Source of the DNA: Halopiger aswanensis | GTDB lineage: Archaea; Halobacteriota; Halobacteria; Halobacteriales; Natrialbaceae | NCBI RefSeq assembly: GCF_003610195.1 | Contig: NZ_RAPO01000002.1 | Coordinates: forward strand, 496,001 to 560,000 | DNA: 64,000 bases | Reading direction: 5' to 3' | Part shown: one piece after another, positions 1-64,000 of the stretch | Numbering within the stretch: position 1 is the stretch's first letter | How the letters are laid out: each line of letters starts with the position of its first letter | Made by a program: the position numbers and the translations under genes | The notes under the pieces: model-generated | Seen by the model: only the letters and a program-made list of their open reading frames with translations | Databases searched by the model: none | Told to the model about the DNA's origin: nothing

Positions 1-647
1 GGACGCTCGGCAGCGAGGACGAGTACGAGGTCATGTACGAGCAGCACAATCCGGATTACGTCCCCGAGTCGCGGGGCGGGCCGGCGATCGTCGTCTCCGA
101 CTCCGAGAACGGCCGCGTCGAGGAGTTCCAGCGCGAGGACGGCGAGTGGACCCGCACGTGGGAGTGGGCCGACGAGCGCATGCAGTGGCCCCGGGACGCC
201 GACCGGCTGCCGAACGGCAACACTCTCGTCACCGACACGCACGGCAACCGCGTCGCGGAGATCGCACCGAACGGCGAGATCGTCTGGCAGGTCGAGTCGA
301 CGCTGCCCTACGAGGCCGAACGACTCGAGACCGGCGACGAGAGCGCGGGCGGTCACAGCGCACAGGAACTGGGACTCGAGTCGCAGACGGTCGACGCCGC
401 CGGCGATGACGACGACGGGCTCGGCGTCCTCGCGGCGCTCAGCAACATTGTCGACGCGATCGTCCCCCACCGGATCCAGAACGGGATCCTCTTCGCCGCG
501 CCGGTCTGGATGGGGCGGCTCGAGTTCGCCGTCGTCGGCGTCGCCCTGCTAACGGGGCTGACCTGGGCCGGCCTCGAGACCAGGTGGCGCCTTCACGATG
601 CGGGGATCGGCTTCCGCAGCCCGATTCGCCGACGCGGCAGCGACTGA
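1..647 (+). CDS. arylsulfotransferase-like (ASST) protein, 3' part
   Basis: The gene is cut by the window edge: the frame is open from base 3, so the ATG at 33 is internal. The visible part has beta-propeller-like repeats (VVSDSENGRVEEF, then RLPNGNTLVTDTHGNRV and IAPNGEIVW), typical of the ASST/NHL-type propellers found in archaeal arylsulfotransferase-like proteins. An acidic linker follows, then one hydrophobic segment (GRLEFAVVGVALLTGLTWAG) and a short basic tail. This suggests a propeller outside the membrane held by a C-terminal anchor with the tail inside. The ASST name is a family label; substrate and activity are unknown, and the catalytic histidine, if present, lies upstream of the window. 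Confidence 0.7.
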   Translation, partial: TLGSEDEYEVMYEQHNPDYVPESRGGPAIVVSDSENGRVEEFQREDGEWTRTWEWADERMQWPRDADRLPNGNTLVTDTHGNRVAEIAPNGEIVWQVESTLPYEAERLETGDESAGGHSAQELGLESQTVDAAGDDDDGLGVLAALSNIVDAIVPHRIQNGILFAAPVWMGRLEFAVVGVALLTGLTWAGLETRWRLHDAGIGFRSPIRRRGSD

Positions 648-711
648 GGGGGCCACGACCCTCGTTGACAGATCCCAAGATACGTGGCGGTCGCGTTCGA
701 AGGACCGTTCG

Positions 712-1164
712 ATGGAGGGAGCACGAGCCCTGTTTCTCGCCGGTGCGCTGTCAACGCATTCCCTCGTCGGGTACGCTCTCGTTCGGGGGTTTACCGACGC
801 CGATCCGCGCTTGGGCGCCCTTTTCGGTCTCGTTCCCGACGCCGACTTCCTGTTTCCCGCGGCGTGGGGGTGGCCGTTCGTCCACCGCGGGCTCACGCAC
901 GCGCCGCTGTTCGCGGCGGCGCTCGTCGCCGGCGCGTACGCGATCCGCCGGGATCGGGACCTCCCGCTCGCCGTCGGGCTGGCGGTCGGTTCCCACATCG
1001 CCGTCGACTCGGTGTCGCCGGCGGGGATTCCGTGGTTGTTTCCGCTCGAGGCGAGTCCGAGTCTCGGCCTCCCCGTTCACGGCCCGGCGGCGACGGCGCT
1101 GCTCTGGGCCGGCGCTATCGGCATCCTCGCGAGTCGGAGGACCGACCTGCCGTCGATCCGCTGA
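712..1164 (+). CDS. YdjM-type membrane-bound metal-dependent hydrolase (paralogue 1)
   Basis: A 150-residue integral membrane protein of the YdjM/DUF457 'metal-dependent hydrolase' type. Conserved polar residues sit in or near membrane segments: DAD at 43-45, HRGLTH at 58-63, and H95...D99...P103. These are the presumed metal-binding positions of the family; the substrate is unknown. The ATG at 712 was preferred over an in-frame ATG at 598, because the longer version adds a hydrophilic Arg/Ser-rich stretch overlapping the previous gene. It converges with a paralogue at 1234-1743 carrying the same motif set. Confidence 0.75.
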   Translation: MEGARALFLAGALSTHSLVGYALVRGFTDADPRLGALFGLVPDADFLFPAAWGWPFVHRGLTHAPLFAAALVAGAYAIRRDRDLPLAVGLAVGSHIAVDSVSPAGIPWLFPLEASPSLGLPVHGPAATALLWAGAIGILASRRTDLPSIR

Positions 1165-1233
1165 CGGGGTTTCCGTCCGGTTCCCGATTTCCGGTCGGCC
1201 TCGAGCGGCGGTCGAACCCGAGCCGAGGGCCGA

Positions 1234-1743
1234 TCAGATCGGCGGAGCGCCCGCCGACGAGAAGCTGATCGTCAGGACCAGCGAGACGAGCAACGCGCTC
1301 GAGCCGAGGAGCAGCACTGCCCTGTTGATCCGACCGTGCTTAGACGGGAACAAATCGAGCGTCACGTGGGCCGCCGACACGGGGGAGAACGGGCTGATTC
1401 CCATCGGCGTCACGATGTCGCCGGCCAGATGGGCGAGTACGCTGCCGGTCCCGAGGGCGAAGCCGAAGGGAAACGCGGACGCGGTCGCAGTCGGGGTCGC
1501 GTCGACGAGAAGCGTCGTTCCGACGCCGACGAACAACCCGACGAGAACGGCGAACCAGACCGTATGCGTCGGTCCACGGTGAGCTATCTGCGGAAGCAGC
1601 TGATCGATATCCGGAAGGGGTGCCAGTCCGACGACGAGTACCGTCCCCAGCACCGCCGTCTCGAGCGACCAGCGGGCGCTCACCAACGGGACGAACGGGG
1701 CGTACAACAGCGCGTTAAATCCGATATGGCCGTCCTTGTACAT
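1234..1743 (-). CDS. YdjM-type membrane-bound metal-dependent hydrolase (paralogue 2)
   Basis: A 169-residue membrane protein of the same type as the convergent gene at 712. It keeps the motif set DID (45-47), HRGPTH (55-60) and H105...D109...P113, with several hydrophobic segments. The start was placed at MYKDGHIGFN, because the longer frame (from 1866) adds a non-hydrophobic N-terminus that runs to within a few bases of the next gene. The product is probably a membrane hydrolase of unknown substrate. The 69-base gap between the two convergent genes must hold termination signals for both, but no clear hairpin with a T-run was seen. Confidence 0.75.
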   Translation of the reverse strand: MYKDGHIGFNALLYAPFVPLVSARWSLETAVLGTVLVVGLAPLPDIDQLLPQIAHRGPTHTVWFAVLVGLFVGVGTTLLVDATPTATASAFPFGFALGTGSVLAHLAGDIVTPMGISPFSPVSAAHVTLDLFPSKHGRINRAVLLLGSSALLVSLVLTISFSSAGAPPI

Positions 1744-1870
1744 GCCGACACACGGGGTGGATACGCAATCGTCCGGGCCGAACGGGGATGAACTGCTCGC
1801 TCTCGAGACGTTCGCAACGGTCGAACGTTCGAGAGGCCCGTGACCCTCGAGACGTTCGAAGCCCAACCGA

Positions 1871-2392
1871 TCACGCCAGCAAGTGCCCGCCGAGTAAGTA
1901 CAACGCGGCGAGGATCGACTGGAACGACAGCGAGCCGATCGCCGAAAGGACGACGAACGATCGCCCGCTCATCTCGGAGAGTCCCGCCGGAATCGTGACC
2001 AGTCCGCGGACGAACAACATCGTGTTGCTCGCCGCCACGGCGAGGCCGCCCCAGCGGTCGAACCAGCCGTCGAACCGCTCGAGGCGCGATTCCGTGACCG
2101 GAACCCACCGCTTTTGAAGGACGTACTCCCGGCCGGCGCGCCGGACGAGGCAGAACAGCAGGAACTGGCCGGCCGTCGTTCCGACGACCGCGACCGCGAC
2201 GATCACGACCGACTCGGGGATCGACGACCCGATCAGCGCCAGCGCCGCCGGCACGACCAGTTCGCTCGGCATGAACCGCAGCAGCATCGCTCCCTCGAGA
2301 ATGCAGACGCCGAGCAACACCGCGTACCCGAACTCCGACGTGAACAGGGATTCGAGCCACGGCGGGACGTTCCCGAGTTGTAACACCGCCAT
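1871..2392 (-). CDS. DedA-family membrane protein
   Basis: A 173-residue membrane protein with DedA/SNARE-associated-domain features: an early hydrophobic pair, a reentrant-like segment (RFMPSELVVPAALALIG), the acidic/Arg-containing central part, and a C-terminal helix pair containing FVRGLVTIPAG, close to the conserved DedA F-x-R-x-x-P-x-x-AG motif. DedA proteins affect membrane lipid homeostasis and act in undecaprenyl-phosphate or phospholipid scrambling in bacteria; in archaea the role is unproven. It is encoded on the same strand as the AglD-like protein upstream, with about 140 bases between them. Confidence 0.8.
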   Translation of the reverse strand: MAVLQLGNVPPWLESLFTSEFGYAVLLGVCILEGAMLLRFMPSELVVPAALALIGSSIPESVVIVAVAVVGTTAGQFLLFCLVRRAGREYVLQKRWVPVTESRLERFDGWFDRWGGLAVAASNTMLFVRGLVTIPAGLSEMSGRSFVVLSAIGSLSFQSILAALYLLGGHLLA

Positions 2393-2531
2393 CGGTGGCG
2401 GCTACGACGGCCCGTCCGTAAGCGTTGTCGGTTCCAGCGGATCCGAGGACCGGTCCGGCCGCCATCACTCGGGACGACGATCTGACCGCCGTCACTCGAG
2501 AGCGGTCGCCCCGCTCGAGGCGCCGCCACCA

Positions 2532-3551
2532 TCATCGTAACGCGCGGACACCGAACGCGGATACCGACGCCCCGCCGATGAGGGTCGGCATCCAGTAGAT
2601 CGCCCCGCGGAAGATGAGGACCGCGGCGGTGACGGCCGACGCCTCGATGCCGGTCGTCGGCACGAGCAGCGACACGAAGGCGGCTTCGATGCCGCCGAGA
2701 CCGCCTGGGAGCGGGGCCGCACCGGCAAGGTTCGCAAGCGGGATCGCGAACAGGAGGACGTACACCGGCACGGTGTGCCCGAGCGCGGCGAACGCCGCCA
2801 TGAGCGCGGCCGCCTGAAAGAGCCAGCCGGCCAGCGATAGCCCGACGACGAGGGCGAGACGCCACCGATCGGTCCCGACGCGTTCGATGTTCTCGAAGAA
2901 CCGCTGCAGCCGCTCCGTGAGGTCCGCCTCGAGTTGCTCCGGGTCGAATCGCTCGATGCCGAGCAGTCCGAGACGCGGCGCGATGACGGCCGGCAGTCGA
3001 TCGACGATCCGCTCTCGATACCGCCAGACGAGCGCGATGCCGAGGACGATCCCGCCGATCAGGACGACCGCCGTGCCGACGGCGTCCTCGAGGCGCTCCC
3101 CGATGGCGGCGGTCGTCGCGTAGTAGCCGACGCCGACGAACACGAGCGAGATGGAGGGGACGACGTTGAGGACGTCGACGCTTGCGATACCGACGAGGCC
3201 GGTCTCGTAGCGGGAGTCCGAGACCTTCGAGATGAGTCCCGCAGCGACCGGTTCGCCGCCCGCCTGGCCGAACGGCGTGACGTTGTTGGCGAAGACTGCG
3301 CCGGCGTAAACGAGAAACGCCGTTCTGACCGACACGCCGACGCCGAGCGCGGCGAGGACGGTACGAAGCATCAGGCTCCACGAGAGCAGCCAGCAGAGCG
3401 CGAGTGCGAACGTGAACGCAACGAAGGTCAGGTCCGCCGACAGCAGCGAGTCGATAATGCGACCGGCGCCGACGAGAAAGAACAGCACGGCGAACACTGC
3501 GATCGCCCCGACCGCTCCGAGGAGCAGTACCCGCCGGTTTCGCCTGTCCAT
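2532..3551 (-). CDS. lysylphosphatidylglycerol synthase-like transmembrane protein (UPF0104/AglD-like)
   Basis: A 339-residue multi-spanning membrane protein. It matches the flippase-like/lysylphosphatidylglycerol-synthetase transmembrane family (TIGR00374-like): the NNVTPFGQAGGEPVAA segment and the late PLPGGLGGIEAAFVSLL segment are family hallmarks. In haloarchaea this fold also forms the C-terminal part of AglD (dolichol-phosphate mannose transfer), but no glycosyltransferase domain is present here. It probably handles lipid-linked intermediates across the membrane. The start at 3551 (MDRRNRRVLLL) gives a short charged N-terminus before helix 1; the longer frame from 3719 runs into the divergent sulfatase gene. 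The two genes share a 112-base intergenic region. Confidence 0.8.
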   Translation of the reverse strand: MDRRNRRVLLLGAVGAIAVFAVLFFLVGAGRIIDSLLSADLTFVAFTFALALCWLLSWSLMLRTVLAALGVGVSVRTAFLVYAGAVFANNVTPFGQAGGEPVAAGLISKVSDSRYETGLVGIASVDVLNVVPSISLVFVGVGYYATTAAIGERLEDAVGTAVVLIGGIVLGIALVWRYRERIVDRLPAVIAPRLGLLGIERFDPEQLEADLTERLQRFFENIERVGTDRWRLALVVGLSLAGWLFQAAALMAAFAALGHTVPVYVLLFAIPLANLAGAAPLPGGLGGIEAAFVSLLVPTTGIEASAVTAAVLIFRGAIYWMPTLIGGASVSAFGVRALR

Positions 3552-3642
3552 AGGCGATATGATTCGTTCGTGAACTTGAAACGTCTGATTGTACTCGAGC
3601 GGACGCCGCAGCGGAGTCGGCACTTCAATCGTTTTATTGGGG

Positions 3643-3656
3643 TGGCACCAGTGCCA
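3643..3656. promoter_or_regulatory. inverted repeat at the start of the sulfatase-type gene
   Basis: A perfect 6+6 inverted repeat (TGGCAC, 2-base spacer, GTGCCA) lies just downstream of a TATA-like CGTTTTATTG (3630-3639) and 8 bases before the ATG at 3664. It would overlap the expected transcription start, the position of many archaeal repressor operators. The protein that binds it is unknown. Confidence 0.35.
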
Positions 3657-3663
3657 TCCGGTA

Positions 3664-5268
3664 ATGGACGGGACACGCCAGTCGAACGTACTTTTCGTCG
3701 TTTTGGACACGGTCCGCAAGGATCGTCTCGGCCCCTACGGCTACGACCGAGAGACGACGCCCGCCCTCTCGCAGTTCGCCGAGGAAGCGACCGTCTTCGA
3801 GTCGGCGGTCGCACCCGCGCCGTGGACGTTACCGGTCCACGCCTCCCTGTTTACCGGCCTGTATCCGAGCCAGCACGGCGCCGACCAGGGAAGTCCGTAC
3901 CTCGACGACGACGTGACGCTCGCGTCGGTCCTGTCGGCGGCCGGCTACGATACGGCCTGTTACTCCTCGAACGCCTGGATCACGCCCTATACCGGCCTCA
4001 CCGACGGGTTCGACGCACAGGATTCGTTCTTCGAGGTCCTCCCCAGCGACGTGTTTTCGGGCCCGCTCGCTACCGTCTGGCAGACGATCAACGACAACGA
4101 GTACCTGCACGAACTGGCGTCGAAACTCGTCAGGGTCGGCGCGATGGCCCACTCGAAACTCGCCAGCGGCGAGAGCGCCGACTCGAAGACGCCCTCGGTG
4201 ATCGATCGAACGCGGTCGTTTATCGACGACAGCGACAGCGACGAGGGTTGGTTCGCGTTCGTCAACCTGATGGACGCCCACCTGCCGTACTACCCGCCCG
4301 AGGAGTACCGCGAGGAGTTCGCTCCCGGCGTCGATCCCGACGAAGTCTGCCAGAATTCGAAGGAGTACAATTCCGGCGCGCGGGAAATCGACGACGAAGA
4401 ATGGGAGGCGATCCGCGGCCTCTACGACGCTGAAATCGCCCACATGGACGCCGAGCTCGGTCGACTGTTCGACTGGCTCCGCGAGACCGACCAATGGGAG
4501 GAGACGACCGTCGTCGTCTGCGCCGACCACGGGGAACTCCACGGCGAACACGACCTCTACGGCCACGAATTCGCCCTCTACGACGAACTTATCAACGTCC
4601 CGCTACTCGTGAAACACCCCGAACTCGAGGCCGACCGGCGCGACGACCTCGTCGAGTTGCTCGACTGCTATCATACGGTGCTCGACGCGCTGAACGTCGA
4701 TCCCGACGCCGCCCTCGACATCGCTGCCGACGACGATGTCGCAGCGGGTGTGACACCGTTCGATCCCACCCGCTCGCTGCTCTCGAGCGAGTACCGCGCC
4801 TTCGCGGAGACTGCGGAGCCGGATCCCGGTCAGCGCGCGGTTCTCGACGGCGACGGCGACGGCGGCGAAGGGAGCGGCGACTACGCCTTCGTCGAGTACG
4901 CCCAGCCCGTCATCGAACTCCACCACTTAGAGGAGAAGGCGAACGAAGCGGGCATCGACCTCCCCGAGGACCACCGCGCGTACTCCCGGCTGCGCGCCGC
5001 CCGCAGCACCGACGCGAAGTACGTCCGTGCCGACCGAATCCCCGACGAAGGCTACCGGCTCGACGAAGACCCGAGCGAGGAATCACCCGTCGACCCGGCC
5101 GAGGACGAGGTCGTCGCCGCGTCCGAAGCGGCGCTCGCCCGCTTCGAGAGCGCCGTCGGTGGCGCGTGGGACAATCCAACCGAGACGGCCGGCGAGGAAC
5201 GGGAGGCCCTGGCGGACGCGGACGAAGAAACGCGCGACCGATTGCGCGAACTCGGCTACCTCGAGTGA
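3664..5268 (+). CDS. sulfatase/alkaline-phosphatase superfamily enzyme with Thr at the nucleophile position
   Basis: A 534-residue enzyme of the sulfatase fold. The first metal-ligand motif is VVLDTVRKD (D15). The active-site segment PWTLPVHASLFTG has Thr55 where true sulfatases have the Cys or Ser that becomes formylglycine. The second metal site is CADHGELHGEH (D288, H289), followed by the typical YDELINVPLLVKHP segment. A Thr nucleophile is characteristic of lipid phosphoethanolamine or phosphoglycerol transferases and related phosphoesterases, so 'sulfatase' may be a misnomer. No signal peptide or membrane anchor is visible, so a cytoplasmic location is likely. A TATA-like box at 3630-3639 supports the start. 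It is divergent from an AglD-like membrane protein gene and is followed by a PAP2 gene on the other strand, a context that suggests lipid or envelope substrates (inference). Confidence 0.8.
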   Translation: MDGTRQSNVLFVVLDTVRKDRLGPYGYDRETTPALSQFAEEATVFESAVAPAPWTLPVHASLFTGLYPSQHGADQGSPYLDDDVTLASVLSAAGYDTACYSSNAWITPYTGLTDGFDAQDSFFEVLPSDVFSGPLATVWQTINDNEYLHELASKLVRVGAMAHSKLASGESADSKTPSVIDRTRSFIDDSDSDEGWFAFVNLMDAHLPYYPPEEYREEFAPGVDPDEVCQNSKEYNSGAREIDDEEWEAIRGLYDAEIAHMDAELGRLFDWLRETDQWEETTVVVCADHGELHGEHDLYGHEFALYDELINVPLLVKHPELEADRRDDLVELLDCYHTVLDALNVDPDAALDIAADDDVAAGVTPFDPTRSLLSSEYRAFAETAEPDPGQRAVLDGDGDGGEGSGDYAFVEYAQPVIELHHLEEKANEAGIDLPEDHRAYSRLRAARSTDAKYVRADRIPDEGYRLDEDPSEESPVDPAEDEVVAASEAALARFESAVGGAWDNPTETAGEEREALADADEETRDRLRELGYLE

Positions 5269-5304
5269 GGCGCCAACTCGCTACTCGAGTCGCGAATCGA
5301 CTGG

Positions 5305-6168
5305 TTACTCGCCGACGTCCGTCTCCGACGCGATACCGTCCTCGGGATCGTCGCCGGCAGGAGCGGGGACCCGTTCGCCCTCCACGCGGTCGACGAGCCG
5401 GTCAGCGGCGGCCACGCTCCAGACGGCGAGCAAGAGGCCGGCGACGACGTCGATCGCCCAGTGAATGCCCAGATACATCGTGGAGAAGACGACGCTCGCT
5501 GCGACGATCGACGCGATCGAGAACCACAGCCGCTGGGCCGTCCGAGATCGCCACGCGAACAGCACCACGACGACCGCGAGCGACGTATGGAGCGAGGGGA
5601 AGACGTCCGTGTTCGCCGAGACCGCCGCCGTGAGGTCCTGGGTCTGGGGGTAGATCTGATACATCAACCCGTCGACCGTCGAGAGGTGGTTGCGCGGCCC
5701 GTAGGCGATAAACAGCGTGTAGCAGATCGAACCGACGAGATAGTTGAGCAGGTACGCGACGAGGAGTTCCTTGAGACGGCGCTGTAACCCCGACGCGAAG
5801 TACAGGACCGGCGCGGTCACCAGCAGGTACGGGAAACCGAACATGTACATGGCCGAGAAAAAGCTCACCGTCGCCTCCGGAACGACGTCCTGCAGGACGG
5901 CGACGAACTCACCCTCGACGGCGTATATCTCCGCGGTGATATCCCAGTCGAGTGCGTGGGATATTCGAAGACTGAGGCCGTGCGTCGCTCGTTTTGCGAC
6001 GAAAAACAGCGCCGCGCCGCCGAGATAGGGCGCGACGTCGAGCAACCGCGGTCTGAGCCCGGCTCGCGTTCTGCGAACGTCGGCTCGATCGAGACAGAGA
6101 CGACAGGTGCTGACGAAACCAATACAGACGGCGAGCGACGTGAGGACGACGATGAGTGGCAGTGCCAT
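5305..6168 (-). CDS. PAP2-type phosphatase / inositolphosphotransferase-like membrane protein
   Basis: A 287-residue membrane protein. The PAP2 signature elements are present: DVFPSLHTSLAV (motif C2, catalytic-region Ser-x-His) and MYLGIHWAIDVVAG (motif C3 with H...D). The upstream YGPRNHLS region is like that of the Aur1/inositolphosphotransferase branch rather than classical PgpB. It likely dephosphorylates or transfers a lipid-linked phosphate at the outer membrane face. The ATG at 6168 starts directly before the first hydrophobic segment (MALPLIVVLTSL); the longer frame to 6267 adds a non-conserved hydrophilic extension. Convergent with the sulfatase-type gene, 36 bases apart. Confidence 0.78.
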   Translation of the reverse strand: MALPLIVVLTSLAVCIGFVSTCRLCLDRADVRRTRAGLRPRLLDVAPYLGGAALFFVAKRATHGLSLRISHALDWDITAEIYAVEGEFVAVLQDVVPEATVSFFSAMYMFGFPYLLVTAPVLYFASGLQRRLKELLVAYLLNYLVGSICYTLFIAYGPRNHLSTVDGLMYQIYPQTQDLTAAVSANTDVFPSLHTSLAVVVVLFAWRSRTAQRLWFSIASIVAASVVFSTMYLGIHWAIDVVAGLLLAVWSVAAADRLVDRVEGERVPAPAGDDPEDGIASETDVGE

Positions 6169-6439
6169 CGATCGTGGAGGGGAACGATTGTTCTCGGCGA
6201 CGGACCGCAAAGCGGGGCCGTGCCGGCGGTTTTCGGGCTGTCGTTCGTGCGGGGAAGCAGCCGACACTATCGGGACAGCGATCGGCTGACTGTCACGTTC
6301 GTATCGTTTCTGATCCGTTCATCCGTTGATAATCTTACGGAAGGTGGATCGGTCACATAATAGTACCTGTCCGTTTCAACGTCTGGAATTTCACAATCGA
6401 TTTCCGACCGGCGACCGACTGCTCGACCGTTCGGCAGCA

Positions 6440-7450
6440 ATGTTCACGCTCCTGTGGCTCGGCGCCCTGATCGTCGTCGCAACCGGACTCGTCTGGCGCG
6501 GAAGCCTCTATCTCGAGGGCGCGGCCGACCGACTCGCCGTCTACCTCGGGATGCCGGCGATCGTCCAGGGATCGATCATCGCCGCGCTGGGCTCGAGCTT
6601 TCCGGAACTCGCGAGCGTCGTGATCGCGACGCTTCGCTACGGGGAGTTCGAGCTCGGGATCGCCTCGATCGTCGGCTCCGCCGTGTTCAACGTGCTGGTC
6701 ATCCCGGGAATCGCGGCGCTCGTCCGCGACGAGTCGCTCGAGTCGAGTCGCGGGCTGGTCTACCGCGAGGCGCAGTTCTACATCATCTCGGTTGCGACGC
6801 TGTTGTTGACGTTCTCGCTGGCGGTCATCTACTATCCCGCTCCGGACGCAGAGATGGTCGGCGAGTTCACTCGACCGCTCGCGCTGTTTCCGATCGCGCT
6901 CTACGGACTGTATCTGTTCATCCAGTATCAGGAGACAGCCGACTACCAGCCCGACGCGGACGCAGCGGGTGTGAGCCCGCTCAAACAGCTGGCGTTGCTG
7001 GGGATCGGCCTCGGGCTGATCCTCGTCGGGGTCGAACTGCTCGTCAACGCGGCCGTCGACCTCGGCGATTACTTCGGGACCCCCTCGTTCCTCTGGGGGC
7101 TGACCGTCATCGCCGCCGGCTCGAGCCTGCCGGACGCGATCATCAGCGTTCGCGCCGCCCGAAGCGGCGACTCGGCGGTCAGCCTGGCCAACGTCTTCGG
7201 CAGCAATATCTTCGATCTCCTCGTCGCGGTCCCGACCGGCGTGCTCATCGCGGGTACGACGGACGTCGACTTCGCCGTTGCCGCGCCGCTGATGGCCTTT
7301 CTCGTCGTCGCGACGATCATCGTCTTCACCGCCGCCCGAACCGCGTTCGAACTGACCGACCGCGAGGGATGGCTGTTGCTCGCGGTCTACTCCGTCTTCG
7401 TCGGCTGGATGCTGCTCGAGAGTACGGGCGTGACGAGCGTCGTCCTTTGA
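6440..7450 (+). CDS. sodium/calcium exchanger family protein (CaCA), copy 1
   Basis: A 336-residue membrane protein with the two inverted CaCA repeats. Alpha-1 is around GSSFPELASVVIATL followed by GSAVFNVLVIPG; alpha-2 is around AGSSLPDAIISVRAA followed by FGSNIFDLLVAVP. The acidic residues in these repeats (E and D after SFP/SLP) are the cation ligands of the family. It exchanges Ca2+ or another cation for Na+ across the cytoplasmic membrane. The start at 6440 leaves a minimal N-terminus before helix 1; the upstream in-frame ATG at 6326 would add a polar extension. A second family member is encoded at 31198. Confidence 0.85.
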   Translation: MFTLLWLGALIVVATGLVWRGSLYLEGAADRLAVYLGMPAIVQGSIIAALGSSFPELASVVIATLRYGEFELGIASIVGSAVFNVLVIPGIAALVRDESLESSRGLVYREAQFYIISVATLLLTFSLAVIYYPAPDAEMVGEFTRPLALFPIALYGLYLFIQYQETADYQPDADAAGVSPLKQLALLGIGLGLILVGVELLVNAAVDLGDYFGTPSFLWGLTVIAAGSSLPDAIISVRAARSGDSAVSLANVFGSNIFDLLVAVPTGVLIAGTTDVDFAVAAPLMAFLVVATIIVFTAARTAFELTDREGWLLLAVYSVFVGWMLLESTGVTSVVL

Positions 7451-7638
7451 GCGGCTGCGTTGTCCGCGCTCGAGTTATCGTCCGGTCGACCAATCCGTGT
7501 TGGAGCGAGCCTTTTCCGTGACCGGCGCGGAGCGGACGGCCAGATGGATCCGTACGCACATCGGTCGCCGGGATCGAGGAGTCGGTCGGCGGCGGCGCTC
7601 GAATCGCGACGCGACGACCGCCGTCCGGCCGAGAAATC

Positions 7639-8286
7639 GTGGTTCGCACGCTGACGCGACGGCAGGCGATCGTCGGTGTCGCGGGTTCAGCGGTCGGTGC
7701 GGGTAGGGCGAGCGCTGCGGACGGCGAACCGCTGCCGGAGTCGACACGGGCCTCCGTCGTCGACGCGGACCGCGAAACGGATTATCCGCGCTGCGTCTAC
7801 GCCCTCGAGGACGGCACGTGGACCGTCGCGATGCCGGTCAACGTCCACGCTCGCGTCCCGGACGACGTCGGACGAGACGCGCTTGCGGCCGTCGCGGACG
7901 CGTTTACCGGCGCGTCCGCTCTCCGGTGGACGAGCGCGCTCCCCGATTCACGGGTCGCCGCGTGGGATCGCGACGCCGACGAACTCGTCGCACCCGATCT
8001 CTCCGTCCGCCGGCCGCGACTGGGCGACGAGTGGGCCCACGTCCACGTCTGGGCGGTCGACGAGACCCGCGCGGCGATCCACGCCCACCGAGACGTGTTC
8101 GATCTCGCCGCCTCGCACTTCCACCGCGGCGCGCAGTACGGCGCCGCCGCTCGAGACGCTCTGGCACAACTGCGCGAGAACGGCTGGCGGAACCGGGATA
8201 CCTACAGTATCGAGTACGGCGTGGCCGAGGATCGACTCGAGCGGTGGGGCGAAACGGGTGATTCGAGAGCGACGCTGCCGCCGTAA
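7639..8286 (+). CDS. Tat-exported protein of unknown function
   Basis: A 215-residue protein that I do not recognise. It starts with GTG and has a twin-arginine-like signal (LTRRQAIVGVAGSAVGAG) with a probable cleavage near ASAA. The mature part is rich in Asp, Arg and Trp and has alternating hydrophobic patterns (TDYPRCVYALEDGTWTVAM; HVHVWAVDETRAAIHAH), as in an alpha/beta domain. It contains one cysteine and no lipobox, so a soluble extracellular protein is expected. It stands alone between a cation exchanger and an aldo/keto reductase on the other strand. No function is assigned. Confidence 0.65.
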   Translation: MVRTLTRRQAIVGVAGSAVGAGRASAADGEPLPESTRASVVDADRETDYPRCVYALEDGTWTVAMPVNVHARVPDDVGRDALAAVADAFTGASALRWTSALPDSRVAAWDRDADELVAPDLSVRRPRLGDEWAHVHVWAVDETRAAIHAHRDVFDLAASHFHRGAQYGAAARDALAQLRENGWRNRDTYSIEYGVAEDRLERWGETGDSRATLPP

Positions 8287-8330
8287 CCGGTCGAGTCGCG
8301 GCCTCGAGACCGCGACTCGATTCGAACAAT

Positions 8331-9176
8331 TTACTCCGGAATGCCCCAGACCTCGTCGTCCCAGTCGCGAGCCGGGAAGTCGTAGACCGGCTGGTTGCGG
8401 TCGCGCTCGTCGAGGCGCCGCCGGTCGTCGTCGGACAGTTCCCAGTCGAACAGGTCGAAGTTCTCCGCGATGTGCTCGGGGCTGGTCGAGCGCGGCAGGG
8501 CGACGACGTCGCGGTCGAGCGCCCACCGGAGGACGATCTGTGCGGGCGACTTGTCGTACGCCTCGGCCAGTTCCTGGACGACCTCGTCGCCGAAGACGTC
8601 CGTGCGCCCGAGCGGCGCCGCGGCCTCGATCACGGTGTCCGTCTCGCGGCAGTAGTCGACAAGATCGGGCCGCTGGAGCCACGGGTGGAACTCGATCTGG
8701 TTGACCGCGATCGGGACGTCCGAGACGTGCTGGGCCGCACTGAGCTGGTAGGCGCTGAAGTTCGAAACGCCGACGTTCCGGACGAGCCCCTCCTCGTGCA
8801 GCGTCTCCATCGCGTGCATCGTCTCCCGCAGCGAGATTGCGGGGTTAGGCCAGTGGATCAGGTACAGATCGAGGTAGTCCGTCCCCAGCTTCTCGAGACT
8901 CTCCTTGCACGACGCGATCACGTCGTCGTAGTGGAGGTTCTTCGCGAGAACCTTCGAGGTAAGGAAGAGGTCGTCACGATCCACGTCGGCGCCGGCGAGC
9001 ACCTCGCCGATCTCTTCCTCGTTCATGTAGCCCTCGGCGGTGTCGATGTGCGTGTAGCCCGCCTCGAGGGCCGCTTCCACGGACTGTTTGACGGTCTCGC
9101 CCTCGAGTTCCCACGTGCCGAACCCGATCGTCGGCAGTTCGTCGCCACTCGGCAGGGTCTTCGTTGGGACTGTCAT
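8331..9176 (-). CDS. aldo/keto reductase
   Basis: A 281-residue NAD(P)H-dependent carbonyl reductase of the AKR superfamily. The catalytic tetrad is complete: D45 and Y50 in HIDTAEGY, K75 in FLTSKV, and H108 in YLIHWP. The family segments GVSNFSAYQL and ALPRSTSPEHIAENFD, which bind the cofactor phosphate/adenine part, are also present. The closest general group is 2,5-diketo-D-gluconate reductase-like AKRs, but the substrate is not deducible. Monocistronic, with a 370-base divergent gap to the exported nuclease gene. Confidence 0.88.
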   Translation of the reverse strand: MTVPTKTLPSGDELPTIGFGTWELEGETVKQSVEAALEAGYTHIDTAEGYMNEEEIGEVLAGADVDRDDLFLTSKVLAKNLHYDDVIASCKESLEKLGTDYLDLYLIHWPNPAISLRETMHAMETLHEEGLVRNVGVSNFSAYQLSAAQHVSDVPIAVNQIEFHPWLQRPDLVDYCRETDTVIEAAAPLGRTDVFGDEVVQELAEAYDKSPAQIVLRWALDRDVVALPRSTSPEHIAENFDLFDWELSDDDRRRLDERDRNQPVYDFPARDWDDEVWGIPE

Positions 9177-9546
9177 CGGTCGCTAGATTCCCGAGAGAGG
9201 GCCAATAATCTGCTGGTCGCGGAAATCGGGCTGGGTGCAACCGCAGCCATCGCCTGGAGAAGAGTCGACGAAACGACTCGTGGAAAGGGCCACAACGACT
9301 CGTGGAGCCCGCTTCAGGGCCGCGTTGAGATCGCCGGCCGCGTCTCTGGCTTCCTAGTACTATATTCACCCGCCGTCTCGAGCGAGGTGGACGCGATCGG
9401 TGTTTCGCCGGGGACGGTGTTCGAGAGCCCACAATTCGGGACTTGTAGTTCGAGCCCGGACTCGAGATCGGCGATGATCGAACTCGAGAGCAAGCGACCT
9501 CCACATCGGCGGCCGAAGCACACGAATCGCGCTCCGTTCACCGACA
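9177..9546. other. divergent intergenic region without a gene
   Basis: These 370 bases separate the divergent aldo/keto reductase and exported nuclease genes. No convincing ORF was found; the open frames there are extensions of shadows. A TATA-like TACTATATTC lies at 9358-9367, which would give the + strand gene a leader of about 150 bases. Nothing else was recognised. Confidence 0.5.
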
Positions 9547-12405
9547 ATGAAACGACGGACCCTCATACTCGGTTTCGGAACGGCGGCGGGCGCCGGCGCG
9601 ATCGTCGGCTCCGGGGCCTTCTCGACGGCATCGGCGGAGAGACAGATGACGGTACGCGTCGTCGACGACGCGAGTTCGTTTCTCGCCCTCGAACCGGGCG
9701 AGCAAAACGGCGCGCACGTCAGCAACGAGGACGGCGAGGCGGTCAGCATCGATTTCGGCGGCGGCGACGCGGTCGAGGGCGACGGCCTCGGGATCGATAC
9801 GGCGTACACGTTCGACGACACCCTTCACATCCGGAATCAGGGGACCGAGTCCGTGTTCGTCTGGACCAGTACCGAGAGCGACGCCTTCGATGACGATGAC
9901 GTTTATCTCTATCACGAAGACCCAGAGGCGCCGCTGTCCGACGCGCGGGCGATCGAGGTCGAGGTCGGGACGGAGATTCCGGTCGGCGTCTTCGTCGATA
10001 CGACCGGCCTCGAGACCGACGCGTACGACATCGGCGTAACGATTCAGGCGGCAGGAGAAGATCCAAACGGCGACGCACCTGGTGAGGGCGGTGACGGTGA
10101 GGCAGACGACCCGGTCTCGGATCCGATCCCGTCGGTCGTGCTCGACTCGGTCTCGAGTCTACTCGACGCGAATGAACAGCCGCTTACCGACGATTCGGCT
10201 GTCGCTATCTGGGCGGAGTCAACCGCGTATAACGGCGACGAAGACGGCAACGGTGACGCCGTCAACTATCCCGGCGGAACGGACATTCCGGTCGTCGCGA
10301 TCGACGGCACCGTCGTCGGACTCACCGGACCGTTCGCGGCCACCGATACCGACTTCGGCACGTACGGCAACGAGGAGTTCCTGCACAACGTCTACGACGA
10401 GTTGGTCGGCAGCGGGACGGTCCTGTACGACGAGGGGCACGGCCAGTACTACACGCGCTCGTCGAACGGCGGCGACGACTTCCAGGTCTTCGGCGACTAC
10501 CTCGAGGACGGCGGCTACTCCTACGACGCGACGACCGATCTCGAGTCGGACCTCGACGACGCGGCTGCAGTTGTGATCACCTCGCCGTCGGATGCGTTCA
10601 CCGACGGCGAACTCGCGGCGCTCTCGTCGTTCGTCGACGACGGCGGCGTGCTCTTCCTGCACGACCAGTCGGACTTCAGTGATTACGACGAAACGGACAC
10701 CCTCAACGAAATCGCCGACGAACTCTCACTGTCGTTCCGGTTCAACGACGATCAGGTGTACGACGACCAAACCAACGACGGCGTCGAGTTCGTCCCGACC
10801 ACGTCGAACTTCAACCGCGAAATGTACCCCGAGTTTTTTTCGAACCGTGACGGCATCGAGGACGACTCCGAACTGAATCCGTCGGAGCAGTACGAAGTAG
10901 ACGTTGTCGAAGTCACGGACGGCGATACGGCCGACGTCCAGTTCCAAGACGGCACCGTCGAAACCGTCCGCATCCTCGGCATCGACACCCCTGAAACCGG
11001 GAACACGGACGAGCGACTCGCGGAGTGGGAAGGCATCGAAGACGGCGACGCGCTCCGCGAGAAGGCCGACGCGGCGACCGACTACGCCGTCGACAAACTC
11101 GCCGGCGAGACGGTGACCCTCTCCTTCGACGAGAACGAAGGGCTGCGGGGGAACTACGGGCGACTGCTCGGTTTTCTCGACCTTCCCGACGGCACCCGCT
11201 ACAACGACGCCGTCCTCGAGGACGGCCACGCGCGAGTGTACGACTCCGGGCTCGAGGCCCACGACGAACTCTGGGACCTCGAGGCCGACGCTCGCGCGGC
11301 CGGGAGGGGACTCTGGGACCTTTCCGATCCCGCGGCGACGCCGGAGATCGGCGACGAGCCGGTGGAGGCGCTGTTCTTCCCCGAACCGGTCGAAGTCACG
11401 GGCAACGACGTTCCGGTGCGTTCCGAGAGCGGCGAGCCGCTCGTCGCCCTAGATACGGACGCCAACGTCGCTGCTATCGGCGGGCCGCTCGTCGAGGAGG
11501 ACTTCGAGAGCGCCGAGGGCGGCCCGGGAATCGACGAGTTCGGCGTCTACCCGTTCCTGACGAACGTGATCGACGCCGTCGAGACGGCGACCGGCCCGGT
11601 CCTCGTCGAGGGCGGCCACGGCCAGTTCGGCGCCGACTACGCGCTGTCGGCCGAAGACGTCGCCCACTACATGCGCTACCTCGAGGGGCAGGCTCCCGCC
11701 GACGAGGCGTTCATCGGCCTCGAGGGCGTCACCGACGTGACGAGCGATCCCGGTCCCGACCTGCTCGAGAACGGTAACCCGGCAGCACGCGCACTGGTGC
11801 TCTCGACGCCGACGTCGGAACTGACAGCCGACGAACGATCGGCGATCAGCGATTTCGCCGACGCCGGCGGCGCGGTCGTCCTGATCGGGACGGCCGCCGA
11901 TACCGACGCGCTCGAGCACTTCGAGCCGCTCCTCGAGGAGCTCGGAACGGACGTCGGGTTCACCGAACATGCGGTTACTGATTCGAACAACGCCCTCGCT
12001 GGCGACCCGTCGGTTCCGACGACGAGCAACTTTGACGACGGGTTTGCGGAGTTGTTCACGCCGTTTACGTCCGACGACGCGGCAGCAGACAGTGGCGTCG
12101 AAATCACCGACCTCGACGAGGAGGCGGAGTACGTCATCCTCGAGAACACCGGCTCGGAGTCGGTTTCTCTCGAGGGCTGGGCGCTTGCCGATGCCCACGG
12201 CGGCGAATACGAATTCTCCTCGTTGACGCTGACGAGCGGCGAGACGGTGGTGATCTATACGGACCAAACATCGTCCGTCCCCGACGCTGATTACGATCGA
12301 GATTGGGGAAGTCCGGGATACCAGGGATACGTCTGGAGTAACGACGGCGAGACGGCTACCCTCGAGGACGCCAATGGACGCGTCGTCGATACGTTGACGT
12401 ACTGA
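9547..12405 (+). CDS. exported multidomain nuclease: DUF1102-like, SNase-type thermonuclease and lamin-tail domains
   Basis: A 952-residue secreted protein. Residues 1-30 are a signal (RRTLILGFGTAAGAG). Residues 31-168 resemble the DUF1102/TasA-like haloarchaeal surface domain. Residues ~200-425 and ~608-832 are two related domains sharing YDEGHGQ/VEGGHGQ, ITSPSDAFTDGELAAL/LSTPTSELTADERSAI, DDGGVLFL/DAGGAVVLI and VPTTSNF; they look like DUF4350/GATase-like Rossmann domains. Residues 450-592 are a staphylococcal-nuclease domain with the catalytic set visible: DGDT (D458, D460), R475, D480, T481, E483 and R539. Residues 848-952 are a lamin-tail-domain-like beta sandwich (NTGSESVSLEGWALAD). It probably degrades extracellular DNA or RNA. 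A run of seven T at 10834-10840 does not break the frame. Confidence 0.82.
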   Translation: MKRRTLILGFGTAAGAGAIVGSGAFSTASAERQMTVRVVDDASSFLALEPGEQNGAHVSNEDGEAVSIDFGGGDAVEGDGLGIDTAYTFDDTLHIRNQGTESVFVWTSTESDAFDDDDVYLYHEDPEAPLSDARAIEVEVGTEIPVGVFVDTTGLETDAYDIGVTIQAAGEDPNGDAPGEGGDGEADDPVSDPIPSVVLDSVSSLLDANEQPLTDDSAVAIWAESTAYNGDEDGNGDAVNYPGGTDIPVVAIDGTVVGLTGPFAATDTDFGTYGNEEFLHNVYDELVGSGTVLYDEGHGQYYTRSSNGGDDFQVFGDYLEDGGYSYDATTDLESDLDDAAAVVITSPSDAFTDGELAALSSFVDDGGVLFLHDQSDFSDYDETDTLNEIADELSLSFRFNDDQVYDDQTNDGVEFVPTTSNFNREMYPEFFSNRDGIEDDSELNPSEQYEVDVVEVTDGDTADVQFQDGTVETVRILGIDTPETGNTDERLAEWEGIEDGDALREKADAATDYAVDKLAGETVTLSFDENEGLRGNYGRLLGFLDLPDGTRYNDAVLEDGHARVYDSGLEAHDELWDLEADARAAGRGLWDLSDPAATPEIGDEPVEALFFPEPVEVTGNDVPVRSESGEPLVALDTDANVAAIGGPLVEEDFESAEGGPGIDEFGVYPFLTNVIDAVETATGPVLVEGGHGQFGADYALSAEDVAHYMRYLEGQAPADEAFIGLEGVTDVTSDPGPDLLENGNPAARALVLSTPTSELTADERSAISDFADAGGAVVLIGTAADTDALEHFEPLLEELGTDVGFTEHAVTDSNNALAGDPSVPTTSNFDDGFAELFTPFTSDDAAADSGVEITDLDEEAEYVILENTGSESVSLEGWALADAHGGEYEFSSLTLTSGETVVIYTDQTSSVPDADYDRDWGSPGYQGYVWSNDGETATLEDANGRVVDTLTY

Positions 12406-12491
12406 TCGTCGATCGACCTCGGGCGTACCGGCTCTGATTTCGATCGATCACTCGCACGTATTTTCTATAGTAGTACGCTACCGTACATATC

Positions 12492-12504
12492 CGAATTAAA
12501 TAAG
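12492..12504 (+). promoter_or_regulatory. TATA box of the DUF7344-like gene
   Basis: An AT-rich island in the GC-rich context contains GAATTAAATAAGT at 12492-12504, about 45 bases before the ATG at 12546. This predicts a short leader of roughly 15-25 bases. It is the only strong TATA-like element in the 140-base gap after the nuclease gene. Confidence 0.55.
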
Positions 12505-12545
12505 TTAATACTGACACGTCCTGATAGCTTTTCGACAGGAGAGAA

Positions 12546-13073
12546 ATGACACCCTCCAGTAATTCGCCCACCCCCTCCGAGGCGGATATCTTCGACGTGC
12601 TATCGAATCCCCGCCGACGCCACGTGGTCCGCGTCCTCGAACGGCAGGGTGAGGCCGTGAGTCTCGACACGCTCGCCCGCCGAGTCGCCGCAGCGGAGAA
12701 CGACATTCGTCTCGAGGAGGTCAGCTATCACCAACGAAAACGGGTTTACACCGCACTCCAGCAAGGGCACCTGCCGACGATGGACGATTGCGGTGTCATC
12801 GCTTTCGACAGGGATCGAGGTATAATAACGCCTACTGACGGATTGACGGACGTAGAACGCTACCTGTCCGCCGTTCACGGCGACGGGCGTTCCCGGGACA
12901 ACTACTCCGCTATCGTTTCTACCGTCGCTGTCGCTACGATCACAGCGGCGTGGATCGGCGCGTGGCCGTTCTCGCTTCTGGCGTGGTTTCACTGGACGGT
13001 GGTTCTCCTCGTCCTCTTCGTCGCGTCGACGGCCGTACAGACCGGTGCGTTGCCTCGAGTGGAACTGGAGTGA
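12546..13073 (+). CDS. membrane-anchored HTH protein (DUF7344-like)
   Basis: A 175-residue protein. Residues ~15-85 form a winged-helix-like domain: DIFDVLSNPRRRHVVRVLE, then a helix with RRVAA, then YHQRKRVYTALQQGHLP and an acidic DDCGVIAFD wing. This is the arrangement of the haloarchaeal DUF7344 family. The C-terminal third has two hydrophobic segments (IVSTVAVATITAAWIGAW and WTVVLLVLFVAST), so it is probably a membrane-held DNA-binding regulator with the HTH inside the cell. It follows the exported nuclease gene and has its own TATA box; whether it controls that gene is unknown. Confidence 0.75.
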   Translation: MTPSSNSPTPSEADIFDVLSNPRRRHVVRVLERQGEAVSLDTLARRVAAAENDIRLEEVSYHQRKRVYTALQQGHLPTMDDCGVIAFDRDRGIITPTDGLTDVERYLSAVHGDGRSRDNYSAIVSTVAVATITAAWIGAWPFSLLAWFHWTVVLLVLFVASTAVQTGALPRVELE

Positions 13074-13112
13074 TCCTACCCGATCGACGGCTGTCGGCTG
13101 GTCTCAACGCCG

Positions 13113-14261
13113 TTACCGCAGCGTTCGATCTAGGAACGTACCGATCGCGTCCGGACCTGCTGGCGGTTGATCGGCGAGCGCCGGCTCCGTCGTCTCGCCT
13201 TCCTCGAGATGCGCCGTCGCCGTTACGCGCTGTGCGGGCTGGGTGGTCTCGAGAACGGCCATCGCCGTCCGCTCGGAGTCGGCGCCCCAGACGTGGCCGA
13301 GGTCGTACAGTTCGTAGAACGTCGCGTCGACCCCGGCATCGGCCAACGCATCGAACAGCAGTCGGCTCTGCTCGACGGAAACGACCTGATCCTGACGGCC
13401 GTGCATGAGGCAAAACGGCGGCGTGTCCTCCGTTACGTAGGTGATCGGACTCGCACAGCGGGCGCGATCCTCGTGTTCCGAGACTGGACCGCCCAGTAGG
13501 AACGACTCGAGCGACTCTTCGCCGCCCGGCAACTCGAGCAGGTCGTGGATCCCGTACCAGTCGACGACGGCCTGGACGGCTCCCGACTCGTCGGGTGCGA
13601 CCGCCTTCGCGACGGCCTCGTTTGGGTACACGTCCCCGGCGATCTCCGTGACGTCGTCGACCACGCCGGCCAGCGCCGCCAGATGCCCGCCTGCGGAGGA
13701 GCCCCACGTCGCGACCCGCTCGCCGTCGAAGCCGTACTCGTCGGCGCTCGCGCGGAGCCACCTGATCGCGGCCTTCACGTCGACGATGGGGTCGGGGAAG
13801 ACGCCCCGCGGTGTCGGATTCTCAGGATCGGTCTCGAACGGTACGTCCTCGTCTTCTGGAACTTCCGCCAGTCGGTAGCTCACGCTCGCCATCGCGCAGT
13901 CCCACTCGGCCGCGAACCGCTCGAGGTCGGGGGCGTTCTTCCGAGTCTCGAAGACCCAGCCGCCGCCGTGAATGTAGACGACCAGCGGCGTCGGCCCGTC
14001 GGTCTCAGTTTCGGGGACGTAGAGGTCGAGTTTCATCTCGCCGGCCTCGCGCTCGACGTAGGTGATGTCCTCGTAGGCGGTCACTGACGCCGATTCGGTC
14101 CTGTCTCTCGATTCGCCGCCGTCCGTTCGCGTCTCGTTCGTGGACGCCGCCTCGTCGCTCGTGTTGGAATTCGAACAGCCCGCCATTACGACCGTTCCGA
14201 ACGCACCGCTTGCGTCTAAAAATTCCCGTCTCGGTACCGTCTTCCGGTTGTTCGATCGCAT
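13113..14261 (-). CDS. Tat lipoprotein alpha/beta hydrolase (carboxylesterase-like)
   Basis: A 382-residue exported esterase/lipase-like enzyme. A twin-arginine motif (PRREFLDASGA) is followed by a lipobox ending at C29 (VMAGC), so the mature protein should be lipid-anchored on the outer face. The alpha/beta-hydrolase core has the oxyanion-hole motif HGGGW (98-102), the nucleophile elbow GSSAGGH with S189, the acid D291 (HGRQDQ) and the base H323 (DLGHVWG). This is the BD-FAE/HSL-like branch; the natural substrate is unknown. ATG 14261 was chosen because it places the Tat motif at the N-terminus; a longer open frame to 14555 lacks such a signal. Confidence 0.85.
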   Translation of the reverse strand: MRSNNRKTVPRREFLDASGAFGTVVMAGCSNSNTSDEAASTNETRTDGGESRDRTESASVTAYEDITYVEREAGEMKLDLYVPETETDGPTPLVVYIHGGGWVFETRKNAPDLERFAAEWDCAMASVSYRLAEVPEDEDVPFETDPENPTPRGVFPDPIVDVKAAIRWLRASADEYGFDGERVATWGSSAGGHLAALAGVVDDVTEIAGDVYPNEAVAKAVAPDESGAVQAVVDWYGIHDLLELPGGEESLESFLLGGPVSEHEDRARCASPITYVTEDTPPFCLMHGRQDQVVSVEQSRLLFDALADAGVDATFYELYDLGHVWGADSERTAMAVLETTQPAQRVTATAHLEEGETTEPALADQPPAGPDAIGTFLDRTLR

Positions 14262-14407
14262 AACGGGGTTCACCACGGATCTACACAGAGATGGATATTG
14301 CCGTCGGTGACTGAGGCCACAAAAACGGCTGCGTGGATGTTCGGCGCCGAAGAAAACCAGAACGGCGGGTGGATCGTCGATCGCGATCGGAGGTCCCGAC
14401 AGCGACG

Positions 14408-15202
14408 TTAGAACGGGAACAGCGAGTCGGCCTCGAGATCGCGCTCGATCAGTTCGATCTCGTGGCCGTCCTGATCCTTGGTGAATGCGTACATGTTGTC
14501 GTTGCTCTCGGGATCGCGGTAGTCGTCGGCCTCGCGCTCGAGCAGTTGGTCCCAATCGTCCTGCAGGTCGTCGACGCGGACGCAGAGGTGGCCCCAGGCG
14601 TCGCCCTGCTCGTAGCTGCGGCCGTCGTAGTTGTAGGTGAGTTCGACGGACATCGCCTCCTCGGGGGCGTCGCGGGGCTCGACGAAGTAGTTCGCGAAGG
14701 TGTCGGCCTCCCAGCGGCCGACCTCGTCGTACTCGAACTTGCGCGTCCAGAAGCCGAGCGCCTCGTCGGCGTCCTCGACGCGGATCATGGTGTGGTCGAT
14801 CGACCAGAGCGCGCCCGCGTCGGGGTCCCGCTGGACGATCTCGATCTCGTGGCCGTCGGGATCCTTGACGAACGCGTAGTCGCCGCCGCAGGACTCGGGA
14901 TCGCGGTAGTCGTCGACGCCCTCGTCCATCAGCTGCTGGTAGTAGTCCTCGAGTTCGCCGTCGGGAACGCGGACGGCGATGTGGCCCCAGGCGTCGCCCA
15001 CGTCGGGCTCTTCGCCCTCGTTGTGGGTGATCTCGAGCATCGCCCCGTCCTCGTGCATGTCCTCGGGGCCCAGATAGACGATGGTGAAGCCGTCGCCCTC
15101 GTAGCGGTCCTTCTCCTCGTACTCGAGGTGGGTCTGGTACCAGTCCAGCGACTCCTCCAGATCGGCGACGCGAATCATCGTGTGGTCGAGGATTCCGTCC
15201 AT
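14408..15202 (-). CDS. tandem VOC (glyoxalase/dioxygenase superfamily) protein
   Basis: A 264-residue protein of two homologous VOC modules (about 1-130 and 134-264). Each begins with a DHTMIRV strand and each ends with the metal-site strand around DGHEIE(I/L)(V/I). Each also contains GDAWGH(I/L), so potential metal ligands (H of DHT, E of HEIE) are kept in both halves. Two-module proteins of this type include glyoxalase I and extradiol dioxygenases; the exact reaction cannot be told. The frame stays open upstream through the antisense of the antiporter gene, but the ATG at 15202 fits the conserved N-terminus. Confidence 0.85.
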   Translation of the reverse strand: MDGILDHTMIRVADLEESLDWYQTHLEYEEKDRYEGDGFTIVYLGPEDMHEDGAMLEITHNEGEEPDVGDAWGHIAVRVPDGELEDYYQQLMDEGVDDYRDPESCGGDYAFVKDPDGHEIEIVQRDPDAGALWSIDHTMIRVEDADEALGFWTRKFEYDEVGRWEADTFANYFVEPRDAPEEAMSVELTYNYDGRSYEQGDAWGHLCVRVDDLQDDWDQLLEREADDYRDPESNDNMYAFTKDQDGHEIELIERDLEADSLFPF

Positions 15203-15258
15203 ACGCGAAACATCGCCTGCGGACCGCAAAAACGTGGCGGAGGCGGCGAAGCGGCCGA

Positions 15259-16977
15259 TTAGTCGCCGCCGAACTCGGACTCGCCGTCGCGGTCCTGCTC
15301 CCGGTCGTACTCGTGCTCGTGCTCGGGGCCGCCCTCGAGCGGTTCCTCCTCCGCGGCGATCGGGTGCAGTCCCTTCCGAGCCGCGTCGAGTTCGGAGAGC
15401 CCGTACACGAGGGCGGTCAGCAGGACGACGCCCAGCGGCAGAAAGACCAGCGGCGAGACGCCGAGGTACCCGTTGAGCAAGTAACAGACCACGACGACGA
15501 CCATGACCGTGACGGCGTAGGGGAGTTGCGTGCGCACGTGATCGATTAGATCTGCGCCGGTGAACGTCGCGGACAGCACCGTCGTATCGGAGATCGGCGA
15601 GGAATGGTCGCCGAAGATCGCCCCCGAGAAGACGGCGCCGACGACGATCGGCATGGCGTCGAAGCCGCCGGTGAGTTCGTAGGCGAGTTCGATCGCGATC
15701 GGTGTCACGATCCCCATCGTCGCCCACGACGAGCCCATCGTGAACGCGATGAACGCGGCGGCGAAGAGGACGACGATCGGGAGCAACGCGGTCGGTACGG
15801 CGTCGCCGACGAGGTTCGTGACGTAGGTCCCCGTCTCGAGCGCCTCGGCGACGCTGCTGATCGTCCACGCGAGCACGAGGATCGTGACCGCGGTCAGCAT
15901 GAGCCGGAAGCCGTCGAGAACGGTGTCGACCGCGGTGTCGAGATCGAAGAGGCCGTAGGCGATTCCGATCGCGATCGCAGTCGCGACCATCGCGAACGAG
16001 CCCCACACGAGCGCGCCGGCGAAGTCGCCGGCGCCGACGATGTCGACGAACACCTGTACGTACCCGTCGGCGACTGCTGCGCCTTGGATGGTGGTCGGCG
16101 CGCCGGCCTCGGCCTGCGACGACGTCCACGACTGGTAGCCGGTCCAGAACGCACCGGCCAGCGTGACCGCGATGAGGACGACGACCGGCGCGAAGAACGT
16201 CCGCAACATCGGTCGGTCCTCGATCGGTGCGCCCAGATCCTTCTCGACCTCCTGGAGCGGCTGGGCGTCCTCGCGGCTCACCCGCCCGGTCGACCGGGCG
16301 CGGTGCTCGGCGTCGAGCATCTCGCCGTAATCGCGGCCGGTGTAGACGACCAGTCCGACCATCACGATCGCCAGCAAGGCGTACGTGTTGTAGGGAATCG
16401 ACCGCACGAACGTCTCGAAGGCGGTTGGTGCTCCCTCCGCGCCGAGGCTCCCGTAGGCGTCGCCGATCAGCGAGAGCTGAAAGGCGACCCAGCTCGAGAG
16501 GGCGATCGTCGCGACGGGAGCGGCCGTCGAGTCGACGATATAGGAGAGCTTCTCGCGGGAAATCCGGAGTTGATCCGAGATTTCGCGCATCGTGGAGCCG
16601 ACGATAGCCGTGTTGGCGTAATCGTCGAAGAACATAGCCATCCCGAGGACCCAGGTCGTCAGGCCGACCGTCCGCTGAGTCTGCAGCCGGGCCGTGGCCC
16701 ACTCGCGGACGGCGGTCGCGCCGCCGAGGCGCCAGATGAGCGCGACGCCGGATCCCAGCAGGAGTGTAAACAGCAGGATCTGGACGTGGAAGCCGTCATC
16801 GGCGATGATCGCGCCGACGATCCAGTCAAACGTCTGCGCGATGCCGAGGCTCTCGGTGTAGATGACTGCGCCCGACCAGATCCCCAGGAACAGCGACAGC
16901 ATCGGCCGACGGGTCGCGATCGCGAGGACGATCGCCAGCAGCGGCGGCACGAGCGACAGGGCCCCGAATTCGGACAT
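15259..16977 (-). CDS. NhaC-family Na+/H+ antiporter, copy 1
   Basis: A 572-residue secondary transporter. The N-terminus PPLLAIVLAIATRRPMLSLF is typical of the NhaC/YuiF group. Also typical are DDYANTAIVGSTMREISDQ and GDHSSPISDTTVLSA, which carry the conserved polar residues of NhaC proteins, along with about a dozen hydrophobic segments. The C-terminal tail is long and acidic. It exports Na+ in exchange for H+ and so helps pH and salt balance. It lies between the VOC gene and the GTPase gene on the same strand, with 56 and 117 base gaps. A second NhaC is encoded at 29431. Confidence 0.87.
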   Translation of the reverse strand: MSEFGALSLVPPLLAIVLAIATRRPMLSLFLGIWSGAVIYTESLGIAQTFDWIVGAIIADDGFHVQILLFTLLLGSGVALIWRLGGATAVREWATARLQTQRTVGLTTWVLGMAMFFDDYANTAIVGSTMREISDQLRISREKLSYIVDSTAAPVATIALSSWVAFQLSLIGDAYGSLGAEGAPTAFETFVRSIPYNTYALLAIVMVGLVVYTGRDYGEMLDAEHRARSTGRVSREDAQPLQEVEKDLGAPIEDRPMLRTFFAPVVVLIAVTLAGAFWTGYQSWTSSQAEAGAPTTIQGAAVADGYVQVFVDIVGAGDFAGALVWGSFAMVATAIAIGIAYGLFDLDTAVDTVLDGFRLMLTAVTILVLAWTISSVAEALETGTYVTNLVGDAVPTALLPIVVLFAAAFIAFTMGSSWATMGIVTPIAIELAYELTGGFDAMPIVVGAVFSGAIFGDHSSPISDTTVLSATFTGADLIDHVRTQLPYAVTVMVVVVVCYLLNGYLGVSPLVFLPLGVVLLTALVYGLSELDAARKGLHPIAAEEEPLEGGPEHEHEYDREQDRDGESEFGGD

Positions 16978-17094
16978 ACCCGGTCACTCGACTGAGCAAG
17001 CGGATAATATTGCGGATTCCTCCGGTGGCGGGACTTTCAGCAACGAGTACACGACCCGACGAAACCGAAGAAACGAGGCTCGAGATTTGACGCC

Positions 17095-18207
17095 TCAGCG
17101 GCGGAGAATCAGCTTCAGTACGTCCTCGTCCTCGAGCACGTGGTCCTTTCCGACCTGCTGTTCGTCGTGGGTCGCGCTCGGGCCGGTGACGCGGGCGAAG
17201 CGGAACCGCTCTTCCATCTCGCCGCCGAGTTTCTGGATGGCCTCGCCGACGGTCGATCCCTCCTCGATGACCAGCGGCTCCTCCCAGTCGACGCCCCGTC
17301 CCGGCTTGTCCATGTAGACGCGGATGAGCCCGAGATTCTCCCAAATGCGGTCCTTCAACGCCTCGAGGCCCTTCTCCTTCTCGGCGCTGATGAAGGTGAC
17401 TTCCTCGGGGTCCAGATCGCGTTCTCGGAGTTGTTCGTCGACGGTTTCCTTGTAGTCGGGCTCGATCAGGTCGACCTTGTTGACGCAGGTGATCGAGGGA
17501 ATGTACTCGCGGTTTTCCATGAGCCCGTCGACCAGCCGGTCGATGGTGACGTTCTCCTGGAGGTTGACGTCGGCGTTGACGTAGCCGTGTTCGCGGAGGA
17601 CGTGCTTGATCGTCTCCTCGTCCAAATCCTGGTCGGTACTCGAGGTGATCTTGATGCCGTCCTTGATCTTCGGACGCACCGTTACCCGCGGCGGCTCCTG
17701 GTCGACGCGGATGTTGATGTCGTACAGTTCCTCCTGTAGGCGGTCGTACTGGTCGATTTCGAACACGGAGAGGACGAAGATGATCAGGTCGGCGTTGCGG
17801 ACGACCGCCAGCACCTGCTGTCCGTCGCCCTTCCCCGTCGCTGCGCCCTCGATAAGGCCGGGAACGTCGAGCATCTGGATGTTCGCCCCGCGGTGGTGGA
17901 GCATCCCGGGGTTGACGTCCAGCGTCGTGAACTCGTAGGAGCCGGTCTCGCTCTCGGCGTTGGTCAGCGAGTTTAGCAGCGACGACTTGCCGACGCTCGG
18001 GAACCCGACCAGCGCCACGGTGGCGTCGCCGTGTTTCTCGACGGAGTAGCCGCCACCGCCGCCCGAACCGGATTGCTGATTCTCCAGTTTCTCCTTTTTC
18101 TCCGCGAGCTTCGACTTGAGCCGGCCGATGTGGGCCTCCGTCGACTTGTTGTAGGGCGTGTTGGCGATTTCTTCCTCGATTTCCTCGATCTCCTCCTCGA
18201 GCCCCAT
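17095..18207 (-). CDS. DRG-family GTPase with TGS domain
   Basis: A 370-residue cytoplasmic GTPase of the Obg/DRG class. It has an N-terminal helical region with a Gly-rich stretch (47-53), G1 GFPSVGKS (68-75), the G3 segment DVPGL (114-118) and G4 NKVD (243-246). A C-terminal TGS domain is at about 292-370 (VYMDKPGRG...LILRR). Archaeal DRG proteins associate with ribosomes/translation factors; the precise role here is inferred. It matches the family's usual length and shows no anomalies. Confidence 0.92.
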   Translation of the reverse strand: MGLEEEIEEIEEEIANTPYNKSTEAHIGRLKSKLAEKKEKLENQQSGSGGGGGYSVEKHGDATVALVGFPSVGKSSLLNSLTNAESETGSYEFTTLDVNPGMLHHRGANIQMLDVPGLIEGAATGKGDGQQVLAVVRNADLIIFVLSVFEIDQYDRLQEELYDINIRVDQEPPRVTVRPKIKDGIKITSSTDQDLDEETIKHVLREHGYVNADVNLQENVTIDRLVDGLMENREYIPSITCVNKVDLIEPDYKETVDEQLRERDLDPEEVTFISAEKEKGLEALKDRIWENLGLIRVYMDKPGRGVDWEEPLVIEEGSTVGEAIQKLGGEMEERFRFARVTGPSATHDEQQVGKDHVLEDEDVLKLILRR

Positions 18208-18465
18208 TTGTCAGTATCCAACCGCCCGCGCCGAAAAACACTTTCCATGCCGCCCGGTCGACCCGAACGGGCGGCGGCCGCACGGCGACCGACACCGGTC
18301 TCGAGAGCAGCGGCCAGTTCGGATTCTCTCTCGTCTTCAAACCAGCAATCGACGACTGCTCGAGATCGGGAGAAACGCCTCGAGAATCCCCGAACCCGAC
18401 TCATTACCGATACAAACGGACTTCGACACACATAAACGCCGAGCCGGATAACGTCAATCCGTACG

Positions 18466-18675
18466 ATGCCCGATCCGGCGCGACTGCGCGACAGTACCCA
18501 GATCGTCCTTCCGCGGGAAATCCTCGAGATCGAGGACCTCGAGTCGCAACTCGAGGAGCAGTTCACGGTCACGATCTTCGACGAGGGGGAAGGGTACTGT
18601 CGGATCATCGGCAGTCCCGTCGAGATCAAGGCGGCGAGTGATTTTCTCGTGCGGCAGGGCGTCAGCGTCTCCTGA
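18466..18675 (+). CDS. small KH-like protein (VNG_1110C family)
   Basis: A 69-residue protein resembling the haloarchaeal VNG_1110C family. It has a basic start (PARLRDSTQIVLP), an acidic helix (EILEIEDLESQLEEQF), beta strands (TVTIFDEG, CRIIGSP), and a final helix (EIKAASDFLVRQGVSV). The arrangement resembles a KH-type nucleic-acid-binding fold, which is an inference. The ATG at 18466 follows an A/T-rich CATAAACG element about 30 bases upstream. Confidence 0.75.
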   Translation: MPDPARLRDSTQIVLPREILEIEDLESQLEEQFTVTIFDEGEGYCRIIGSPVEIKAASDFLVRQGVSVS

Positions 18676-18820
18676 CGGCACTCACTCCGTTTTAGACATC
18701 TCAGGCCGCGAGCCACGGCACCGGGATTTGGGCGAGCGAGGTCACGTCTCACCCACTCCATCAGTCCATCGACTGCGGTCACCGTCGAATGATGGTATTC
18801 TGCCGACGAAATCGAGTTTG

Positions 18821-18832
18821 AATATTTATAAG
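18821..18832 (+). promoter_or_regulatory. TATA box of the PGF-CTERM protein gene
   Basis: AATATTTATAAG lies about 26-37 bases before the ATG at 18858, the position expected for a leaderless or nearly leaderless haloarchaeal transcript. No ribosome binding site is present. Confidence 0.75.
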
Positions 18833-18857
18833 TGGGGCCTGAGAACGGAGAGAGCAC

Positions 18858-20843
18858 ATGCCTACGGATACGAATTCGGGACTGCTACCGGGGCGGCGCT
18901 CGGTGCGAGCGCTCGGCCTCGCGGTGCTTGTGGTGCTTTCGATGCTCGCGACGAGCGGGCTGGCCGGCGCGACTCAAGCTCAGACCGGTACGGATACCGA
19001 TGACACGCTCGAGAGCGCGGACGAACTGTACCTGAACGACGACGGGAGCGGCGTCCTCGTCTATTCGGACGATGAGAACGAGGTCAAAGAGTACCAGATC
19101 GGCGCCGACGTCACCGAGGGACTGGCACACGTCCTTATCGCCGACGACGTCGAAGACGACGAACTGGAGAACGCCGAAGGGAACCTGAGCGCCACACTCG
19201 AGGACGATATGTTCTCGGCCAACGGCGCGCTCACGATGGAACAGCCGCCGGAGGTTGAGGACCTCAACGTCCAGATTACCGGCGAGCAGAGTGCCGAGAC
19301 CAGCGAGTTCGACGCGGACGTCTACGCGCTGCTCGGCAGCGGCGAGTCGGGCGATATTCAGCAGCTTTCGTCGACCCAGCAGGCCTCGCTGTTCGAGTCC
19401 GCGGAGACCTCCGGATCGATCGAGACGACCGCGAACACGTTCCGAACGACCGGTGACGTAAGCGTCGACTTCGGCGCCAGTTCGATGGCGACGGGCGACT
19501 CGCCCGAGGAGACGTTCGCGTTCGACCTGACCGAAACCGAGACCGGCTACGAAGTCGCGGTCAGCGAGCGCGGGACCGAGCAGGCGTTCCTGACGGATCC
19601 CGCCGAACAGTGGGGAACCGAAGCCGACGCGAAAGCGACCCTCGAGGAGCAGTACAGCGCGCTCGCGGACGATCTCGGCGGCGACGTGACGGTCGAGATC
19701 GACCACCACAGTTTCGAAGAGCAGAGCGCGGACACCTACTGGAAGGAACTCGACTACACGATCACCTACGAGGGGATCGACGAACTCGAGGCCAACCTCG
19801 CCGACGAACTCGCCGACGATTCGACGGCCGACCTCGAGCGGGAGGAGGCCGAGGAGATCGCCGAGCAGGTGACGAACGTCGAGATCGAGACGGTTCAGTT
19901 CGACCTCACCTCGAGCACCGAGGCGATGGATGCTAGCTGGACCGTCGAGATCAGCGAGTACGCGCCGCTGCTGACGTCCGCCGTCGAACTCAGCGAGGCC
20001 TCGATGGAAGACGAACTCGAGGGCGACGACGCGGACCAGTTCAGCGAGCAACTCGAGGACTTCGAGACCCGACTCGAGGCCCAGCAGGCTGCTGACCTCC
20101 GCTCGACCTTCGAGTGGGACGCGAGCGCGACCTACACGGACGACAACCGGATCGAAATCGAGGCGACGGCTACCGGCGATACGGAGAACTACGACGCGTA
20201 CACGGACGAACTCGCCGACCGCGGGATCGACATGAGCGACGAGCGCGTCGTCTTCGAGTTCAACGCGGTCACCGAAGACGGCGAGATCAGCGTCGACGGC
20301 AACGTGGAGATCGGCACGGAGGATCTGGCACAGACCGCGCTCACCTCGGTCGCTGATTCGATCCGCCAAGAGCAGGACGCCGACCAACTGGGTGCATTCG
20401 CGTCCGCGCTCGAGGACTCCGAACTCGAGATCGCGAAGGTCGACGTCGACTTCGACAGCGACACCGTCGAACTCGAGGCCGGCGCGAAGTTCGACAGCAC
20501 GGAATCGCTCCTCGAGGACGGTATCCTCGGCGAGAACGTCGTGCTGACGCAGATCGCCGGCGGGAGCGAGGACGGCGGAACCTACGTCTACGTCGAGGAT
20601 CCCGACGGTGAGGAACTCGATCAGGACGCACTCGCCGAGCAGGGACTCGTCGACGACGACACCGAGGTCTACGAGCCCGGCGAGGGCGACCGCGAGTTCG
20701 CCGAGATGGACACCGAAGCGGCGACGAACTACCTCGGCGTCGAGGCCGACGGCGGCGACGGTATGCCCGGCTTCGGACCGGCCGCCGGACTGATCGGCGG
20801 CGGGATCGCCGTGGCGCTGCTCGCGGCGCGCCGACGCGTCTAA
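18858..20843 (+). CDS. PGF-CTERM surface protein of unknown function
   Basis: A 661-residue exported acidic protein. The signal peptide (LGLAVLVVLSMLATSGLAGATQA) ends near residue 38. The mature part is Glu/Asp/Thr-rich and made of repeated beta-type segments (FDLTETETGYEVAVSE; VQFDLTSSTEAMDASWTVEI; FEWDASATYTDDNRIEIEA), suggesting several similar domains. The C-terminus has the sorting signal: PGFGPAAG, a hydrophobic helix (LIGGGIAVALLAA) and RRR. PGF-CTERM proteins are processed by archaeosortase A and lipid-anchored. It is monocistronic with a strong promoter. Function is unknown; a structural or adhesive envelope role is inference. Confidence 0.85.
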   Translation: MPTDTNSGLLPGRRSVRALGLAVLVVLSMLATSGLAGATQAQTGTDTDDTLESADELYLNDDGSGVLVYSDDENEVKEYQIGADVTEGLAHVLIADDVEDDELENAEGNLSATLEDDMFSANGALTMEQPPEVEDLNVQITGEQSAETSEFDADVYALLGSGESGDIQQLSSTQQASLFESAETSGSIETTANTFRTTGDVSVDFGASSMATGDSPEETFAFDLTETETGYEVAVSERGTEQAFLTDPAEQWGTEADAKATLEEQYSALADDLGGDVTVEIDHHSFEEQSADTYWKELDYTITYEGIDELEANLADELADDSTADLEREEAEEIAEQVTNVEIETVQFDLTSSTEAMDASWTVEISEYAPLLTSAVELSEASMEDELEGDDADQFSEQLEDFETRLEAQQAADLRSTFEWDASATYTDDNRIEIEATATGDTENYDAYTDELADRGIDMSDERVVFEFNAVTEDGEISVDGNVEIGTEDLAQTALTSVADSIRQEQDADQLGAFASALEDSELEIAKVDVDFDSDTVELEAGAKFDSTESLLEDGILGENVVLTQIAGGSEDGGTYVYVEDPDGEELDQDALAEQGLVDDDTEVYEPGEGDREFAEMDTEAATNYLGVEADGGDGMPGFGPAAGLIGGGIAVALLAARRRV

Positions 20844-20856
20844 CGGCGAGTCGTCG

Positions 20857-20875
20857 CACCCGTCGCGAACGGGTG
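20857..20875 (+). terminator. hairpin after the PGF-CTERM gene
   Basis: A perfect 7-bp stem (CACCCGT 20857-20863, ACGGGTG 20869-20875) with a 5-base loop lies 14 bases after the stop codon. A second 7-bp hairpin (20884-20890 with 20905-20911) follows. There is no T-run, so a termination role is only suggested by position. Confidence 0.4.
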
Positions 20876-20911
20876 TGATACGAATCGGGCGGTAAACTAT
20901 TCGAGCCCGAT

Positions 20912-21083
20912 CCAAACTACGCTTGATGGGGATAGACCCACAGCGGTGCGCTACGCGATGCTTTTGCTCGAGCCGAGGAATACCGGGTCAGACACCGGGT
21001 GGCGTCTCGAGGACGCCCTCGAGAGCGAGGCCACGCCAGCGTGGAGCTAAGAGCTGGCCCTGCCGTGAGGGAATCTCCCACCG
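20912..21083. other. structured convergent intergenic segment, possible decayed element or ncRNA
   Basis: This is the non-coding gap between the PGF-CTERM gene and the 3' end of tiaS. It contains a 6-bp hairpin (GGCGTC 21001-21006 with GACGCC 21012-21017). It also contains a 5-bp hairpin (CCACG 21031-21035 with CGTGG 21040-21044), AGCT-AAG-AGCT (21045-21055) and GGGAATCTCCC (21070-21080). One + strand frame is open up to a TAA at 21048-21050 and has coding-like third positions. The layout (end of a frame, then hairpins and a GGGAATCTCCC-like stretch) recalls the right ends of haloarchaeal IS200/IS605-type elements, but no TnpB motif is visible. Confidence 0.3.
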
Positions 21084-22415
21084 CTACCGCTCCGGATGCG
21101 TCGGCGCGTCGAACCCGCCGCGAACCAGCGGTTTCGCGATGTGGCGGCGTGCACACGGCGGCACCTCGTACCAGCCTTCCTCGAGCTCGCGCTCGAGGGG
21201 CACCGCTTCCTTTCCGGGTGCGCTGGTTCCGCATTCACGGCAGCGATAGCCCTGATTGCGACCGGCACTCTCCATTCGGCGGGCGCAGTCCGGACAGGTC
21301 GGCGTCACTCGCTCGGTCGTCACGAGGTCTCGGACCGCGAACTTCTCGAGTTTGAGCGTTCCGCGCGAGACCTCGCCGCAGACGGTGAGCCGGTCGCCGG
21401 GCCGGAGCGCGCGAACCCGATCGCGGAACCGCTTGGTGGGTTCGAAGGCGGCGCACTCGAGGCGGTCTGCAGTGGGGTCGTCCTCCCCGTCCACTGCCGC
21501 CTTGTCCGCCCCGTTCGGCGGCGCGAGCTCGAAAAAGACGTGTCCGCCGCGTCGGGTTTCCGGCTCCGTTGCGACGCGTCCCTCGAGTCGGTATGCTTGG
21601 CCGTCCCGAACCGCGCCGATCGCCCCGTCCTGCAAGTGGACGTCGGTTCCCTGGTTCGTGACGAACAGCTGGCTCGAGGCGACCGGCTCGCTCGCGATTC
21701 GCTCGGCGACCGCGCGGACGGCCTCGGGATCGTCGCCGCGGATGCCGTGGAGGATCGGACCCGGCGTGTGCGGAACGCAGACCGTCTCGTTTTCGGCCCG
21801 GTCGACGGTATCCCAGACCTCGGGGTAGCCCCGGTCGGCCGCCGCGAAGACGCTCTCCGAATCGACCTCGCGCGGAGTCCCCCACCGATCGGGTTCGCGG
21901 TAGGAGATGTACTCGTAGGTCCACTCCTCGAGGGCGCGCCAGGCGCCGACGGCGGCCAGCGCCCCGATCCGACCGCGGCCGTTGCCGGCGCCCCACGCGC
22001 GGTAGCCGCGGCGCTCGAGGAGGTCGGTCGCCTCGGTAAGCGCGAGTTCCTCGCGGATCGCGCGGCGGGCAAATGTGGCGACGTCGTCGGGGATCGCGTC
22101 GGCTCCGTCGGAGCCGCCAAGGTCGACGTCGGCCACCACCAGCCCCGGGTTCGTCCGCTCGTCGGTCGTTTCCGCGAGCGTCTCGAGGTGCTCTCGAGCG
22201 ACCTCGAACGCGCGGTCGGGGTCGCAGTCGGTGTGGATCGCCAGCGCGGCGTTGCCCCGCGTCTTGTACTCGACGGCCGGGTTGAGCCGCACGAGTAGGA
22301 GGCGCGTACCGTCGGCACCGTCCCGCCGCAGTCGCTCGGCGACCCGCGCGGCGACGTAGGTCGTGCACATCCCGCGCTCGCGGGAATCGGTGTCGTCGAG
22401 GCCGACGATGGTCAT
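21084..22415 (-). CDS. tiaS: tRNA(Ile2) 2-agmatinylcytidine synthetase TiaS
   Basis: A 443-residue enzyme that modifies C34 of the tRNA-Ile CAU anticodon with agmatine, using ATP, so that it reads AUA. The N-terminus MTIVGLDDTDSRERGMCT is the signature of TiaS. The central part contains RGNAALAIHT and the GNGRGRIGALAA motif. A C-terminal OB-like region (RPGDRLTVCGEV) is followed by a zinc ribbon (CPDCARRM...CREC). Length is typical for archaeal TiaS. It is divergent from the HTH regulator gene, with a TATA-rich 210-base gap. Confidence 0.92.
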   Translation of the reverse strand: MTIVGLDDTDSRERGMCTTYVAARVAERLRRDGADGTRLLLVRLNPAVEYKTRGNAALAIHTDCDPDRAFEVAREHLETLAETTDERTNPGLVVADVDLGGSDGADAIPDDVATFARRAIREELALTEATDLLERRGYRAWGAGNGRGRIGALAAVGAWRALEEWTYEYISYREPDRWGTPREVDSESVFAAADRGYPEVWDTVDRAENETVCVPHTPGPILHGIRGDDPEAVRAVAERIASEPVASSQLFVTNQGTDVHLQDGAIGAVRDGQAYRLEGRVATEPETRRGGHVFFELAPPNGADKAAVDGEDDPTADRLECAAFEPTKRFRDRVRALRPGDRLTVCGEVSRGTLKLEKFAVRDLVTTERVTPTCPDCARRMESAGRNQGYRCRECGTSAPGKEAVPLERELEEGWYEVPPCARRHIAKPLVRGGFDAPTHPER

Positions 22416-22529
22416 CGGCCGACCGTAACGGGGGCGCGGAGTAACCCCTTTCGGGACGCGCGCGGTCGTCGCGACTGGAACAATTTGGATCGTATAAACC
22501 CACCCGAGGGCGGCCCGACGAACCCAACC

Positions 22530-22545
22530 AGTATATAAGTATACT
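22530..22545. promoter_or_regulatory. perfect palindrome in the tiaS / HTH-gene promoter region
   Basis: AGTATA (22530-22535), a 4-base spacer and TATACT (22540-22545) form a perfect inverted repeat in a GC-rich surrounding. It overlaps a TATA-like TATATAAG. It could be an operator for the neighbouring HTH regulator or part of a bidirectional promoter; which one cannot be told. Confidence 0.4.
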
Positions 22546-22596
22546 GCCGGTACAGATTCGAATCGCTACACGGCGGGCGGACATGGGGGAAACGCT

Positions 22597-22604
22597 CTTA
22601 TACA
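22597..22604 (+). promoter_or_regulatory. TATA box of the HTH-regulator gene
   Basis: CTTATACA is 22-29 bases upstream of the ATG at 22626, the canonical distance for a leaderless transcript. Confidence 0.6.
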
Positions 22605-22625
22605 AGGAATTGCTTACATATCCCT

Positions 22626-23597
22626 ATGTCCCGCTCCGCACTGGTCGGCAACGTTACCGCGATGTTAGAGGACGCGGGATTCGTGGTAAGCGACCGGTGT
22701 GCGATCCGCCCGAAGAGCTTCGACGTCGCTGCGCGTCGCGGCGAGGACCTCATTCTCGTGAAGATCCTCGGTAACATCGACGCCTTCAACGAGGAAACCG
22801 GTCACGAGATGCGCCGCCTCGGCACCTACCTCGAGGCGACGCCGATGGTGATCGGCCTGCGCAGTCGCGACGAGGATCTCAAACCGGACGTCGTCTACTT
22901 CCGCCACGGCGTGCCCGTGTTGAGTCCCGACACCGCGTACAACCTGTTCATCGAGGACGTACCGCCGCTGATCTACGCCGCACCCGGCGGTCTCTACGTC
23001 AACATCGACGGCGACCTGCTGGCCGACGAACGCGAGGACCGCGACTGGAGCCTCGGCCGGCTGGCGAACGAACTCGGCGTCTCCCGCCGGACGGTCTCGA
23101 AGTACGAGGACGGCATGAACGCTTCCGTCGAGGTCGCGATGGAACTGCAGGAGATCTTCGACGCACCGTTGACCAGCCCGGTCAACGTCCTCGACGGCGC
23201 CGACGAGGTCCACGAAACCGAGTCGACGCCGGACGACCCCGAGGCCGATCCCGACGACGAACGGGTCGTCGCGGTGCTGACGCGGGCCGGCTACGAGGTG
23301 CACCCGACGCTGCGTTCGCCGTTCAAGGCCGTCAGCCGCGACGAGGAGGACGACGACGAGGACGTGGTCCTCACCGGCCACTCCGAGTTCACCAAAGCCG
23401 CCGAAAAGCGCGCGCGGATCATGAGCTCGATCGGCCACGTCACCCACACGCAGTCGGTCTACGTCGTCGACCGAGCGAAACGCGAGTCCGTCGACGGCAC
23501 CGCGCTCGTCGAACGCGACGAACTCGACGACCTCCGCAACGCCGCTGAACTGCGGAAGGTCATCCGCGAGCGGTCGGAACACGAGGAGGCGGCGTAA
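22626..23597 (+). CDS. archaeal HTH-type transcriptional regulator (VNG_2112C/MTH_967-like)
   Basis: A 323-residue protein of the conserved archaeal 'putative HTH-type transcriptional regulatory protein' family. Residues 1-125 form an alpha/beta domain with a nuclease-like core pattern ([17 protein letters not shown]) that is probably sensory or degenerate. Residues ~138-175 hold a Cro/C1-type helix-turn-helix ([20 protein letters not shown]). After an acidic linker, a second alpha/beta domain runs from about 205 to 323. The direct target genes are unknown; the palindrome at 22530-22545 in its own promoter region is a candidate site. The start is supported by a TATA box 22-29 bases upstream. 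Confidence 0.88.
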
Positions 23598-23642
23598 GCT
23601 CGCGCCGCCTCTCGCGCTGACGCTTTTTGTTCCCCCGAGTCG

Positions 23643-24824
23643 CTACGCCGTCCCCGGGAGCCGACCGGTTCGCTCGAGGCCGACGAGCACGAGGACCAAC
23701 GCGATGAGACAGATCGCGGCGCTGCCGAACACCGCGTCGTAGCCGTAGTCACGCTCGAGCAGGACGCCCAGCGCGGACGAGCCGAGCGATTGGGTGAGCA
23801 TCCAGACGGAACTGAACACCGCGTAGGCGCTGCCTCGTGACGAGTCGGGCAGCGTCTCGAGGAGGAACGTGTCCGTGGCCGGAAACAGGGCGTGGATGAC
23901 GAAGCCGACGATCGCGCTGAGGACGACCAGCGCGACCAGCCCCTCGACCAGCGTCAGCGCGAACAGGCTCGCGGCGAACGCGCCGACGACGCCGAGCAGG
24001 TACGGCACGTGCGGGAACCGATCGGCCAGATCGCCGCTGAAGAAAAAGGCGGGAACCCCGGCGGCGAAGATGACCGTCAGCAGGACTCCGGCCATCCCGT
24101 CGGAGAGCCCTTTCGACTGCATGTAGAGTTCGTAGAAGTTGAACACGCCCTGCCACACGAAGACGGGCGCGCCGACGATCGCGAGCGACGTGCAGATGAG
24201 GCGCCACTCCGAGAGCGCGCCGGCGACGAAGTCCCGGTCGGCCTGCCCCGCCGTGGGGAGGTCGGTGTTTCGCGCCGCGAGCCACGTGTAGAGCGTTATC
24301 ACCGCCGTGCCGACGGCGATCGCCCACAGCGAGAGCCGCCAGGTAACCAACAGTGCGACCGCGACGAAGGGGGCGGCGATCACCGCGGCGATCTGGCTGG
24401 CCGCACCGTGGATGCCGACGATGCGGCCGACCCGCGACGGGAACAGTTCGCTCAGCAGCGGGTTCGCCGAGACGAAGTAGACGCCGGAAGCGACACCCAT
24501 GAGGAACGCGCCGGCCATCAGATGCGGGACCGTCGTCGCGGTCGCCGCGATACCGGACGAGACCGCGAGAAACGTCCCGGAGCCGAGCACGACCTGATGG
24601 CGCGGCAGCCGCGTCAGCAGCCAGCCCGTCGGCAACCGGAGCGAGGCGCTCCCGAGCCACGCGAGCGTCACGATGAGCCCCGCGGTCGCCTCGCCGATCG
24701 CGAACTCCCCGATGAAAACGTTCAGCAGCGGCGCGAAGACTACCCTCGCAAGGTTGATGAAGAAAACGAGTCCGCAGAGGGATGCAAAGAGTCGTGCGCG
24801 AGTCACGGTCAGTATTTCTAACAC
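23643..24824 (-). CDS. major facilitator superfamily transporter
   Basis: A 393-residue membrane protein with about 12 hydrophobic segments. It has the MFS loop 2-3 region (LAWLGSASLRLPTGWLLTRLPRHQV), a conserved GVASGVYFVSANPLLSELF segment, and a cytoplasmic loop before helix 7 (NTDLPTAGQADRDF). Substrate cannot be inferred; it resembles multidrug/sugar-type carriers of unknown specificity. It converges with the HTH-regulator gene, 45 bases apart. Confidence 0.83.
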   Translation of the reverse strand: MLEILTVTRARLFASLCGLVFFINLARVVFAPLLNVFIGEFAIGEATAGLIVTLAWLGSASLRLPTGWLLTRLPRHQVVLGSGTFLAVSSGIAATATTVPHLMAGAFLMGVASGVYFVSANPLLSELFPSRVGRIVGIHGAASQIAAVIAAPFVAVALLVTWRLSLWAIAVGTAVITLYTWLAARNTDLPTAGQADRDFVAGALSEWRLICTSLAIVGAPVFVWQGVFNFYELYMQSKGLSDGMAGVLLTVIFAAGVPAFFFSGDLADRFPHVPYLLGVVGAFAASLFALTLVEGLVALVVLSAIVGFVIHALFPATDTFLLETLPDSSRGSAYAVFSSVWMLTQSLGSSALGVLLERDYGYDAVFGSAAICLIALVLVLVGLERTGRLPGTA

Positions 24825-25014
24825 CCCATCTCAAGGGTTCCGAAACCGGCAGCGGGCTGCCGGTTAGCGATCGCAGTGGTAACGTGAGCCACCGTTCCCT
24901 CGAGCGCGAACGCGCTGTCAGGTCCGCCATCGGGCAGTACTGCTGCTCGAGACACTCGGCGGTTGAAAGCGGAAAAACGAGAAACCTCAGGCCACGATGC
25001 GGAACGCTCGCGGC

Positions 25015-25260
25015 CTACGCGTACGTCTCCTCGAGGTACTCGACGATGTCGTCGCTTTCGTTCATCCCTTCGACGCCGTTGGCCTCGTCGGTGATGACGG
25101 GCACGCCGGTCTGGCCGCTGACTGCCTCGACTTCGGTGCGGTCCTCGTGGGACCGGGGCACCTCGATGACGTCGTACTCGAGGTCGAGTTCGTCGAGTTT
25201 CGAGCGGACCTTCGCGCAGTACGGACAGCCGGGGAGTTCGTACATCGTGATGTCAGCCAT
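25015..25260 (-). CDS. glutaredoxin-like protein
   Basis: An 81-residue thioredoxin-fold protein. The dithiol active site is CPYC (C12, C15), followed by the conserved TGVPVI segment with the cis-proline and a C-terminal GMNESDDIVEYLE helix (the usual G-G/N-x-D thiol-binding end). It reduces disulfides with a low-molecular-weight thiol, in haloarchaea presumably gamma-glutamylcysteine. ATG 25260 was chosen as it directly precedes the first strand (ADITMYELPGCPYC); the longer frame is a read-through of non-coding sequence. Confidence 0.88.
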   Translation of the reverse strand: MADITMYELPGCPYCAKVRSKLDELDLEYDVIEVPRSHEDRTEVEAVSGQTGVPVITDEANGVEGMNESDDIVEYLEETYA

Positions 25261-25372
25261 ACCGATTCGTAGCCGCGGAAGACGTATCAGCCCACCGGTC
25301 GGCCGAGCGGTTGCCGGTGTCCGGTCCGATTGGGAATCGACTGCTCGACGAATCGCAGGCCGAGAGCCGACG

Positions 25373-26800
25373 TTAGAACGAGAGCATGCCCGCGTCGACG
25401 GCGAAGTACGTCGCGAAGTAGAGCACGAAGGCGATCGCGAGCGCCCACTGGCCGGGCGAGACGTCGTCGGCCTCACCCATGGCGGCTTTGACGACCGGGT
25501 AGCTCATGATCCCGGCGGCCAGCCCGTTCGAGATCGAAGCGGTCAGCGGCATGACGGTGATCGTCAGGCCGCCGGCGATCGCCCACGCGGGGTCCTGCCA
25601 GTCGATGTCGGCGACGCCCTGGAGCATGATGATCCCGACGACGACTAAGGCGAGGTAGGTCGCGTACTGGGGAATCGCGCTCATCAGCGGCACGGCGAGC
25701 AGCGACACCAGAAAAAGCAGTCCGACGACGAGCGCGGTGAAGCCGGTTCGCCCGCCTTCCTCGACGCCGGTCGAGGACTCGATGTAGGTCGTCACCGTCG
25801 AGGTGCCGATCATCGCGCCGACGGTGGTGCCGATCGCGTCGGCCATCAGCGGCTTCTCGATCTCGGGGAGGTCGCCGTTCTCGTCGAGGAAACCGCCGAT
25901 CTGAGAGACGCCGATGAGCGTCCCGGCGGTGTCGAAGAAGTCGACGAAGAAGAACGTGAAGACGACGAGGACGAAGACGAGCGGATCGTCGGTGATCTGT
26001 CCGAGTCCGTCGATGAAGCCGGCGATAAGCGGCGTGAAGTCGTACTGAACGCTCGCGATCAGATCGAGGATTCCGCCGCCGGTAATCTGTTGGTACGTGT
26101 TGCCGTCGACGAGCGTACCCGGTTCGGCGACGCCGGCGAGGGTGAGCACCCAGCCGGCGATCGCCGTGAGAACGATGCCGATAACGATCGCGCCGCGAAC
26201 GCCGCGAGCGTGCAGAACGAGCATCACGGCGAGGCCGACGACCGAGAGCGCCGCGACGGCGCTGGTTGCAACGTTCCCCATCGTGACGAGCGTCGCGGGA
26301 TCCGCGACGACGATCTGCATCTCCTGCAGCCCGAGGAAGAGCAGATAGACACCGATACCGGCTCCGACCGCGAACTTGACGGGTTCGGGGAAGAGTTCGA
26401 TGATGTACCGGCGGGCCCCGACCGCCGTCAGGATGATAAAGATGATCCCCTCGACGAAGACCGCCGCGAGCGCGACTTGCCACGGGACGCCGAGGCTGAG
26501 GACGACGGTGTAGGCGAAGAAGGCGTTTAGCCCCATGCCGGGCGCGAGGCCGAACGGCCTGTTCGCGTAGAACGCCATCACGGAAATGGCGACGACCGAC
26601 GAGAGGATCGTCGCCACGGCAACCATCTGGAAGATTTCGGGTTGTTCGTAGCCGTCGATCTGGATCGCCTCGCTCAGGATCGCCGGGTTGACGACGATGA
26701 TGTACGACATCGCCAGAAAGGTCGTAATCCCCGCGATCAGTTCGGTCTCGAGGTCGGTATCGTGTTCATCGAAGCCGAAGTACCGGTCGATAGCCCCCAT
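25373..26800 (-). CDS. NCS2 family purine permease (AzgA-like)
   Basis: A 475-residue permease of the AzgA-like guanine/hypoxanthine branch of NCS2. The N-terminus TELIAGITTFLAMSYIIVVNP is nearly diagnostic, as are GLAPGMGLNAFFAYTVV and the TSTVTTYIESSTGVEEGGRTG segment, which forms the substrate site. It imports a purine base with protons. Length matches the family. Its gene stands alone, with a 112-base gap to the glutaredoxin gene; purF, a purine-synthesis gene, lies 20 kb away. Confidence 0.9.
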   Translation of the reverse strand: MGAIDRYFGFDEHDTDLETELIAGITTFLAMSYIIVVNPAILSEAIQIDGYEQPEIFQMVAVATILSSVVAISVMAFYANRPFGLAPGMGLNAFFAYTVVLSLGVPWQVALAAVFVEGIIFIILTAVGARRYIIELFPEPVKFAVGAGIGVYLLFLGLQEMQIVVADPATLVTMGNVATSAVAALSVVGLAVMLVLHARGVRGAIVIGIVLTAIAGWVLTLAGVAEPGTLVDGNTYQQITGGGILDLIASVQYDFTPLIAGFIDGLGQITDDPLVFVLVVFTFFFVDFFDTAGTLIGVSQIGGFLDENGDLPEIEKPLMADAIGTTVGAMIGTSTVTTYIESSTGVEEGGRTGFTALVVGLLFLVSLLAVPLMSAIPQYATYLALVVVGIIMLQGVADIDWQDPAWAIAGGLTITVMPLTASISNGLAAGIMSYPVVKAAMGEADDVSPGQWALAIAFVLYFATYFAVDAGMLSF

Positions 26801-27016
26801 GTTGGATGCTCGAGCATAGAAACACGGGTTAGTTAAAGGTTCTTGTCCGCGATGGCGCCAAAATTATGCACATCAATGTATAATCAGGACGAACGGAGCC
26901 TTGATCGCGACTCGAACTCGACCGGTGCTCGCGGGGTCGAATCGTCGCTGCTGGGGACATCGACTCCGTGCCGGCCGGACGAACGTATTTCACGCCGGAG
27001 CGCGTACCGTGGTACC

Positions 27017-27676
27017 ATGAGGTTTGTCATCGTGGGATACGGGCGGGTCGGCTCGCGAACGGCGACCATCCTGGCAGAGGAGGGCCACGACCTCGTCGTC
27101 GTCGACAACGATGTCGATCGGACCGACCGCGCCGCCGAGGACGGGTTCGAGACGGTCCTCGGCGACGGTGCGGACGAGGAGACCCTGCTCGAGGCCGGTA
27201 TCGACGAGGCCGACGCCATCGGCGCGTTCACGCCGGATCTCAACGTCAACTTCGCAGCCTGCATGGTCGGGAAACACCACGGCTGTCGGACGGTCCTGCG
27301 GATCGACGAGGACTACCGCGAGGACATCTACGAGAAGTACGCCGAGGACGTCGACGAGATCATCTATCCCGAGCGGCTGGGCGCAGCGGGTGCCAAGACC
27401 GCCATGCTCGGGGGCGACTTCAACGTCGTCGCCGACCTCGCGACGAACCTGCAGCTGACCGTCCTCGAGATCGGCGCGGACTCGCCGGCCGTCGGCAAGC
27501 GCGTGAGCGAACTCGACCTCCCCGCGTCGGCCCGGGTGTACGCCCATGGTCGCGAGCGCGAGTCGCTGACGATTCCGCTACCGGGCACCGAGCTCGAGGC
27601 GGGCGACGAGGTAGCGCTGATCGTCGAGACGGATCACGCCGAGGAGGTCCGGTCGGCGTTGGCAGCGAGCACCTGA
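27017..27676 (+). CDS. TrkA-type potassium channel/uptake regulatory protein
   Basis: A 220-residue (minus stop) cytoplasmic protein with a TrkA-N (RCK) domain: GYGRVG Rossmann loop at residues 7-12, the acidic VVDNDVDR strand end that binds the NAD(H) ribose, and a TrkA-C domain at about 130-215 (VGKRVSELDLPASARVY...TELEAGDEVALIVE). It gates a K+ channel or Trk transporter through nucleotide binding. No TrkH/channel subunit is encoded next to it, so its partner lies elsewhere. ATG 27017 is the first codon of the Rossmann strand; the longer frame to 26843 has no family similarity. Confidence 0.88.
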   Translation: MRFVIVGYGRVGSRTATILAEEGHDLVVVDNDVDRTDRAAEDGFETVLGDGADEETLLEAGIDEADAIGAFTPDLNVNFAACMVGKHHGCRTVLRIDEDYREDIYEKYAEDVDEIIYPERLGAAGAKTAMLGGDFNVVADLATNLQLTVLEIGADSPAVGKRVSELDLPASARVYAHGRERESLTIPLPGTELEAGDEVALIVETDHAEEVRSALAAST

Positions 27677-27978
27677 TCCTGCACGGCGACAGTCGTATCA
27701 CGCTGTTCACGCTGATTTTCGGCCGGTGACTGCGTCGCTCGAGGAGCGGCGAAAAACGGGAAAGGGAGCAGGATGTCTCGAGGCGCGCTCGGAGTGTGGG
27801 GTGGGGTGAGTGCGTGAGTGTGAGTGAGGGATGGGGGTGGAGTCGAACTCCGACTGTCGCGCGCCAGGTGTATCCTTGGCGGGGACCAGCATAAAATCCC
27901 GTCAGACGACTGACTGACGGAAGTCAGACGGTGTGACGAACGTCGGACAAGCCCCTCGAAACCGCCGTCAGCGTCGTG
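27677..27978. other. convergent intergenic region: G-rich tract and possible small RNA
   Basis: These 302 bases separate the trkA-like and methyltransferase genes, which converge here. The + strand has a G/T-rich tract (27792-27840) with four runs of 3-5 G, including GGGG at 27798-27801 and 27803-27806 and GGGGG at 27833-27837, between GTGAG repeats. On the minus strand, a TATA-like GATTTTAT (27891-27898) precedes the hairpin-forming CGCCAAGG/CCTGGCG (around 27861-27880) and GGAGT-TCG-ACTCC (27839-27851). GTCAGACG is repeated at 27901-27908 and 27923-27930. No ORF with support was found. Confidence 0.35.
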
Positions 27979-29061
27979 CTACTCGTCGTCGACGCGGAAG
28001 ACGAGGACGTTCTGGTGGACCATCGACGGGACGAACGAGAACGGGTAGCCGTAGACGTGCAGGTCCTTCGTCGGATCGTACCAGATCAGGTTCGCCGCGA
28101 GCGTCAGCGGCGCCGAGGACTCGAGGGCCCGCGCGAGGTCGGCCGAGAGGAACTCGTAGGACTGGTCGCGGTACATGTCGCCGATGAAGACGACGACGTG
28201 GCCCTCGGGGTCGACGGCGTCGGCGAAGCGGTCGAACTTGGCGGCCATGTCGGCGAGCCACTCGTCTTTGGTCTGGGTTGCGTCATCGTCGTCCGTCCCG
28301 GCGTCCTCGATGCCGTCTCCCTCGCTTTCGTCGGTGCCCTCGTCGCCGTCGAACGACCCCAACTTGCTCTCGCGGATCGCCCGCTCGTTGCGCGTCTGCT
28401 CGAGTTCGTCCATGTGCCAGTAGGGGACGTCGGTCAGCAGGAGGTCGACGGAGTCGTCGGGGATCTCCTCGATCAGGTCGGCGCAGTCGCCGTGGCGCAT
28501 GTCCTGAAGTTCGAGGGGTGGCTCGCCCCGGTCGCGGCGCTCCTCGTTTTCGCGTGCCACGACCTCTTCGTAGATCTCTACCCAGCGTTCTGTGCGCTCG
28601 AAGCCGATGGCCTCGCGCAGGCCGGTCCCCTCGTGTTCGCAGAAACTTGCGCCCAGGAGGGTGCCACCGACGCCCGCAAAGGGGTCCAGCACGGTGTCGC
28701 CGGCCTTGCTGAACCGGCCGATCAGTTCCGCACAGAGCCGCGGTGGTTTCTGCCCGCCGTGCTCGCTGCGCAGGTCGTGCTGGACGTCGGGCGGGTAGCC
28801 CTCGGCGATCACCGACTTGGTCGCGTACTTCCACTCCTTGCCGGTGAGGTCGTTGAGCCGATTGCGCTCGTCGTAGATACCTCGTCCCTCGACGTAGCGC
28901 TGGTGGTCCGCCAACTCGTCGGTATCGACGAGCTCGCCGTCCTCCACGGGGAGTGACTCGTCGCGCGCCCGCTCGGCGTCGAACTCGCCGTTATCGTCCG
29001 TGAACAGCCGGCTCTGGCGGTGGCGACCGTCGTCGCCATCGCTGTCCCCGTCGGTCGTCAT
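27979..29061 (-). CDS. orphan site-specific DNA methyltransferase-like protein
   Basis: A 360-residue (ORF starting MTTDGDSDG) methyltransferase of the N4/N6 aminomethyltransferase class. The AdoMet-binding motif DPFAGVGG is at 126-133, preceded by the KPPRLCAELI motif-X segment. The catalytic segment is TDVPYWHM (D211-Y214), where the usual DPPY/SPPY has Val in the second position. The C-terminus WYDPTKDLHVYGYP...VHQNVLVFR is like the target-recognition side. A long acidic insert (about 224-268) follows the catalytic motif. Motif order is X-I-IV, unlike classical beta-class enzymes. No restriction gene is near, so it is an orphan; RNA as a substrate cannot be excluded. Confidence 0.78.
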   Translation of the reverse strand: MTTDGDSDGDDGRHRQSRLFTDDNGEFDAERARDESLPVEDGELVDTDELADHQRYVEGRGIYDERNRLNDLTGKEWKYATKSVIAEGYPPDVQHDLRSEHGGQKPPRLCAELIGRFSKAGDTVLDPFAGVGGTLLGASFCEHEGTGLREAIGFERTERWVEIYEEVVARENEERRDRGEPPLELQDMRHGDCADLIEEIPDDSVDLLLTDVPYWHMDELEQTRNERAIRESKLGSFDGDEGTDESEGDGIEDAGTDDDDATQTKDEWLADMAAKFDRFADAVDPEGHVVVFIGDMYRDQSYEFLSADLARALESSAPLTLAANLIWYDPTKDLHVYGYPFSFVPSMVHQNVLVFRVDDE

Positions 29062-29161
29062 ATGCTGCGAGTGACCGCGCGACCCCCATAAAGGTGCGTC
29101 GCTCGAGGTCGACGATACCACTCGAGCGCGACGGCCGACGAAAAGATAGCCGCGAACTGTC

Positions 29162-29434
29162 TTAGCCCGTGTAGGAACTCTCGCCGACGACCTCGAGGAA
29201 CTCGCCGCGGCCGCGTGCGGCGACATCGTCGAAGTCGGTCACGCGAACGCGGACGCGCTTCTCGACGGTTTCCGGCCCGGCACCCTCGATGATCAGGTGC
29301 GTGTCGCCGATGTAGGCGTGACCCTCGTCGCTGTTCGATTCGGCGACGAAAATCTCGATTTCGTCGCCTTCCTCGAGCGCGGGTCTGGAGCTGCGGAACC
29401 GCCAGCCGCGGAGGTACTTGCCGAAGAGGCTCAT
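29162..29434 (-). CDS. TRAM-domain-like small protein
   Basis: A 90-residue protein. After a basic N-terminal peptide (FGKYLRGWRFRSSRP) the remainder is a beta-barrel-like pattern (GDEIEIFVAESNSDEGHAYIGDTHL ... KRVRVRVTDFD ... GRGEFLEVV). This matches the spacing of TRAM domains, small RNA-binding OB-like folds that are common as stand-alone proteins in haloarchaea. Its start codon overlaps the stop codon of the NhaC gene (ATG at 29434-29432, TGA at 29433-29431), which implies translational coupling. It follows as the second gene of that operon. Confidence 0.72.
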   Translation of the reverse strand: MSLFGKYLRGWRFRSSRPALEEGDEIEIFVAESNSDEGHAYIGDTHLIIEGAGPETVEKRVRVRVTDFDDVAARGRGEFLEVVGESSYTG

Positions 29435-31002
29435 ACGCGGGCCACCTCCTCGCTCTCGCGGTCGATAACGTACTCGCGGCCGAAGCCGGTCACCGCCGCG
29501 ATGATGAACACTGCCACGAGCAGCCACCCCTGGAAGACGAACGGCACCACGTCGATCGGGGTGACGAGCATCCCCTGCTCGAACCACTCGTACTGTCCGG
29601 GGAGGTCCTGCATCGCCGTGTAGCCGGCGAGCACGCCGCCCGACCACGGGAAGATGTACCCCAGCGCGGCGGTCTGGCCGTCCAGAATGTTCGCGCGGCG
29701 GTACCCGTTCAGGTTGAACCGCTCGCCGATCTTCGAAATGTACGGGCCGATCGCGACCTCGGCGGCCGTGTTGATGGTGATGATCGCGTTGATCAACGCG
29801 GCGGAGCCGACCATCGTGAGTTCGGCGTTGCGGACGTTCGTCGCGAGGTTCTCGAGCGACCAGTCCAGAATCGCGTCGAACGCGCCGCCGCGGATCATGA
29901 TCTGGGCCGCGCCGATGATAAACAGGACGAGGATCGATAGCTCGAGGAACCCGGAGACGCCGTTCATCATGCTGCCGGTGACGCCGACCGCGTCCGGCTC
30001 GGTGACGACCGTGACGATCGGCAGTCCGGCGAGCGGTTCCGCCAGCGGTGCGTCGGGAGGCGCCTGAAACAGGAGGATATCCGACAGGCTCGTCAGGCCG
30101 AAGACGAGGTTGAACGCGATCGCGACGACGATCCCCCACGAGATCGCCTCGACGATGTGGCGGCCGGCGACCGCCGCGCCGATCACGACGAGCATCGAGA
30201 TGAGGTGGACGAGGCCGATCGGTCGGCTCTCGGCGGCCAGCAGTTGTCTGGCCTGCTCGCCGAGTTCGAGGCCGGCCATCGCCTGGCCGGCGACGACGTA
30301 GCCGACGAACGCGACGGCAGCGGCGATGATCACGTACTTGAACCGCGAAGCCACGACGCCGCCGATGTCGGCGTCCTGCGTGACTGCGCTGACGATCGTC
30401 GTGTCGCTGACGGGCGCGAGGTTGTCGCCGAAGATCGCGCCCGAGAGGATCGCGCCGAACATGAGGACGGGATTCGCGCCGAGCAACACGCCGGCGGGGA
30501 AGAAGAGGCCGACGAACGCGACCGTCGCGCCGTAGCCGGTCCCGATCCCGGTCGTAAACAGCGCCGCGAGAACGAACGTGATCGCGGGGAACAGGGACGC
30601 CCCGACGCCGGCAGCGTCGGCGAACCAGACGAGGCCGTCGACGAAGCCGCCGTCCTGGAGCAGTTCGGCGAAGATGCCGGCCCAGATCCAGGCGACGATC
30701 GCCGTCACCGCGACGGGTTGTGTCATCCCTTCGAAGATGGTGTTCGCGTACGTTTTCCAGTCCCCGCGGACGAAGAACATCCCGAGGATGAGCCCGATCA
30801 AGATGCCGACGATCAACCCACCGGTATCCGAGATTCGCCAGAGGGCGGTCTGGGTGATCGCCCACACGATGAACACGGCGATCGGGAGCGCGCTCATCCC
30901 GCGACCACCGTAGAACGTTATCCGCGGTTCGTCGTCGTTCGGGCCCTCCGCGAGCGTCTCCGTCGGATCGTCGCCCGGCGGCCCGTCGCTCGTTGCACTC
31001 AT
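29431..31002 (-). CDS. NhaC-family Na+/H+ antiporter, copy 2
   Basis: A 523-residue secondary transporter. The N-terminal 40 residues are acidic and cytoplasmic. The conserved elements are GDNLAPVSDTTIVSAVTQDADIG and GGLIVGILIGLILGMFFV, together with a late LINAIITINTAAEVAIGPY segment, within about a dozen hydrophobic segments. It should exchange Na+ (or malate/lactate with Na+) for H+. The ATG at 31002 was preferred over 31023 because it leaves no extra non-conserved residues. It is the first gene of a two-gene operon with the TRAM-like gene. Confidence 0.85.
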   Translation of the reverse strand: MSATSDGPPGDDPTETLAEGPNDDEPRITFYGGRGMSALPIAVFIVWAITQTALWRISDTGGLIVGILIGLILGMFFVRGDWKTYANTIFEGMTQPVAVTAIVAWIWAGIFAELLQDGGFVDGLVWFADAAGVGASLFPAITFVLAALFTTGIGTGYGATVAFVGLFFPAGVLLGANPVLMFGAILSGAIFGDNLAPVSDTTIVSAVTQDADIGGVVASRFKYVIIAAAVAFVGYVVAGQAMAGLELGEQARQLLAAESRPIGLVHLISMLVVIGAAVAGRHIVEAISWGIVVAIAFNLVFGLTSLSDILLFQAPPDAPLAEPLAGLPIVTVVTEPDAVGVTGSMMNGVSGFLELSILVLFIIGAAQIMIRGGAFDAILDWSLENLATNVRNAELTMVGSAALINAIITINTAAEVAIGPYISKIGERFNLNGYRRANILDGQTAALGYIFPWSGGVLAGYTAMQDLPGQYEWFEQGMLVTPIDVVPFVFQGWLLVAVFIIAAVTGFGREYVIDRESEEVARV

Positions 31003-31197
31003 AGTCAGATCCAATATCAACAAACTGAACAGCGATTAATAAACGTTTTCGACATCGTTGCGAGTCGTTCGTTCGATTCCGAAGAAACGTGATGCTGACG
31101 CGAAGATTGTGGTCCGATATCACCGTCCAAACGCGTGCGGACGAATCGACCAGCTATTTTCAGCGCGGCCCGCGAACGACGAGGCGAGCGATCGACG

Positions 31198-32199
31198 ATG
31201 GAACCGGCAGTACTCCTCGACGCGGTTGGAATCGTCGTCGGCGTCCTCGCGCTGTGGCTCGGCGCGCGCTGGCTCGTGGACGCGGCGTCGACCCTCGCGG
31301 CCGGCGTCGGCGTCTCGCCGCTCGTGATCGGTCTCACGGTCGTCGCCTTCGGCACCTCCGCCCCCGAAGTCGCCGTCTCCGCGGGCGCGGCGCTCGCGGG
31401 ACGCGGCGACGTGGCGGTCGGAAACGTCGTCGGCTCGAACGGGTTCAACGTCGCGATCATCCTCGGCATCGTCGCCGTGCTCGCCCCCTTCCGCGTCACC
31501 GACGCGTTGCTCCGGCGGGACGCGGTCGCCATGGGCGCGGCGACGGGAATCGGAATCGGCGCGCTCGTCGATCTCCGCGTGACGACGCTCGAGGGGGCCG
31601 TTCTCGTCGCCCTGCTCGTCGCGTACCTTCTGGCGCTGTGGGCCTCGGCTCGCGGCGGGACCGAGACGCCGTCGGCGTCCGGGGACGGCAGCGAACGAAC
31701 CGATGGCGACGAACGCGGGGTTCTCGAGTCCTCGACGACGGCGGCCGATCGTCTCGACCGCCTCCGGAACGCCGCGCGCCTGCTGGTCGGACTGGGGATC
31801 GTCGCCTTGGGCGGCCGTCTGCTGGTGTCGTCGGCGACCGCGCTCGCGCTCGACGCGGGCGTCTCGGAGTGGTTCGTCGGGGTGACGATCGTCGCCGCGG
31901 GGACGTCGCTCCCGGAACTCGTCACGGCCGTCGTGGCCACTCGGCGGGGCGACGTGGCGATCGCCGCGGGCAACGTCGTCGGCTCGAACGTCTTCAACGT
32001 CCTCGGGGTGCTCGGAATCGCCGCGCTCGTCCGCCCGCTATCGGTCGACGGCGCCGCACTCGCCGGTCTGCTGTGGGTCGGTGTGCTGACGCTCGGCGCG
32101 ACGGTTCTGCTCGCGACCGGCCGTCGGGTCACCCGCCTCGAGGGCCTCGTCCTCCTCGCGGCGGGGACCGGCTACTGGATCGTGACCGCGCTCGGCTGA
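31198..32199 (+). CDS. sodium/calcium exchanger family protein (CaCA), copy 2
   Basis: A 333-residue CaCA-superfamily membrane protein with two inverted repeats. The alpha-1 region is TVVAFGTSAPEVAVSAGAAL followed by GNVVGSNGFNVAIILG. The alpha-2 region is TIVAAGTSLPELVTAVVATR followed by GNVVGSNVFNVLGVLG. The ligand glutamates are kept in both (SAPE, SLPE). A hydrophilic acidic loop (about 155-185) joins the halves. It exports Ca2+ or K+ against Na+. The start at 31198 is the codon directly before helix 1. It is only weakly similar to the copy at 6440. Confidence 0.87.
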   Translation: MEPAVLLDAVGIVVGVLALWLGARWLVDAASTLAAGVGVSPLVIGLTVVAFGTSAPEVAVSAGAALAGRGDVAVGNVVGSNGFNVAIILGIVAVLAPFRVTDALLRRDAVAMGAATGIGIGALVDLRVTTLEGAVLVALLVAYLLALWASARGGTETPSASGDGSERTDGDERGVLESSTTAADRLDRLRNAARLLVGLGIVALGGRLLVSSATALALDAGVSEWFVGVTIVAAGTSLPELVTAVVATRRGDVAIAAGNVVGSNVFNVLGVLGIAALVRPLSVDGAALAGLLWVGVLTLGATVLLATGRRVTRLEGLVLLAAGTGYWIVTALG

Positions 32200-32278
32200 C
32201 CGGATCGCGAGCGCAACGCCGGCCCGGTGACACGAGGGTTAGCGAGCGCCTTTGTACTCGCCGCGGCTAGACGTGGCC

Positions 32279-33286
32279 ATGAACATGCTCGTCGACGGCG
32301 AGTGGCGAACGGACGCCTACGAAACGACAAACGAGGAGGGCGCCTTCGAGCGCCAGGAGACGACGTTCCGCGACCGGATCGAGGACGATCCCGACGCGCG
32401 ATTCCAGCCCGAGGCGGGCCGGTACCACCTCTACGTCTCGTACGCCTGCCCGTGGGCTCACCGGACGCTCGTCACGCGGGCGCTGAAGGGGCTCGAGGAC
32501 GCGATTTCGGTCTCGGTGGTCGACCCCTACCGCGACGAGGACGGCTGGCAGTTCACGCCCGAGAAGGAGGGCTGCACGGTCGATCACGTCCACGATGCGG
32601 ACTACCTCCGCGAGTTGTACGTGAAGGCGGATCCTGACGCCACCTGCCGCGTAACGGTGCCGGTGCTGTGGGACAAGGAGAAGGACACCATCGTTAACAA
32701 CGAGTCCAAGGAGATCATGCGGATGCTCGACACCGAGTTCGACGAGTACGCGCAGCGGGACGTCGACCTCTATCCGGAGGGCTACCAGGACGAAGTCGAC
32801 CGGATCATCGACGAGATCTACGAGCCGATCAACAACGGCGTCTACCGCGCCGGTTTCGCGACCGATCAGGGCCCGTACGACGAGGCCGTCGACGACCTGT
32901 TCGCCGCGCTGGACCACTGGGACGAGGTCCTCGCCGACCAGCGCTACCTCGCCGGCGACCGACTGACCGAAGCGGACATCGCGATGTTCACGACGCTCGT
33001 TCGCTTCGATAACGTCTACCACACGCACTTCATGTGTAACGTCCAGTACATCCGCGAGTACGACAACCTCTGGCCGTACCTCCGGGACCTCTACCAGACC
33101 CCAGGGGTCGCCGAGACGGTGAACATGGACCACATCAAGGAACACTACTACACGACCCACCCGGACGTCAATCCGCACCGGATCGTCGCCCGCGGGCCCG
33201 ACCTGGACTTCGAGAAACCCCACGACCGCGGCGCCCTACCGAGCGAGCAGCCGGCGGACCTCGCCGCGCCGACGACGGACGACTGA
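32279..33286 (+). CDS. glutathionyl-hydroquinone reductase-like GST (Xi class)
   Basis: A 335-residue cytoplasmic enzyme of the ECM4/YqjG type. The active-site motif is SYACPWAHR (C57), which distinguishes the Cys-dependent Xi-class GSTs from Ser/Tyr GSTs. Typical family segments follow: PVLWDKEKDTIVNNESKEI for thiol-peptide binding, and a helical C-terminal domain with FVTTLVRFD-like and NLWPYLRDLYQTPGVAETV. It reduces thiol conjugates of quinones. Haloarchaea use gamma-glutamylcysteine rather than glutathione, so this is the likely thiol. ATG 32279 or 32285 are both possible starts. Confidence 0.87.
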   Translation: MNMLVDGEWRTDAYETTNEEGAFERQETTFRDRIEDDPDARFQPEAGRYHLYVSYACPWAHRTLVTRALKGLEDAISVSVVDPYRDEDGWQFTPEKEGCTVDHVHDADYLRELYVKADPDATCRVTVPVLWDKEKDTIVNNESKEIMRMLDTEFDEYAQRDVDLYPEGYQDEVDRIIDEIYEPINNGVYRAGFATDQGPYDEAVDDLFAALDHWDEVLADQRYLAGDRLTEADIAMFTTLVRFDNVYHTHFMCNVQYIREYDNLWPYLRDLYQTPGVAETVNMDHIKEHYYTTHPDVNPHRIVARGPDLDFEKPHDRGALPSEQPADLAAPTTDD

Positions 33287-33430
33287 GAAGACGGTCGTAG
33301 TCGCCGGCGGAACACGACGGGAAACCGAACCCGTCGTTCCGGCGAACCGCTCGAGACCGAGGACGACGCCACAAGTCGAAACGCCCCGTCGAAAAAGACG
33401 ACGAAGACGGAAGAAACGAAAATCGACGCG

Positions 33431-33727
33431 TTACGCTTCGGCTTCCGCCTCGGCTTCGTCCTCGCCGGCGTCCTCGGTCTCGAGCTCCTCCTCGACTTCG
33501 TCGGCGGCACCGGCCCGCGGACGGCGGCCGCGCTCGTTGCGCCAGCTTTCGTAGCGCGATTCGACCGGTTCCTCGGCGACGAACGCGCGCCAGAGCACCC
33601 ACGCCACGACGATGATCGGGAGCACCGGCAGCATGATAACGACGAGAAGCGCCGCCATCACGTACCCGAACGCCGACATCTGGATGTTCGGGACGTAGCC
33701 CGTCGACTCGCCCACCTTCGTTGACAT
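33431..33727 (-). CDS. small single-pass membrane protein (unknown)
   Basis: A 98-residue protein with a polar N-terminus, one long hydrophobic region (MAALLVVIMLPVLPIIVVAW, residues 24-43) and an acidic Glu/Ala-rich tail (residues 70-98, with repeated EAEAEA). It resembles small conserved haloarchaeal membrane proteins of the DUF7535 type, but this is only a remembered similarity. Topology is probably N-out or N-in single pass with the charged tail in the cytoplasm. Function is unknown. Confidence 0.6.
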   Translation of the reverse strand: MSTKVGESTGYVPNIQMSAFGYVMAALLVVIMLPVLPIIVVAWVLWRAFVAEEPVESRYESWRNERGRRPRAGAADEVEEELETEDAGEDEAEAEAEA

Positions 33728-33826
33728 ACCCGAGGGTACGAACGTCCCGATATTCGGTCTTTCGATCCCTCGAGGGCCGGCGGTGCCGACGGACGCCGTG
33801 CCAGCGCTTCGACGGCCGGCGCGCGA

Positions 33827-34633
33827 TCAGCCCGTCTCGAGGCCCTCGCGTTCGGTGTCGGCGTCCGACAGTACCGCCTCGGCGTCGTCCTGCGGCCGAT
33901 AGCCGAACTCGAGCATCGTTTCCGAGAGCGAGAGGAAGCGCTTCCCGTTGTTCGAGATGCCGTGGGCGGTCAGCGGCGTCCGCGACAGCGTACTGGTTGC
34001 AGTCGCCCGGAGCACCCGTCGGCAGTCCTCGGGACTGAGCCACATCGCGCGGGCGTAGCGCTCGCCGGAGGCGTCCCGTTCGGCGACCGTCTGGCGGAGT
34101 TCCTCGCGCGTGAGCAGCCAGCCGATGCGGAGGTTGACCACGTCCAGCCCGTGGCGCTTCGCGTAGTAGGAGCCCATCGCCTCGCCGAAGACCTTCGTCA
34201 CGCCGTAGTAGGTGTCCGGATCCGGTGCATCGTCCGGCCGAACGACCGCGGGCTCGCCGATCGTCGACTCCGGACGGACGCTCGAGACGGCGTTACCCAT
34301 GTTAACCGCGTGGTTCGAACTCGCGAAAACGACCCGCTCGAGGTCGTTCTCGAGGGCCGCCTCGTAGGCGTTGTAGAGGCCGTCGACGTTCGGATCGTGG
34401 ACCGCGTCCCACTCGGCTCGCGGATCGGGGTTGGCCGCAAGGTGGATCAGCACGTCCTGGTCGGCGAGGGCGTCGACGAACTCCTCGTACTCGGCGATCT
34501 CGAGCGGCGTCGTCTCGAGGTCCTCGGTTTCGCTGTGCGAGAAGAGCGTCAACTCGGCGTCGGTTCCGTCGAAGGCCTCGATCGCTTCCCTGCCGACGTT
34601 GCCGGATGCGCCGGTGATCGCGATGTTCGTCAT
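33827..34633 (-). CDS. NAD-dependent epimerase/dehydratase family protein (uronate dehydrogenase/Azf-like)
   Basis: A 268-residue short-chain-type oxidoreductase. It has a Rossmann loop GASGNVG (8-14), the catalytic YxxxK pair Y143-K147 (YYGVTK), and the FASSNHAVNMG segment. The LRIGWLLTREEL and ARAMWLSPEDC segments match the uronate dehydrogenase / archaeal zwischenferment (Azf) type as remembered. In haloarchaea Azf oxidises glucose-6-phosphate with NAD+ in the oxidative pentose-phosphate pathway, while uronate dehydrogenases oxidise glucuronate; both fit. The start at ATG 34633 precedes the first Rossmann strand. Confidence 0.78.
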   Translation of the reverse strand: MTNIAITGASGNVGREAIEAFDGTDAELTLFSHSETEDLETTPLEIAEYEEFVDALADQDVLIHLAANPDPRAEWDAVHDPNVDGLYNAYEAALENDLERVVFASSNHAVNMGNAVSSVRPESTIGEPAVVRPDDAPDPDTYYGVTKVFGEAMGSYYAKRHGLDVVNLRIGWLLTREELRQTVAERDASGERYARAMWLSPEDCRRVLRATATSTLSRTPLTAHGISNNGKRFLSLSETMLEFGYRPQDDAEAVLSDADTEREGLETG

Positions 34634-34725
34634 AGGCGCTCGACACCGACCGGGCGGAAATAGGTCGGCCCGGCGCGTTCCGGCGGTCGACTCCAGGCGC
34701 AGCAACGTCCGGCTCGAGTGACCCG

Positions 34726-35739
34726 CTAGGGCTCGACGATCAGCTTCCCGACGCTCTCCCGATCCTGCATCGCGGCGAACGCGTCGCCGGTCTCTTCCAG
34801 CGAGAACGTCTCGTCGATTTCGGGCTCGAGCGCCCCGTCGGCGACGAGGTCGACGAGTCGCCGCAGATCGTCCTGCGTCCCCATGGTCGAGCCGACGACG
34901 CGCTTGTGGCCGAGGAAGAAGTCGGCGACGTCGATGCTCGAGGTGCCGCCGGCCGTCCGGCCGCAGATGACCATCGTGCCGCCGCGTCGCATCGCGTGCT
35001 GGCCGAGTTCGGTGTATTCGCCGCCGAGGTGGTTGATTACGGCATCGGGTGCGCCGATCTCGGCGACCCGCTCGCGGATCTCGTCGACGTCGGTCGACTG
35101 AATCCCGTGATCGAGTCCGAACTCTCGAACGCGCTCGAGTTTCGAGTCCGAGGAGGAGGTGCCGACGGTCCGCGCGCCGATGATCTCGGCGAGTTGTACG
35201 GTCGCGACGCCGACGCCGCCGGTCGCCCCGGGGACGAAGACGAGGTCGCCGGGCCCGACGTCAGCGCGCCGGAGCATGTGGAAGGCCGTCGTGTAGGCTG
35301 TCGGAATCGCCGCGGCGGTCGTCGCGTCTACTCCGTCGGGCAGCGGAACGAGCCGATCCGCGTCGACCCGGGCGGCCTCCGCGAGCCCGCCGTGGTACAG
35401 CGAGAAGTTCTCGCACATGTTTTCCGGCCCTTCGCGACAGAACCGGCACTCGCCGCAGGTTTCGTTCGGACAGAGCACGACGCGGTCGCCGGGATCGACG
35501 CTCGAGACGCCCTCGCCCACCTCGCGAACGGTGCCGGCGACGTCCAGACCCGTGACGAAGGGGAGATCGCCAGTGTCGACCATCGCCGAGTCGCCCTCGA
35601 GGATCCAGAGGTCGTGGCGATTGATCGCACAGGCGTCGACGTCGACGACGGCATCGCCGGCGCCGGGTTCGGGGTCGTCGCGGTCGATCACGCTCACGCC
35701 GTCAGGACCGATCAACTCGGTGAAGGCTGCGGCTCGCAT
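34726..35739 (-). CDS. zinc-dependent medium-chain alcohol dehydrogenase
   Basis: A 337-residue MDR-family enzyme. The catalytic zinc region is CAINRHDLWILEGD (C37, H42). The structural zinc cysteines are C95, C98, C101 and C109 (CGECRFC...C). The cofactor loop is GATGGVGVATVQL, a GxGxxG-like variant. This resembles zinc-binding quinone-oxidoreductase-like or alcohol dehydrogenases. The substrate is unknown. It precedes (same strand) the NAD-dependent epimerase gene by 92 bases but has its own likely promoter. Confidence 0.85.
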   Translation of the reverse strand: MRAAAFTELIGPDGVSVIDRDDPEPGAGDAVVDVDACAINRHDLWILEGDSAMVDTGDLPFVTGLDVAGTVREVGEGVSSVDPGDRVVLCPNETCGECRFCREGPENMCENFSLYHGGLAEAARVDADRLVPLPDGVDATTAAAIPTAYTTAFHMLRRADVGPGDLVFVPGATGGVGVATVQLAEIIGARTVGTSSSDSKLERVREFGLDHGIQSTDVDEIRERVAEIGAPDAVINHLGGEYTELGQHAMRRGGTMVICGRTAGGTSSIDVADFFLGHKRVVGSTMGTQDDLRRLVDLVADGALEPEIDETFSLEETGDAFAAMQDRESVGKLIVEP

Positions 35740-35819
35740 CGGGTCGAAAATCGGCTGCGACGCTAAAGGGTCTGGGGACCGCGGCGATCCGCTCGCGCGG
35801 CGGCGGGTTCGGTCGACGG

Positions 35820-36941
35820 TCAGTCGAAGTGGTGCGGCCAGTAGAGCGACCGCCCGGCCCTCACGAGCGGCCAGAGTGGACTACAGCCTCGCTCCCACAC
35901 GAGGATCGGAATCGGCTGGCCGCCGAAGCCCTCCTTGAATCGGTAGACGCCGTCCTCGAAACTCGCGTTCGTGCTGCCGAGATCGTAGGTCTCGTACCCG
36001 TGGTCGAGCCCCCACTGGATCACGGAGTCGTACAGCAGTTCCGACGCGTGGTCGTCGTAGTACTCCCTCGGAATGGCGGCGAAGAACCCGTGGACCGCGT
36101 TCCGCTCCTCGTCGAGCAGCTGCAGACAGCCGCCGGCGTACTCGCCATCGATCCGGAGCGTCAGCAACAGGACCCGCGATTCCATCCCGCGTAGCGCCTC
36201 GAAGAAGGAGAAGGGATAGATATCGCCGCCGACGCGGTCCATGACGCGACGATACGACTGGTAGAATCGCTCGATGTTGGCTCGCGTGAGTTCCGTCTCG
36301 ATGATCTCGTGATCCGTCTCTCGGCCCTTCCGGATGCCCCGGCGCCGACCCTTGCTCATGTCGTCTTTGACCGCCTCGTAGCCCCGGCTCAGATCGAGGA
36401 CGAACCGACACTCGCGACGGTACGGGCGATAGCCCTCCGACCGAAGGGCGTTGTTGTATCGGAGGTAGTCGGTATCGAGGCCCCTGATCTGGTGGACGAT
36501 CGTGCGACCGGTACAGAGGTCGGGAACGGCGTCGGCGAGCAGCGACAGCGACTCGGCGATGTCGGTCGTGATGACCGGGCCGCCGAATCCCGGGTACGCG
36601 GACGAGAGCCGCTGGAACGGCGTCTTCTCGATGTCCACGACGACGTTCGGAAGCAGCCCGATGAGATTGTCATCCTTTTCGACGAGGAGGTGCTTCGCCG
36701 GATGGCCGAGCCCGGTCTCGATCGCCTCGAGCCACTCGTAACGGTGGAAGACGCTGCCGCAGCGCGCGCTCCGAACCACGTCGTTCCACCGGGCGCGATC
36801 GACGGCCCGGATCGAGTCGACGGCAGTCACCTCGAGGCCCGACTCCGCGTCCGTCTTGACAACCGTTCGCTTCCCTTTCCCCGCCGCCGACTCGTCGCGC
36901 CGATCGTACTCCGATCGCCTCGATGCGGTCGCCTGCGCCAT
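35820..36941 (-). CDS. FemAB-like GNAT acyltransferase
   Basis: A 373-residue protein of the GNAT/FemAB (peptidoglycan-bridge type) superfamily. The first GNAT-like half has HRYEWLEAIETGLGHPAKHLLVE and LSSAYPGFGGPVI. The second half has FYQSYRRVMDRVGGDIYPFSFF, EYAGGCLQLL and ASELLYDSVIQWGLDHGYETYDLGST (the typical FemAB end). A basic start (ASRRSEYDRR) and a KGRRRGIRKGRE patch suggest binding to a charged partner such as aminoacyl-tRNA. Its archaeal substrate is unknown; S-layer or lipid-linked amino-acyl transfer is an inference. A TATA-like GTAAAATAAC (36971-36984 region) supports ATG 36941. Confidence 0.72.
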   Translation of the reverse strand: MAQATASRRSEYDRRDESAAGKGKRTVVKTDAESGLEVTAVDSIRAVDRARWNDVVRSARCGSVFHRYEWLEAIETGLGHPAKHLLVEKDDNLIGLLPNVVVDIEKTPFQRLSSAYPGFGGPVITTDIAESLSLLADAVPDLCTGRTIVHQIRGLDTDYLRYNNALRSEGYRPYRRECRFVLDLSRGYEAVKDDMSKGRRRGIRKGRETDHEIIETELTRANIERFYQSYRRVMDRVGGDIYPFSFFEALRGMESRVLLLTLRIDGEYAGGCLQLLDEERNAVHGFFAAIPREYYDDHASELLYDSVIQWGLDHGYETYDLGSTNASFEDGVYRFKEGFGGQPIPILVWERGCSPLWPLVRAGRSLYWPHHFD

Positions 36942-36967
36942 TCTGTCTGGTGCGTCCCGGACGGTTC

Positions 36968-36984
36968 CGTTAAGTTATTTTACG
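36968..36984 (-). promoter_or_regulatory. TATA element of the FemAB-like gene
   Basis: The minus strand reads GTAAAATAACTTAA here, 30-40 bases before the ATG at 36941. It is the only AT-rich element in the 254-base gap, which otherwise shows no gene. Confidence 0.5.
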
Positions 36985-37195
36985 CTACACTGATACGTTT
37001 CTGCGCCACGAGCGCCGCTCCGACCGCCCGGCGAAGCGGACGATCGACGGGCCGACGATGATCGCCGCTCGAGCGAAACTCCACGCCGGGACGGCGAAAG
37101 GTACACGATACAGTCGTAAGCGCTGTCGTAATACCGCGTTTCGAAGACGAACGTGGGACGCAACCGATCGGGTCGTGATCGGGTTCGCAGTTCGA

Positions 37196-39550
37196 TTACT
37201 GCTCTCGCTCTCGGCTTGCGTCGACGATTCGGCCGCGAGTGCGGGCGTACTCGAGGAAGTCGTCGAAAACCGGCGCCGCGGTCACGGTGTCGCGGTCGCC
37301 GACGACGACGGCTTTCCGGCGGGCGCGGGTTAGTGCCACGTTGAACCGCCGGGGCTCGTCGAGGAAGCCGACCTCGCGGCGGTCGTTGCTCCGGACCAGC
37401 GAGACGAGGACGACCGCCTTCTCGCGCCCCTGGAAGCCGTCGACGGTGTCGACCTCGAGCGCCTCGGCCGTCTCCTCGGAGAGGGTACCCTCGAGTTCGT
37501 CTTCGATCCGCTTGACCTGATCGTCGTAGGGAGAGATCACGGCGAGATCGGCGGCTTCGAGGCCCGCCTCGAGCAGCGCACGGGCGTACTCGGCCACCAG
37601 GTCGGCCTCGGAGGGGTTCTCCGTCGAGGGGGAGCCCTCGCGGCTGCGTTCGGGGGCGTCGACATCGCTGGTGTCGACGAAGACGAGCGGCTCGCCGGAC
37701 TCGAGCGCCGAGTACCGAGCCGCAGTCTCGTCGGGATCCGAGAGTAGCCCCGCAAGCGTGTGGTCGCGAACCGACTCGTGGGGCTCGAGCGCGCCGTCGT
37801 AGAACCGCTCGCTCGAGAAGTCTTGGATACGTTCGTGCATCCGGTACTGCGTCGTGAGCAGCGAGCGGATCGGGTCGTCGGTCGGTGCCGACGCCGAACG
37901 GTCGGCGTCGCCGTCCGAACCGTCGTCGTCCGTACCGTAGCGCTCCGCCAGCGTCTCGAACAGCGTCTCGTCCAACCCCTCGCGCTCGGCCTCCCGGCTC
38001 TGGATCGTCGGCGGGAGCTGCCGGTGGTCGCCCGCCATGATCACGCGATCGGCCTTTACGATCGGAATCAGACACGAGGGTTCGGTCGCCTGCGTGGCCT
38101 CGTCGATCACCAGCGTATCGAAGCGCTGACCGGCCAGCAGGTCGCTGCCGGCCGTCGAGTTCGTCGTGCAGACGACGTCCGCGCGCTCGATCTCCTCGGC
38201 GACGGCTTCCTGCTCGAGCCGCTCGGCGCGATCGAACAGTTCGTCCGCTCGTTCCTGAAGCTCGAGCCACTCCGCCATTTCTTCGATCTTTTCGGGCGGA
38301 ATACCTCTCGAGCCGCGACCCTCCTCGGCGAGTTGCTTGATGCGCTCGTCCGAAAGCCCGCGGCGCCAGCGGCCGGAGGGCGCGGTGAGGCCGTCTTGCT
38401 CGTCCAGCAGCTCGAAGGCCTCGTCGCGGACTTCGCGCGACTCCCGGTAGGTCTCGTTGTTCTCGAGGCGGGCGTCCAGGGTGTGCTCGCGCAACGTCGG
38501 CGTCACGCGGGCGGGGTGGCCGACCCGCAGCGGCTCGTGGTCGCCGTCGGCGAGGAACTCGACGACGTTGTCGACCGCGGTGTTCGAGGCGGCCGTCGCG
38601 AGCACCGAGTCGCCGCGGTCGACGGCCTGCCGAATCGCCTCGACCGCGGTCGTCGTCTTCCCCGTCCCGGGCGGGCCGTGGATCAGGTGGACGTCGTCCG
38701 TCGCGACGGCCCGCTCGACGGCCTCGCGCTGGGACTCGTTGAGCGCCTCGTCGTACCAGTCCTCGACGGCGGCGCGAACGGGACCGGACGCGACCGACTC
38801 GGGATCCTCGAGACCCACGATGACGTCCCGGAGGTGCTCGCGGGGGACGTCGCCCTCCAGATCGGACTCGGCCTCAAGGAACGAGTCGAGGGCCTCGAGC
38901 ATCCGTTGGTAGGTGACGTCGTTGACGTAGAGGTCGAGTCGGATGCCGTCGTCGAACAGCCAGCCCGGCGGGTTGGACTCGAAGGAGACGGTCACGGAGT
39001 GGTTGGTCACCCGTGTGACCGTCCCGTTCGGGTTATCGTCCCGCAGCGGATCCCGCTTCGAGATCATCACGAGGTCGCCGACGGAAATCTCGGTGTCGGG
39101 CAGGGCGTCGCCGTACCGCTTCGTGAACTTGACCAGATATCCGGAGAGCCCCTCTCCCTCGTCGCGACCCCGCATCTCGAGCAGCGCTCGCCCCTTCGAC
39201 TCGCGCTCGCGGCCCGACAGCTGTCGGATTTCGCGCTCGTGGCGCTCCATCTCGGCCTCGCGCTCGAGGTCGACGAGTCGCGACTGCTCGTCGACGTAGT
39301 CCCGCACTGCCCGCGTCTCCTCGTCCAGCGGCGTCACCGACACCTCCGAGCGGCCGACGCGGTTGCCGTCCATGGTCTCGACGAACGCCTCGAGTTCGTC
39401 GTTCTCGAGCTCGAGGTCGACCAGCGCTTCCTCGTCGTCGATGTCGATGTCCCCGATTCGATCGGGGTCGACGTCCGCTTCGCCGGCGAACGCCCCGACG
39501 ACGTCGCCGGGTCCCTCATCCGCGAGACCGCGAACCAGCACCGTCGGCAT
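37196..39550 (-). CDS. SF1 superfamily helicase (IGHMBP2/UPF1-like) with N-terminal RRM-like domain
   Basis: A 784-residue ATP-dependent nucleic-acid helicase. Residues 1-70 (VLVRGLADEGPGDVVGAF...VDLELENDELEAFVETMDG) resemble a DbpA-type RRM RNA-binding domain. A coiled-coil-like acidic/basic region (80-130) and a beta-barrel-like stretch (150-205) follow. The helicase core starts with Walker A GPPGTGKT (292-299). Motif II is DEATQATEPS, motif III GDHRQLPPT, and motifs V-VI DTVDGFQGREK and FNVALTRARR. The domain plan matches archaeal IGHMBP2-like helicases, which unwind DNA or RNA. Function in the cell is unproven. Confidence 0.88.
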   Translation of the reverse strand: MPTVLVRGLADEGPGDVVGAFAGEADVDPDRIGDIDIDDEEALVDLELENDELEAFVETMDGNRVGRSEVSVTPLDEETRAVRDYVDEQSRLVDLEREAEMERHEREIRQLSGRERESKGRALLEMRGRDEGEGLSGYLVKFTKRYGDALPDTEISVGDLVMISKRDPLRDDNPNGTVTRVTNHSVTVSFESNPPGWLFDDGIRLDLYVNDVTYQRMLEALDSFLEAESDLEGDVPREHLRDVIVGLEDPESVASGPVRAAVEDWYDEALNESQREAVERAVATDDVHLIHGPPGTGKTTTAVEAIRQAVDRGDSVLATAASNTAVDNVVEFLADGDHEPLRVGHPARVTPTLREHTLDARLENNETYRESREVRDEAFELLDEQDGLTAPSGRWRRGLSDERIKQLAEEGRGSRGIPPEKIEEMAEWLELQERADELFDRAERLEQEAVAEEIERADVVCTTNSTAGSDLLAGQRFDTLVIDEATQATEPSCLIPIVKADRVIMAGDHRQLPPTIQSREAEREGLDETLFETLAERYGTDDDGSDGDADRSASAPTDDPIRSLLTTQYRMHERIQDFSSERFYDGALEPHESVRDHTLAGLLSDPDETAARYSALESGEPLVFVDTSDVDAPERSREGSPSTENPSEADLVAEYARALLEAGLEAADLAVISPYDDQVKRIEDELEGTLSEETAEALEVDTVDGFQGREKAVVLVSLVRSNDRREVGFLDEPRRFNVALTRARRKAVVVGDRDTVTAAPVFDDFLEYARTRGRIVDASREREQ

Positions 39551-39654
39551 GGTCGGACGGCGCTAGGCGCTTCGAGCCGTTAGGAACAACGGTTTCTCGC
39601 GATCGATGCTGCAGTCGGCCGCGTTTCCGGGTACTTCCGATCTCGAGCGAGCAG

Positions 39655-39690
39655 CGTCGGCGTCGGCGTCGGCGTCGCCGTCGCCGTCGC
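39655..39690. repeat. hexamer tandem repeat (CGTCGG)3(CGTCGC)3
   Basis: Six imperfect hexamers in a row occupy 36 bases between the helicase gene and the large membrane-protein gene, i.e. in the upstream region of the helicase and downstream of the other. No AT-rich promoter was seen within it. It may be a slippage-prone microsatellite or just codon-like low complexity. Confidence 0.6.
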
Positions 39691-39703
39691 CGAGCGCTGA
39701 TCG

Positions 39704-41158
39704 TTAGTCTCGATCCCGTCGGTCGGGGTAGGCCCGGACCCAGATCGACCGCAACGCGAGCGCCGCGAACGGGATTCCGAACATTCCGTACACGAGTGCA
39801 GCCAACAGCAGCTCCCCCGGCGAGAGCCACGGCCCGATCGCGAGCGCGCCGACGGCGACGACGACGCCGACTAGACAGCCGACCACGATCGCAGCCGGGA
39901 GTCGGTCGAGCGGTTCCAATTCCGTCGACTGCACCGGTAACTCGAGCGCCTCGACGAGCGCGTCGCCGTCGCGGACGGGGCCCAGCAGTCGCCGCCGCTC
40001 GTCGTCGCCCCAGCCTGCGGTGACGGCGATCGTTCGCGTCCCGAACAGGCGGTCCGGGAGACGGTCGGGGACGACTTCCACGTCCCGCAGCACGTCGAGG
40101 GACGTCGCCCACTGCGGTTCGTCGACGAGCGTGTCGTACGCCACGAGCCGATCGCCGTACCGCCGGTACTCGAGCGCCGCGTACCTGAGGGAGAACGTCA
40201 GCACCTCAGCCGCGAGGTAGCCGACGAACAGGGCGATACTGAGGAGGCCGATCCCGAGCGCGATCGCGGGGGACACAGCGTCCGGGAGGGCGGACAGCGA
40301 GAGGAGCCAGGCGACGATAAACGGCATCGCGAGGAACGGCGCACGCGTCCCGAGCACGTCGAGTACGCCGGTGTACAGCACCGCACGCTCGTCGGTCGGG
40401 ATGCGAACGTCCGGGTCGCCGTCGGGAACGCGCACCGGCTCGCGGGGCTCGCCCGCCGACTCCGGCCCGGCGAGCCAGTCGGTGAACCGTTCGCCGTCGC
40501 CCGTCGTCACGCGGTGGGCCGACCACTCGACGAGCAGTTTGAGGAGAACGACGATAGCGAGCGCGCCGTCCGCGCCGGCGGCGCCGATCCACGGCGTCAG
40601 GAACAGCACGAACGCCACGAAAGACGCCTGCCGAGCCGGCGTCTCGACGACCGCGTACGGCGACGCCGTCTCGTAGCTTCCCCGGCGGTAGTCGCGGCGA
40701 ATCTCGAGGGTCTGACCGACGACGAGCGTCGCAACGCTCGCCGCTACTTCCGGACCGACGATCGCCGCGGAAATGCCGAACGCGTTGAAGAAAACGATCC
40801 CGACCATGATCACGAAACACACGGCGGGGACGACGACCGCCGTCGCGAACGGTAGATTTCGCGGATAGATCGGCGGCAGCCAGGGTACCAGTTTGACGCT
40901 GCCGCGCTTTTCGGTCAACTCGCTCGAGACGCTGATGGTCCCCTCGTCGCGATCGGTCCGGGGCGGCCGCTGCGCGAACAGCGCCTTCGCGCCCGCGAAC
41001 AGGAACGAGCACAGCAACTCCAGCGCGTAGATCACGACGAGCGTCGCCGGATCCCAGCCCAACTGCAGGACGCCGACGAGCGGCAGCAGGTTCGCGAGCG
41101 CGGTCGGGGCGAATCCCCGGAGTCCCGACGCGTGCTCGAGGCGATCCGGGGTGCGCAT
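39704..41158 (-). CDS. large membrane protein of unknown function (DUF6498-like)
   Basis: A 484-residue protein. Residues 1-150 carry several hydrophobic segments (ALANLLPLVGVLQLGWDPATLVVIYALELLCS), a loop with charged residues, and more membrane helices in the middle. A soluble stretch (~360-430, GDRLVAYDTLVDEPQWATSLDVLRDVEVVP...RTIAVTAGWGDDERRRLLGPV) looks like a PH-like or regulatory domain, and the end has two more hydrophobic segments. The first half resembles DUF6498. Function is unknown. ATG 41158 was preferred over the GTG at 41194 because a TATA box (41180-41190) lies 22-32 bases upstream of 41158 and inside the longer frame. Confidence 0.72.
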   Translation of the reverse strand: MRTPDRLEHASGLRGFAPTALANLLPLVGVLQLGWDPATLVVIYALELLCSFLFAGAKALFAQRPPRTDRDEGTISVSSELTEKRGSVKLVPWLPPIYPRNLPFATAVVVPAVCFVIMVGIVFFNAFGISAAIVGPEVAASVATLVVGQTLEIRRDYRRGSYETASPYAVVETPARQASFVAFVLFLTPWIGAAGADGALAIVVLLKLLVEWSAHRVTTGDGERFTDWLAGPESAGEPREPVRVPDGDPDVRIPTDERAVLYTGVLDVLGTRAPFLAMPFIVAWLLSLSALPDAVSPAIALGIGLLSIALFVGYLAAEVLTFSLRYAALEYRRYGDRLVAYDTLVDEPQWATSLDVLRDVEVVPDRLPDRLFGTRTIAVTAGWGDDERRRLLGPVRDGDALVEALELPVQSTELEPLDRLPAAIVVGCLVGVVVAVGALAIGPWLSPGELLLAALVYGMFGIPFAALALRSIWVRAYPDRRDRD

Positions 41159-41179
41159 CACGCCGTTATTTTCATTGGG

Positions 41180-41190
41180 TTTTAATAAAC
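41180..41190 (-). promoter_or_regulatory. TATA box deciding the start of the DUF6498-like gene
   Basis: On the minus strand GTTTATTAAAA lies 22-32 bases before the ATG at 41158. Because it would be inside the longer GTG-started frame (41194), it favours the shorter protein with a leaderless mRNA. Confidence 0.55.
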
Positions 41191-41330
41191 TCACTGAACG
41201 AATCCGTCGGGGATGACCGCCGTACCCACGTCACTGCCGTCGAATGGAGCGCTGCGTCCGCAACGTCCGTCCCTCGGTCCCGGCGCCTGCCACCGATAGG
41301 AGCATGCCACTCCGAATGCTAAACGGTGCC

Positions 41331-41795
41331 ATGGAAGTGATCGAGACCTTCGCGGAGATCGACGCGCCGCCGCCGGTCGTCTGGGATGTCCTCCTCGAGT
41401 TCGACAGCTATCCGGAGTGGAACCCGTTCGTCCGCTCGATCGAGGGACTGCCCATCGAGGGCCAGCGCCTGCGGGTCCGGATCGAACCGCCGGACTCGCG
41501 CGGGATGACGTTCACGCCGGAAGTGATCGTCGCCGAGGAGAACCGCCGACTCGGCTGGGTCGGCCGGTTAGCCGTCCCGTTCGCGTTCGACGGCTACCAC
41601 GAGTTCCATCTCGACCCGATCGACGGCGGGAGTCGGACCCGACTCCTCCAGCGGGAGACGTTCCGCGGCGCGCTCGTCCCGCTGCTGTTCGACCGCGAGC
41701 GCCTCGAGCGCGGCTTCGAAGCGATGAACGACGCGGTCAAAGAACGGGCGGAGCGCCGGGTCGACGCCGAAAACGACACCGCACTGACGGTCTGA
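41331..41795 (+). CDS. SRPBCC/polyketide-cyclase-like lipid-binding domain protein
   Basis: A 154-residue single-domain protein of the START/SRPBCC fold. It begins with MEVIETFAEIDAPPPVVWDVL, contains the usual FDSYPEWNPFVRSIEG segment, and has a late FRGALVPLLFDRERLERGFEAMNDAVKERAE helix that closes the hydrophobic pocket. It binds a small hydrophobic ligand, which cannot be named. Upstream in-frame ATGs at 41304 and 41316 would add a non-family peptide, so 41331 was chosen. Confidence 0.8.
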   Translation: MEVIETFAEIDAPPPVVWDVLLEFDSYPEWNPFVRSIEGLPIEGQRLRVRIEPPDSRGMTFTPEVIVAEENRRLGWVGRLAVPFAFDGYHEFHLDPIDGGSRTRLLQRETFRGALVPLLFDRERLERGFEAMNDAVKERAERRVDAENDTALTV

Positions 41796-41828
41796 GAGTC
41801 ACGATCCGCGAAGCCGACACACCGTCGC

Positions 41829-42488
41829 CTACACGAGGTCCTCGAGCGCCGCGAGCGAGTCGATCTCGTAATCCGGCTCGGTCGGCAGGTCGTACCCCTC
41901 GCGGTGGTCCCGGCGGACGAACGCCGAATCGATGCCGGCCTCAACGGCCGCGGTCACGTCGACGCGACTATCCCCGACGTAGAGCGGGTTCGCGACACCG
42001 AGATCGTCGATCGCCGACTCGAGGTAGTAGGTGTTCGGCTTCTTTCGCTGGATTCCTTCGATCGACGGCTCGCGGCCGTAGCAGACGTCGAATCCGCCGA
42101 TGTCGAGGTACTCGAGGATGTTCTCGATCGTCTCGTGCTGGTTGTTGCTGACGATCGCGCTCGGTTTCTCGAGGCGGTCGAGGACCGAGACGTCGTCGTA
42201 GAGGCGCTTGCGGCCAGCGCGGATTTCCTCGAGTTGCGCCTCGATAGCCGCGCGCTCGCGAGCGGCCCAGAGGTCCGCGGGGTCGACGCCGTGGTCGTCG
42301 GCGACCCGCCGGAGCGACTCGACGTCGGGACCGAGCAGCGTCTCGACGTGGTCGCGGGTCGGTTCGGCGGCGCCGACCGACGCGAACGCGTTGTACGTCG
42401 CGTCGACGAGCACGTCGTAATCGGTGGGGGTCGTCAGTACGCCGTCGTTGTCGAAGATTACCGCGTCGTACTCCGTGTTCGTTCCCAT
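41829..42488 (-). CDS. HAD-superfamily hydrolase
   Basis: A 219-residue phosphatase-type enzyme. The nucleophile motif is FDNDGVL (D13, D15), the second motif VSNN, the Lys in QRKKPN, and the acidic motif IV YVGDSRVDV. A cap domain lies at about 20-90, typical of the phosphoglycolate-phosphatase/beta-phosphoglucomutase group. The substrate is a phosphate ester but unknown. The ATG at 42488 precedes the first strand directly. Confidence 0.85.
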   Translation of the reverse strand: MGTNTEYDAVIFDNDGVLTTPTDYDVLVDATYNAFASVGAAEPTRDHVETLLGPDVESLRRVADDHGVDPADLWAARERAAIEAQLEEIRAGRKRLYDDVSVLDRLEKPSAIVSNNQHETIENILEYLDIGGFDVCYGREPSIEGIQRKKPNTYYLESAIDDLGVANPLYVGDSRVDVTAAVEAGIDSAFVRRDHREGYDLPTEPDYEIDSLAALEDLV

Positions 42489-42727
42489 TCGGTTTCGAGA
42501 GACCCTAGGTGCTGCGGGGATTTTGGCGTTGTGCCCGACCCCGGGTGGTTACCGTCGGGCACCGACTCGCCGAACGTCTGACGTCCGTCGTCCGCGCCTT
42601 CAAATACCGGCGGGCAGCCAGAACCGGCGGACGATGCGTTCCACTCCCCCTCCCGATCGCTCGAGACGCCATCGCCGTCGTACCGGGCCGCGACCGCCGC
42701 AGTTCGACCGAACCGACGAGGGACGCG

Positions 42728-43306
42728 ATGGGACATAGAGCGCTCGTCGCGTACCGGCGACCCGACCGGCTCTACGACCTGCGATACAGTCACTGGGGTG
42801 GCGAGGATCTCTCGCTCGCCCGCGGGATTACCGCCGCGACACCGCTGGCCGAGGGCGCGGTCGAGTCCGCGCTGCTCGCCGATTCGGTCGCTCTCGAGCG
42901 GATCCTGACCGACCACCTCGATCCGTGCGTCCACGAGGCGCTGTTCCTCGTCGCGCCCGACGACGAGTACTTGGTCGACGCGTATCGGGTCTGCTGGCTC
43001 GAGTGGGGCGACGGCCGCGACGGCGGCCGCGGCGCGATCGTCGCCGTCGATCCCGCCGACGATCGGGCGGTCAGAACGTGGTTTCGCGCGACGAAGACTG
43101 CGCTCGGCGACATCATCGAGATGGGCGCGCTCTCGCGGCGCGCGGCACAGGCGTATCTCGAGGCGCGGGTCTGTGAGGACGAAGACGGCACGATCTACAC
43201 GTACGGCGCTGAGATCGACGACGAGGACGGATACGAACCCCGGCGGGACCGGTGGCTCGAGGAGGACCGAGATCGAGACGGCAGCGACGGAGTCGGCCAC
43301 CCCTGA
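42728..43306 (+). CDS. DUF6735-like haloarchaeal protein
   Basis: A 192-residue soluble protein. It begins with MGHRALVAYRRPDRLYDLRYSHWG, a characteristic aromatic N-terminus of the DUF6735 family as remembered, then has an acidic alpha/beta core (LVAPDDEYLVDAYRVCWLEWGD...). The C-terminal part is charged (RRDRWLEEDRDRDGSDG). It has no signal or membrane segment. Function is unknown. It overlaps no other gene and converges with the MutS-like gene, 19 bases apart. Confidence 0.7.
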   Translation: MGHRALVAYRRPDRLYDLRYSHWGGEDLSLARGITAATPLAEGAVESALLADSVALERILTDHLDPCVHEALFLVAPDDEYLVDAYRVCWLEWGDGRDGGRGAIVAVDPADDRAVRTWFRATKTALGDIIEMGALSRRAAQAYLEARVCEDEDGTIYTYGAEIDDEDGYEPRRDRWLEEDRDRDGSDGVGHP

Positions 43307-43325
43307 TCGAACCCGCTGCCGACCG

Positions 43326-45113
43326 TCAGTCGGTCGTCCCCTCGTTCCAGCGGGCGTCCGCGAGCGTCCGCTGAACGACGTCGTTGCCGACCGCCTCGCC
43401 CAGCGTCTCGAAGCCGGCCCGCTCGCTGCGGTCGTCGGCGTTCGCGACGAGCCGCGAGACGATGAACTCCGGCGTCGATCGGCCCACCGTGTCGAAGCGA
43501 GGCTGGTAGTCCACGAGGAGTTCGAGGTCCGGGTTCAACCCCTCCGCGAAGATGCCGTCGACGCGGGCCTCTGGCGGCAGCGGCTCTAAGTCGTCCGCCA
43601 GGTGGGTGACGAACACGCCCAGCGCGTCGCGGTCGACGGTCAGCGTGACGAGTCCGTGCAGCAGGTCGGCCGCGCTGCCGGGTTCGGTGATCGCCTCGAA
43701 CTCGTCGACCAGCATCAGCGTTCGGCCGCCCGAGGACAGCGGCGGCACGATCGATCGCAGCGTCGACTCGAGGACGCCGGCGTTGAAGCTGGCGTGGCGG
43801 CGGTGGAAGACCAGCGAGTCGACCGGCGTCACCTCGGCCCGGTCGGCGGGGACGGGCAGCCCCATCATGGCAAGCAGGACGACGTGACACAGCGTCTCGA
43901 GCAGGGTCGTTTTACCCCCGCTGTTCGCGCCGGTGAGGACGGCGACGCGCTCGTCGTCGGGGAGGGCGTCGACGGCCGCTTCCGCAGCGGCGCCCTCGAG
44001 GTCGTGCTCGCCAAGCGCGTAGGTCACGGGCTGGACGGACTCCTCGTCGGTCGCCGCGAGCGTCAGATTTCGGGCGTTGACGACGGAGACGGCGCCCTGG
44101 TCACCGTCGCGGAACTCGGGTCGCGTACAGTCGTACTCGAGCGCGAACCGCGCCAGCGAGAGGTGCAGGGCGATGTCGTCGACCGCCTCGACGGCCTGGT
44201 CGACTGCCTCGCCGGCGTCCTCGAGGATTTCCCGGTACTCGCTGGCGACGGTTTCCTCGCGCTCGTCGATCGCCGCGGTGAGGTCGCTCCGCAGCGTCCG
44301 CAGCGTGCCGCCGACGAAGTCGGTCGCGTCCGCCGCGTCGGTCGGCATCGCGTCGCGAACCTGGTCGATCGTCACGTCCGTCTCCGAGAGGAGGTGGTCC
44401 TCGAAGGCCTCGCGGAACTGGTCGACGTCGCGGACGCCGTCCGACCGCAGGTCCTCGATCAGGTCGAGCGCGTTGGCGTCCATGTCCTCGACGGCACCGA
44501 GCGCGTCCCGCAGGCGGTCGAGTTCCTCGTCGGCGCCCTCGGTGACGCGGCCACCGTCCAGCGCCGCGAGCGCCTCGGCGGCTTCCTCGAGCGTCTCGCG
44601 CTCGAGGTCGGCGATCGAACCGAACGGGCCGGCGTCGACGCCCGCCTCGAGCAGCGCGAGCGCGGCTTCGACGGCCGCCCGCTCGCTGCCGTCGCGCTCG
44701 TCGTAGCGCTCGTAGGCCGCGAGAACGGTGTCGCGATCCGACTGCTCGAGGGCGGCCCAGGCGTCCCGCGCCGCGAGGACGTCGTCGAGGCGGGCTTCCA
44801 TCGCGTCGCGGCTCGTCAGCGGCGTCAGCACCCGGATGCGGTCGGCCGCGCGCCGGGTGACCGCGTGGTCCGAGGCCAGATCGAGCAGGTCCTTGTAGAC
44901 GGATCGGGCATCGCTCGTCGCCAGCACGTCGATCCCGTCGCCGCCCGTCGCGCGGCGCAGGATGCGGGTCGCCCGGCCGCGCGCAAGCCCGGCGTCCGCG
45001 AGCGCCCGGACGTCCCCGTTTTCGATGGCCTGGATCGCCCGCTCCCGGCCTAACTCCTCGACCAGCGTCTCCCGCGTCTTCGGGCCGACACCCCAGTACT
45101 CCTCGAGTCGCAT
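43326..45113 (-). CDS. MutS-family ATPase with N-terminal HhH domain
   Basis: A 595-residue protein. Residues 1-60 (MRLEEYWGVGPKTRETLVEELG...LARGRATRILRRATGG) contain helix-hairpin-helix elements. The middle (about 70-340) is helical, like the MutS core/clamp. The C-terminal ATPase has Walker A GANSGGKTT (395-403), Walker B LMLVDE (466-471), the MutS-type HASFNAGVLESTLRSIV (motif III-like), and a TH loop (GVFVTHLADDL). There is no mismatch-binding domain I and no Smr nuclease, so it resembles the MutS2/MutS5-like haloarchaeal group. A DNA repair or recombination role is expected; direct evidence is lacking. Confidence 0.85.
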   Translation of the reverse strand: MRLEEYWGVGPKTRETLVEELGRERAIQAIENGDVRALADAGLARGRATRILRRATGGDGIDVLATSDARSVYKDLLDLASDHAVTRRAADRIRVLTPLTSRDAMEARLDDVLAARDAWAALEQSDRDTVLAAYERYDERDGSERAAVEAALALLEAGVDAGPFGSIADLERETLEEAAEALAALDGGRVTEGADEELDRLRDALGAVEDMDANALDLIEDLRSDGVRDVDQFREAFEDHLLSETDVTIDQVRDAMPTDAADATDFVGGTLRTLRSDLTAAIDEREETVASEYREILEDAGEAVDQAVEAVDDIALHLSLARFALEYDCTRPEFRDGDQGAVSVVNARNLTLAATDEESVQPVTYALGEHDLEGAAAEAAVDALPDDERVAVLTGANSGGKTTLLETLCHVVLLAMMGLPVPADRAEVTPVDSLVFHRRHASFNAGVLESTLRSIVPPLSSGGRTLMLVDEFEAITEPGSAADLLHGLVTLTVDRDALGVFVTHLADDLEPLPPEARVDGIFAEGLNPDLELLVDYQPRFDTVGRSTPEFIVSRLVANADDRSERAGFETLGEAVGNDVVQRTLADARWNEGTTD

Positions 45114-45200
45114 ATGTTACGTTCTGCACTCGGGGCAATCGTCTTCAACACTGCGCCTCTGCGGTACCGTCCGGGTGGCGGTCGGCGACCGCAGGGCGGT

Positions 45201-46646
45201 TCAGTAGAAGGCGCTGAACAGCCCGAACTGGATCGGCAGCAGCAGGACGATCGTCGCGAGCGAACACGCGACCGTCGCGACGATCAGCTCCCGCGTCCCG
45301 ATGTCGCCCTCGGTCAGGATGACGATGAGAACCGCCGACTGGTAGGGAAAGAAGTACGAACTCAGCGCCATCGTCTCCGCGAGCAACACGGGCGTAAACG
45401 GCAGCCCCGCGCCCTCGATGTAGGGAATCAGGACCGGCGTCAGTACGCTCGCGACGGCCACGCCTTCCATCAGGAACGTGAGCCCGAAGGTGATCAGGAA
45501 GACCGACGCGAGGATCACCGCGAGCGGCGCGCCCGTCGGAACGAACTCGAGCAGGTGCGTCGCCGCGGTGTCGGTAAAGCCGGTCTCGGTCAGCCCGTCG
45601 CCGATCGCGAACACCGCGGCGATGAAAAAGAGGATCGAGAAGTCGACCTCGCCGCCGGCCGTGTCGAAGTCGGCGACGCCGATCTCGGGGAGAAAAGCGA
45701 GGACGACGACGGCGACGGCGCCGATCACGGGGTGGAACCCGTGGACGAAGTCGGTCGCCCAGATCGCCGTGCCGACGAGGAGGAAGGCGAGCATCCGCCG
45801 CTCCGCGGCGCCGAATTCGGTACCGGTTCTTGCGCCGGCACCGTCGCCGTCGGTTGCGGCGGTCTCGTCGGTCGCCGCGTCTGCGCCGGGGACGTCGAAC
45901 GCCGAATCGGCCGGCGGTCGAAAGAGCAGGTAAACGATGCCGACGACCAGCAACACGCGGACGAGCCCCATGACCGGGTACATGTGGAGCCACCACTCGG
46001 ACCACGAGATGGTGTGGCCGCCGATCGACTCCGCAAAGCCCGAAATGATGATGTTCGGGAGGTCAGCGGTCAAAATCCCGGACGAGCCGTAGAACGTCCC
46101 GAACAACGGCCCGAGGTAGAGCCCGACCCGCGCCTCCCGCGAGTCGAACCACGAGCCGAGTTCCCGGAGGATCGGCGCCAGCGCGAGGATCCGAACGAGC
46201 GCCGACGGAACGAGGAACGCCAGCGCGTGGCCGCCGAGCGCCAGCACGAACAGCAGTCGTCGATACGTGCGACGGGTGTCCGCATCGCTCGAATCGCCGA
46301 TACTCTCTGTCGCAATCGTCCGTCCGACCGCGTTCGCCAGCCCGCTCTGGCGCGTCGCTTCGCCCATCAGAAGGCCGAATCCGATGAGCCAGGTCGCGGG
46401 CTTCTGGAAGCCGACGAGCGCCAGGTCCGTCGAAAAAGCGACCGCGATCAGCCCGAGTCCGATCAGGCCCGTGTACGACGGCGGCACCGGCGTCAGCACC
46501 CAGAGGACGATACAGAAGAGCGTGATCGAGAGCATCGTCCCCATCCCCGACGGCACCGACAGCGACGTCGCAGCGGCGACGATGGCCGCGAGGCCGAAGG
46601 CGACGATTGGTGACCGAAGCGTCTCGAGCGCTTTCCTGCGGTTCAC
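45201..46646 (-). CDS. SLC13/DASS-family anion transporter
   Basis: A 481-residue membrane carrier for dicarboxylates, citrate or sulfate with Na+. Diagnostic pieces are VLWVLTPVPPSYTGLIGLGLI, the GSSGILTADLPNIIISG segment (a SNT-like motif variant in the first repeat) and the later FLMEGVAVASVLTPVLIPY. It has about 12 hydrophobic segments. No ATG precedes helix 1; the GTG at 46646 (VNRRKALETLRSPIV) fits, with a TATA box 25 bases upstream. It is divergent from purF. Confidence 0.82.
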   Translation of the reverse strand: MNRRKALETLRSPIVAFGLAAIVAAATSLSVPSGMGTMLSITLFCIVLWVLTPVPPSYTGLIGLGLIAVAFSTDLALVGFQKPATWLIGFGLLMGEATRQSGLANAVGRTIATESIGDSSDADTRRTYRRLLFVLALGGHALAFLVPSALVRILALAPILRELGSWFDSREARVGLYLGPLFGTFYGSSGILTADLPNIIISGFAESIGGHTISWSEWWLHMYPVMGLVRVLLVVGIVYLLFRPPADSAFDVPGADAATDETAATDGDGAGARTGTEFGAAERRMLAFLLVGTAIWATDFVHGFHPVIGAVAVVVLAFLPEIGVADFDTAGGEVDFSILFFIAAVFAIGDGLTETGFTDTAATHLLEFVPTGAPLAVILASVFLITFGLTFLMEGVAVASVLTPVLIPYIEGAGLPFTPVLLAETMALSSYFFPYQSAVLIVILTEGDIGTRELIVATVACSLATIVLLLPIQFGLFSAFY

Positions 46647-46670
46647 TGCTGTCCACTCGTCAATCCGCCG

Positions 46671-46678
46671 ATAAAGGT
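46671..46678 (-). promoter_or_regulatory. TATA box of the SLC13 transporter gene
   Basis: On the minus strand ACCTTTAT lies 25-32 bases before the GTG start at 46646, supporting that start over the much longer open frame. Confidence 0.5.
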
Positions 46679-46873
46679 GTCGCGGTTCCGGAACCTCTGA
46701 TCGAGTGACTGGTCTCGAGGAGTCGGGATTCGAACTCGAAGGGACCGGGTCCGTTCCGGAGGCGTCCGGCGGCGTTGCCGGGATGAACCGCCGCCAGCGC
46801 GGCGTTGGCGTATTTATACACGAACGTGAATACCATTCTGTTCTGGTGGCGGCCGAAAAAGCACAAACACGGG

Positions 46874-46882
46874 GATTTTTAT
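46874..46882 (+). promoter_or_regulatory. TATA box of purF
   Basis: ATTTTTATC is 25-33 bases upstream of the ATG at 46907, the canonical position for a leaderless mRNA. It lies inside the longer ORF, so it excludes the upstream ATG at 46805 as the start. Confidence 0.6.
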
Positions 46883-46906
46883 CGTCAGAGCGCCCTACTG
46901 ACTCCC

Positions 46907-48418
46907 ATGACTGATGGGCGGGGCGAGACTCCCCGGCGAACAGGAATGACCGAGAAGTGCGGCGTCGTCGGCGTCTCACTGAACGGTCGGAACGCGGCAC
47001 GACCGTTGTACTACGCGCTCTACGCACTCCAGCACCGCGGCCAGGAGTCCGCAGGGATCGTCACCCACGACGGCTTCCAGCAGCACAGCCACGTCGAAAT
47101 GGGGCTGGTCGGGGACGCGTTCGGCGAGGACGACCTCGACGCGCTCAACGGCGCAGCGGGGATCGGCCACGTCCGGTATCCGACCGCCGGCTCCGTCGAC
47201 TCCTCGTGCGCCCAGCCGTTTTCCGTCTCCTTCAAGAGCGGCTCGCTCGGCCTGAGCCACAACGGCAACCTCGTCAACGCCGACGAGATCCGCGAGGAAC
47301 TGGCCGCCGCCGGCCACGCCTTCACCAGCGACGGCGACACCGAGGTCATCGCCCACGACCTCGCGCGCAACCTGCTCGAGGAGGACCTCGTGCGCGCGGT
47401 CAAGCGTACGATGGGCCGGATCCACGGCTCCTACTCGTTGACGATCAGCCACGACGACACCATCCTCGGCGTCCGCGACCCGCAGGGGAACCGCCCGCTC
47501 TGTATCGGCAAACTCGAGGACGGTTACATTCTCGCGTCGGAATCGGCGGCGATCGACACGTTAGACGGGGAACTCGTCCGCGACGTCAAGCCGGGCGAAC
47601 TGATCGTCCTGCAGGAGGACGGGCAGGGGTTCGACTCCTACCAGCTCGTCGACAACGAACACACGGCTCACTGCTTCTTCGAACACGTCTACTTCGCGCG
47701 ACCGGACAGCGTCATCGACGAGACCCTCGTCTACGAGGCACGGCGGAACCTGGGCCGCAAGCTCTGGGAGGAAAGCGGCGTCGAGACCGACGTCGTGATG
47801 CCCGTTCCGGACTCCGGGCGCGCGTTCGCCTCCGGCTACGCCGATGCCGCGAGCGAGACGACCGCCGACGGCGAGCCCCGCGACGCGGACGACGACGGCG
47901 TCGAGTTCGCCGAGGGGCTGATGAAGAACCGCTACGTCGGTCGCACGTTCATCATGCCGACCCAGGACGAACGCGAGCGCGCGGTGCGGCTGAAGCTCAA
48001 CCCGATCAAGTCCACCATCGAGGGCAAGACCGTCACCGTCATCGACGACTCGATCGTCCGCGGGACGACCTCGACGCAACTCGTCCAGTTGCTCAAGGAC
48101 TGCGGCGCCGAGGAAGTCCACGTCCGAATCGGTGCGCCGGCGATCGTCGCCCCCTGCTACATGGGGATCGACATGGCCACCCGCGAAGAACTGATCGCTT
48201 CGGACAAGTCCACCGCGGAGATCCGCGAGGCCATCAGCGCCGACAGCCTCGCCTACCTCTCGACGGACGCCGTCGCGGATGTCCTCGGCAAGGAGCGCAT
48301 CGACCTCTGTCTGGGCTGCGTGACCGGCGAATACCCCTACGACATCGAGGGCGAGGAAACCGACCGCGACGTGAGCCGGCCCGACGTCGGCGGCGAGCCG
48401 ATCCACGCCGACGACTGA
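46907..48418 (+). CDS. purF: amidophosphoribosyltransferase PurF
   Basis: A 503-residue enzyme that makes 5-phosphoribosylamine from PRPP and glutamine, the first step of purine synthesis. An N-terminal glutamine amidotransferase (Ntn) domain starts at C18 of the predicted precursor (MTEKCGVVGVS), so a short propeptide (about 17 residues) must be removed. The glutaminase motifs HVRYPTAG, SHNGNLVN and VRDPQGNRPL are present. The PRTase domain has the PRPP loop VTVIDDSIVRGTTS. Cysteines in AHCFFEHVYF, APCYMGI and LCLGC match the 4Fe-4S ligands of the Bacillus-type enzyme. The insert DAASETTADGEPRDADDDG (around 332-350) is an acidic haloarchaeal loop. Confidence 0.96.
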   Translation: MTDGRGETPRRTGMTEKCGVVGVSLNGRNAARPLYYALYALQHRGQESAGIVTHDGFQQHSHVEMGLVGDAFGEDDLDALNGAAGIGHVRYPTAGSVDSSCAQPFSVSFKSGSLGLSHNGNLVNADEIREELAAAGHAFTSDGDTEVIAHDLARNLLEEDLVRAVKRTMGRIHGSYSLTISHDDTILGVRDPQGNRPLCIGKLEDGYILASESAAIDTLDGELVRDVKPGELIVLQEDGQGFDSYQLVDNEHTAHCFFEHVYFARPDSVIDETLVYEARRNLGRKLWEESGVETDVVMPVPDSGRAFASGYADAASETTADGEPRDADDDGVEFAEGLMKNRYVGRTFIMPTQDERERAVRLKLNPIKSTIEGKTVTVIDDSIVRGTTSTQLVQLLKDCGAEEVHVRIGAPAIVAPCYMGIDMATREELIASDKSTAEIREAISADSLAYLSTDAVADVLGKERIDLCLGCVTGEYPYDIEGEETDRDVSRPDVGGEPIHADD

Positions 48419-48506
48419 CCGCACTTTTGCGTTCGATTCTCGATTTCCTTCGCCGATCGTCGCGCGTTCGACGCGCGCGGCGCAACTGCCCGTCCAAAAC
48501 CACGCG

Positions 48507-48517
48507 TATATTTAAAA
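48507..48517 (+). promoter_or_regulatory. TATA box of the 47-residue membrane protein gene
   Basis: GTATATTTAAA-like sequence (TATATTTAAAA around 48507-48517) is 24-33 bases upstream of the ATG at 48540 and shows that the small gene is transcribed on its own, not only with purF. Confidence 0.65.
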
Positions 48518-48539
48518 CTGGAGCGCGCGAATACCCGCT

Positions 48540-48683
48540 ATGGAAGTCGACGAATTCCTCGAGGGGGAATCGCTCACCGGGCGCCAAGCGGCGATCATCT
48601 TCTTTGCGTTCCTTATCCTCATCGTCGTCGCGGCGCTGTTTCTGATCGCGTTCAGCGACTTCTTCCAGAATCTGGTGACGTAA
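48540..48683 (+). CDS. 47-residue single-pass membrane protein (DUF7859-like)
   Basis: A very short gene, below common gene-caller limits. The protein is an acidic head (MEVDEFLEGESLTG), a basic/aliphatic hydrophobic segment (RQAAIIFFAFLILIVVAALF, residues 15-34) and a short polar end (FSDFFQNLVT). A clear TATA box at about 48507-48517 and the ATG are at the right spacing, and the codon positions are haloarchaeal-like. It resembles small conserved haloarchaeal membrane proteins named DUF7859 as I remember them. Function is unknown. Confidence 0.75.
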   Translation: MEVDEFLEGESLTGRQAAIIFFAFLILIVVAALFLIAFSDFFQNLVT

Positions 48684-48824
48684 CCGCCCGATCGCTCGGT
48701 AACGGGTCATCCGCTCGACCCGTTCGATCCGTTTTCCCGCCGCGTAGCCGGTCGACCGATCGTGATTTGTGAGAGGACCGACGCCGAATCGATTACCGAG
48801 CGGCCCGGCGGACCCGTCGACGGC

Positions 48825-49388
48825 TCAGTAAACGACGTGCAACAGCGCGTAGACGACGATTCCGAGCGAGAAGGAGACGAGCCACAGGCTCGCGGCGAGT
48901 CGACCGAACCGGGCGTGGCTGGTGCGTGGCAACTCGTCGATCCGGTAGGCGCCGGCGAGCAGGAGCGCGTAGTACACCAGCGGCACGCAGACGATCGCGA
49001 GCAGGATGTGGATCGCGAGGATCGGCAGGTACACGTACTGGTACACCGCGTCGGGGCCGGGGAACGGCTGCGGACCGCCGGTGGCGACGAGTCGGTAGAG
49101 GTAGAACGCGAGGAAGGCGACGAACAGGACGAACGAGGCGAGCATCGCGACTCGGTGGCGATCGACGTCGCCGCGGCGGATCGCCCGCCAGCCGACCGTG
49201 ATCGTCCCGATCGCGGTCGCGCTGATCACAACGTTAACGTGCGGAATCAGGTCGAGCACCCACTCGGGCGCGGTCGGCACCGTCGATTGCGGGATTCGGC
49301 CACCTGCCGCCGCGAACACCACCGCGAGCGAGACGATACTCAGGACGGCGGTGAGTTCTCGAACGTGGTCTCGAGGGACGTACGCCAT
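48825..49388 (-). CDS. DUF420 membrane protein
   Basis: A 187-residue protein with five hydrophobic segments. HVNVVISATAIGTITVGWRAIRRGDVDRHRVAML and LVYYALLLAGAYRIDEL are typical of the DUF420/YozB-CtaM group, which is linked to cytochrome oxidase maturation in bacteria. A conserved His in HVNVV and others (YLPILAIHILLAI) could bind heme. The ATG at 49388 starts before the first helix; the longer frame to 49607 runs into the promoter region of the next gene. Its function in archaea is inferred only from the family. Confidence 0.82.
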   Translation of the reverse strand: MAYVPRDHVRELTAVLSIVSLAVVFAAAGGRIPQSTVPTAPEWVLDLIPHVNVVISATAIGTITVGWRAIRRGDVDRHRVAMLASFVLFVAFLAFYLYRLVATGGPQPFPGPDAVYQYVYLPILAIHILLAIVCVPLVYYALLLAGAYRIDELPRTSHARFGRLAASLWLVSFSLGIVVYALLHVVY

Positions 49389-49534
49389 GCCTCGACCTTT
49401 GAGCGGCGCGGGAAAGTCGTTACTGACTCGAGCGCGTCCCGATCGGCGCGACCGGACGACCGGCGACGTATCCCGCCGATTAACCCTCCGACAGCGCGCC
49501 CGTATCAAGCAGTTTGTTAGTTCAGTATGAAAAA

Positions 49535-49544
49535 TAATTAAATA
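49535..49544 (+). promoter_or_regulatory. TATA box of the tctCBA operon
   Basis: The AT-rich run around 49529-49546 (AATAATTAAATAG) sits 27-40 bases upstream of the ATG at 49571, a good archaeal TATA box for the operon. Confidence 0.6.
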
Positions 49545-49570
49545 GGCTAATAGCAACTGGTAGACTGACA

Positions 49571-50638
49571 ATGACAGACGAACGTCTGTCCGGGCGACGA
49601 ACCGCACTGAAAGCGGCCGGTGCAGCGACGATGGTGGGTCTCGCCGGGTGCCTCGACACGATCACGCCCGACGAGGGCGAAGGGACGGCCGGCGACACGT
49701 CGGACGGCGGCGACGGGTCTAACGAAACCGGCACGAACGAGAGCGAAGGGTCCGAGTTCCCCGCGCAGGACGTCGAGATGATCTGTCCGTGGGCGGAGGG
49801 CGGCGGGACCGACCGCACCGCCCGGATGCTCGCGGATCTGGTCGCGGACGAGCTCGGCAGCTCCGCGTACGTGACGAACCAGACCGGCGGCTCCGGCAGC
49901 GTCGGCTTCAATGCGATCGCGAACGCCGACACCGACGGCCACACGCTGGGCGTGCTGACGGTCGAGATCTGTACCATCGAACACCTCGGGATCGCCGACG
50001 TGAACCACGAAGACGTCGCGCCCGTGATGCAGTACAACTTCGACCCGGCGGCGCTGACGGTCCACGAGGACGCCCCATACGGGACGCTCGGGGAGTTCGT
50101 CGACTACGCCGAAGACAACCCCGGCGAGATCACGGTGTCGAACTCGGGGATCGGCGCGATCTGGCACCTGGCGGGCGCCGAGTTCGAACGCGCGGCGGAA
50201 ATCGAGGTCGACCACGTCGGCTACGACGGCGCGGCTCCCGCGACCGAGGCGGTCCTCAGCGGCGAGGTCCAGGCGACGACCTCGAGCGCCGCGGAGGTCG
50301 CGCCGCAAGTCCAGGACGGCCCGCTCGAGATGCTCGCGTTCTTCGGCGAGGAGCGCCACCCGCTGTTCGAGGACGTCCCCACGCTGCAGGAGGAAGGGTA
50401 CGACGTCACGACCGGCGCCTGGCGCGGGATCGGCGGCCCGAGCGGCCTCGACGAGGGCGCGCAGGCGGAACTCGAGGAGGCGTTCCAGAACGTCTACGAA
50501 TCCGACGAGTTCGAGGAGTTTATGGACGAGAACGGGTTCGGCATGGTGAACCGCAACACCGAGGAGTTTGGCCAGTTCATGGCCGAGGAGTACGAGCGGT
50601 TCGGCGAACTGATCGACGATCTCAACCTCAACGAGTGA
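49571..50638 (+). CDS. tctC: tripartite tricarboxylate transporter substrate-binding lipoprotein (TctC)
   Basis: A 355-residue exported binding protein. A Tat motif (GRRTALKAAGAA) and lipobox (VGLAGC, C27) mark it as a lipid-anchored protein; a Ser/Asn/Thr/Glu-rich linker (32-58) follows. The mature domain has the Bug-family start ICPWAEGGGTDRTARML and the GSGSVGFNAIANADTDGHTLG loop, with the conserved DxxDxxPGE-like VDYAEDNPGEI segment. It delivers a carboxylate (citrate-like) to TctB/TctA. First gene of the operon; its strong TATA box is 27-40 bases upstream. Confidence 0.9.
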   Translation: MTDERLSGRRTALKAAGAATMVGLAGCLDTITPDEGEGTAGDTSDGGDGSNETGTNESEGSEFPAQDVEMICPWAEGGGTDRTARMLADLVADELGSSAYVTNQTGGSGSVGFNAIANADTDGHTLGVLTVEICTIEHLGIADVNHEDVAPVMQYNFDPAALTVHEDAPYGTLGEFVDYAEDNPGEITVSNSGIGAIWHLAGAEFERAAEIEVDHVGYDGAAPATEAVLSGEVQATTSSAAEVAPQVQDGPLEMLAFFGEERHPLFEDVPTLQEEGYDVTTGAWRGIGGPSGLDEGAQAELEEAFQNVYESDEFEEFMDENGFGMVNRNTEEFGQFMAEEYERFGELIDDLNLNE

Positions 50639-50698
50639 GCGGCGGCGGGTCCCGGCCGCTCCGGTCGGGACCCGAACCGAGAGCGATCAAAAGACCCT

Positions 50699-51208
50699 AT
50701 GGTTGATCTCAGACACACTGATAAGATCGGTTCGGGACTGTTCCTAGCCCTGGCCGCCGGTATCTTCGTCGTTACGGCGGACTTTCCGCAGGGGATCGGC
50801 GAAACGGGACCGGCGTACTACCCGCGCGTGCTCGCCGCGTTACTCGCGGGCTTCGCGCTCCTCCAGCTGGGCTGGAGCCTCAAACGGGACGGCGTTCGGT
50901 CCCACGAGATCGATCCCGCGGCCGCGAAACGCGTCGTCGGCGCGTTCCTGCTCGTCGTCTGCTACGTCCTCCTGCTGCCGTGGTTCGGGTTCGTGCTCAC
51001 GACGGTCGGCTTTCTCGCCGTCAGCATGTGGTACTCCGGCGTCCGCTCGCCGCTGCGACTCGCGGCCGTCGCCGTCGGACTGACCGTGCTGCTGTACTAT
51101 GTGTTCGTCGTCTTCCTGCGGGTTCCGCTGCCGGAGAGTCCGCTGATTCCGGTCGCGCGATACCTGCCGAGCGTCGTGTGGGCGCCCTCCTTGGGGGTGT
51201 TGCACTGA
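50699..51208 (+). CDS. tctB: tripartite tricarboxylate transporter small membrane subunit (TctB)
   Basis: A 169-residue protein with four hydrophobic segments, starting MVDLRHTDKIGSGLFLALAAGIF and having the typical GIGETGPAYYPRVLAALLAGFALLQ. It pairs with TctA in Na+- or H+-driven carboxylate uptake. It is the second gene of the operon, 60 bases after tctC, and ends directly before the ATG of tctA (stop TGA at 51206-51208, ATG at 51209). Confidence 0.88.
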   Translation: MVDLRHTDKIGSGLFLALAAGIFVVTADFPQGIGETGPAYYPRVLAALLAGFALLQLGWSLKRDGVRSHEIDPAAAKRVVGAFLLVVCYVLLLPWFGFVLTTVGFLAVSMWYSGVRSPLRLAAVAVGLTVLLYYVFVVFLRVPLPESPLIPVARYLPSVVWAPSLGVLH

Positions 51209-52693
51209 ATGCTCGAGCACCTTCTCGAGGGGGTCGCGCTGGTCTTCCAGCCGTTCGCGTTCGCGCTGATCGTGATCGGCGTCTGCATCGGGATCGTCAT
51301 GGGCTCGATTCCGGGGATGACCGCGACGATGACCGTCGCGGTGCTCGTCTCCTTCACATTCGGTATGAGCCCGACGGAAGGGATGATGCTCCTGTTGGGG
51401 ATCTACGGCGGGGCGCTGTACGCCGGCTCGATCCCGGCCATTTTGATCCGGACACCGGGGACACCAAGCGCCGCGGCGACGATCTTCGACGGCTTTCCGC
51501 TCGCGAAGCGGGGGAAGGCCGGCAACGCGATCGGCATCGCGACCGTCGCGTCGTTCGTCGGAGGCGCGACGAGCGTGGTGCTCATCACCGTCCTCGCGCC
51601 GCAGATCGCCGAGGTCGCGCTCGCGTTCGGCTCGCCGGAGTACTTCGCGCTGGCTTTCTTCGGCCTGACGATCATCGCCAGCGTCAGCGGCGACTCGATC
51701 ACTAAGGGAATGATCTCGGGGCTGCTCGGGATGTTGATCGCGACGGTCGGCCTCGACCCGAACATGGGCTACCCCCGGTTTACCTTCGGGAGCGAGGTCC
51801 TCGCCGCCGGCGTCCAGTTCATCGCGGTGATGATCGGCTTGTTCGGCCTCGCGGAGGGCCTCAACCGCTACCGCGAGGGGATCGACGCCGTCGACGCCAC
51901 CCAACAAGTCCGCGGCATCGCTCCGAGTATCGACGATCTTCGGTCGATCCGCACCGTCACCCTCGGCTCGAGCGTCGCTGGCACGCTGATCGGCGCGATT
52001 CCGGGCGCGGGCGGCGACATCGCGGCCTTCGTCACCTACAACGAGGCCAAGCGGTGGGTGAAAGACGCCACGCCAGAGTTCGGCGACGGGAACATCCGCG
52101 GCGTCGCGGCGGCCGAATCGGGGAACAACGCCAGCACGGCAGGGGCGCTCGTGCCGACGCTGACCCTCGGCATCCCCGGCGACTCGGTGACGGCGATCCT
52201 GATCGGCGCGCTGATGGTCCACGGAATCCGACCGGGACCCGGCCTGTTCGACAACGAGCCCGGGCTGGTCTTCTCGATCTTCGTCGGGTTCTTCGTCGTC
52301 TACGTGGTCATCCTCGTCGCCGGCCTGCTCGGCGCCCACGTCTGGGTTCGGCTGATCAACTTCCCGGCGAAGTACATCTGGCCCGCGATCTTCGTCCTCT
52401 GTGTCGTCGGCTCGTTCGCCCTCCGCGGCGGCCTCTTCGACGTCTGGGCGATGGTCGGGGCCGGCGCGCTCGGCTACGTGCTCCGACTGGACGGCTACCC
52501 GCTCGCGCCGATGGTGCTCGGGCTGATCCTCGGTCCGATCGCCGAGCAGAACCTCCGGCGATCGCTCGAGCTCTCGAACGGCAGCTGGGACATCATCTAT
52601 ACGAGTCCGATCGCGGTGGCAATTCTCGTGCTGTCGGTCGTCTCGCTGGTGTTGCCGCTGCTGACCGAGTACTATCGGACGGCAGACGCGTAA
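51209..52693 (+). CDS. tctA: tripartite tricarboxylate transporter large membrane subunit (TctA)
   Basis: A 494-residue permease with about 12 hydrophobic segments. TctA hallmarks are GSIPGMTATMTVAVLVSFTFGM, YGGALYAGSIPAILIRTPGTPSAAAT, and the mirrored second half GAIPGAGGDIAAFVTYNEAKR and VPTLTLGIPGDSVTAILIGALM. It moves the carboxylate with a cation. Translation is probably coupled to tctB (adjacent stop/start). An 8-bp hairpin 5 bases after the stop (52698-52723) may end the operon transcript. Confidence 0.93.
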   Translation: MLEHLLEGVALVFQPFAFALIVIGVCIGIVMGSIPGMTATMTVAVLVSFTFGMSPTEGMMLLLGIYGGALYAGSIPAILIRTPGTPSAAATIFDGFPLAKRGKAGNAIGIATVASFVGGATSVVLITVLAPQIAEVALAFGSPEYFALAFFGLTIIASVSGDSITKGMISGLLGMLIATVGLDPNMGYPRFTFGSEVLAAGVQFIAVMIGLFGLAEGLNRYREGIDAVDATQQVRGIAPSIDDLRSIRTVTLGSSVAGTLIGAIPGAGGDIAAFVTYNEAKRWVKDATPEFGDGNIRGVAAAESGNNASTAGALVPTLTLGIPGDSVTAILIGALMVHGIRPGPGLFDNEPGLVFSIFVGFFVVYVVILVAGLLGAHVWVRLINFPAKYIWPAIFVLCVVGSFALRGGLFDVWAMVGAGALGYVLRLDGYPLAPMVLGLILGPIAEQNLRRSLELSNGSWDIIYTSPIAVAILVLSVVSLVLPLLTEYYRTADA

Positions 52694-52697
52694 TCGA

Positions 52698-52723
52698 CCA
52701 GCGCCAGGATCAGCCGGCGCTGG
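52698..52723 (+). terminator. hairpin at the end of the tctCBA operon
   Basis: A perfect 8-bp stem (CCAGCGCC 52698-52705, GGCGCTGG 52716-52723) with a 10-base loop lies 5 bases after the tctA stop. The following sequence has a short TTTT (52733-52736) but no long T-run. Confidence 0.45.
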
Positions 52724-52754
52724 TGGGTGTAGTTTTCGGAAGGAATTATGCGTG

Positions 52755-52835
52755 GGTGATGTCCGCGAAGGGAAATCACCTGCATCGTGTCGCTCGGCGG
52801 TGAAACCGCCTCGCGTTTGGTGGACGTCGTCCACC
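52755..52835. other. three successive hairpins beside tRNA-Leu
   Basis: Stems at 52755-52760/52775-52780 (GGTGAT), 52796-52801/52805-52810 (GGCGGT, loop GAA) and 52819-52825/52829-52835 (GGTGGAC, loop GTC) follow one another within 81 bases just downstream of the 3' end of tRNA-Leu (minus strand). No ORF is supported here. This may be a tRNA transcript trailer with processing/termination structures or a separate small RNA. Confidence 0.35.
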
Positions 52836-52842
52836 CGTGCGA

Positions 52843-52927
<85 letters not shown>

Positions 52928-52968
52928 TCGCTCTGTCTTTCTTACTGCACTCAATCGTATCCAGCGTG

Positions 52969-52978
52969 ATTATAAAAG
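52969..52978. promoter_or_regulatory. TATA box near tRNA-Leu
   Basis: ATTATAAAAG (+ strand; CTTTTATAAT on the minus) lies 42-51 bases upstream of the tRNA 5' end. It is likely the tRNA promoter, giving a leader of about 15-20 bases. As it is nearly symmetric, it could also serve the MBF-like gene on the + strand. Confidence 0.5.
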
Positions 52979-53066
52979 CCCTTTCCTTTGTGCCTGCGTC
53001 TGCGGTGATATCACACGCCACCGGGTGGAACGGAGATTTCAAATGCGTCAGATGCCAAAGGATACC

Positions 53067-53618
53067 ATGGCCAAGTACTCGACCGGTTCGTCCGCCGGCG
53101 GCGGTGGGACGAACTGCGAACTCTGCGGTGCCGAAAGCGATTCGCTCCGGCTCGCGTCGGTCGCCGGCGCCGAACTCGAGGTCTGTCCGGACTGTGCGCC
53201 CCACGACGATACGCAGACCCATTCCGGCTCCCGCGGACGGGGACGCGGCGGGTCCGGTTCGGGGTCGGGCTCCAGCTCGAGTTCGGGCGGCACGAGCGAC
53301 GAACCGTCCCGCAAGCAGAAGGCCGCCCAGAACGTTGCGAAGGCGAACCCGGTCTGGGACGGCGACTCCGAGCACTGGGAGAAAGAAGGAACGAATTACG
53401 ACGACGATCCGCTGCCGTACCTCGTCTCCGACTACGGTGCGACGGTCGTCGAGGCGCGCCAAGAAGCGGGCCTCCAGCGCGAGGAACTCGCTGAGGAGCT
53501 CGGCGTGCCGGAACGAGACTTGCTGGCCGTCGAACAGGGCCGAGCCACCCAGGCTGGCATCGGCGGCGGCCTCATTTCGGCGCTGGAAGATCGACTCGAC
53601 GTGACGCTGTCAGAGTAG
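53067..53618 (+). CDS. MBF1-like (multiprotein bridging factor) zinc-ribbon HTH protein
   Basis: A 183-residue archaeal MBF-type protein. An N-terminal zinc ribbon (CELCGAES...CPDC) is followed by a Gly/Ser/Arg linker (RGRGRGGSGSGSGSS), a basic/acidic part, and a C-terminal Cro/C1 helix-turn-helix (TVVEARQEAGLQREELAEELGVPERDLLAVEQGRA). Archaeal MBF1 binds the translation/transcription machinery. ATG 53067 was chosen since it fits the conserved start MAKYSTGSS; ATGs at 53043 and 53052 are alternatives. It sits next to the tRNA-Leu gene on the opposite strand. Confidence 0.88.
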   Translation: MAKYSTGSSAGGGGTNCELCGAESDSLRLASVAGAELEVCPDCAPHDDTQTHSGSRGRGRGGSGSGSGSSSSSGGTSDEPSRKQKAAQNVAKANPVWDGDSEHWEKEGTNYDDDPLPYLVSDYGATVVEARQEAGLQREELAEELGVPERDLLAVEQGRATQAGIGGGLISALEDRLDVTLSE

Positions 53619-53737
53619 CGGCGAGAAGGCGCCTCGAGTTTCGAGCAGACACCGAACCGCGACGCTCGAGCCGCATACATAGGCGTACCGGCCGTTCGGC
53701 GAGCAGACTTTTGGTACCGGCCGACCCAGTGCCACTG

Positions 53738-54697
53738 ATGAGTGGGCAACGGGCAGCGGCGGAGCCGTACGCCACGCGGTTCGAGACCGAAGTGACGGCG
53801 ATCGACGGCCACAGGGTCTGGCTCGAGCGCAGCCACTTCTACGGGGCGAGCGGCGGCCAGCCGGCCGATCGCGGGACGATCGGGGACGTCGAAGTCGTCG
53901 ACGTCCGACTGGTCGACGGGGAGCAGGTCCACGAACTCGCCGCCGAACCTTCGTTTCGGACCGGCCGAAGCGTCCTCTGTTCGATCGACTGGTCGTTCCG
54001 CATGTACTGTATGCGCGCCCACACGGCCGGGCACGTCCTCTACGGGGCGGCGCGACGGGTGCTCGAGGACGCGTCGTACGCCGGCTTCGAGATCGATGAA
54101 GACCGAGAGACGGTCCGACTCGACCTCGAGACGAGTTCGACGGTCGACGACGAGACGCTGCTCGAACTCGATCGACTGGTCAACCGGACCGTTTGGGAGT
54201 CGCGATCGGTCTCGTGGGACGACGTGCCGATCGCGGAGGCCCGCGAGCGCGAGGACGTCACGGTCGACGAGGGGGTCGCAGACGATGCGGTCCAGAAGGG
54301 CCGAGTCCGACTCGTGACGATCGGCGGGAAAGACGAGAACGGGAACGCCAACGGCTCGAGCAAGTTGCGCGGCGGCTTTACGGTCGGTACCGGCGGCGAT
54401 CCGTGGGACGTTTCGGCCTGCGGCGGCACCCACGTTAGGAACACGCGAGAGATCGGTCCCGTGACGGTCATCGGCGGCTCGAGTGGGGACGACGATATTA
54501 CGCAGTTCGAACTCGCCGTCGGACCGCGCGCGATCGAGCACCGAACCGCCGAGAAGCGAGCCGCGTTCGCGGCGACGCGGACCCTCGAGACGAGCGTCGA
54601 GACCGTCCCCGACGAACTCGAGCGAGTGGCTGGCGATCGGCCGGAACGACGGCGGCCGGTTCGTCGCGACGGCGGCGGCACGGGAGAGGCGGAGTAG
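53738..54697 (+). CDS. alanyl-tRNA editing protein AlaX
   Basis: A 319-residue stand-alone AlaX-type editing enzyme that removes Ser or Gly from mischarged tRNA-Ala. The zinc site is HTAGH (H95, H99) and CGGTH (C228, H232). The N-terminal barrel has YGASGGQPADRG, the expected substrate-recognition loop. An unusually long acidic/Gly tail (about 280-319: RPERRRPVRRDGGGTGEAE) follows. This is the AlaX-M/L type rather than the full AlaRS. The ATG at 53738 fits the family. Confidence 0.9.
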   Translation: MSGQRAAAEPYATRFETEVTAIDGHRVWLERSHFYGASGGQPADRGTIGDVEVVDVRLVDGEQVHELAAEPSFRTGRSVLCSIDWSFRMYCMRAHTAGHVLYGAARRVLEDASYAGFEIDEDRETVRLDLETSSTVDDETLLELDRLVNRTVWESRSVSWDDVPIAEAREREDVTVDEGVADDAVQKGRVRLVTIGGKDENGNANGSSKLRGGFTVGTGGDPWDVSACGGTHVRNTREIGPVTVIGGSSGDDDITQFELAVGPRAIEHRTAEKRAAFAATRTLETSVETVPDELERVAGDRPERRRPVRRDGGGTGEAE

Positions 54698-54818
54698 CAA
54701 CGGCCGCCTCGACTCAACGCGACTGTGGGCCTCGGCGACCGCTCGCAGATCCGGCTCTCGATCGCCTGCCTCCGCTCGCCGGTACAACCTATTCCTACGG
54801 CTCGAGCCAACGAGAGCT

Positions 54819-56057
54819 ATGGGAGTCGATTACTCAGACCTCCGCGATCCGAACGCCGAGTACACGATGCGGGACCTCTCGTCGGAAACGATGGGCGTGA
54901 CCCGCGACCGCGGCGGCGACCGCGACGTCGAGATCACCGACGTCCAGACGACGATGGTCGACGGCAACTTCCCGTGGACCCTCGTGCGCATCTACACCGA
55001 TGCAGGTGTCGTCGGCACCGGCGAGGCCTACTGGGGCGCGGGCGTGCCGGAGCTGATCGAACGGATGAAGCCCTTCCTGCAGGGTGAGAACCCGCTGGAT
55101 ATCGATCGCCTGTACGAACACCTCGTCCAGAAGATGTCCGGCGAGGGGTCGATCGCCGGCGTCACGATCACCGCCATCTCGGGGATCGAAGTCGCGCTGC
55201 ACGATCTGGCGGGCAAGATTCTCGAGGTGCCGGCCTACCAGCTGCTCGGTGGCAAGTACCGCGACGAGATGCGCGTCTACTGCGACTGCCACACCGAGGA
55301 GGAAGCCGACCCCGACGCCTGCGCCGACGAAGCCGAACGCGTCGTCGACGAGTTGGGGTACGATGCGCTCAAATTCGACCTCGACGTCCCCTCGGGCCAC
55401 GAGAAGGATCGCGCGAACCGTCACCTGCGCGAGCCCGAGATCGAGCACAAAGCCGAGATCGTCGAGCAGGTCACCGAACGCGTCGGTGACGGGGCGGACG
55501 TCGCCTTCGACTGCCACTGGACGTTCTCCGGCGGCAGCGCCAAGCGCCTCGCCGAGCGCCTCGAGGAGTACGACGTCTGGTGGCTCGAGGACCCCGTCCC
55601 ACCGGAAAATCACGACGTCCAGCGGGAAGTGACCCAGTCGACGACGACGCCGATCACCGTCGGCGAGAACGTCTACCGCAAGCACGGCCAGCGCCGACTG
55701 ATCGAAGAGCAGGCGCTGGATATCATCGCGCCGGACATGCCCAAGGTCGGCGGCATGCGCGAGACCCGGAAAATCGCCGACCTCGCCGATACGTACTACG
55801 TGCCCGTCGCGATGCACAACGTCGCCTCACCGGTGGCGACGGTCGCCAGCGCCCACGTCGGCGCGGCGATCTCGAACTCGCTGGCCGTCGAGTACCACTC
55901 CTACGAACTCGGCTGGTGGGAAGACCTCGTCGAGGAGAGCGTTATCGAAGACGGCTACATCGAGATCCCCGAGGAGCCGGGGCTCGGCGTCACGCTCGAC
56001 CTCGATACCGTCGAAGAGCACATGGTCGAGGGAGAGGAGTTGTTTGACGAGGCGTAA
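54819..56057 (+). CDS. gnaD: gluconate/galactonate dehydratase of the enolase superfamily (GnaD-like)
   Basis: A 412-residue enzyme of the mandelate racemase/muconate lactonizing group. The residues expected for the dehydration of an aldonate are seen: K185 in LKFDLD, metal ligands D231 (AFDCH), E257 (WLEDP) and E283 (VGEN), and the catalytic H333 (MHNVASP). The N-terminus MGVDYSDLRDPNAEYTMRDLS and the length match haloarchaeal D-gluconate dehydratase, which makes 2-keto-3-deoxygluconate in the semi-phosphorylative Entner-Doudoroff pathway. The ATG at 54819 follows the AlaX gene by 121 bases. A stem-T5 terminator follows. Xylonate dehydratase is an alternative. Confidence 0.8.
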   Translation: MGVDYSDLRDPNAEYTMRDLSSETMGVTRDRGGDRDVEITDVQTTMVDGNFPWTLVRIYTDAGVVGTGEAYWGAGVPELIERMKPFLQGENPLDIDRLYEHLVQKMSGEGSIAGVTITAISGIEVALHDLAGKILEVPAYQLLGGKYRDEMRVYCDCHTEEEADPDACADEAERVVDELGYDALKFDLDVPSGHEKDRANRHLREPEIEHKAEIVEQVTERVGDGADVAFDCHWTFSGGSAKRLAERLEEYDVWWLEDPVPPENHDVQREVTQSTTTPITVGENVYRKHGQRRLIEEQALDIIAPDMPKVGGMRETRKIADLADTYYVPVAMHNVASPVATVASAHVGAAISNSLAVEYHSYELGWWEDLVEESVIEDGYIEIPEEPGLGVTLDLDTVEEHMVEGEELFDEA

Positions 56058-56079
56058 CCGAGGGGAGCCTCGTCGCGCT

Positions 56080-56111
56080 CGACGGACGAGCGTAGTGAGT
56101 CCGTCGTTTTT
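56080..56111 (+). terminator. stem-loop with T-run after gnaD
   Basis: CGACGGAC (56080-56087) pairs perfectly with GTCCGTCG (56099-56106) around an 11-base loop, and TTTTT (56107-56111) follows directly. This is the most classical intrinsic-terminator-like element in the window and is placed 22 bases after the gnaD stop. Confidence 0.6.
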
Positions 56112-56276
56112 GACGACGCTACGGTTCGTCGGGCTCGCGAATCACCGAGTCGCGGTGTTCGACGGGCGTAGGCCGCAATCGCAGAGAAAACGTCTCGAGG
56201 CCGCCGGGGTAGGCGTGGTGGGAACCGTTGCTCCTGCCGTTTCCCCGCCTTGTAGGTGTTACGTACGAGTACATCA

Positions 56277-56285
56277 CAAATTTAC
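56277..56285 (+). promoter_or_regulatory. TATA box of the amylase gene
   Basis: ACAAATTTAC lies 24-32 bases before the ATG at 56309, implying a leaderless mRNA for the GH13 gene. Confidence 0.5.
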
Positions 56286-56308
56286 TACTGGCGCTCGAGG
56301 TATCGATC

Positions 56309-58480
56309 ATGAACCGCAGCGAGTCGCCAGAGACGGACGAAGATGGTCCTGACGAAGCGGAAGGAACGCGAGGCTGGATTGCAACGGACGGCGGTCACAA
56401 TAGTACCGATCCCGACGGCGCCAAAGAGTTCGTCAGCGGCGACGGCTCCCACCATCCGGGACCGCCGCGCTTTGTCACCGTCGGCCAGGGGATCGTCAAT
56501 CCGAACGGGAACGAGATGGAGACGCGGGACGAACTCGCGCCGTGGAACCCCGATCCGGACGGCGAGTATTCGTGGCGCGTCGCCGACGCGCCCGCGGGGT
56601 CGGCCGCCGAGCCGACCGACGAGCCGATCGCCGAGTTCGAACCCGACGTTCCCGGCGAGTACGCGCTTACGCTCGAGGCTCCCGACGGGACCCACGAGTT
56701 GACGGTTCGCGTCTTCCCCGAGGAAGACGAGGACGATCCCCGACCGCAGGTCTCGCTGGACGCGACGGTCGCGGACGACCGAATCGAACTCTCGGCGACC
56801 GCGACCGTGGTCGGCGGGGCCGACGACGCTCTCGAGGTCGAGTTCTACGTCGACGATCGCGACGACGCGGCGGTGTCGCCGGACGGGACGATCCCGCTCT
56901 CGGACGTGACGGAACCGGTACGCGTCTACGCGGTTGCCGTCGGGGATCGGCACTCAGTGCCCGACGCGATCGAACTGGTTCCCGCGGACGACGGCGGGGG
57001 CGAAACGACGGTCCGCGTCGAGCACCCGTTCGAACCGCCGTCGTGGGTCGAGGACGCCGTCGTCTACGAAATCTTCACGCGCCGGTTCCCCGACCAAGAT
57101 GACCCAACGTTCGAGACGATCGCCGACCGGCTCGATCACCTCGAGGCGCTGGGCGTGGACGTCCTCTGGCTGACGCCGTTTCTCGAGGCCGAGAGCGGAT
57201 TCGGGACGCCGATGGATCACGGCGGCCCGCACGGCTACAACACGCGGGACTACTTCGCTCCCGATCCGGACCTGGGGACGCTCGAGGATTTCGAGGCGCT
57301 CGTCGAGGCCTGCCACGAGCGCGACATTCGGGTCGTGTTCGACCTCGTGATCAACCATACCGCCGATACCCATCCCTTCTACGAGGCCGCGGTCGACGAG
57401 GACCACCCTGAGCACGACCGGTACCGCGACTGGTACCGCTGGGAAGACTTCGACGCGCGCGATGCGGACACCTACTTCGGCTGGGCCGACATTCCGAACC
57501 TCGATCACGGCAATCCCGCGGTCCGCGAGTACCTGCTCGAGGTGATCGACTACTGGGCGCCGACGGTCGACGGCTTCCGGACGGACGTCGCCTGGGGCGT
57601 CCCGCTGAGTTTCTGGACCGAAGTTCACGACCGCGTGACCGGCGCCGACGCCGAGTTCTTCCTGCTCGACGAGACGCTCCCCTCGGACGTCGAGATGGGG
57701 GGCGGCCGGTTCCACATGCACCACGACGACGTACTCCACGACGTCCTCGAGGCGATCGGGCAGTGGGCCGGCGACGGCGGCGTGTCGGAGGCGACAGCCG
57801 ACGCGGACGGGGCTGCGGGCGCGACCAGCCAAGAGGAGGATGAGGACGAGGGAGAAGACGCCGTCGCCGACGAATTCACCGACTCCGCCGCGGGCCTCGA
57901 CACGACGTCCGCGGACGCGATCCTCGAGGCGATCGCCGAACGTGACCGCCGCGGTGCGCATCCGGACTCGCTGTGGCTCCAGTACGTCGAAAACCACGAC
58001 ACCGATCGCTACCTCGAGCGGTACGGCCGGGAAACCCAGCGAGCCGCCGGCGCGGCGACGTTCACGCTACCGGGCGTGCCGATGTACTACTACGGCCAGG
58101 AGACCGGCTTAACCGGTCGCCGAGAGCCGATGAACTGGGACGAGTTCGACGACGACCTGTTCGAGTACTACCGAGGGCTAAGCGACCTCCGGCAGTCCCA
58201 TCCGGCGCTCCGAACGGCGGCCGCCCTCGAGCGGATCGCGTACGAGACCGACACGGACGCTGCGGTCGCGTACGCCCGAGACGATTCGGCCGGGAACCGC
58301 GTCGTCGTCCTTCTCCACTTCGGCGACGGATCGGCGACCCTTCGGATCGACGAGTCGGTCGCGGCGACGGATCTCGTCTCCGGCGAAGCGGTTCCGTGCG
58401 TCGCTCTCGAGGACGACGAGTCGTTCGACTACGAACTCACCGTCGAGACGGCGGCCGTGCTCGAGGCGACGGCCGAGTAA
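56309..58480 (+). CDS. GH13 alpha-amylase-family enzyme (cytoplasmic, with acidic insert)
   Basis: A 723-residue glycoside hydrolase without signal peptide, so intracellular. Residues 1-140 and 140-240 are beta-sandwich-like N-terminal domains (the latter CBM34/PKD-like). The catalytic (beta/alpha)8 barrel runs from about 245. Region I is DLVINH (345-350) and region II GFRTDVAWG holds nucleophile D426. Region III DETLPSD holds acid/base E455, and region IV ENHD holds D564. An insert of about 60 residues rich in Glu/Asp (486-545) separates regions III and IV. The end (640-723) is a beta domain. It likely hydrolyses maltodextrins or transfers glucose units; exact specificity is open. It converges with the sugar permease gene. 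Confidence 0.85.
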   Translation: MNRSESPETDEDGPDEAEGTRGWIATDGGHNSTDPDGAKEFVSGDGSHHPGPPRFVTVGQGIVNPNGNEMETRDELAPWNPDPDGEYSWRVADAPAGSAAEPTDEPIAEFEPDVPGEYALTLEAPDGTHELTVRVFPEEDEDDPRPQVSLDATVADDRIELSATATVVGGADDALEVEFYVDDRDDAAVSPDGTIPLSDVTEPVRVYAVAVGDRHSVPDAIELVPADDGGGETTVRVEHPFEPPSWVEDAVVYEIFTRRFPDQDDPTFETIADRLDHLEALGVDVLWLTPFLEAESGFGTPMDHGGPHGYNTRDYFAPDPDLGTLEDFEALVEACHERDIRVVFDLVINHTADTHPFYEAAVDEDHPEHDRYRDWYRWEDFDARDADTYFGWADIPNLDHGNPAVREYLLEVIDYWAPTVDGFRTDVAWGVPLSFWTEVHDRVTGADAEFFLLDETLPSDVEMGGGRFHMHHDDVLHDVLEAIGQWAGDGGVSEATADADGAAGATSQEEDEDEGEDAVADEFTDSAAGLDTTSADAILEAIAERDRRGAHPDSLWLQYVENHDTDRYLERYGRETQRAAGAATFTLPGVPMYYYGQETGLTGRREPMNWDEFDDDLFEYYRGLSDLRQSHPALRTAAALERIAYETDTDAAVAYARDDSAGNRVVVLLHFGDGSATLRIDESVAATDLVSGEAVPCVALEDDESFDYELTVETAAVLEATAE

Positions 58481-58580
58481 CAGCGTAGGGGAGCGGCGGC
58501 TCGAGGAGTCGTCGCCCGAGTGCTCGGGATGGGCCGAGATGGAGAAACAGGGCGAAAGGAACCGTCGATCGCGTCTCGAT

Positions 58581-59471
58581 TCAGCCTTCCATGCCGCCGA
58601 ACGAGAGCCCGCTCTCGACGTAGTTCTGCGCGGCGAAGTAGATGATCGCGACGGGGAGCGCGAACATGATCGCGAACGCCGCGAACTCCGTCCACGGCGT
58701 CTCGTACTGCCCGCTCGTCGCGAGCGCGTAGAGTTCGACCGAGAGGGTGTAGTTCTCCGGGCGGAGCAGTCGCTGGGCGACGATGAACTCGTTCCAGCCC
58801 GCCAGGAAGGTGAAGATGAGGACGACCGCGATGCCGGGTTTCGACAGCGGGAGGATCACCTCGCGGATGACGTCCCACCGGCTCGCGCCGTCGATGAGCG
58901 CGGCCTCCTCGTAGGAGACGGGGATGTTGTCCATGAACGTCTTGAGCAGCCACGTGTTGAACGGAATCGCGCTGGCGGCGTAGAACAGCCCGAGGGTGAC
59001 GAGACTGTTGCTCAGCCCGAGGTTGCTAAACAGCGCGTACAGCGCGATGAGCGTCGCGATGGACAGCCCGGCGCCGACCTGCGTGAACAGGACGTACCCG
59101 TACAGGATCTTCGACCGACCCGCGAACTGGCGACGCGACAGCGCGTACGCACCGGGAATCACCATGGCCATCGAGACCGTCACGGTCACCGTCACGACGA
59201 TGAGACTGTTGACGAGCGCGTCGGTGAACGAGGATTCGTAGATCACCCAGCGGTAGGCGTCGAGATTGTAGGTCGACGGATCGGCGAACACCCCTTCCGA
59301 GCTCATCAGTCCGGCCCCCTGCGAGAGGGAGGTCGTGAAGATCCAGTAGACGGGGAACATGAGCACGAGCAGCAGGCTGAGCGCGCCGCCGGTCGCGACC
59401 ACCGTCTTGAGGACGTCGGCGGGATCCAGTTTCCCGGCTTTGACCTGTTCGATCGTTTGGCGGACGCTCAT
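58581..59471 (-). CDS. CUT1 sugar ABC transporter permease (MalG-like)
   Basis: A 296-residue ABC permease with six hydrophobic segments. The cytoplasmic EAA loop, EEAALIDGASRWDVIREVILPLSKPG, contacts the ATPase. The ATG overlaps the stop codon of the upstream permease gene by one base (TGATG at 59473-59469), so translation is coupled. It is the third gene of the binding-protein/permease operon and probably imports maltose or maltodextrins with its partner. ATG 59471 was preferred to the longer frame to 59519, which would overlap the previous coding region more. Confidence 0.9.
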   Translation of the reverse strand: MSVRQTIEQVKAGKLDPADVLKTVVATGGALSLLLVLMFPVYWIFTTSLSQGAGLMSSEGVFADPSTYNLDAYRWVIYESSFTDALVNSLIVVTVTVTVSMAMVIPGAYALSRRQFAGRSKILYGYVLFTQVGAGLSIATLIALYALFSNLGLSNSLVTLGLFYAASAIPFNTWLLKTFMDNIPVSYEEAALIDGASRWDVIREVILPLSKPGIAVVLIFTFLAGWNEFIVAQRLLRPENYTLSVELYALATSGQYETPWTEFAAFAIMFALPVAIIYFAAQNYVESGLSFGGMEG

Positions 59472-60469
59472 CAGGCGTTCACCCCCTCGGCGAGGTCGCC
59501 TTTCTTCACTGCGAGCCACATGAACATGCCGATGAATGCGATAGCTGTTACCATGATTGCGGACGCGAACGCGTACTGATTGAGTTCGATAGCCTCGCGG
59601 TAGCCGTACACGAGGAGGAGTTCGTTACTCCGGGCGGGGCCGCCGTTGTTGAAGACCCACGGGATGAGGAACTGCTGGAACGACGTCGCGGCCGTCAGGA
59701 TCGATCCGAACATGACCGGCCGCTTGATCGACGGCAGGGTCACGTGGCGGAAGCGGTGCAGGAACCCCGCGCCGTCGACCTTCGCCGCGTCGTGGAGTTC
59801 CCCCGGCACGTCCTGCAGCGCGCTGACGATGATGATCACGAGGAACGGGTACGCCAGCCACACTTCGGTCGTCACGTACGCGATGAACGCGCTCCAGCGA
59901 CCGCTGAGCCAGCCGACCGGCAGCGTTACCAGCAGGAACTCGGGAGCCCCGCTTCCCAGCACCGTCGTCACCGCGTCGTTGTACATCGCGAGGAATTCGT
60001 TGAACGGCGCGTATCGAGCACCGCTAAACATGCCGCGCCAGACGGTGATGACGAAAATCCCCGGGAACCCCATCGGAATGATGACGATCGCACGGAGGAA
60101 CCGCTTCCCCCGAATCCGGTTGTTCGTCAGCAGCACCGCGAGACCCAGCGCGAGAGTCACCTTACAGACGAGGCTCACGCCGACGAAGAACCACGTCGTC
60201 CCCAGCGAGTTCCAGAACTGGGAGTCGGTGAACATCTCGACGTAGTTATCGAAGCCGATCAGGTTCGCGCCGCCGATGACCGTCCCGGCGTGAGTCGCGT
60301 CGGTGAGCGAGAGGTAGACGAGAAACGCGATCGGGAACAACATGAACGACAGGAAGAGGACGACGCCGGGTGCGACGAGTAACAGGCCGAACAGGCCGAT
60401 CTCGTCCGCGTCGACGGAGAGGCGGCGCTGACCGCGGCGGGAGACTCGGTCGAGGAATGACGTTGACAT
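59471..60469 (-). CDS. CUT1 sugar ABC transporter permease (MalF-like)
   Basis: A 332-residue ABC permease with six to seven hydrophobic segments. It has an EAA-type loop (HDAAKVDGAGFLHRFRHVTLPSIKRP) and the typical MalF-like N-terminus FGLLLVAPGVVLFLSFMLFPIAFLVYLSLTD. It forms the channel with the next permease. The start is 25 bases after the binding-protein stop (60495). Second gene of the operon. Confidence 0.9.
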   Translation of the reverse strand: MSTSFLDRVSRRGQRRLSVDADEIGLFGLLLVAPGVVLFLSFMLFPIAFLVYLSLTDATHAGTVIGGANLIGFDNYVEMFTDSQFWNSLGTTWFFVGVSLVCKVTLALGLAVLLTNNRIRGKRFLRAIVIIPMGFPGIFVITVWRGMFSGARYAPFNEFLAMYNDAVTTVLGSGAPEFLLVTLPVGWLSGRWSAFIAYVTTEVWLAYPFLVIIIVSALQDVPGELHDAAKVDGAGFLHRFRHVTLPSIKRPVMFGSILTAATSFQQFLIPWVFNNGGPARSNELLLVYGYREAIELNQYAFASAIMVTAIAFIGMFMWLAVKKGDLAEGVNA

Positions 60470-60494
60470 AGGCGATAAGGTAGTACGGCGTCGA

Positions 60495-61697
60495 TTACTC
60501 CCAGCGGCCGCGGATCTCTTCGGCGGCCGATTCCATCGATTCCGTCGGCCCGGCCTGTCCCTGGAAGACCCGCTCGAGGGCTTCCTCGAACGGTGTCCAG
60601 ACCTGATCCATCATCGGATGCGACGGCATGGGGACGCCCATCCCGACGGTTTCGGCGAACTGCTGGACGTCGTCGCCGAGGTCCTCGTGCTCCACGTAGT
60701 CCTGGTGGACCGGGATGGCTCCGTGGTTCTGGGCGTTACCGATGATCACGTCCTCGTTCGTCGTGTACCACTCGGCCCAGTCGATCGTCGTGCCGAGCGC
60801 CGCCTCCTCGGCGTCCTCGAGTTGCGACGTGAAGTACCACGTCTGGATCCCCGTGTAGGGGGACGGTTCGCCGCCCTCGACCCCCGGCAGCGGCGCGACC
60901 TGCGCGTCGATTCCGGCGTCGCGGAAGCCGGCGAGCTCCCACGGCCCGTTGATGGCGAACGGCGCGTTGCCGTCGTTGAAAACCGGCACCTGGGACTCGT
61001 AGGACGGGTCGTTCGGCACGTACTCCCAGATGGAGTTTTGAACCAGTTCGACTCCCTCGATGAACTCGTCGGCCTCGATGCCCAGCTCCTCGTTTTGCTC
61101 GTCGAAGATGTAACCGCCGAACGCCTGCAGGTAGCCGCTCAGGAAGTACGGGTCGATCGCCGGACACGAGAGCCCGTACTGTCCGTTTTCGGGATCGTGG
61201 TGCTCCTCCATGATCGACACCATCTCGTCGATCGTCTCCGGCGGCTGGTCGACCATCTCGGCGTTGTACATGAGCGAGACGGTTTCGGCCGCGTACGGAA
61301 GGCCGTACACCGCGCCGTCCCACTGCACTGCTTGTGCGGCCGCCTCAGTGTACTCCGAACCGAGGTCGACGCTGACGTCGTCACTCGCGTCGTAGACGAA
61401 CCCCTGGTCGTCGTAGACGCCGATCCAGTCGTGCGCCCACGCGAACGTTTCCGGGCCGTCGCCCGCGGCGAGGGCCGTATCGAGCTGGTCTTCGATCTCC
61501 GAGATGCCCTCGGCGTCCAGCGTGTCCTCGCGCCCCTCGTTGAACGTCTCGAGGTAGGTCTCGAGATCGCTCTCTTCGGCGTCGGTGAAGTCGTGCCAGA
61601 GCGTCGTTCCGCGTTCGTCGCCGCCGAGACAGCCCGCGACAGCAACCGTCGTTAGCCCCCCGATCCCGGTCAGAACTTGCCTGCGTTCCATTGACAT
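60495..61697 (-). CDS. sugar ABC transporter solute-binding lipoprotein (maltodextrin-type)
   Basis: A 400-residue exported binding protein. The signal is a twin-arginine type (SMERRQVLTGIGGLTTV) with lipobox VAVAGC (C23). The mature part has typical CUT1 features: TLWHDFTDAEESDLETYLETFNE, AWAHDWIGVYDDQGF, and NDGNAPFAINGPWELAGFRD with the GPW motif, as in maltose/maltodextrin-binding proteins. It is the first gene of the operon. ATG at 61697 or 61691 both precede the Tat motif; a TATA-like TTAAATATAT (61725-61734) lies 28-37 bases upstream. Confidence 0.9.
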   Translation of the reverse strand: MSMERRQVLTGIGGLTTVAVAGCLGGDERGTTLWHDFTDAEESDLETYLETFNEGREDTLDAEGISEIEDQLDTALAAGDGPETFAWAHDWIGVYDDQGFVYDASDDVSVDLGSEYTEAAAQAVQWDGAVYGLPYAAETVSLMYNAEMVDQPPETIDEMVSIMEEHHDPENGQYGLSCPAIDPYFLSGYLQAFGGYIFDEQNEELGIEADEFIEGVELVQNSIWEYVPNDPSYESQVPVFNDGNAPFAINGPWELAGFRDAGIDAQVAPLPGVEGGEPSPYTGIQTWYFTSQLEDAEEAALGTTIDWAEWYTTNEDVIIGNAQNHGAIPVHQDYVEHEDLGDDVQQFAETVGMGVPMPSHPMMDQVWTPFEEALERVFQGQAGPTESMESAAEEIRGRWE

Positions 61698-61724
61698 GGC
61701 GTAATCGGTGATGAATTATGTATT

Positions 61725-61734
61725 CATATATTTA
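61725..61734 (-). promoter_or_regulatory. TATA box of the sugar-importer operon
   Basis: On the minus strand TTAAATATAT is 28-37 bases before the ATG at 61697, so a near-leaderless mRNA is expected. Confidence 0.6.
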
Positions 61735-61883
61735 ACCATTGGGATATCGAAGTTAGACGGTCCAATACTGGAAGGTTGAGGATAAAATACGAATTTTGCT
61801 GGTGGATCTACACTGCCGCTCCGAACATTACATGAACTCGAGAACTATAATGGTTATCCAAGGACATTCGTCAACCTCCTTCG

Positions 61884-61904
61884 ACACGTGTGTTGTAATA
61901 TTAC
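61884..61904. promoter_or_regulatory. two palindromes in the divergent sugar-transport promoter region
   Basis: ACACGTGT (61884-61891) and GTAATATTAC (61895-61904) are perfect palindromes 3 bases apart, about 15 bases upstream of the ATPase gene TATA box. This position suits an activator or repressor site for the transport genes. The bound regulator is unknown. Confidence 0.45.
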
Positions 61905-61918
61905 TTCGTGAATTGGGA

Positions 61919-61928
61919 AAGGATTTTA
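61919..61928 (+). promoter_or_regulatory. TATA box deciding the start of the ATPase gene
   Basis: AAGGATTTTA lies 27-36 bases upstream of the ATG at 61955 and overlaps an alternative ATG at 61928, which would then not be in the mRNA. This favours 61955. Confidence 0.5.
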
Positions 61929-61954
61929 TGGTCGCTCGCCGAACTCCCGAGGAA

Positions 61955-63094
61955 ATGGCACGTGTTAGGGTGGATTCCCTCCGAAAGGAATACGATGTCG
62001 GGACGGTCGTCGCTGTCGACGATCTGGATCTCGAGATCGAGGACGGCGAGTTCGTGACCGTAGTCGGACCGTCGGGTTGCGGGAAGACGACGACGCTTCG
62101 CATGCTCGCCGGCCTGGAGGAGCCGACGGACGGACGCATCGAGATCGGGGGCGAGGACGTCACCGACGTTCACGCGAAGAATCGAGACGTCGCGATGGTG
62201 TTCCAGAACTACGCGCTGTACCCGCACAAGACGGTCTTCGAGAACATGGAGTTCGGGCTCCGGATGAGCACCGATCTCGAGGAAAAAGAGCGCCGACAGC
62301 GGGTCGTCGAGACCGCCGAGATGATGGACATCGAGGAACTGCTCGAGGACAGGCCGGACGAACTCTCCGGCGGCCAGAAACAGCGCGTCGCGCTGGGGCG
62401 GGCGATCGTCCGGGAACCCGACGTGTTCCTGTTCGACGAACCGCTCTCGAACCTCGACGCCAAACTCCGGACCTCCATGCGCGCGGAGATCCAGCGGCTG
62501 CAGGACGAACTCGGGATCACGTCGGTCTACGTCACCCACGACCAGCACGAGGCGATGACCATGGGCGACCGGATCGTCATCCTCAACGACGGCAAGCTCC
62601 AGCAGCAGGGCGAGCCGACCGAGGTGTACGAGAACCCCGCCAACGAGTTCGTCGCCGGCTTCATCGGTTCGCCCTCGATGAATTTCATCGACGTCGACGT
62701 CGAGCGGACCGGCGATTCCCTGCGGCTGGTCGGCGCCGAAGGCGGGTTCGCGTTCGACCTCTCGACGTCGTTCCTCGCCGACCGCGGAGTCGACCTCGAG
62801 TCGAGTCGGTACACGCTCGGTATCCGGCCCGAGAAGGTCTCGATCGCCGACGCGGGTGCGGACAACTCGCTCACGGCGACGATCGACGTCGTCGAACCGG
62901 TCGGCTCGGACAACTACCTCCACCTCGATCTCGGCGCGGAGTTCATCGCCCGCGTCGGCACCGACGTCGACCTCGAGCCCGGCGATCAGGTGACGCTGAC
63001 GTTCGACGAGGCCGATATCCACCTCTTCGACGCCGAGACCGGCCGCAACGTCTTCGCTCGAGAGCGAACCGCGCCGGCGGCGACGCCACCGTAG
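61955..63094 (+). CDS. sugar ABC transporter ATPase (MalK/UgpC-like)
   Basis: A 379-residue ATP-binding subunit. Walker A is GPSGCGKTT (38-46), the Q-loop is VFQNYALYPH (Q84), the signature is LSGGQKQR (137-144), and Walker B/D-loop is FLFDEPLSNLD (D161, E162). The switch histidine is H195 (VTHDQHEAMT). The C-terminal 230-379 has the MalK-type regulatory OB/TOBE domain (GIRPEKVSI). It energises import by the divergent permease pair. The upstream in-frame ATG at 61796 lies in the promoter region and was rejected. Confidence 0.93.
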   Translation: MARVRVDSLRKEYDVGTVVAVDDLDLEIEDGEFVTVVGPSGCGKTTTLRMLAGLEEPTDGRIEIGGEDVTDVHAKNRDVAMVFQNYALYPHKTVFENMEFGLRMSTDLEEKERRQRVVETAEMMDIEELLEDRPDELSGGQKQRVALGRAIVREPDVFLFDEPLSNLDAKLRTSMRAEIQRLQDELGITSVYVTHDQHEAMTMGDRIVILNDGKLQQQGEPTEVYENPANEFVAGFIGSPSMNFIDVDVERTGDSLRLVGAEGGFAFDLSTSFLADRGVDLESSRYTLGIRPEKVSIADAGADNSLTATIDVVEPVGSDNYLHLDLGAEFIARVGTDVDLEPGDQVTLTFDEADIHLFDAETGRNVFARERTAPAATPP

Positions 63095-63221
63095 CCGGCT
63101 CGCGACATTTCCCACCGCGTAGCGGAGTCGATTTTCAGTACGGTTTCGCCGCAGAACTCGTTCTTTCGTCCGCAGAACCCGCTCGCCGTTGCAGTGCGGC
63201 CGCGAAAATACCCGTGACTCG

Positions 63222-64000
63222 TTACTCGCGAAGCGGCACAGTCCCCTCCGCACTCTCGCTCGCGACCGGATCGGCGTCTCGTTCCGTCGCCTCCAGCGCG
63301 ATCGCCGTCGTCAGCCGCAGCGCGTGGGGCCAGCCCAGCGGCGTCGCGCTATCGGGCGTGCCGTCGTCGAAAAACTGCTCCGGCAGGTACTCGCCGTCAC
63401 CGCGCAGCGTCCCGCCGGGTTCGACGAGCGCGAGCAACGCCGTCGCCCACTCGTCGAACGCGTCGGCAGCCTCGTGATCTCGAGCGGCCAGCAGGTCGCC
63501 GAACTCGGCGGCCGCGTGGGCGCCCCACGCGGTCGTCACCGTCCAGACCTTCGGCTCGGCCTGCTCTTTCACGCGCCACGGGTCGTCCTCGAACCGCGCC
63601 AGGCCCTCGATCGGACCGTCAGGATCGCGGTACAGCCCCTCGAGCGTCGTCTCGAGGTGGGAGACGAGTCGCTCGATGCGCTCGTCGTCGATCGTCGTAT
63701 CCTCGAGCGCCGCGTACTCGGCGTGGGCCGACGCGAGCGCGAAGGTGCTGCCGTCGAGGCGCTCGTCCAGGTCGTCGCCGTCGAGCCGCAGCGCGTAACA
63801 CGCGCGGTCGGGCACCCACAGCCGATCGATCGCGTCGTAGACGATCCGGGCGTTCTCGGCCGCACGCTCCCGGTACTCGGCGGCGATCGGCGCCCGAGCG
63901 ATCGCGGCGTAGGCCTCGAGGTAGGTTGCCGCGGTGTGGGTGAACCGGCCGGTCATGTTCTCCCAGGCGTTCTGGACGCGTTCGGGGAGCCCGTCGTCTG
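63222..64000 (-). CDS. GH15-type glucan 1,4-alpha-glucosidase-like protein, C-terminal part
   Basis: The gene enters from beyond the window; only the C-terminal ~259 codons are seen. In the frame upstream of 63956 it reads DDGLPERVQNAWENMTGRFTHTAATYLEAYAAI, a helical (alpha/alpha)6-barrel segment with the Trp-rich VWTVTTAWGAHAAAEF and the WPHALRLTTAIAL end helix typical of GH15/glucoamylase-like enzymes. It would release glucose from maltodextrin. Next to the importer and GH13 genes it fits intracellular starch breakdown. The catalytic residues lie upstream or could not be verified. Confidence 0.72.
   Translation of the reverse strand, partial: DDGLPERVQNAWENMTGRFTHTAATYLEAYAAIARAPIAAEYRERAAENARIVYDAIDRLWVPDRACYALRLDGDDLDERLDGSTFALASAHAEYAALEDTTIDDERIERLVSHLETTLEGLYRDPDGPIEGLARFEDDPWRVKEQAEPKVWTVTTAWGAHAAAEFGDLLAARDHEAADAFDEWATALLALVEPGGTLRGDGEYLPEQFFDDGTPDSATPLGWPHALRLTTAIALEATERDADPVASESAEGTVPLRE

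Follow-up and report, generated by a model that had tools for sequence, protein, structure and literature searches.

The gene at positions 9547–12405 of the window, by which is meant the whole stretch of 64,000 nucleotides of Halopiger aswanensis DNA that was analysed, encodes a protein in which an SNase domain lies between two DUF4350/GIFT-type domains (D1 and D2), and this D1–SNase–D2 core is a conserved, unnamed family across Halobacteriales. What sequence comparison adds to the original prediction is a widespread, putative nuclease family with nested insertions, of which one clade is fused to a predicted filament-subunit module. We consider it probable that the protein is exported and cuts extracellular DNA while attached to the cell surface, its pilin-like head serving as the tether, and that it works like Hvo_1477 of Haloferax volcanii; phosphate and nucleotide feeding, together with remodelling of extracellular DNA, would be its most likely purpose.

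Modular architecture of the window protein

The gene is an intact reading frame of 952 codons in a GC-rich haloarchaeal genome, and its product comprises five modules, namely an N-terminal domain (NT), D1, an SNase fold, D2 and a lamin tail domain (LTD). The features are as follows:

9547..12405, + strand: whole gene, 952 aa plus stop codon; unbroken ORF under purifying selection against the sister species
9547..9636, + strand: signal peptide, aa 1–30, with twin-arginine motif (MKRRTLILGFG...GAFSTASA); cleavage position judged by eye; 50 of 54 aligned relatives have the RR motif; low-confidence and unstructured in the model
9628..10062, + strand: NT, Taf/TasA-type fimbrial-subunit domain, aa 28–172; TafE 6e-15, pilin 9p0a 1.1e-7, all-beta model
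10063..10116, + strand: acidic disordered linker, aa 173–190; pLDDT <50 at 177–190
10117..10866, + strand: D1, DUF4350/GIFT-type domain, aa 191–440; DUF4350 in Pfam, IFT52 by profile (E 0.001)
10429..10446, + strand: D1 signature DEGHGQ, aa 295–300; D295, H298 and Q300 kept in at least 98% of D1 copies
10873..11340, + strand: SNase domain, aa 443–598; Pfam, alignment and Foldseek (TM 0.86 by target)
11353..12072, + strand: D2, second DUF4350/GIFT-type domain, aa 603–842; 29% identity with D1, E 7e-14
11608..11625, + strand: D2 signature EGGHGQ, aa 688–693; at least 98% of D2 copies have GGHGQ
12094..12402, + strand: LTD, aa 850–952; Pfam 4.4e-19, Foldseek matches to lamin tails

Pfam and HMM searches give DUF4350 (PF14258; two stretches, 5.1e-13, 50.1 bits against a cut-off of 30.4), SNase (PF00565; 2.6e-10, 41.1 bits against 21) and LTD (PF00932; 69.3 bits against 34.3), all above their cut-offs and in agreement with the domain calls of the original prediction. 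An AlphaFold2 model of the full-length protein, which had been suggested as a check, has a mean pLDDT of 86.9 (54 aligned sequences), and Foldseek aligned its C-terminal end with lamin-tail domains (TM 0.61–0.77 by target) and its nuclease region with staphylococcal nuclease. In this model, the SNase domain is an OB-like SNase fold. The protein lacks cysteine and is strongly acidic, a composition that fits the expectation for a haloarchaeal exported protein. Export had also been predicted, and the RR motif stands at the N-terminus in the 50 aligned rows listed above, a count obtained with a loose pattern from 54 rows in which some ORFs start away from the true start. All domains are under purifying selection relative to the sister species, with dN/dS of 0.14–0.29 per domain; a scan for sigma-70-type promoters at the gene found nothing, such a scan not being meaningful for an archaeon.

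The catalytic residues D458, D460, R475, D480, T481, E483 and R539 align with D19, D21, R35, D40, T41, E43 and R87 of staphylococcal nuclease, respectively; the reference is the standard laboratory enzyme, its sequence typed by hand rather than fetched, and an independent PDB alignment spans the same region. All seven, which had been described as kept, are invariant in 40 of 40 aligned haloarchaeal proteins, the window protein included.

D1 and D2 are homologous, as the claim of an internal duplication had it. Both contain a GG turn and, further on, an invariant Asp, in addition to a signature of the D-x-G-H-G-Q type. The duplication is old, since each domain retains its own signature in relatives. 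Profile matches link D1 and D2 to DUF4350 and to the GIFT domain of IFT52/GldG, the D1 profile reaching that of IFT52; however, D1 and D2 carry the DEGHGQ-type signature, are predicted to be extracellular and are paired around a nuclease. Stand-alone exported D1 proteins of 259–265 aa are encoded at L216–L218 and L223 (genus g42), which means that D1 can also work as an independent domain; the neighbours of these four genes gave no clue to D1 function.

Family spread, nested insertions and variable tails

At a threshold of 1e-20, matches were found in 274 of 392 genomes, many of them SNase-only, while dozens span nearly the whole core at 45–72% identity. Scanning the species genomes of GTDB yielded 78 loci from named organisms, and the carriers include Halobacterium salinarum (L146, a locus with no recognisable NT), Haloferax larsenii, Halorubrum, Haladaptatus, Halorussus and Natrinema; in plasmid records, such proteins are named "PKD domain-containing", "thermonuclease family" or "lamin tail domain-containing". 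The domain order had been called unusual, and its conservation in related species was to be checked: D1–SNase–D2 is in fact widespread in haloarchaea and recurs in many genera, and it is the pilin-like N-terminal fusion that is restricted, mostly to one clade. An assembly artefact is ruled out, as numerous independent genomes show this same junction. Some proteins (L219:3472-5721, L049 and L077) have SNase at their very start and a DUF4350-type domain behind it, with no D1 ahead.

An SNase domain interrupted by one or two complete DUF4350 domains occurs in at least 18 distinct relatives. A single DUF4350 domain, or two of them in L045/L187 and L184, separates the first catalytic half from the half that carries R87. 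Loci with nested insertions are L038–L042, L045, L127–L129, L131, L132, L166–L168, L174, L175 and L179, and further L184, L186–L188, L196, L201 and L206. When the insert is set aside, the six nested relatives that were aligned retain the full catalytic set, and such insertions offer a natural test of placing a domain in a nuclease loop without losing catalytic residues. Because the insert enters the chain a little past the position equivalent to E43, the inserted DUF4350 domain would lie beside the active site, and it is mainly from this position that a clamp or substrate-handling role is proposed for DUF4350 domains. In the model of one nested relative, which is weaker (pLDDT 75.7, 12 sequences), the SNase strands precede the insert and the helices follow it, in the expected order; a fold search with this model did not recover SNase across the gap and returned IMPa metallopeptidase (E 1.2e-5, rmsd 11.7, TM 0.15) and IFT52. 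It is the sequence and the order of secondary-structure elements that suggest intact folding of the split SNase.

The tails of the family vary, with no LTD, one or two LTDs, PPC or fn3. In the sister species (G009, L058), a stop codon lies between D2 and an in-frame LTD remnant while the remainder is conserved, so the tail looks dispensable. The C-terminus of L039/L201 carries what looks by eye like a cohesin-type domain with dockerin-like calcium repeats, where the Pfam result is limited to a weak EF-hand match.

Flanking domains and variable tails of this kind resemble the modules of matrix proteins, and it has been reported that extracellular DNA matters in Halorubrum biofilms (PMC5118699); the protein might thus be a non-catalytic matrix component that binds extracellular DNA and stabilises the biofilm. 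This is very improbable, since in a protein that only binds DNA one would expect loss of the catalytic set in some lineages, but that set is invariant in all 40 members, including the six with an insert inside the domain.

The pilin-like N-terminal head

The first 100–150 residues match the TafE fimbrial adapter (NCBIfam NF052522) from residue 1, and in a PDB sequence search the solved pilin 9p0a also matches NT from residue 1. DUF1102 scores 17.7 bits, under its cut-off of 22.2; the label "DUF1102-like" used originally is therefore better replaced by Taf/TasA-type fimbrial-subunit domain. With 55.4 bits, NT stays far below the 155 required by the TafE equivalog model, so its identification as TafE proper was rejected and it was classed as Taf-like. 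Judged by its sequence matches, NT is a member of the Taf/TasA-type fimbrial-subunit superfamily placed directly behind the signal peptide. In the AlphaFold2 model it is all beta, with a first strand at residues 28–39, at the expected signal cleavage site. TafE and 9p0a resemble NT in the signal region and a beta domain of about 150 residues, whereas TafE is a small protein (176-position model) and NT is fused to a large nuclease.

A more distant likeness, through Taf, is that to TasA of Bacillus and to archaeal bundling and thread filaments, in which a small beta subunit follows a signal peptide (PMC10151520, PMC9715654); in the window genome, an archaeal-type SipW-like signal peptidase stands beside the Taf-like genes at locus L078, where Taf-like proteins are encoded at 8656-9270 and 9283-9825. 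It has been reported that the subunits of TasA filaments and archaeal thread filaments are joined by donor-strand complementation (PMC9715654, PMC10151520). For NT, donor-strand exchange is a proposed mode of docking.

NT fusions are present in 21 of 108 compared relatives, and 20 of these fall within one clade of 23 (support 100) in a tree of the 108 cores made by a quick search with SH-aLRT support only; on this tree, NT presence needs 4 changes, against 19.4 in shuffles. The fusion is restricted mostly to one clade spanning several families. Outside its own genus, the nearest relatives of the window protein are in Halovenus and in another genome of a different family (f4), while the window genome belongs to a family-level group that includes Natrialba (f1); this placement of the nearest relatives outside the family suggests horizontal transfer.

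Other Taf-like genes are present in all 15 NT-fusion genomes searched, which is weak evidence for a connection because Taf-like genes are common in haloarchaea, with matches in 24 of 31 sampled relatives' genomes. The Taf-like cluster of the window genome lies about 0.75 Mb from the window gene, without linkage. This lack of linkage, the score of NT far under the TafE cut-off, and the fact that most of the family keeps D1–SNase–D2 with NT absent are what would be expected if the head of the same extracellular nuclease were only a folded spacer or generic surface domain, with attachment by the LTD or by glycan binding of D1/D2, or with release to the medium. However, NT shows the strongest constraint of all domains in the comparison with the sister species (dN/dS 0.14), members of several families retain it, and the LTD is missing in many relatives that lack NT and truncated in the sister species; we therefore regard a spacer head as rather unlikely and prefer a head that tethers the nuclease.

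An NT–D1 gene without a nuclease lies immediately upstream of the NT–D1–SNase–D2 gene at the Halorubrum-type loci L139, L141, L142, L144, L165 and L169, and such an upstream gene is also present at L098, L099 and L104. In the six loci checked, the two genes overlap by 4 bases (ATGA), which suggests a co-translated pair.

Taf-like N-terminal domains also head other large proteins. For instance, at L226:2953-7257 (− strand) one is fused to an entire GH97 glycosidase together with a glucodextranase C-terminal module, which makes this a second enzyme with such a head; L225:2747-10582 (− strand), L224:2569-11479 and L229:4059-6302 provide further cases, in which the fused part is that of a 2612-aa PKD/PQQ protein or of one of several right-handed beta-helix proteins. 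The recurrence of the same module on GH97, beta-helix and PKD/PQQ proteins fits a general display module. It may tentatively be proposed, with the balance somewhat against it, that haloarchaeal filaments carry enzymes, an N-terminal TasA-like pilin module docking interchangeable heads (nuclease, GH97 glycosidase, beta-helices and PKD arrays) and the nuclease being gripped between two GIFT-type domains. If the pilin-like head does dock, the window protein would exemplify an archaeal filament that bears an enzyme.

Probable function and comparison with known nucleases

Extracellular DNA is both a nutrient and a biofilm material for haloarchaea. It has been reported that Hvo_1477 of Haloferax volcanii, a 327-aa putative lipoprotein with SNase and LTD, is required for growth on DNA, and when described it was the first archaeal gene tied to the use of extracellular DNA (PMC3929857). 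The window protein is likewise predicted to be a haloarchaeal exported SNase with a C-terminal LTD, for which extracellular DNA is the expected substrate. However, D1, D2 and the pilin-like head are absent from Hvo_1477, and the window protein has a twin-arginine-type signal, with no cysteine and no lipobox. The D1–SNase–D2 proteins would thus form a second, more elaborate and widespread nuclease family beside Hvo_1477. Of the roles proposed originally, breakdown of extracellular DNA with nutrient recycling fits best, given that a haloarchaeal SNase+LTD protein is required for growth on DNA. The Bacillus subtilis nuclease YhcR has been named a homologue of Hvo_1477 (PMC3929857). Like the window protein, YhcR is a large multidomain exported nuclease with an SNase-type domain. 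It differs from the window protein in its partner domains and anchoring.

The analogy with Hvo_1477, the complete catalytic residues and the RR signal motif make DNA cutting at the cell surface the most likely activity. In the proposed mechanism, the protein would be exported through its twin-arginine signal, as the conserved motif suggests; after cleavage, NT would face outward and would probably use strand exchange to dock onto a Taf/TasA-like filament or the base of one. DNA would then be cut by the SNase domain through the usual Ca2+-dependent mechanism, to which the complete catalytic set and the predicted fold point, while D1 and D2 might, more speculatively, flank the nuclease as a clamp or binding platform for the substrate or a surface ligand via their GHGQ sites. 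The LTD may provide a further, dispensable surface contact.

The near neighbours of the window gene are housekeeping genes, and this near neighbourhood is retained in the sister species; no phosphate or nucleotide genes adjoin the gene, a point against the preferred reading, no defence genes were found among its near neighbours, and a scan of viral contigs returned no relatives. Antiviral defence, which had been another suggested role, thus draws no support from the near neighbourhood or from viral contigs. The PADLOC candidate model "SNc+LTD" does match the window protein (3.8e-21), as would be expected of an enzyme destroying viral or foreign DNA at the cell surface, but the matched part is the SNase region, and the hit may be due simply to this combination of domains; there is only a slim chance that defence is the role of the protein, and nutrient recycling from extracellular DNA remains the preferred reading.

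In addition to the window protein, its genome encodes two SNase+LTD proteins of 472 aa each that closely resemble one another and have membrane segments at the N-terminus (L079:3719-5137 and L080:4925-6343), located on two small contigs (C13 and C11).
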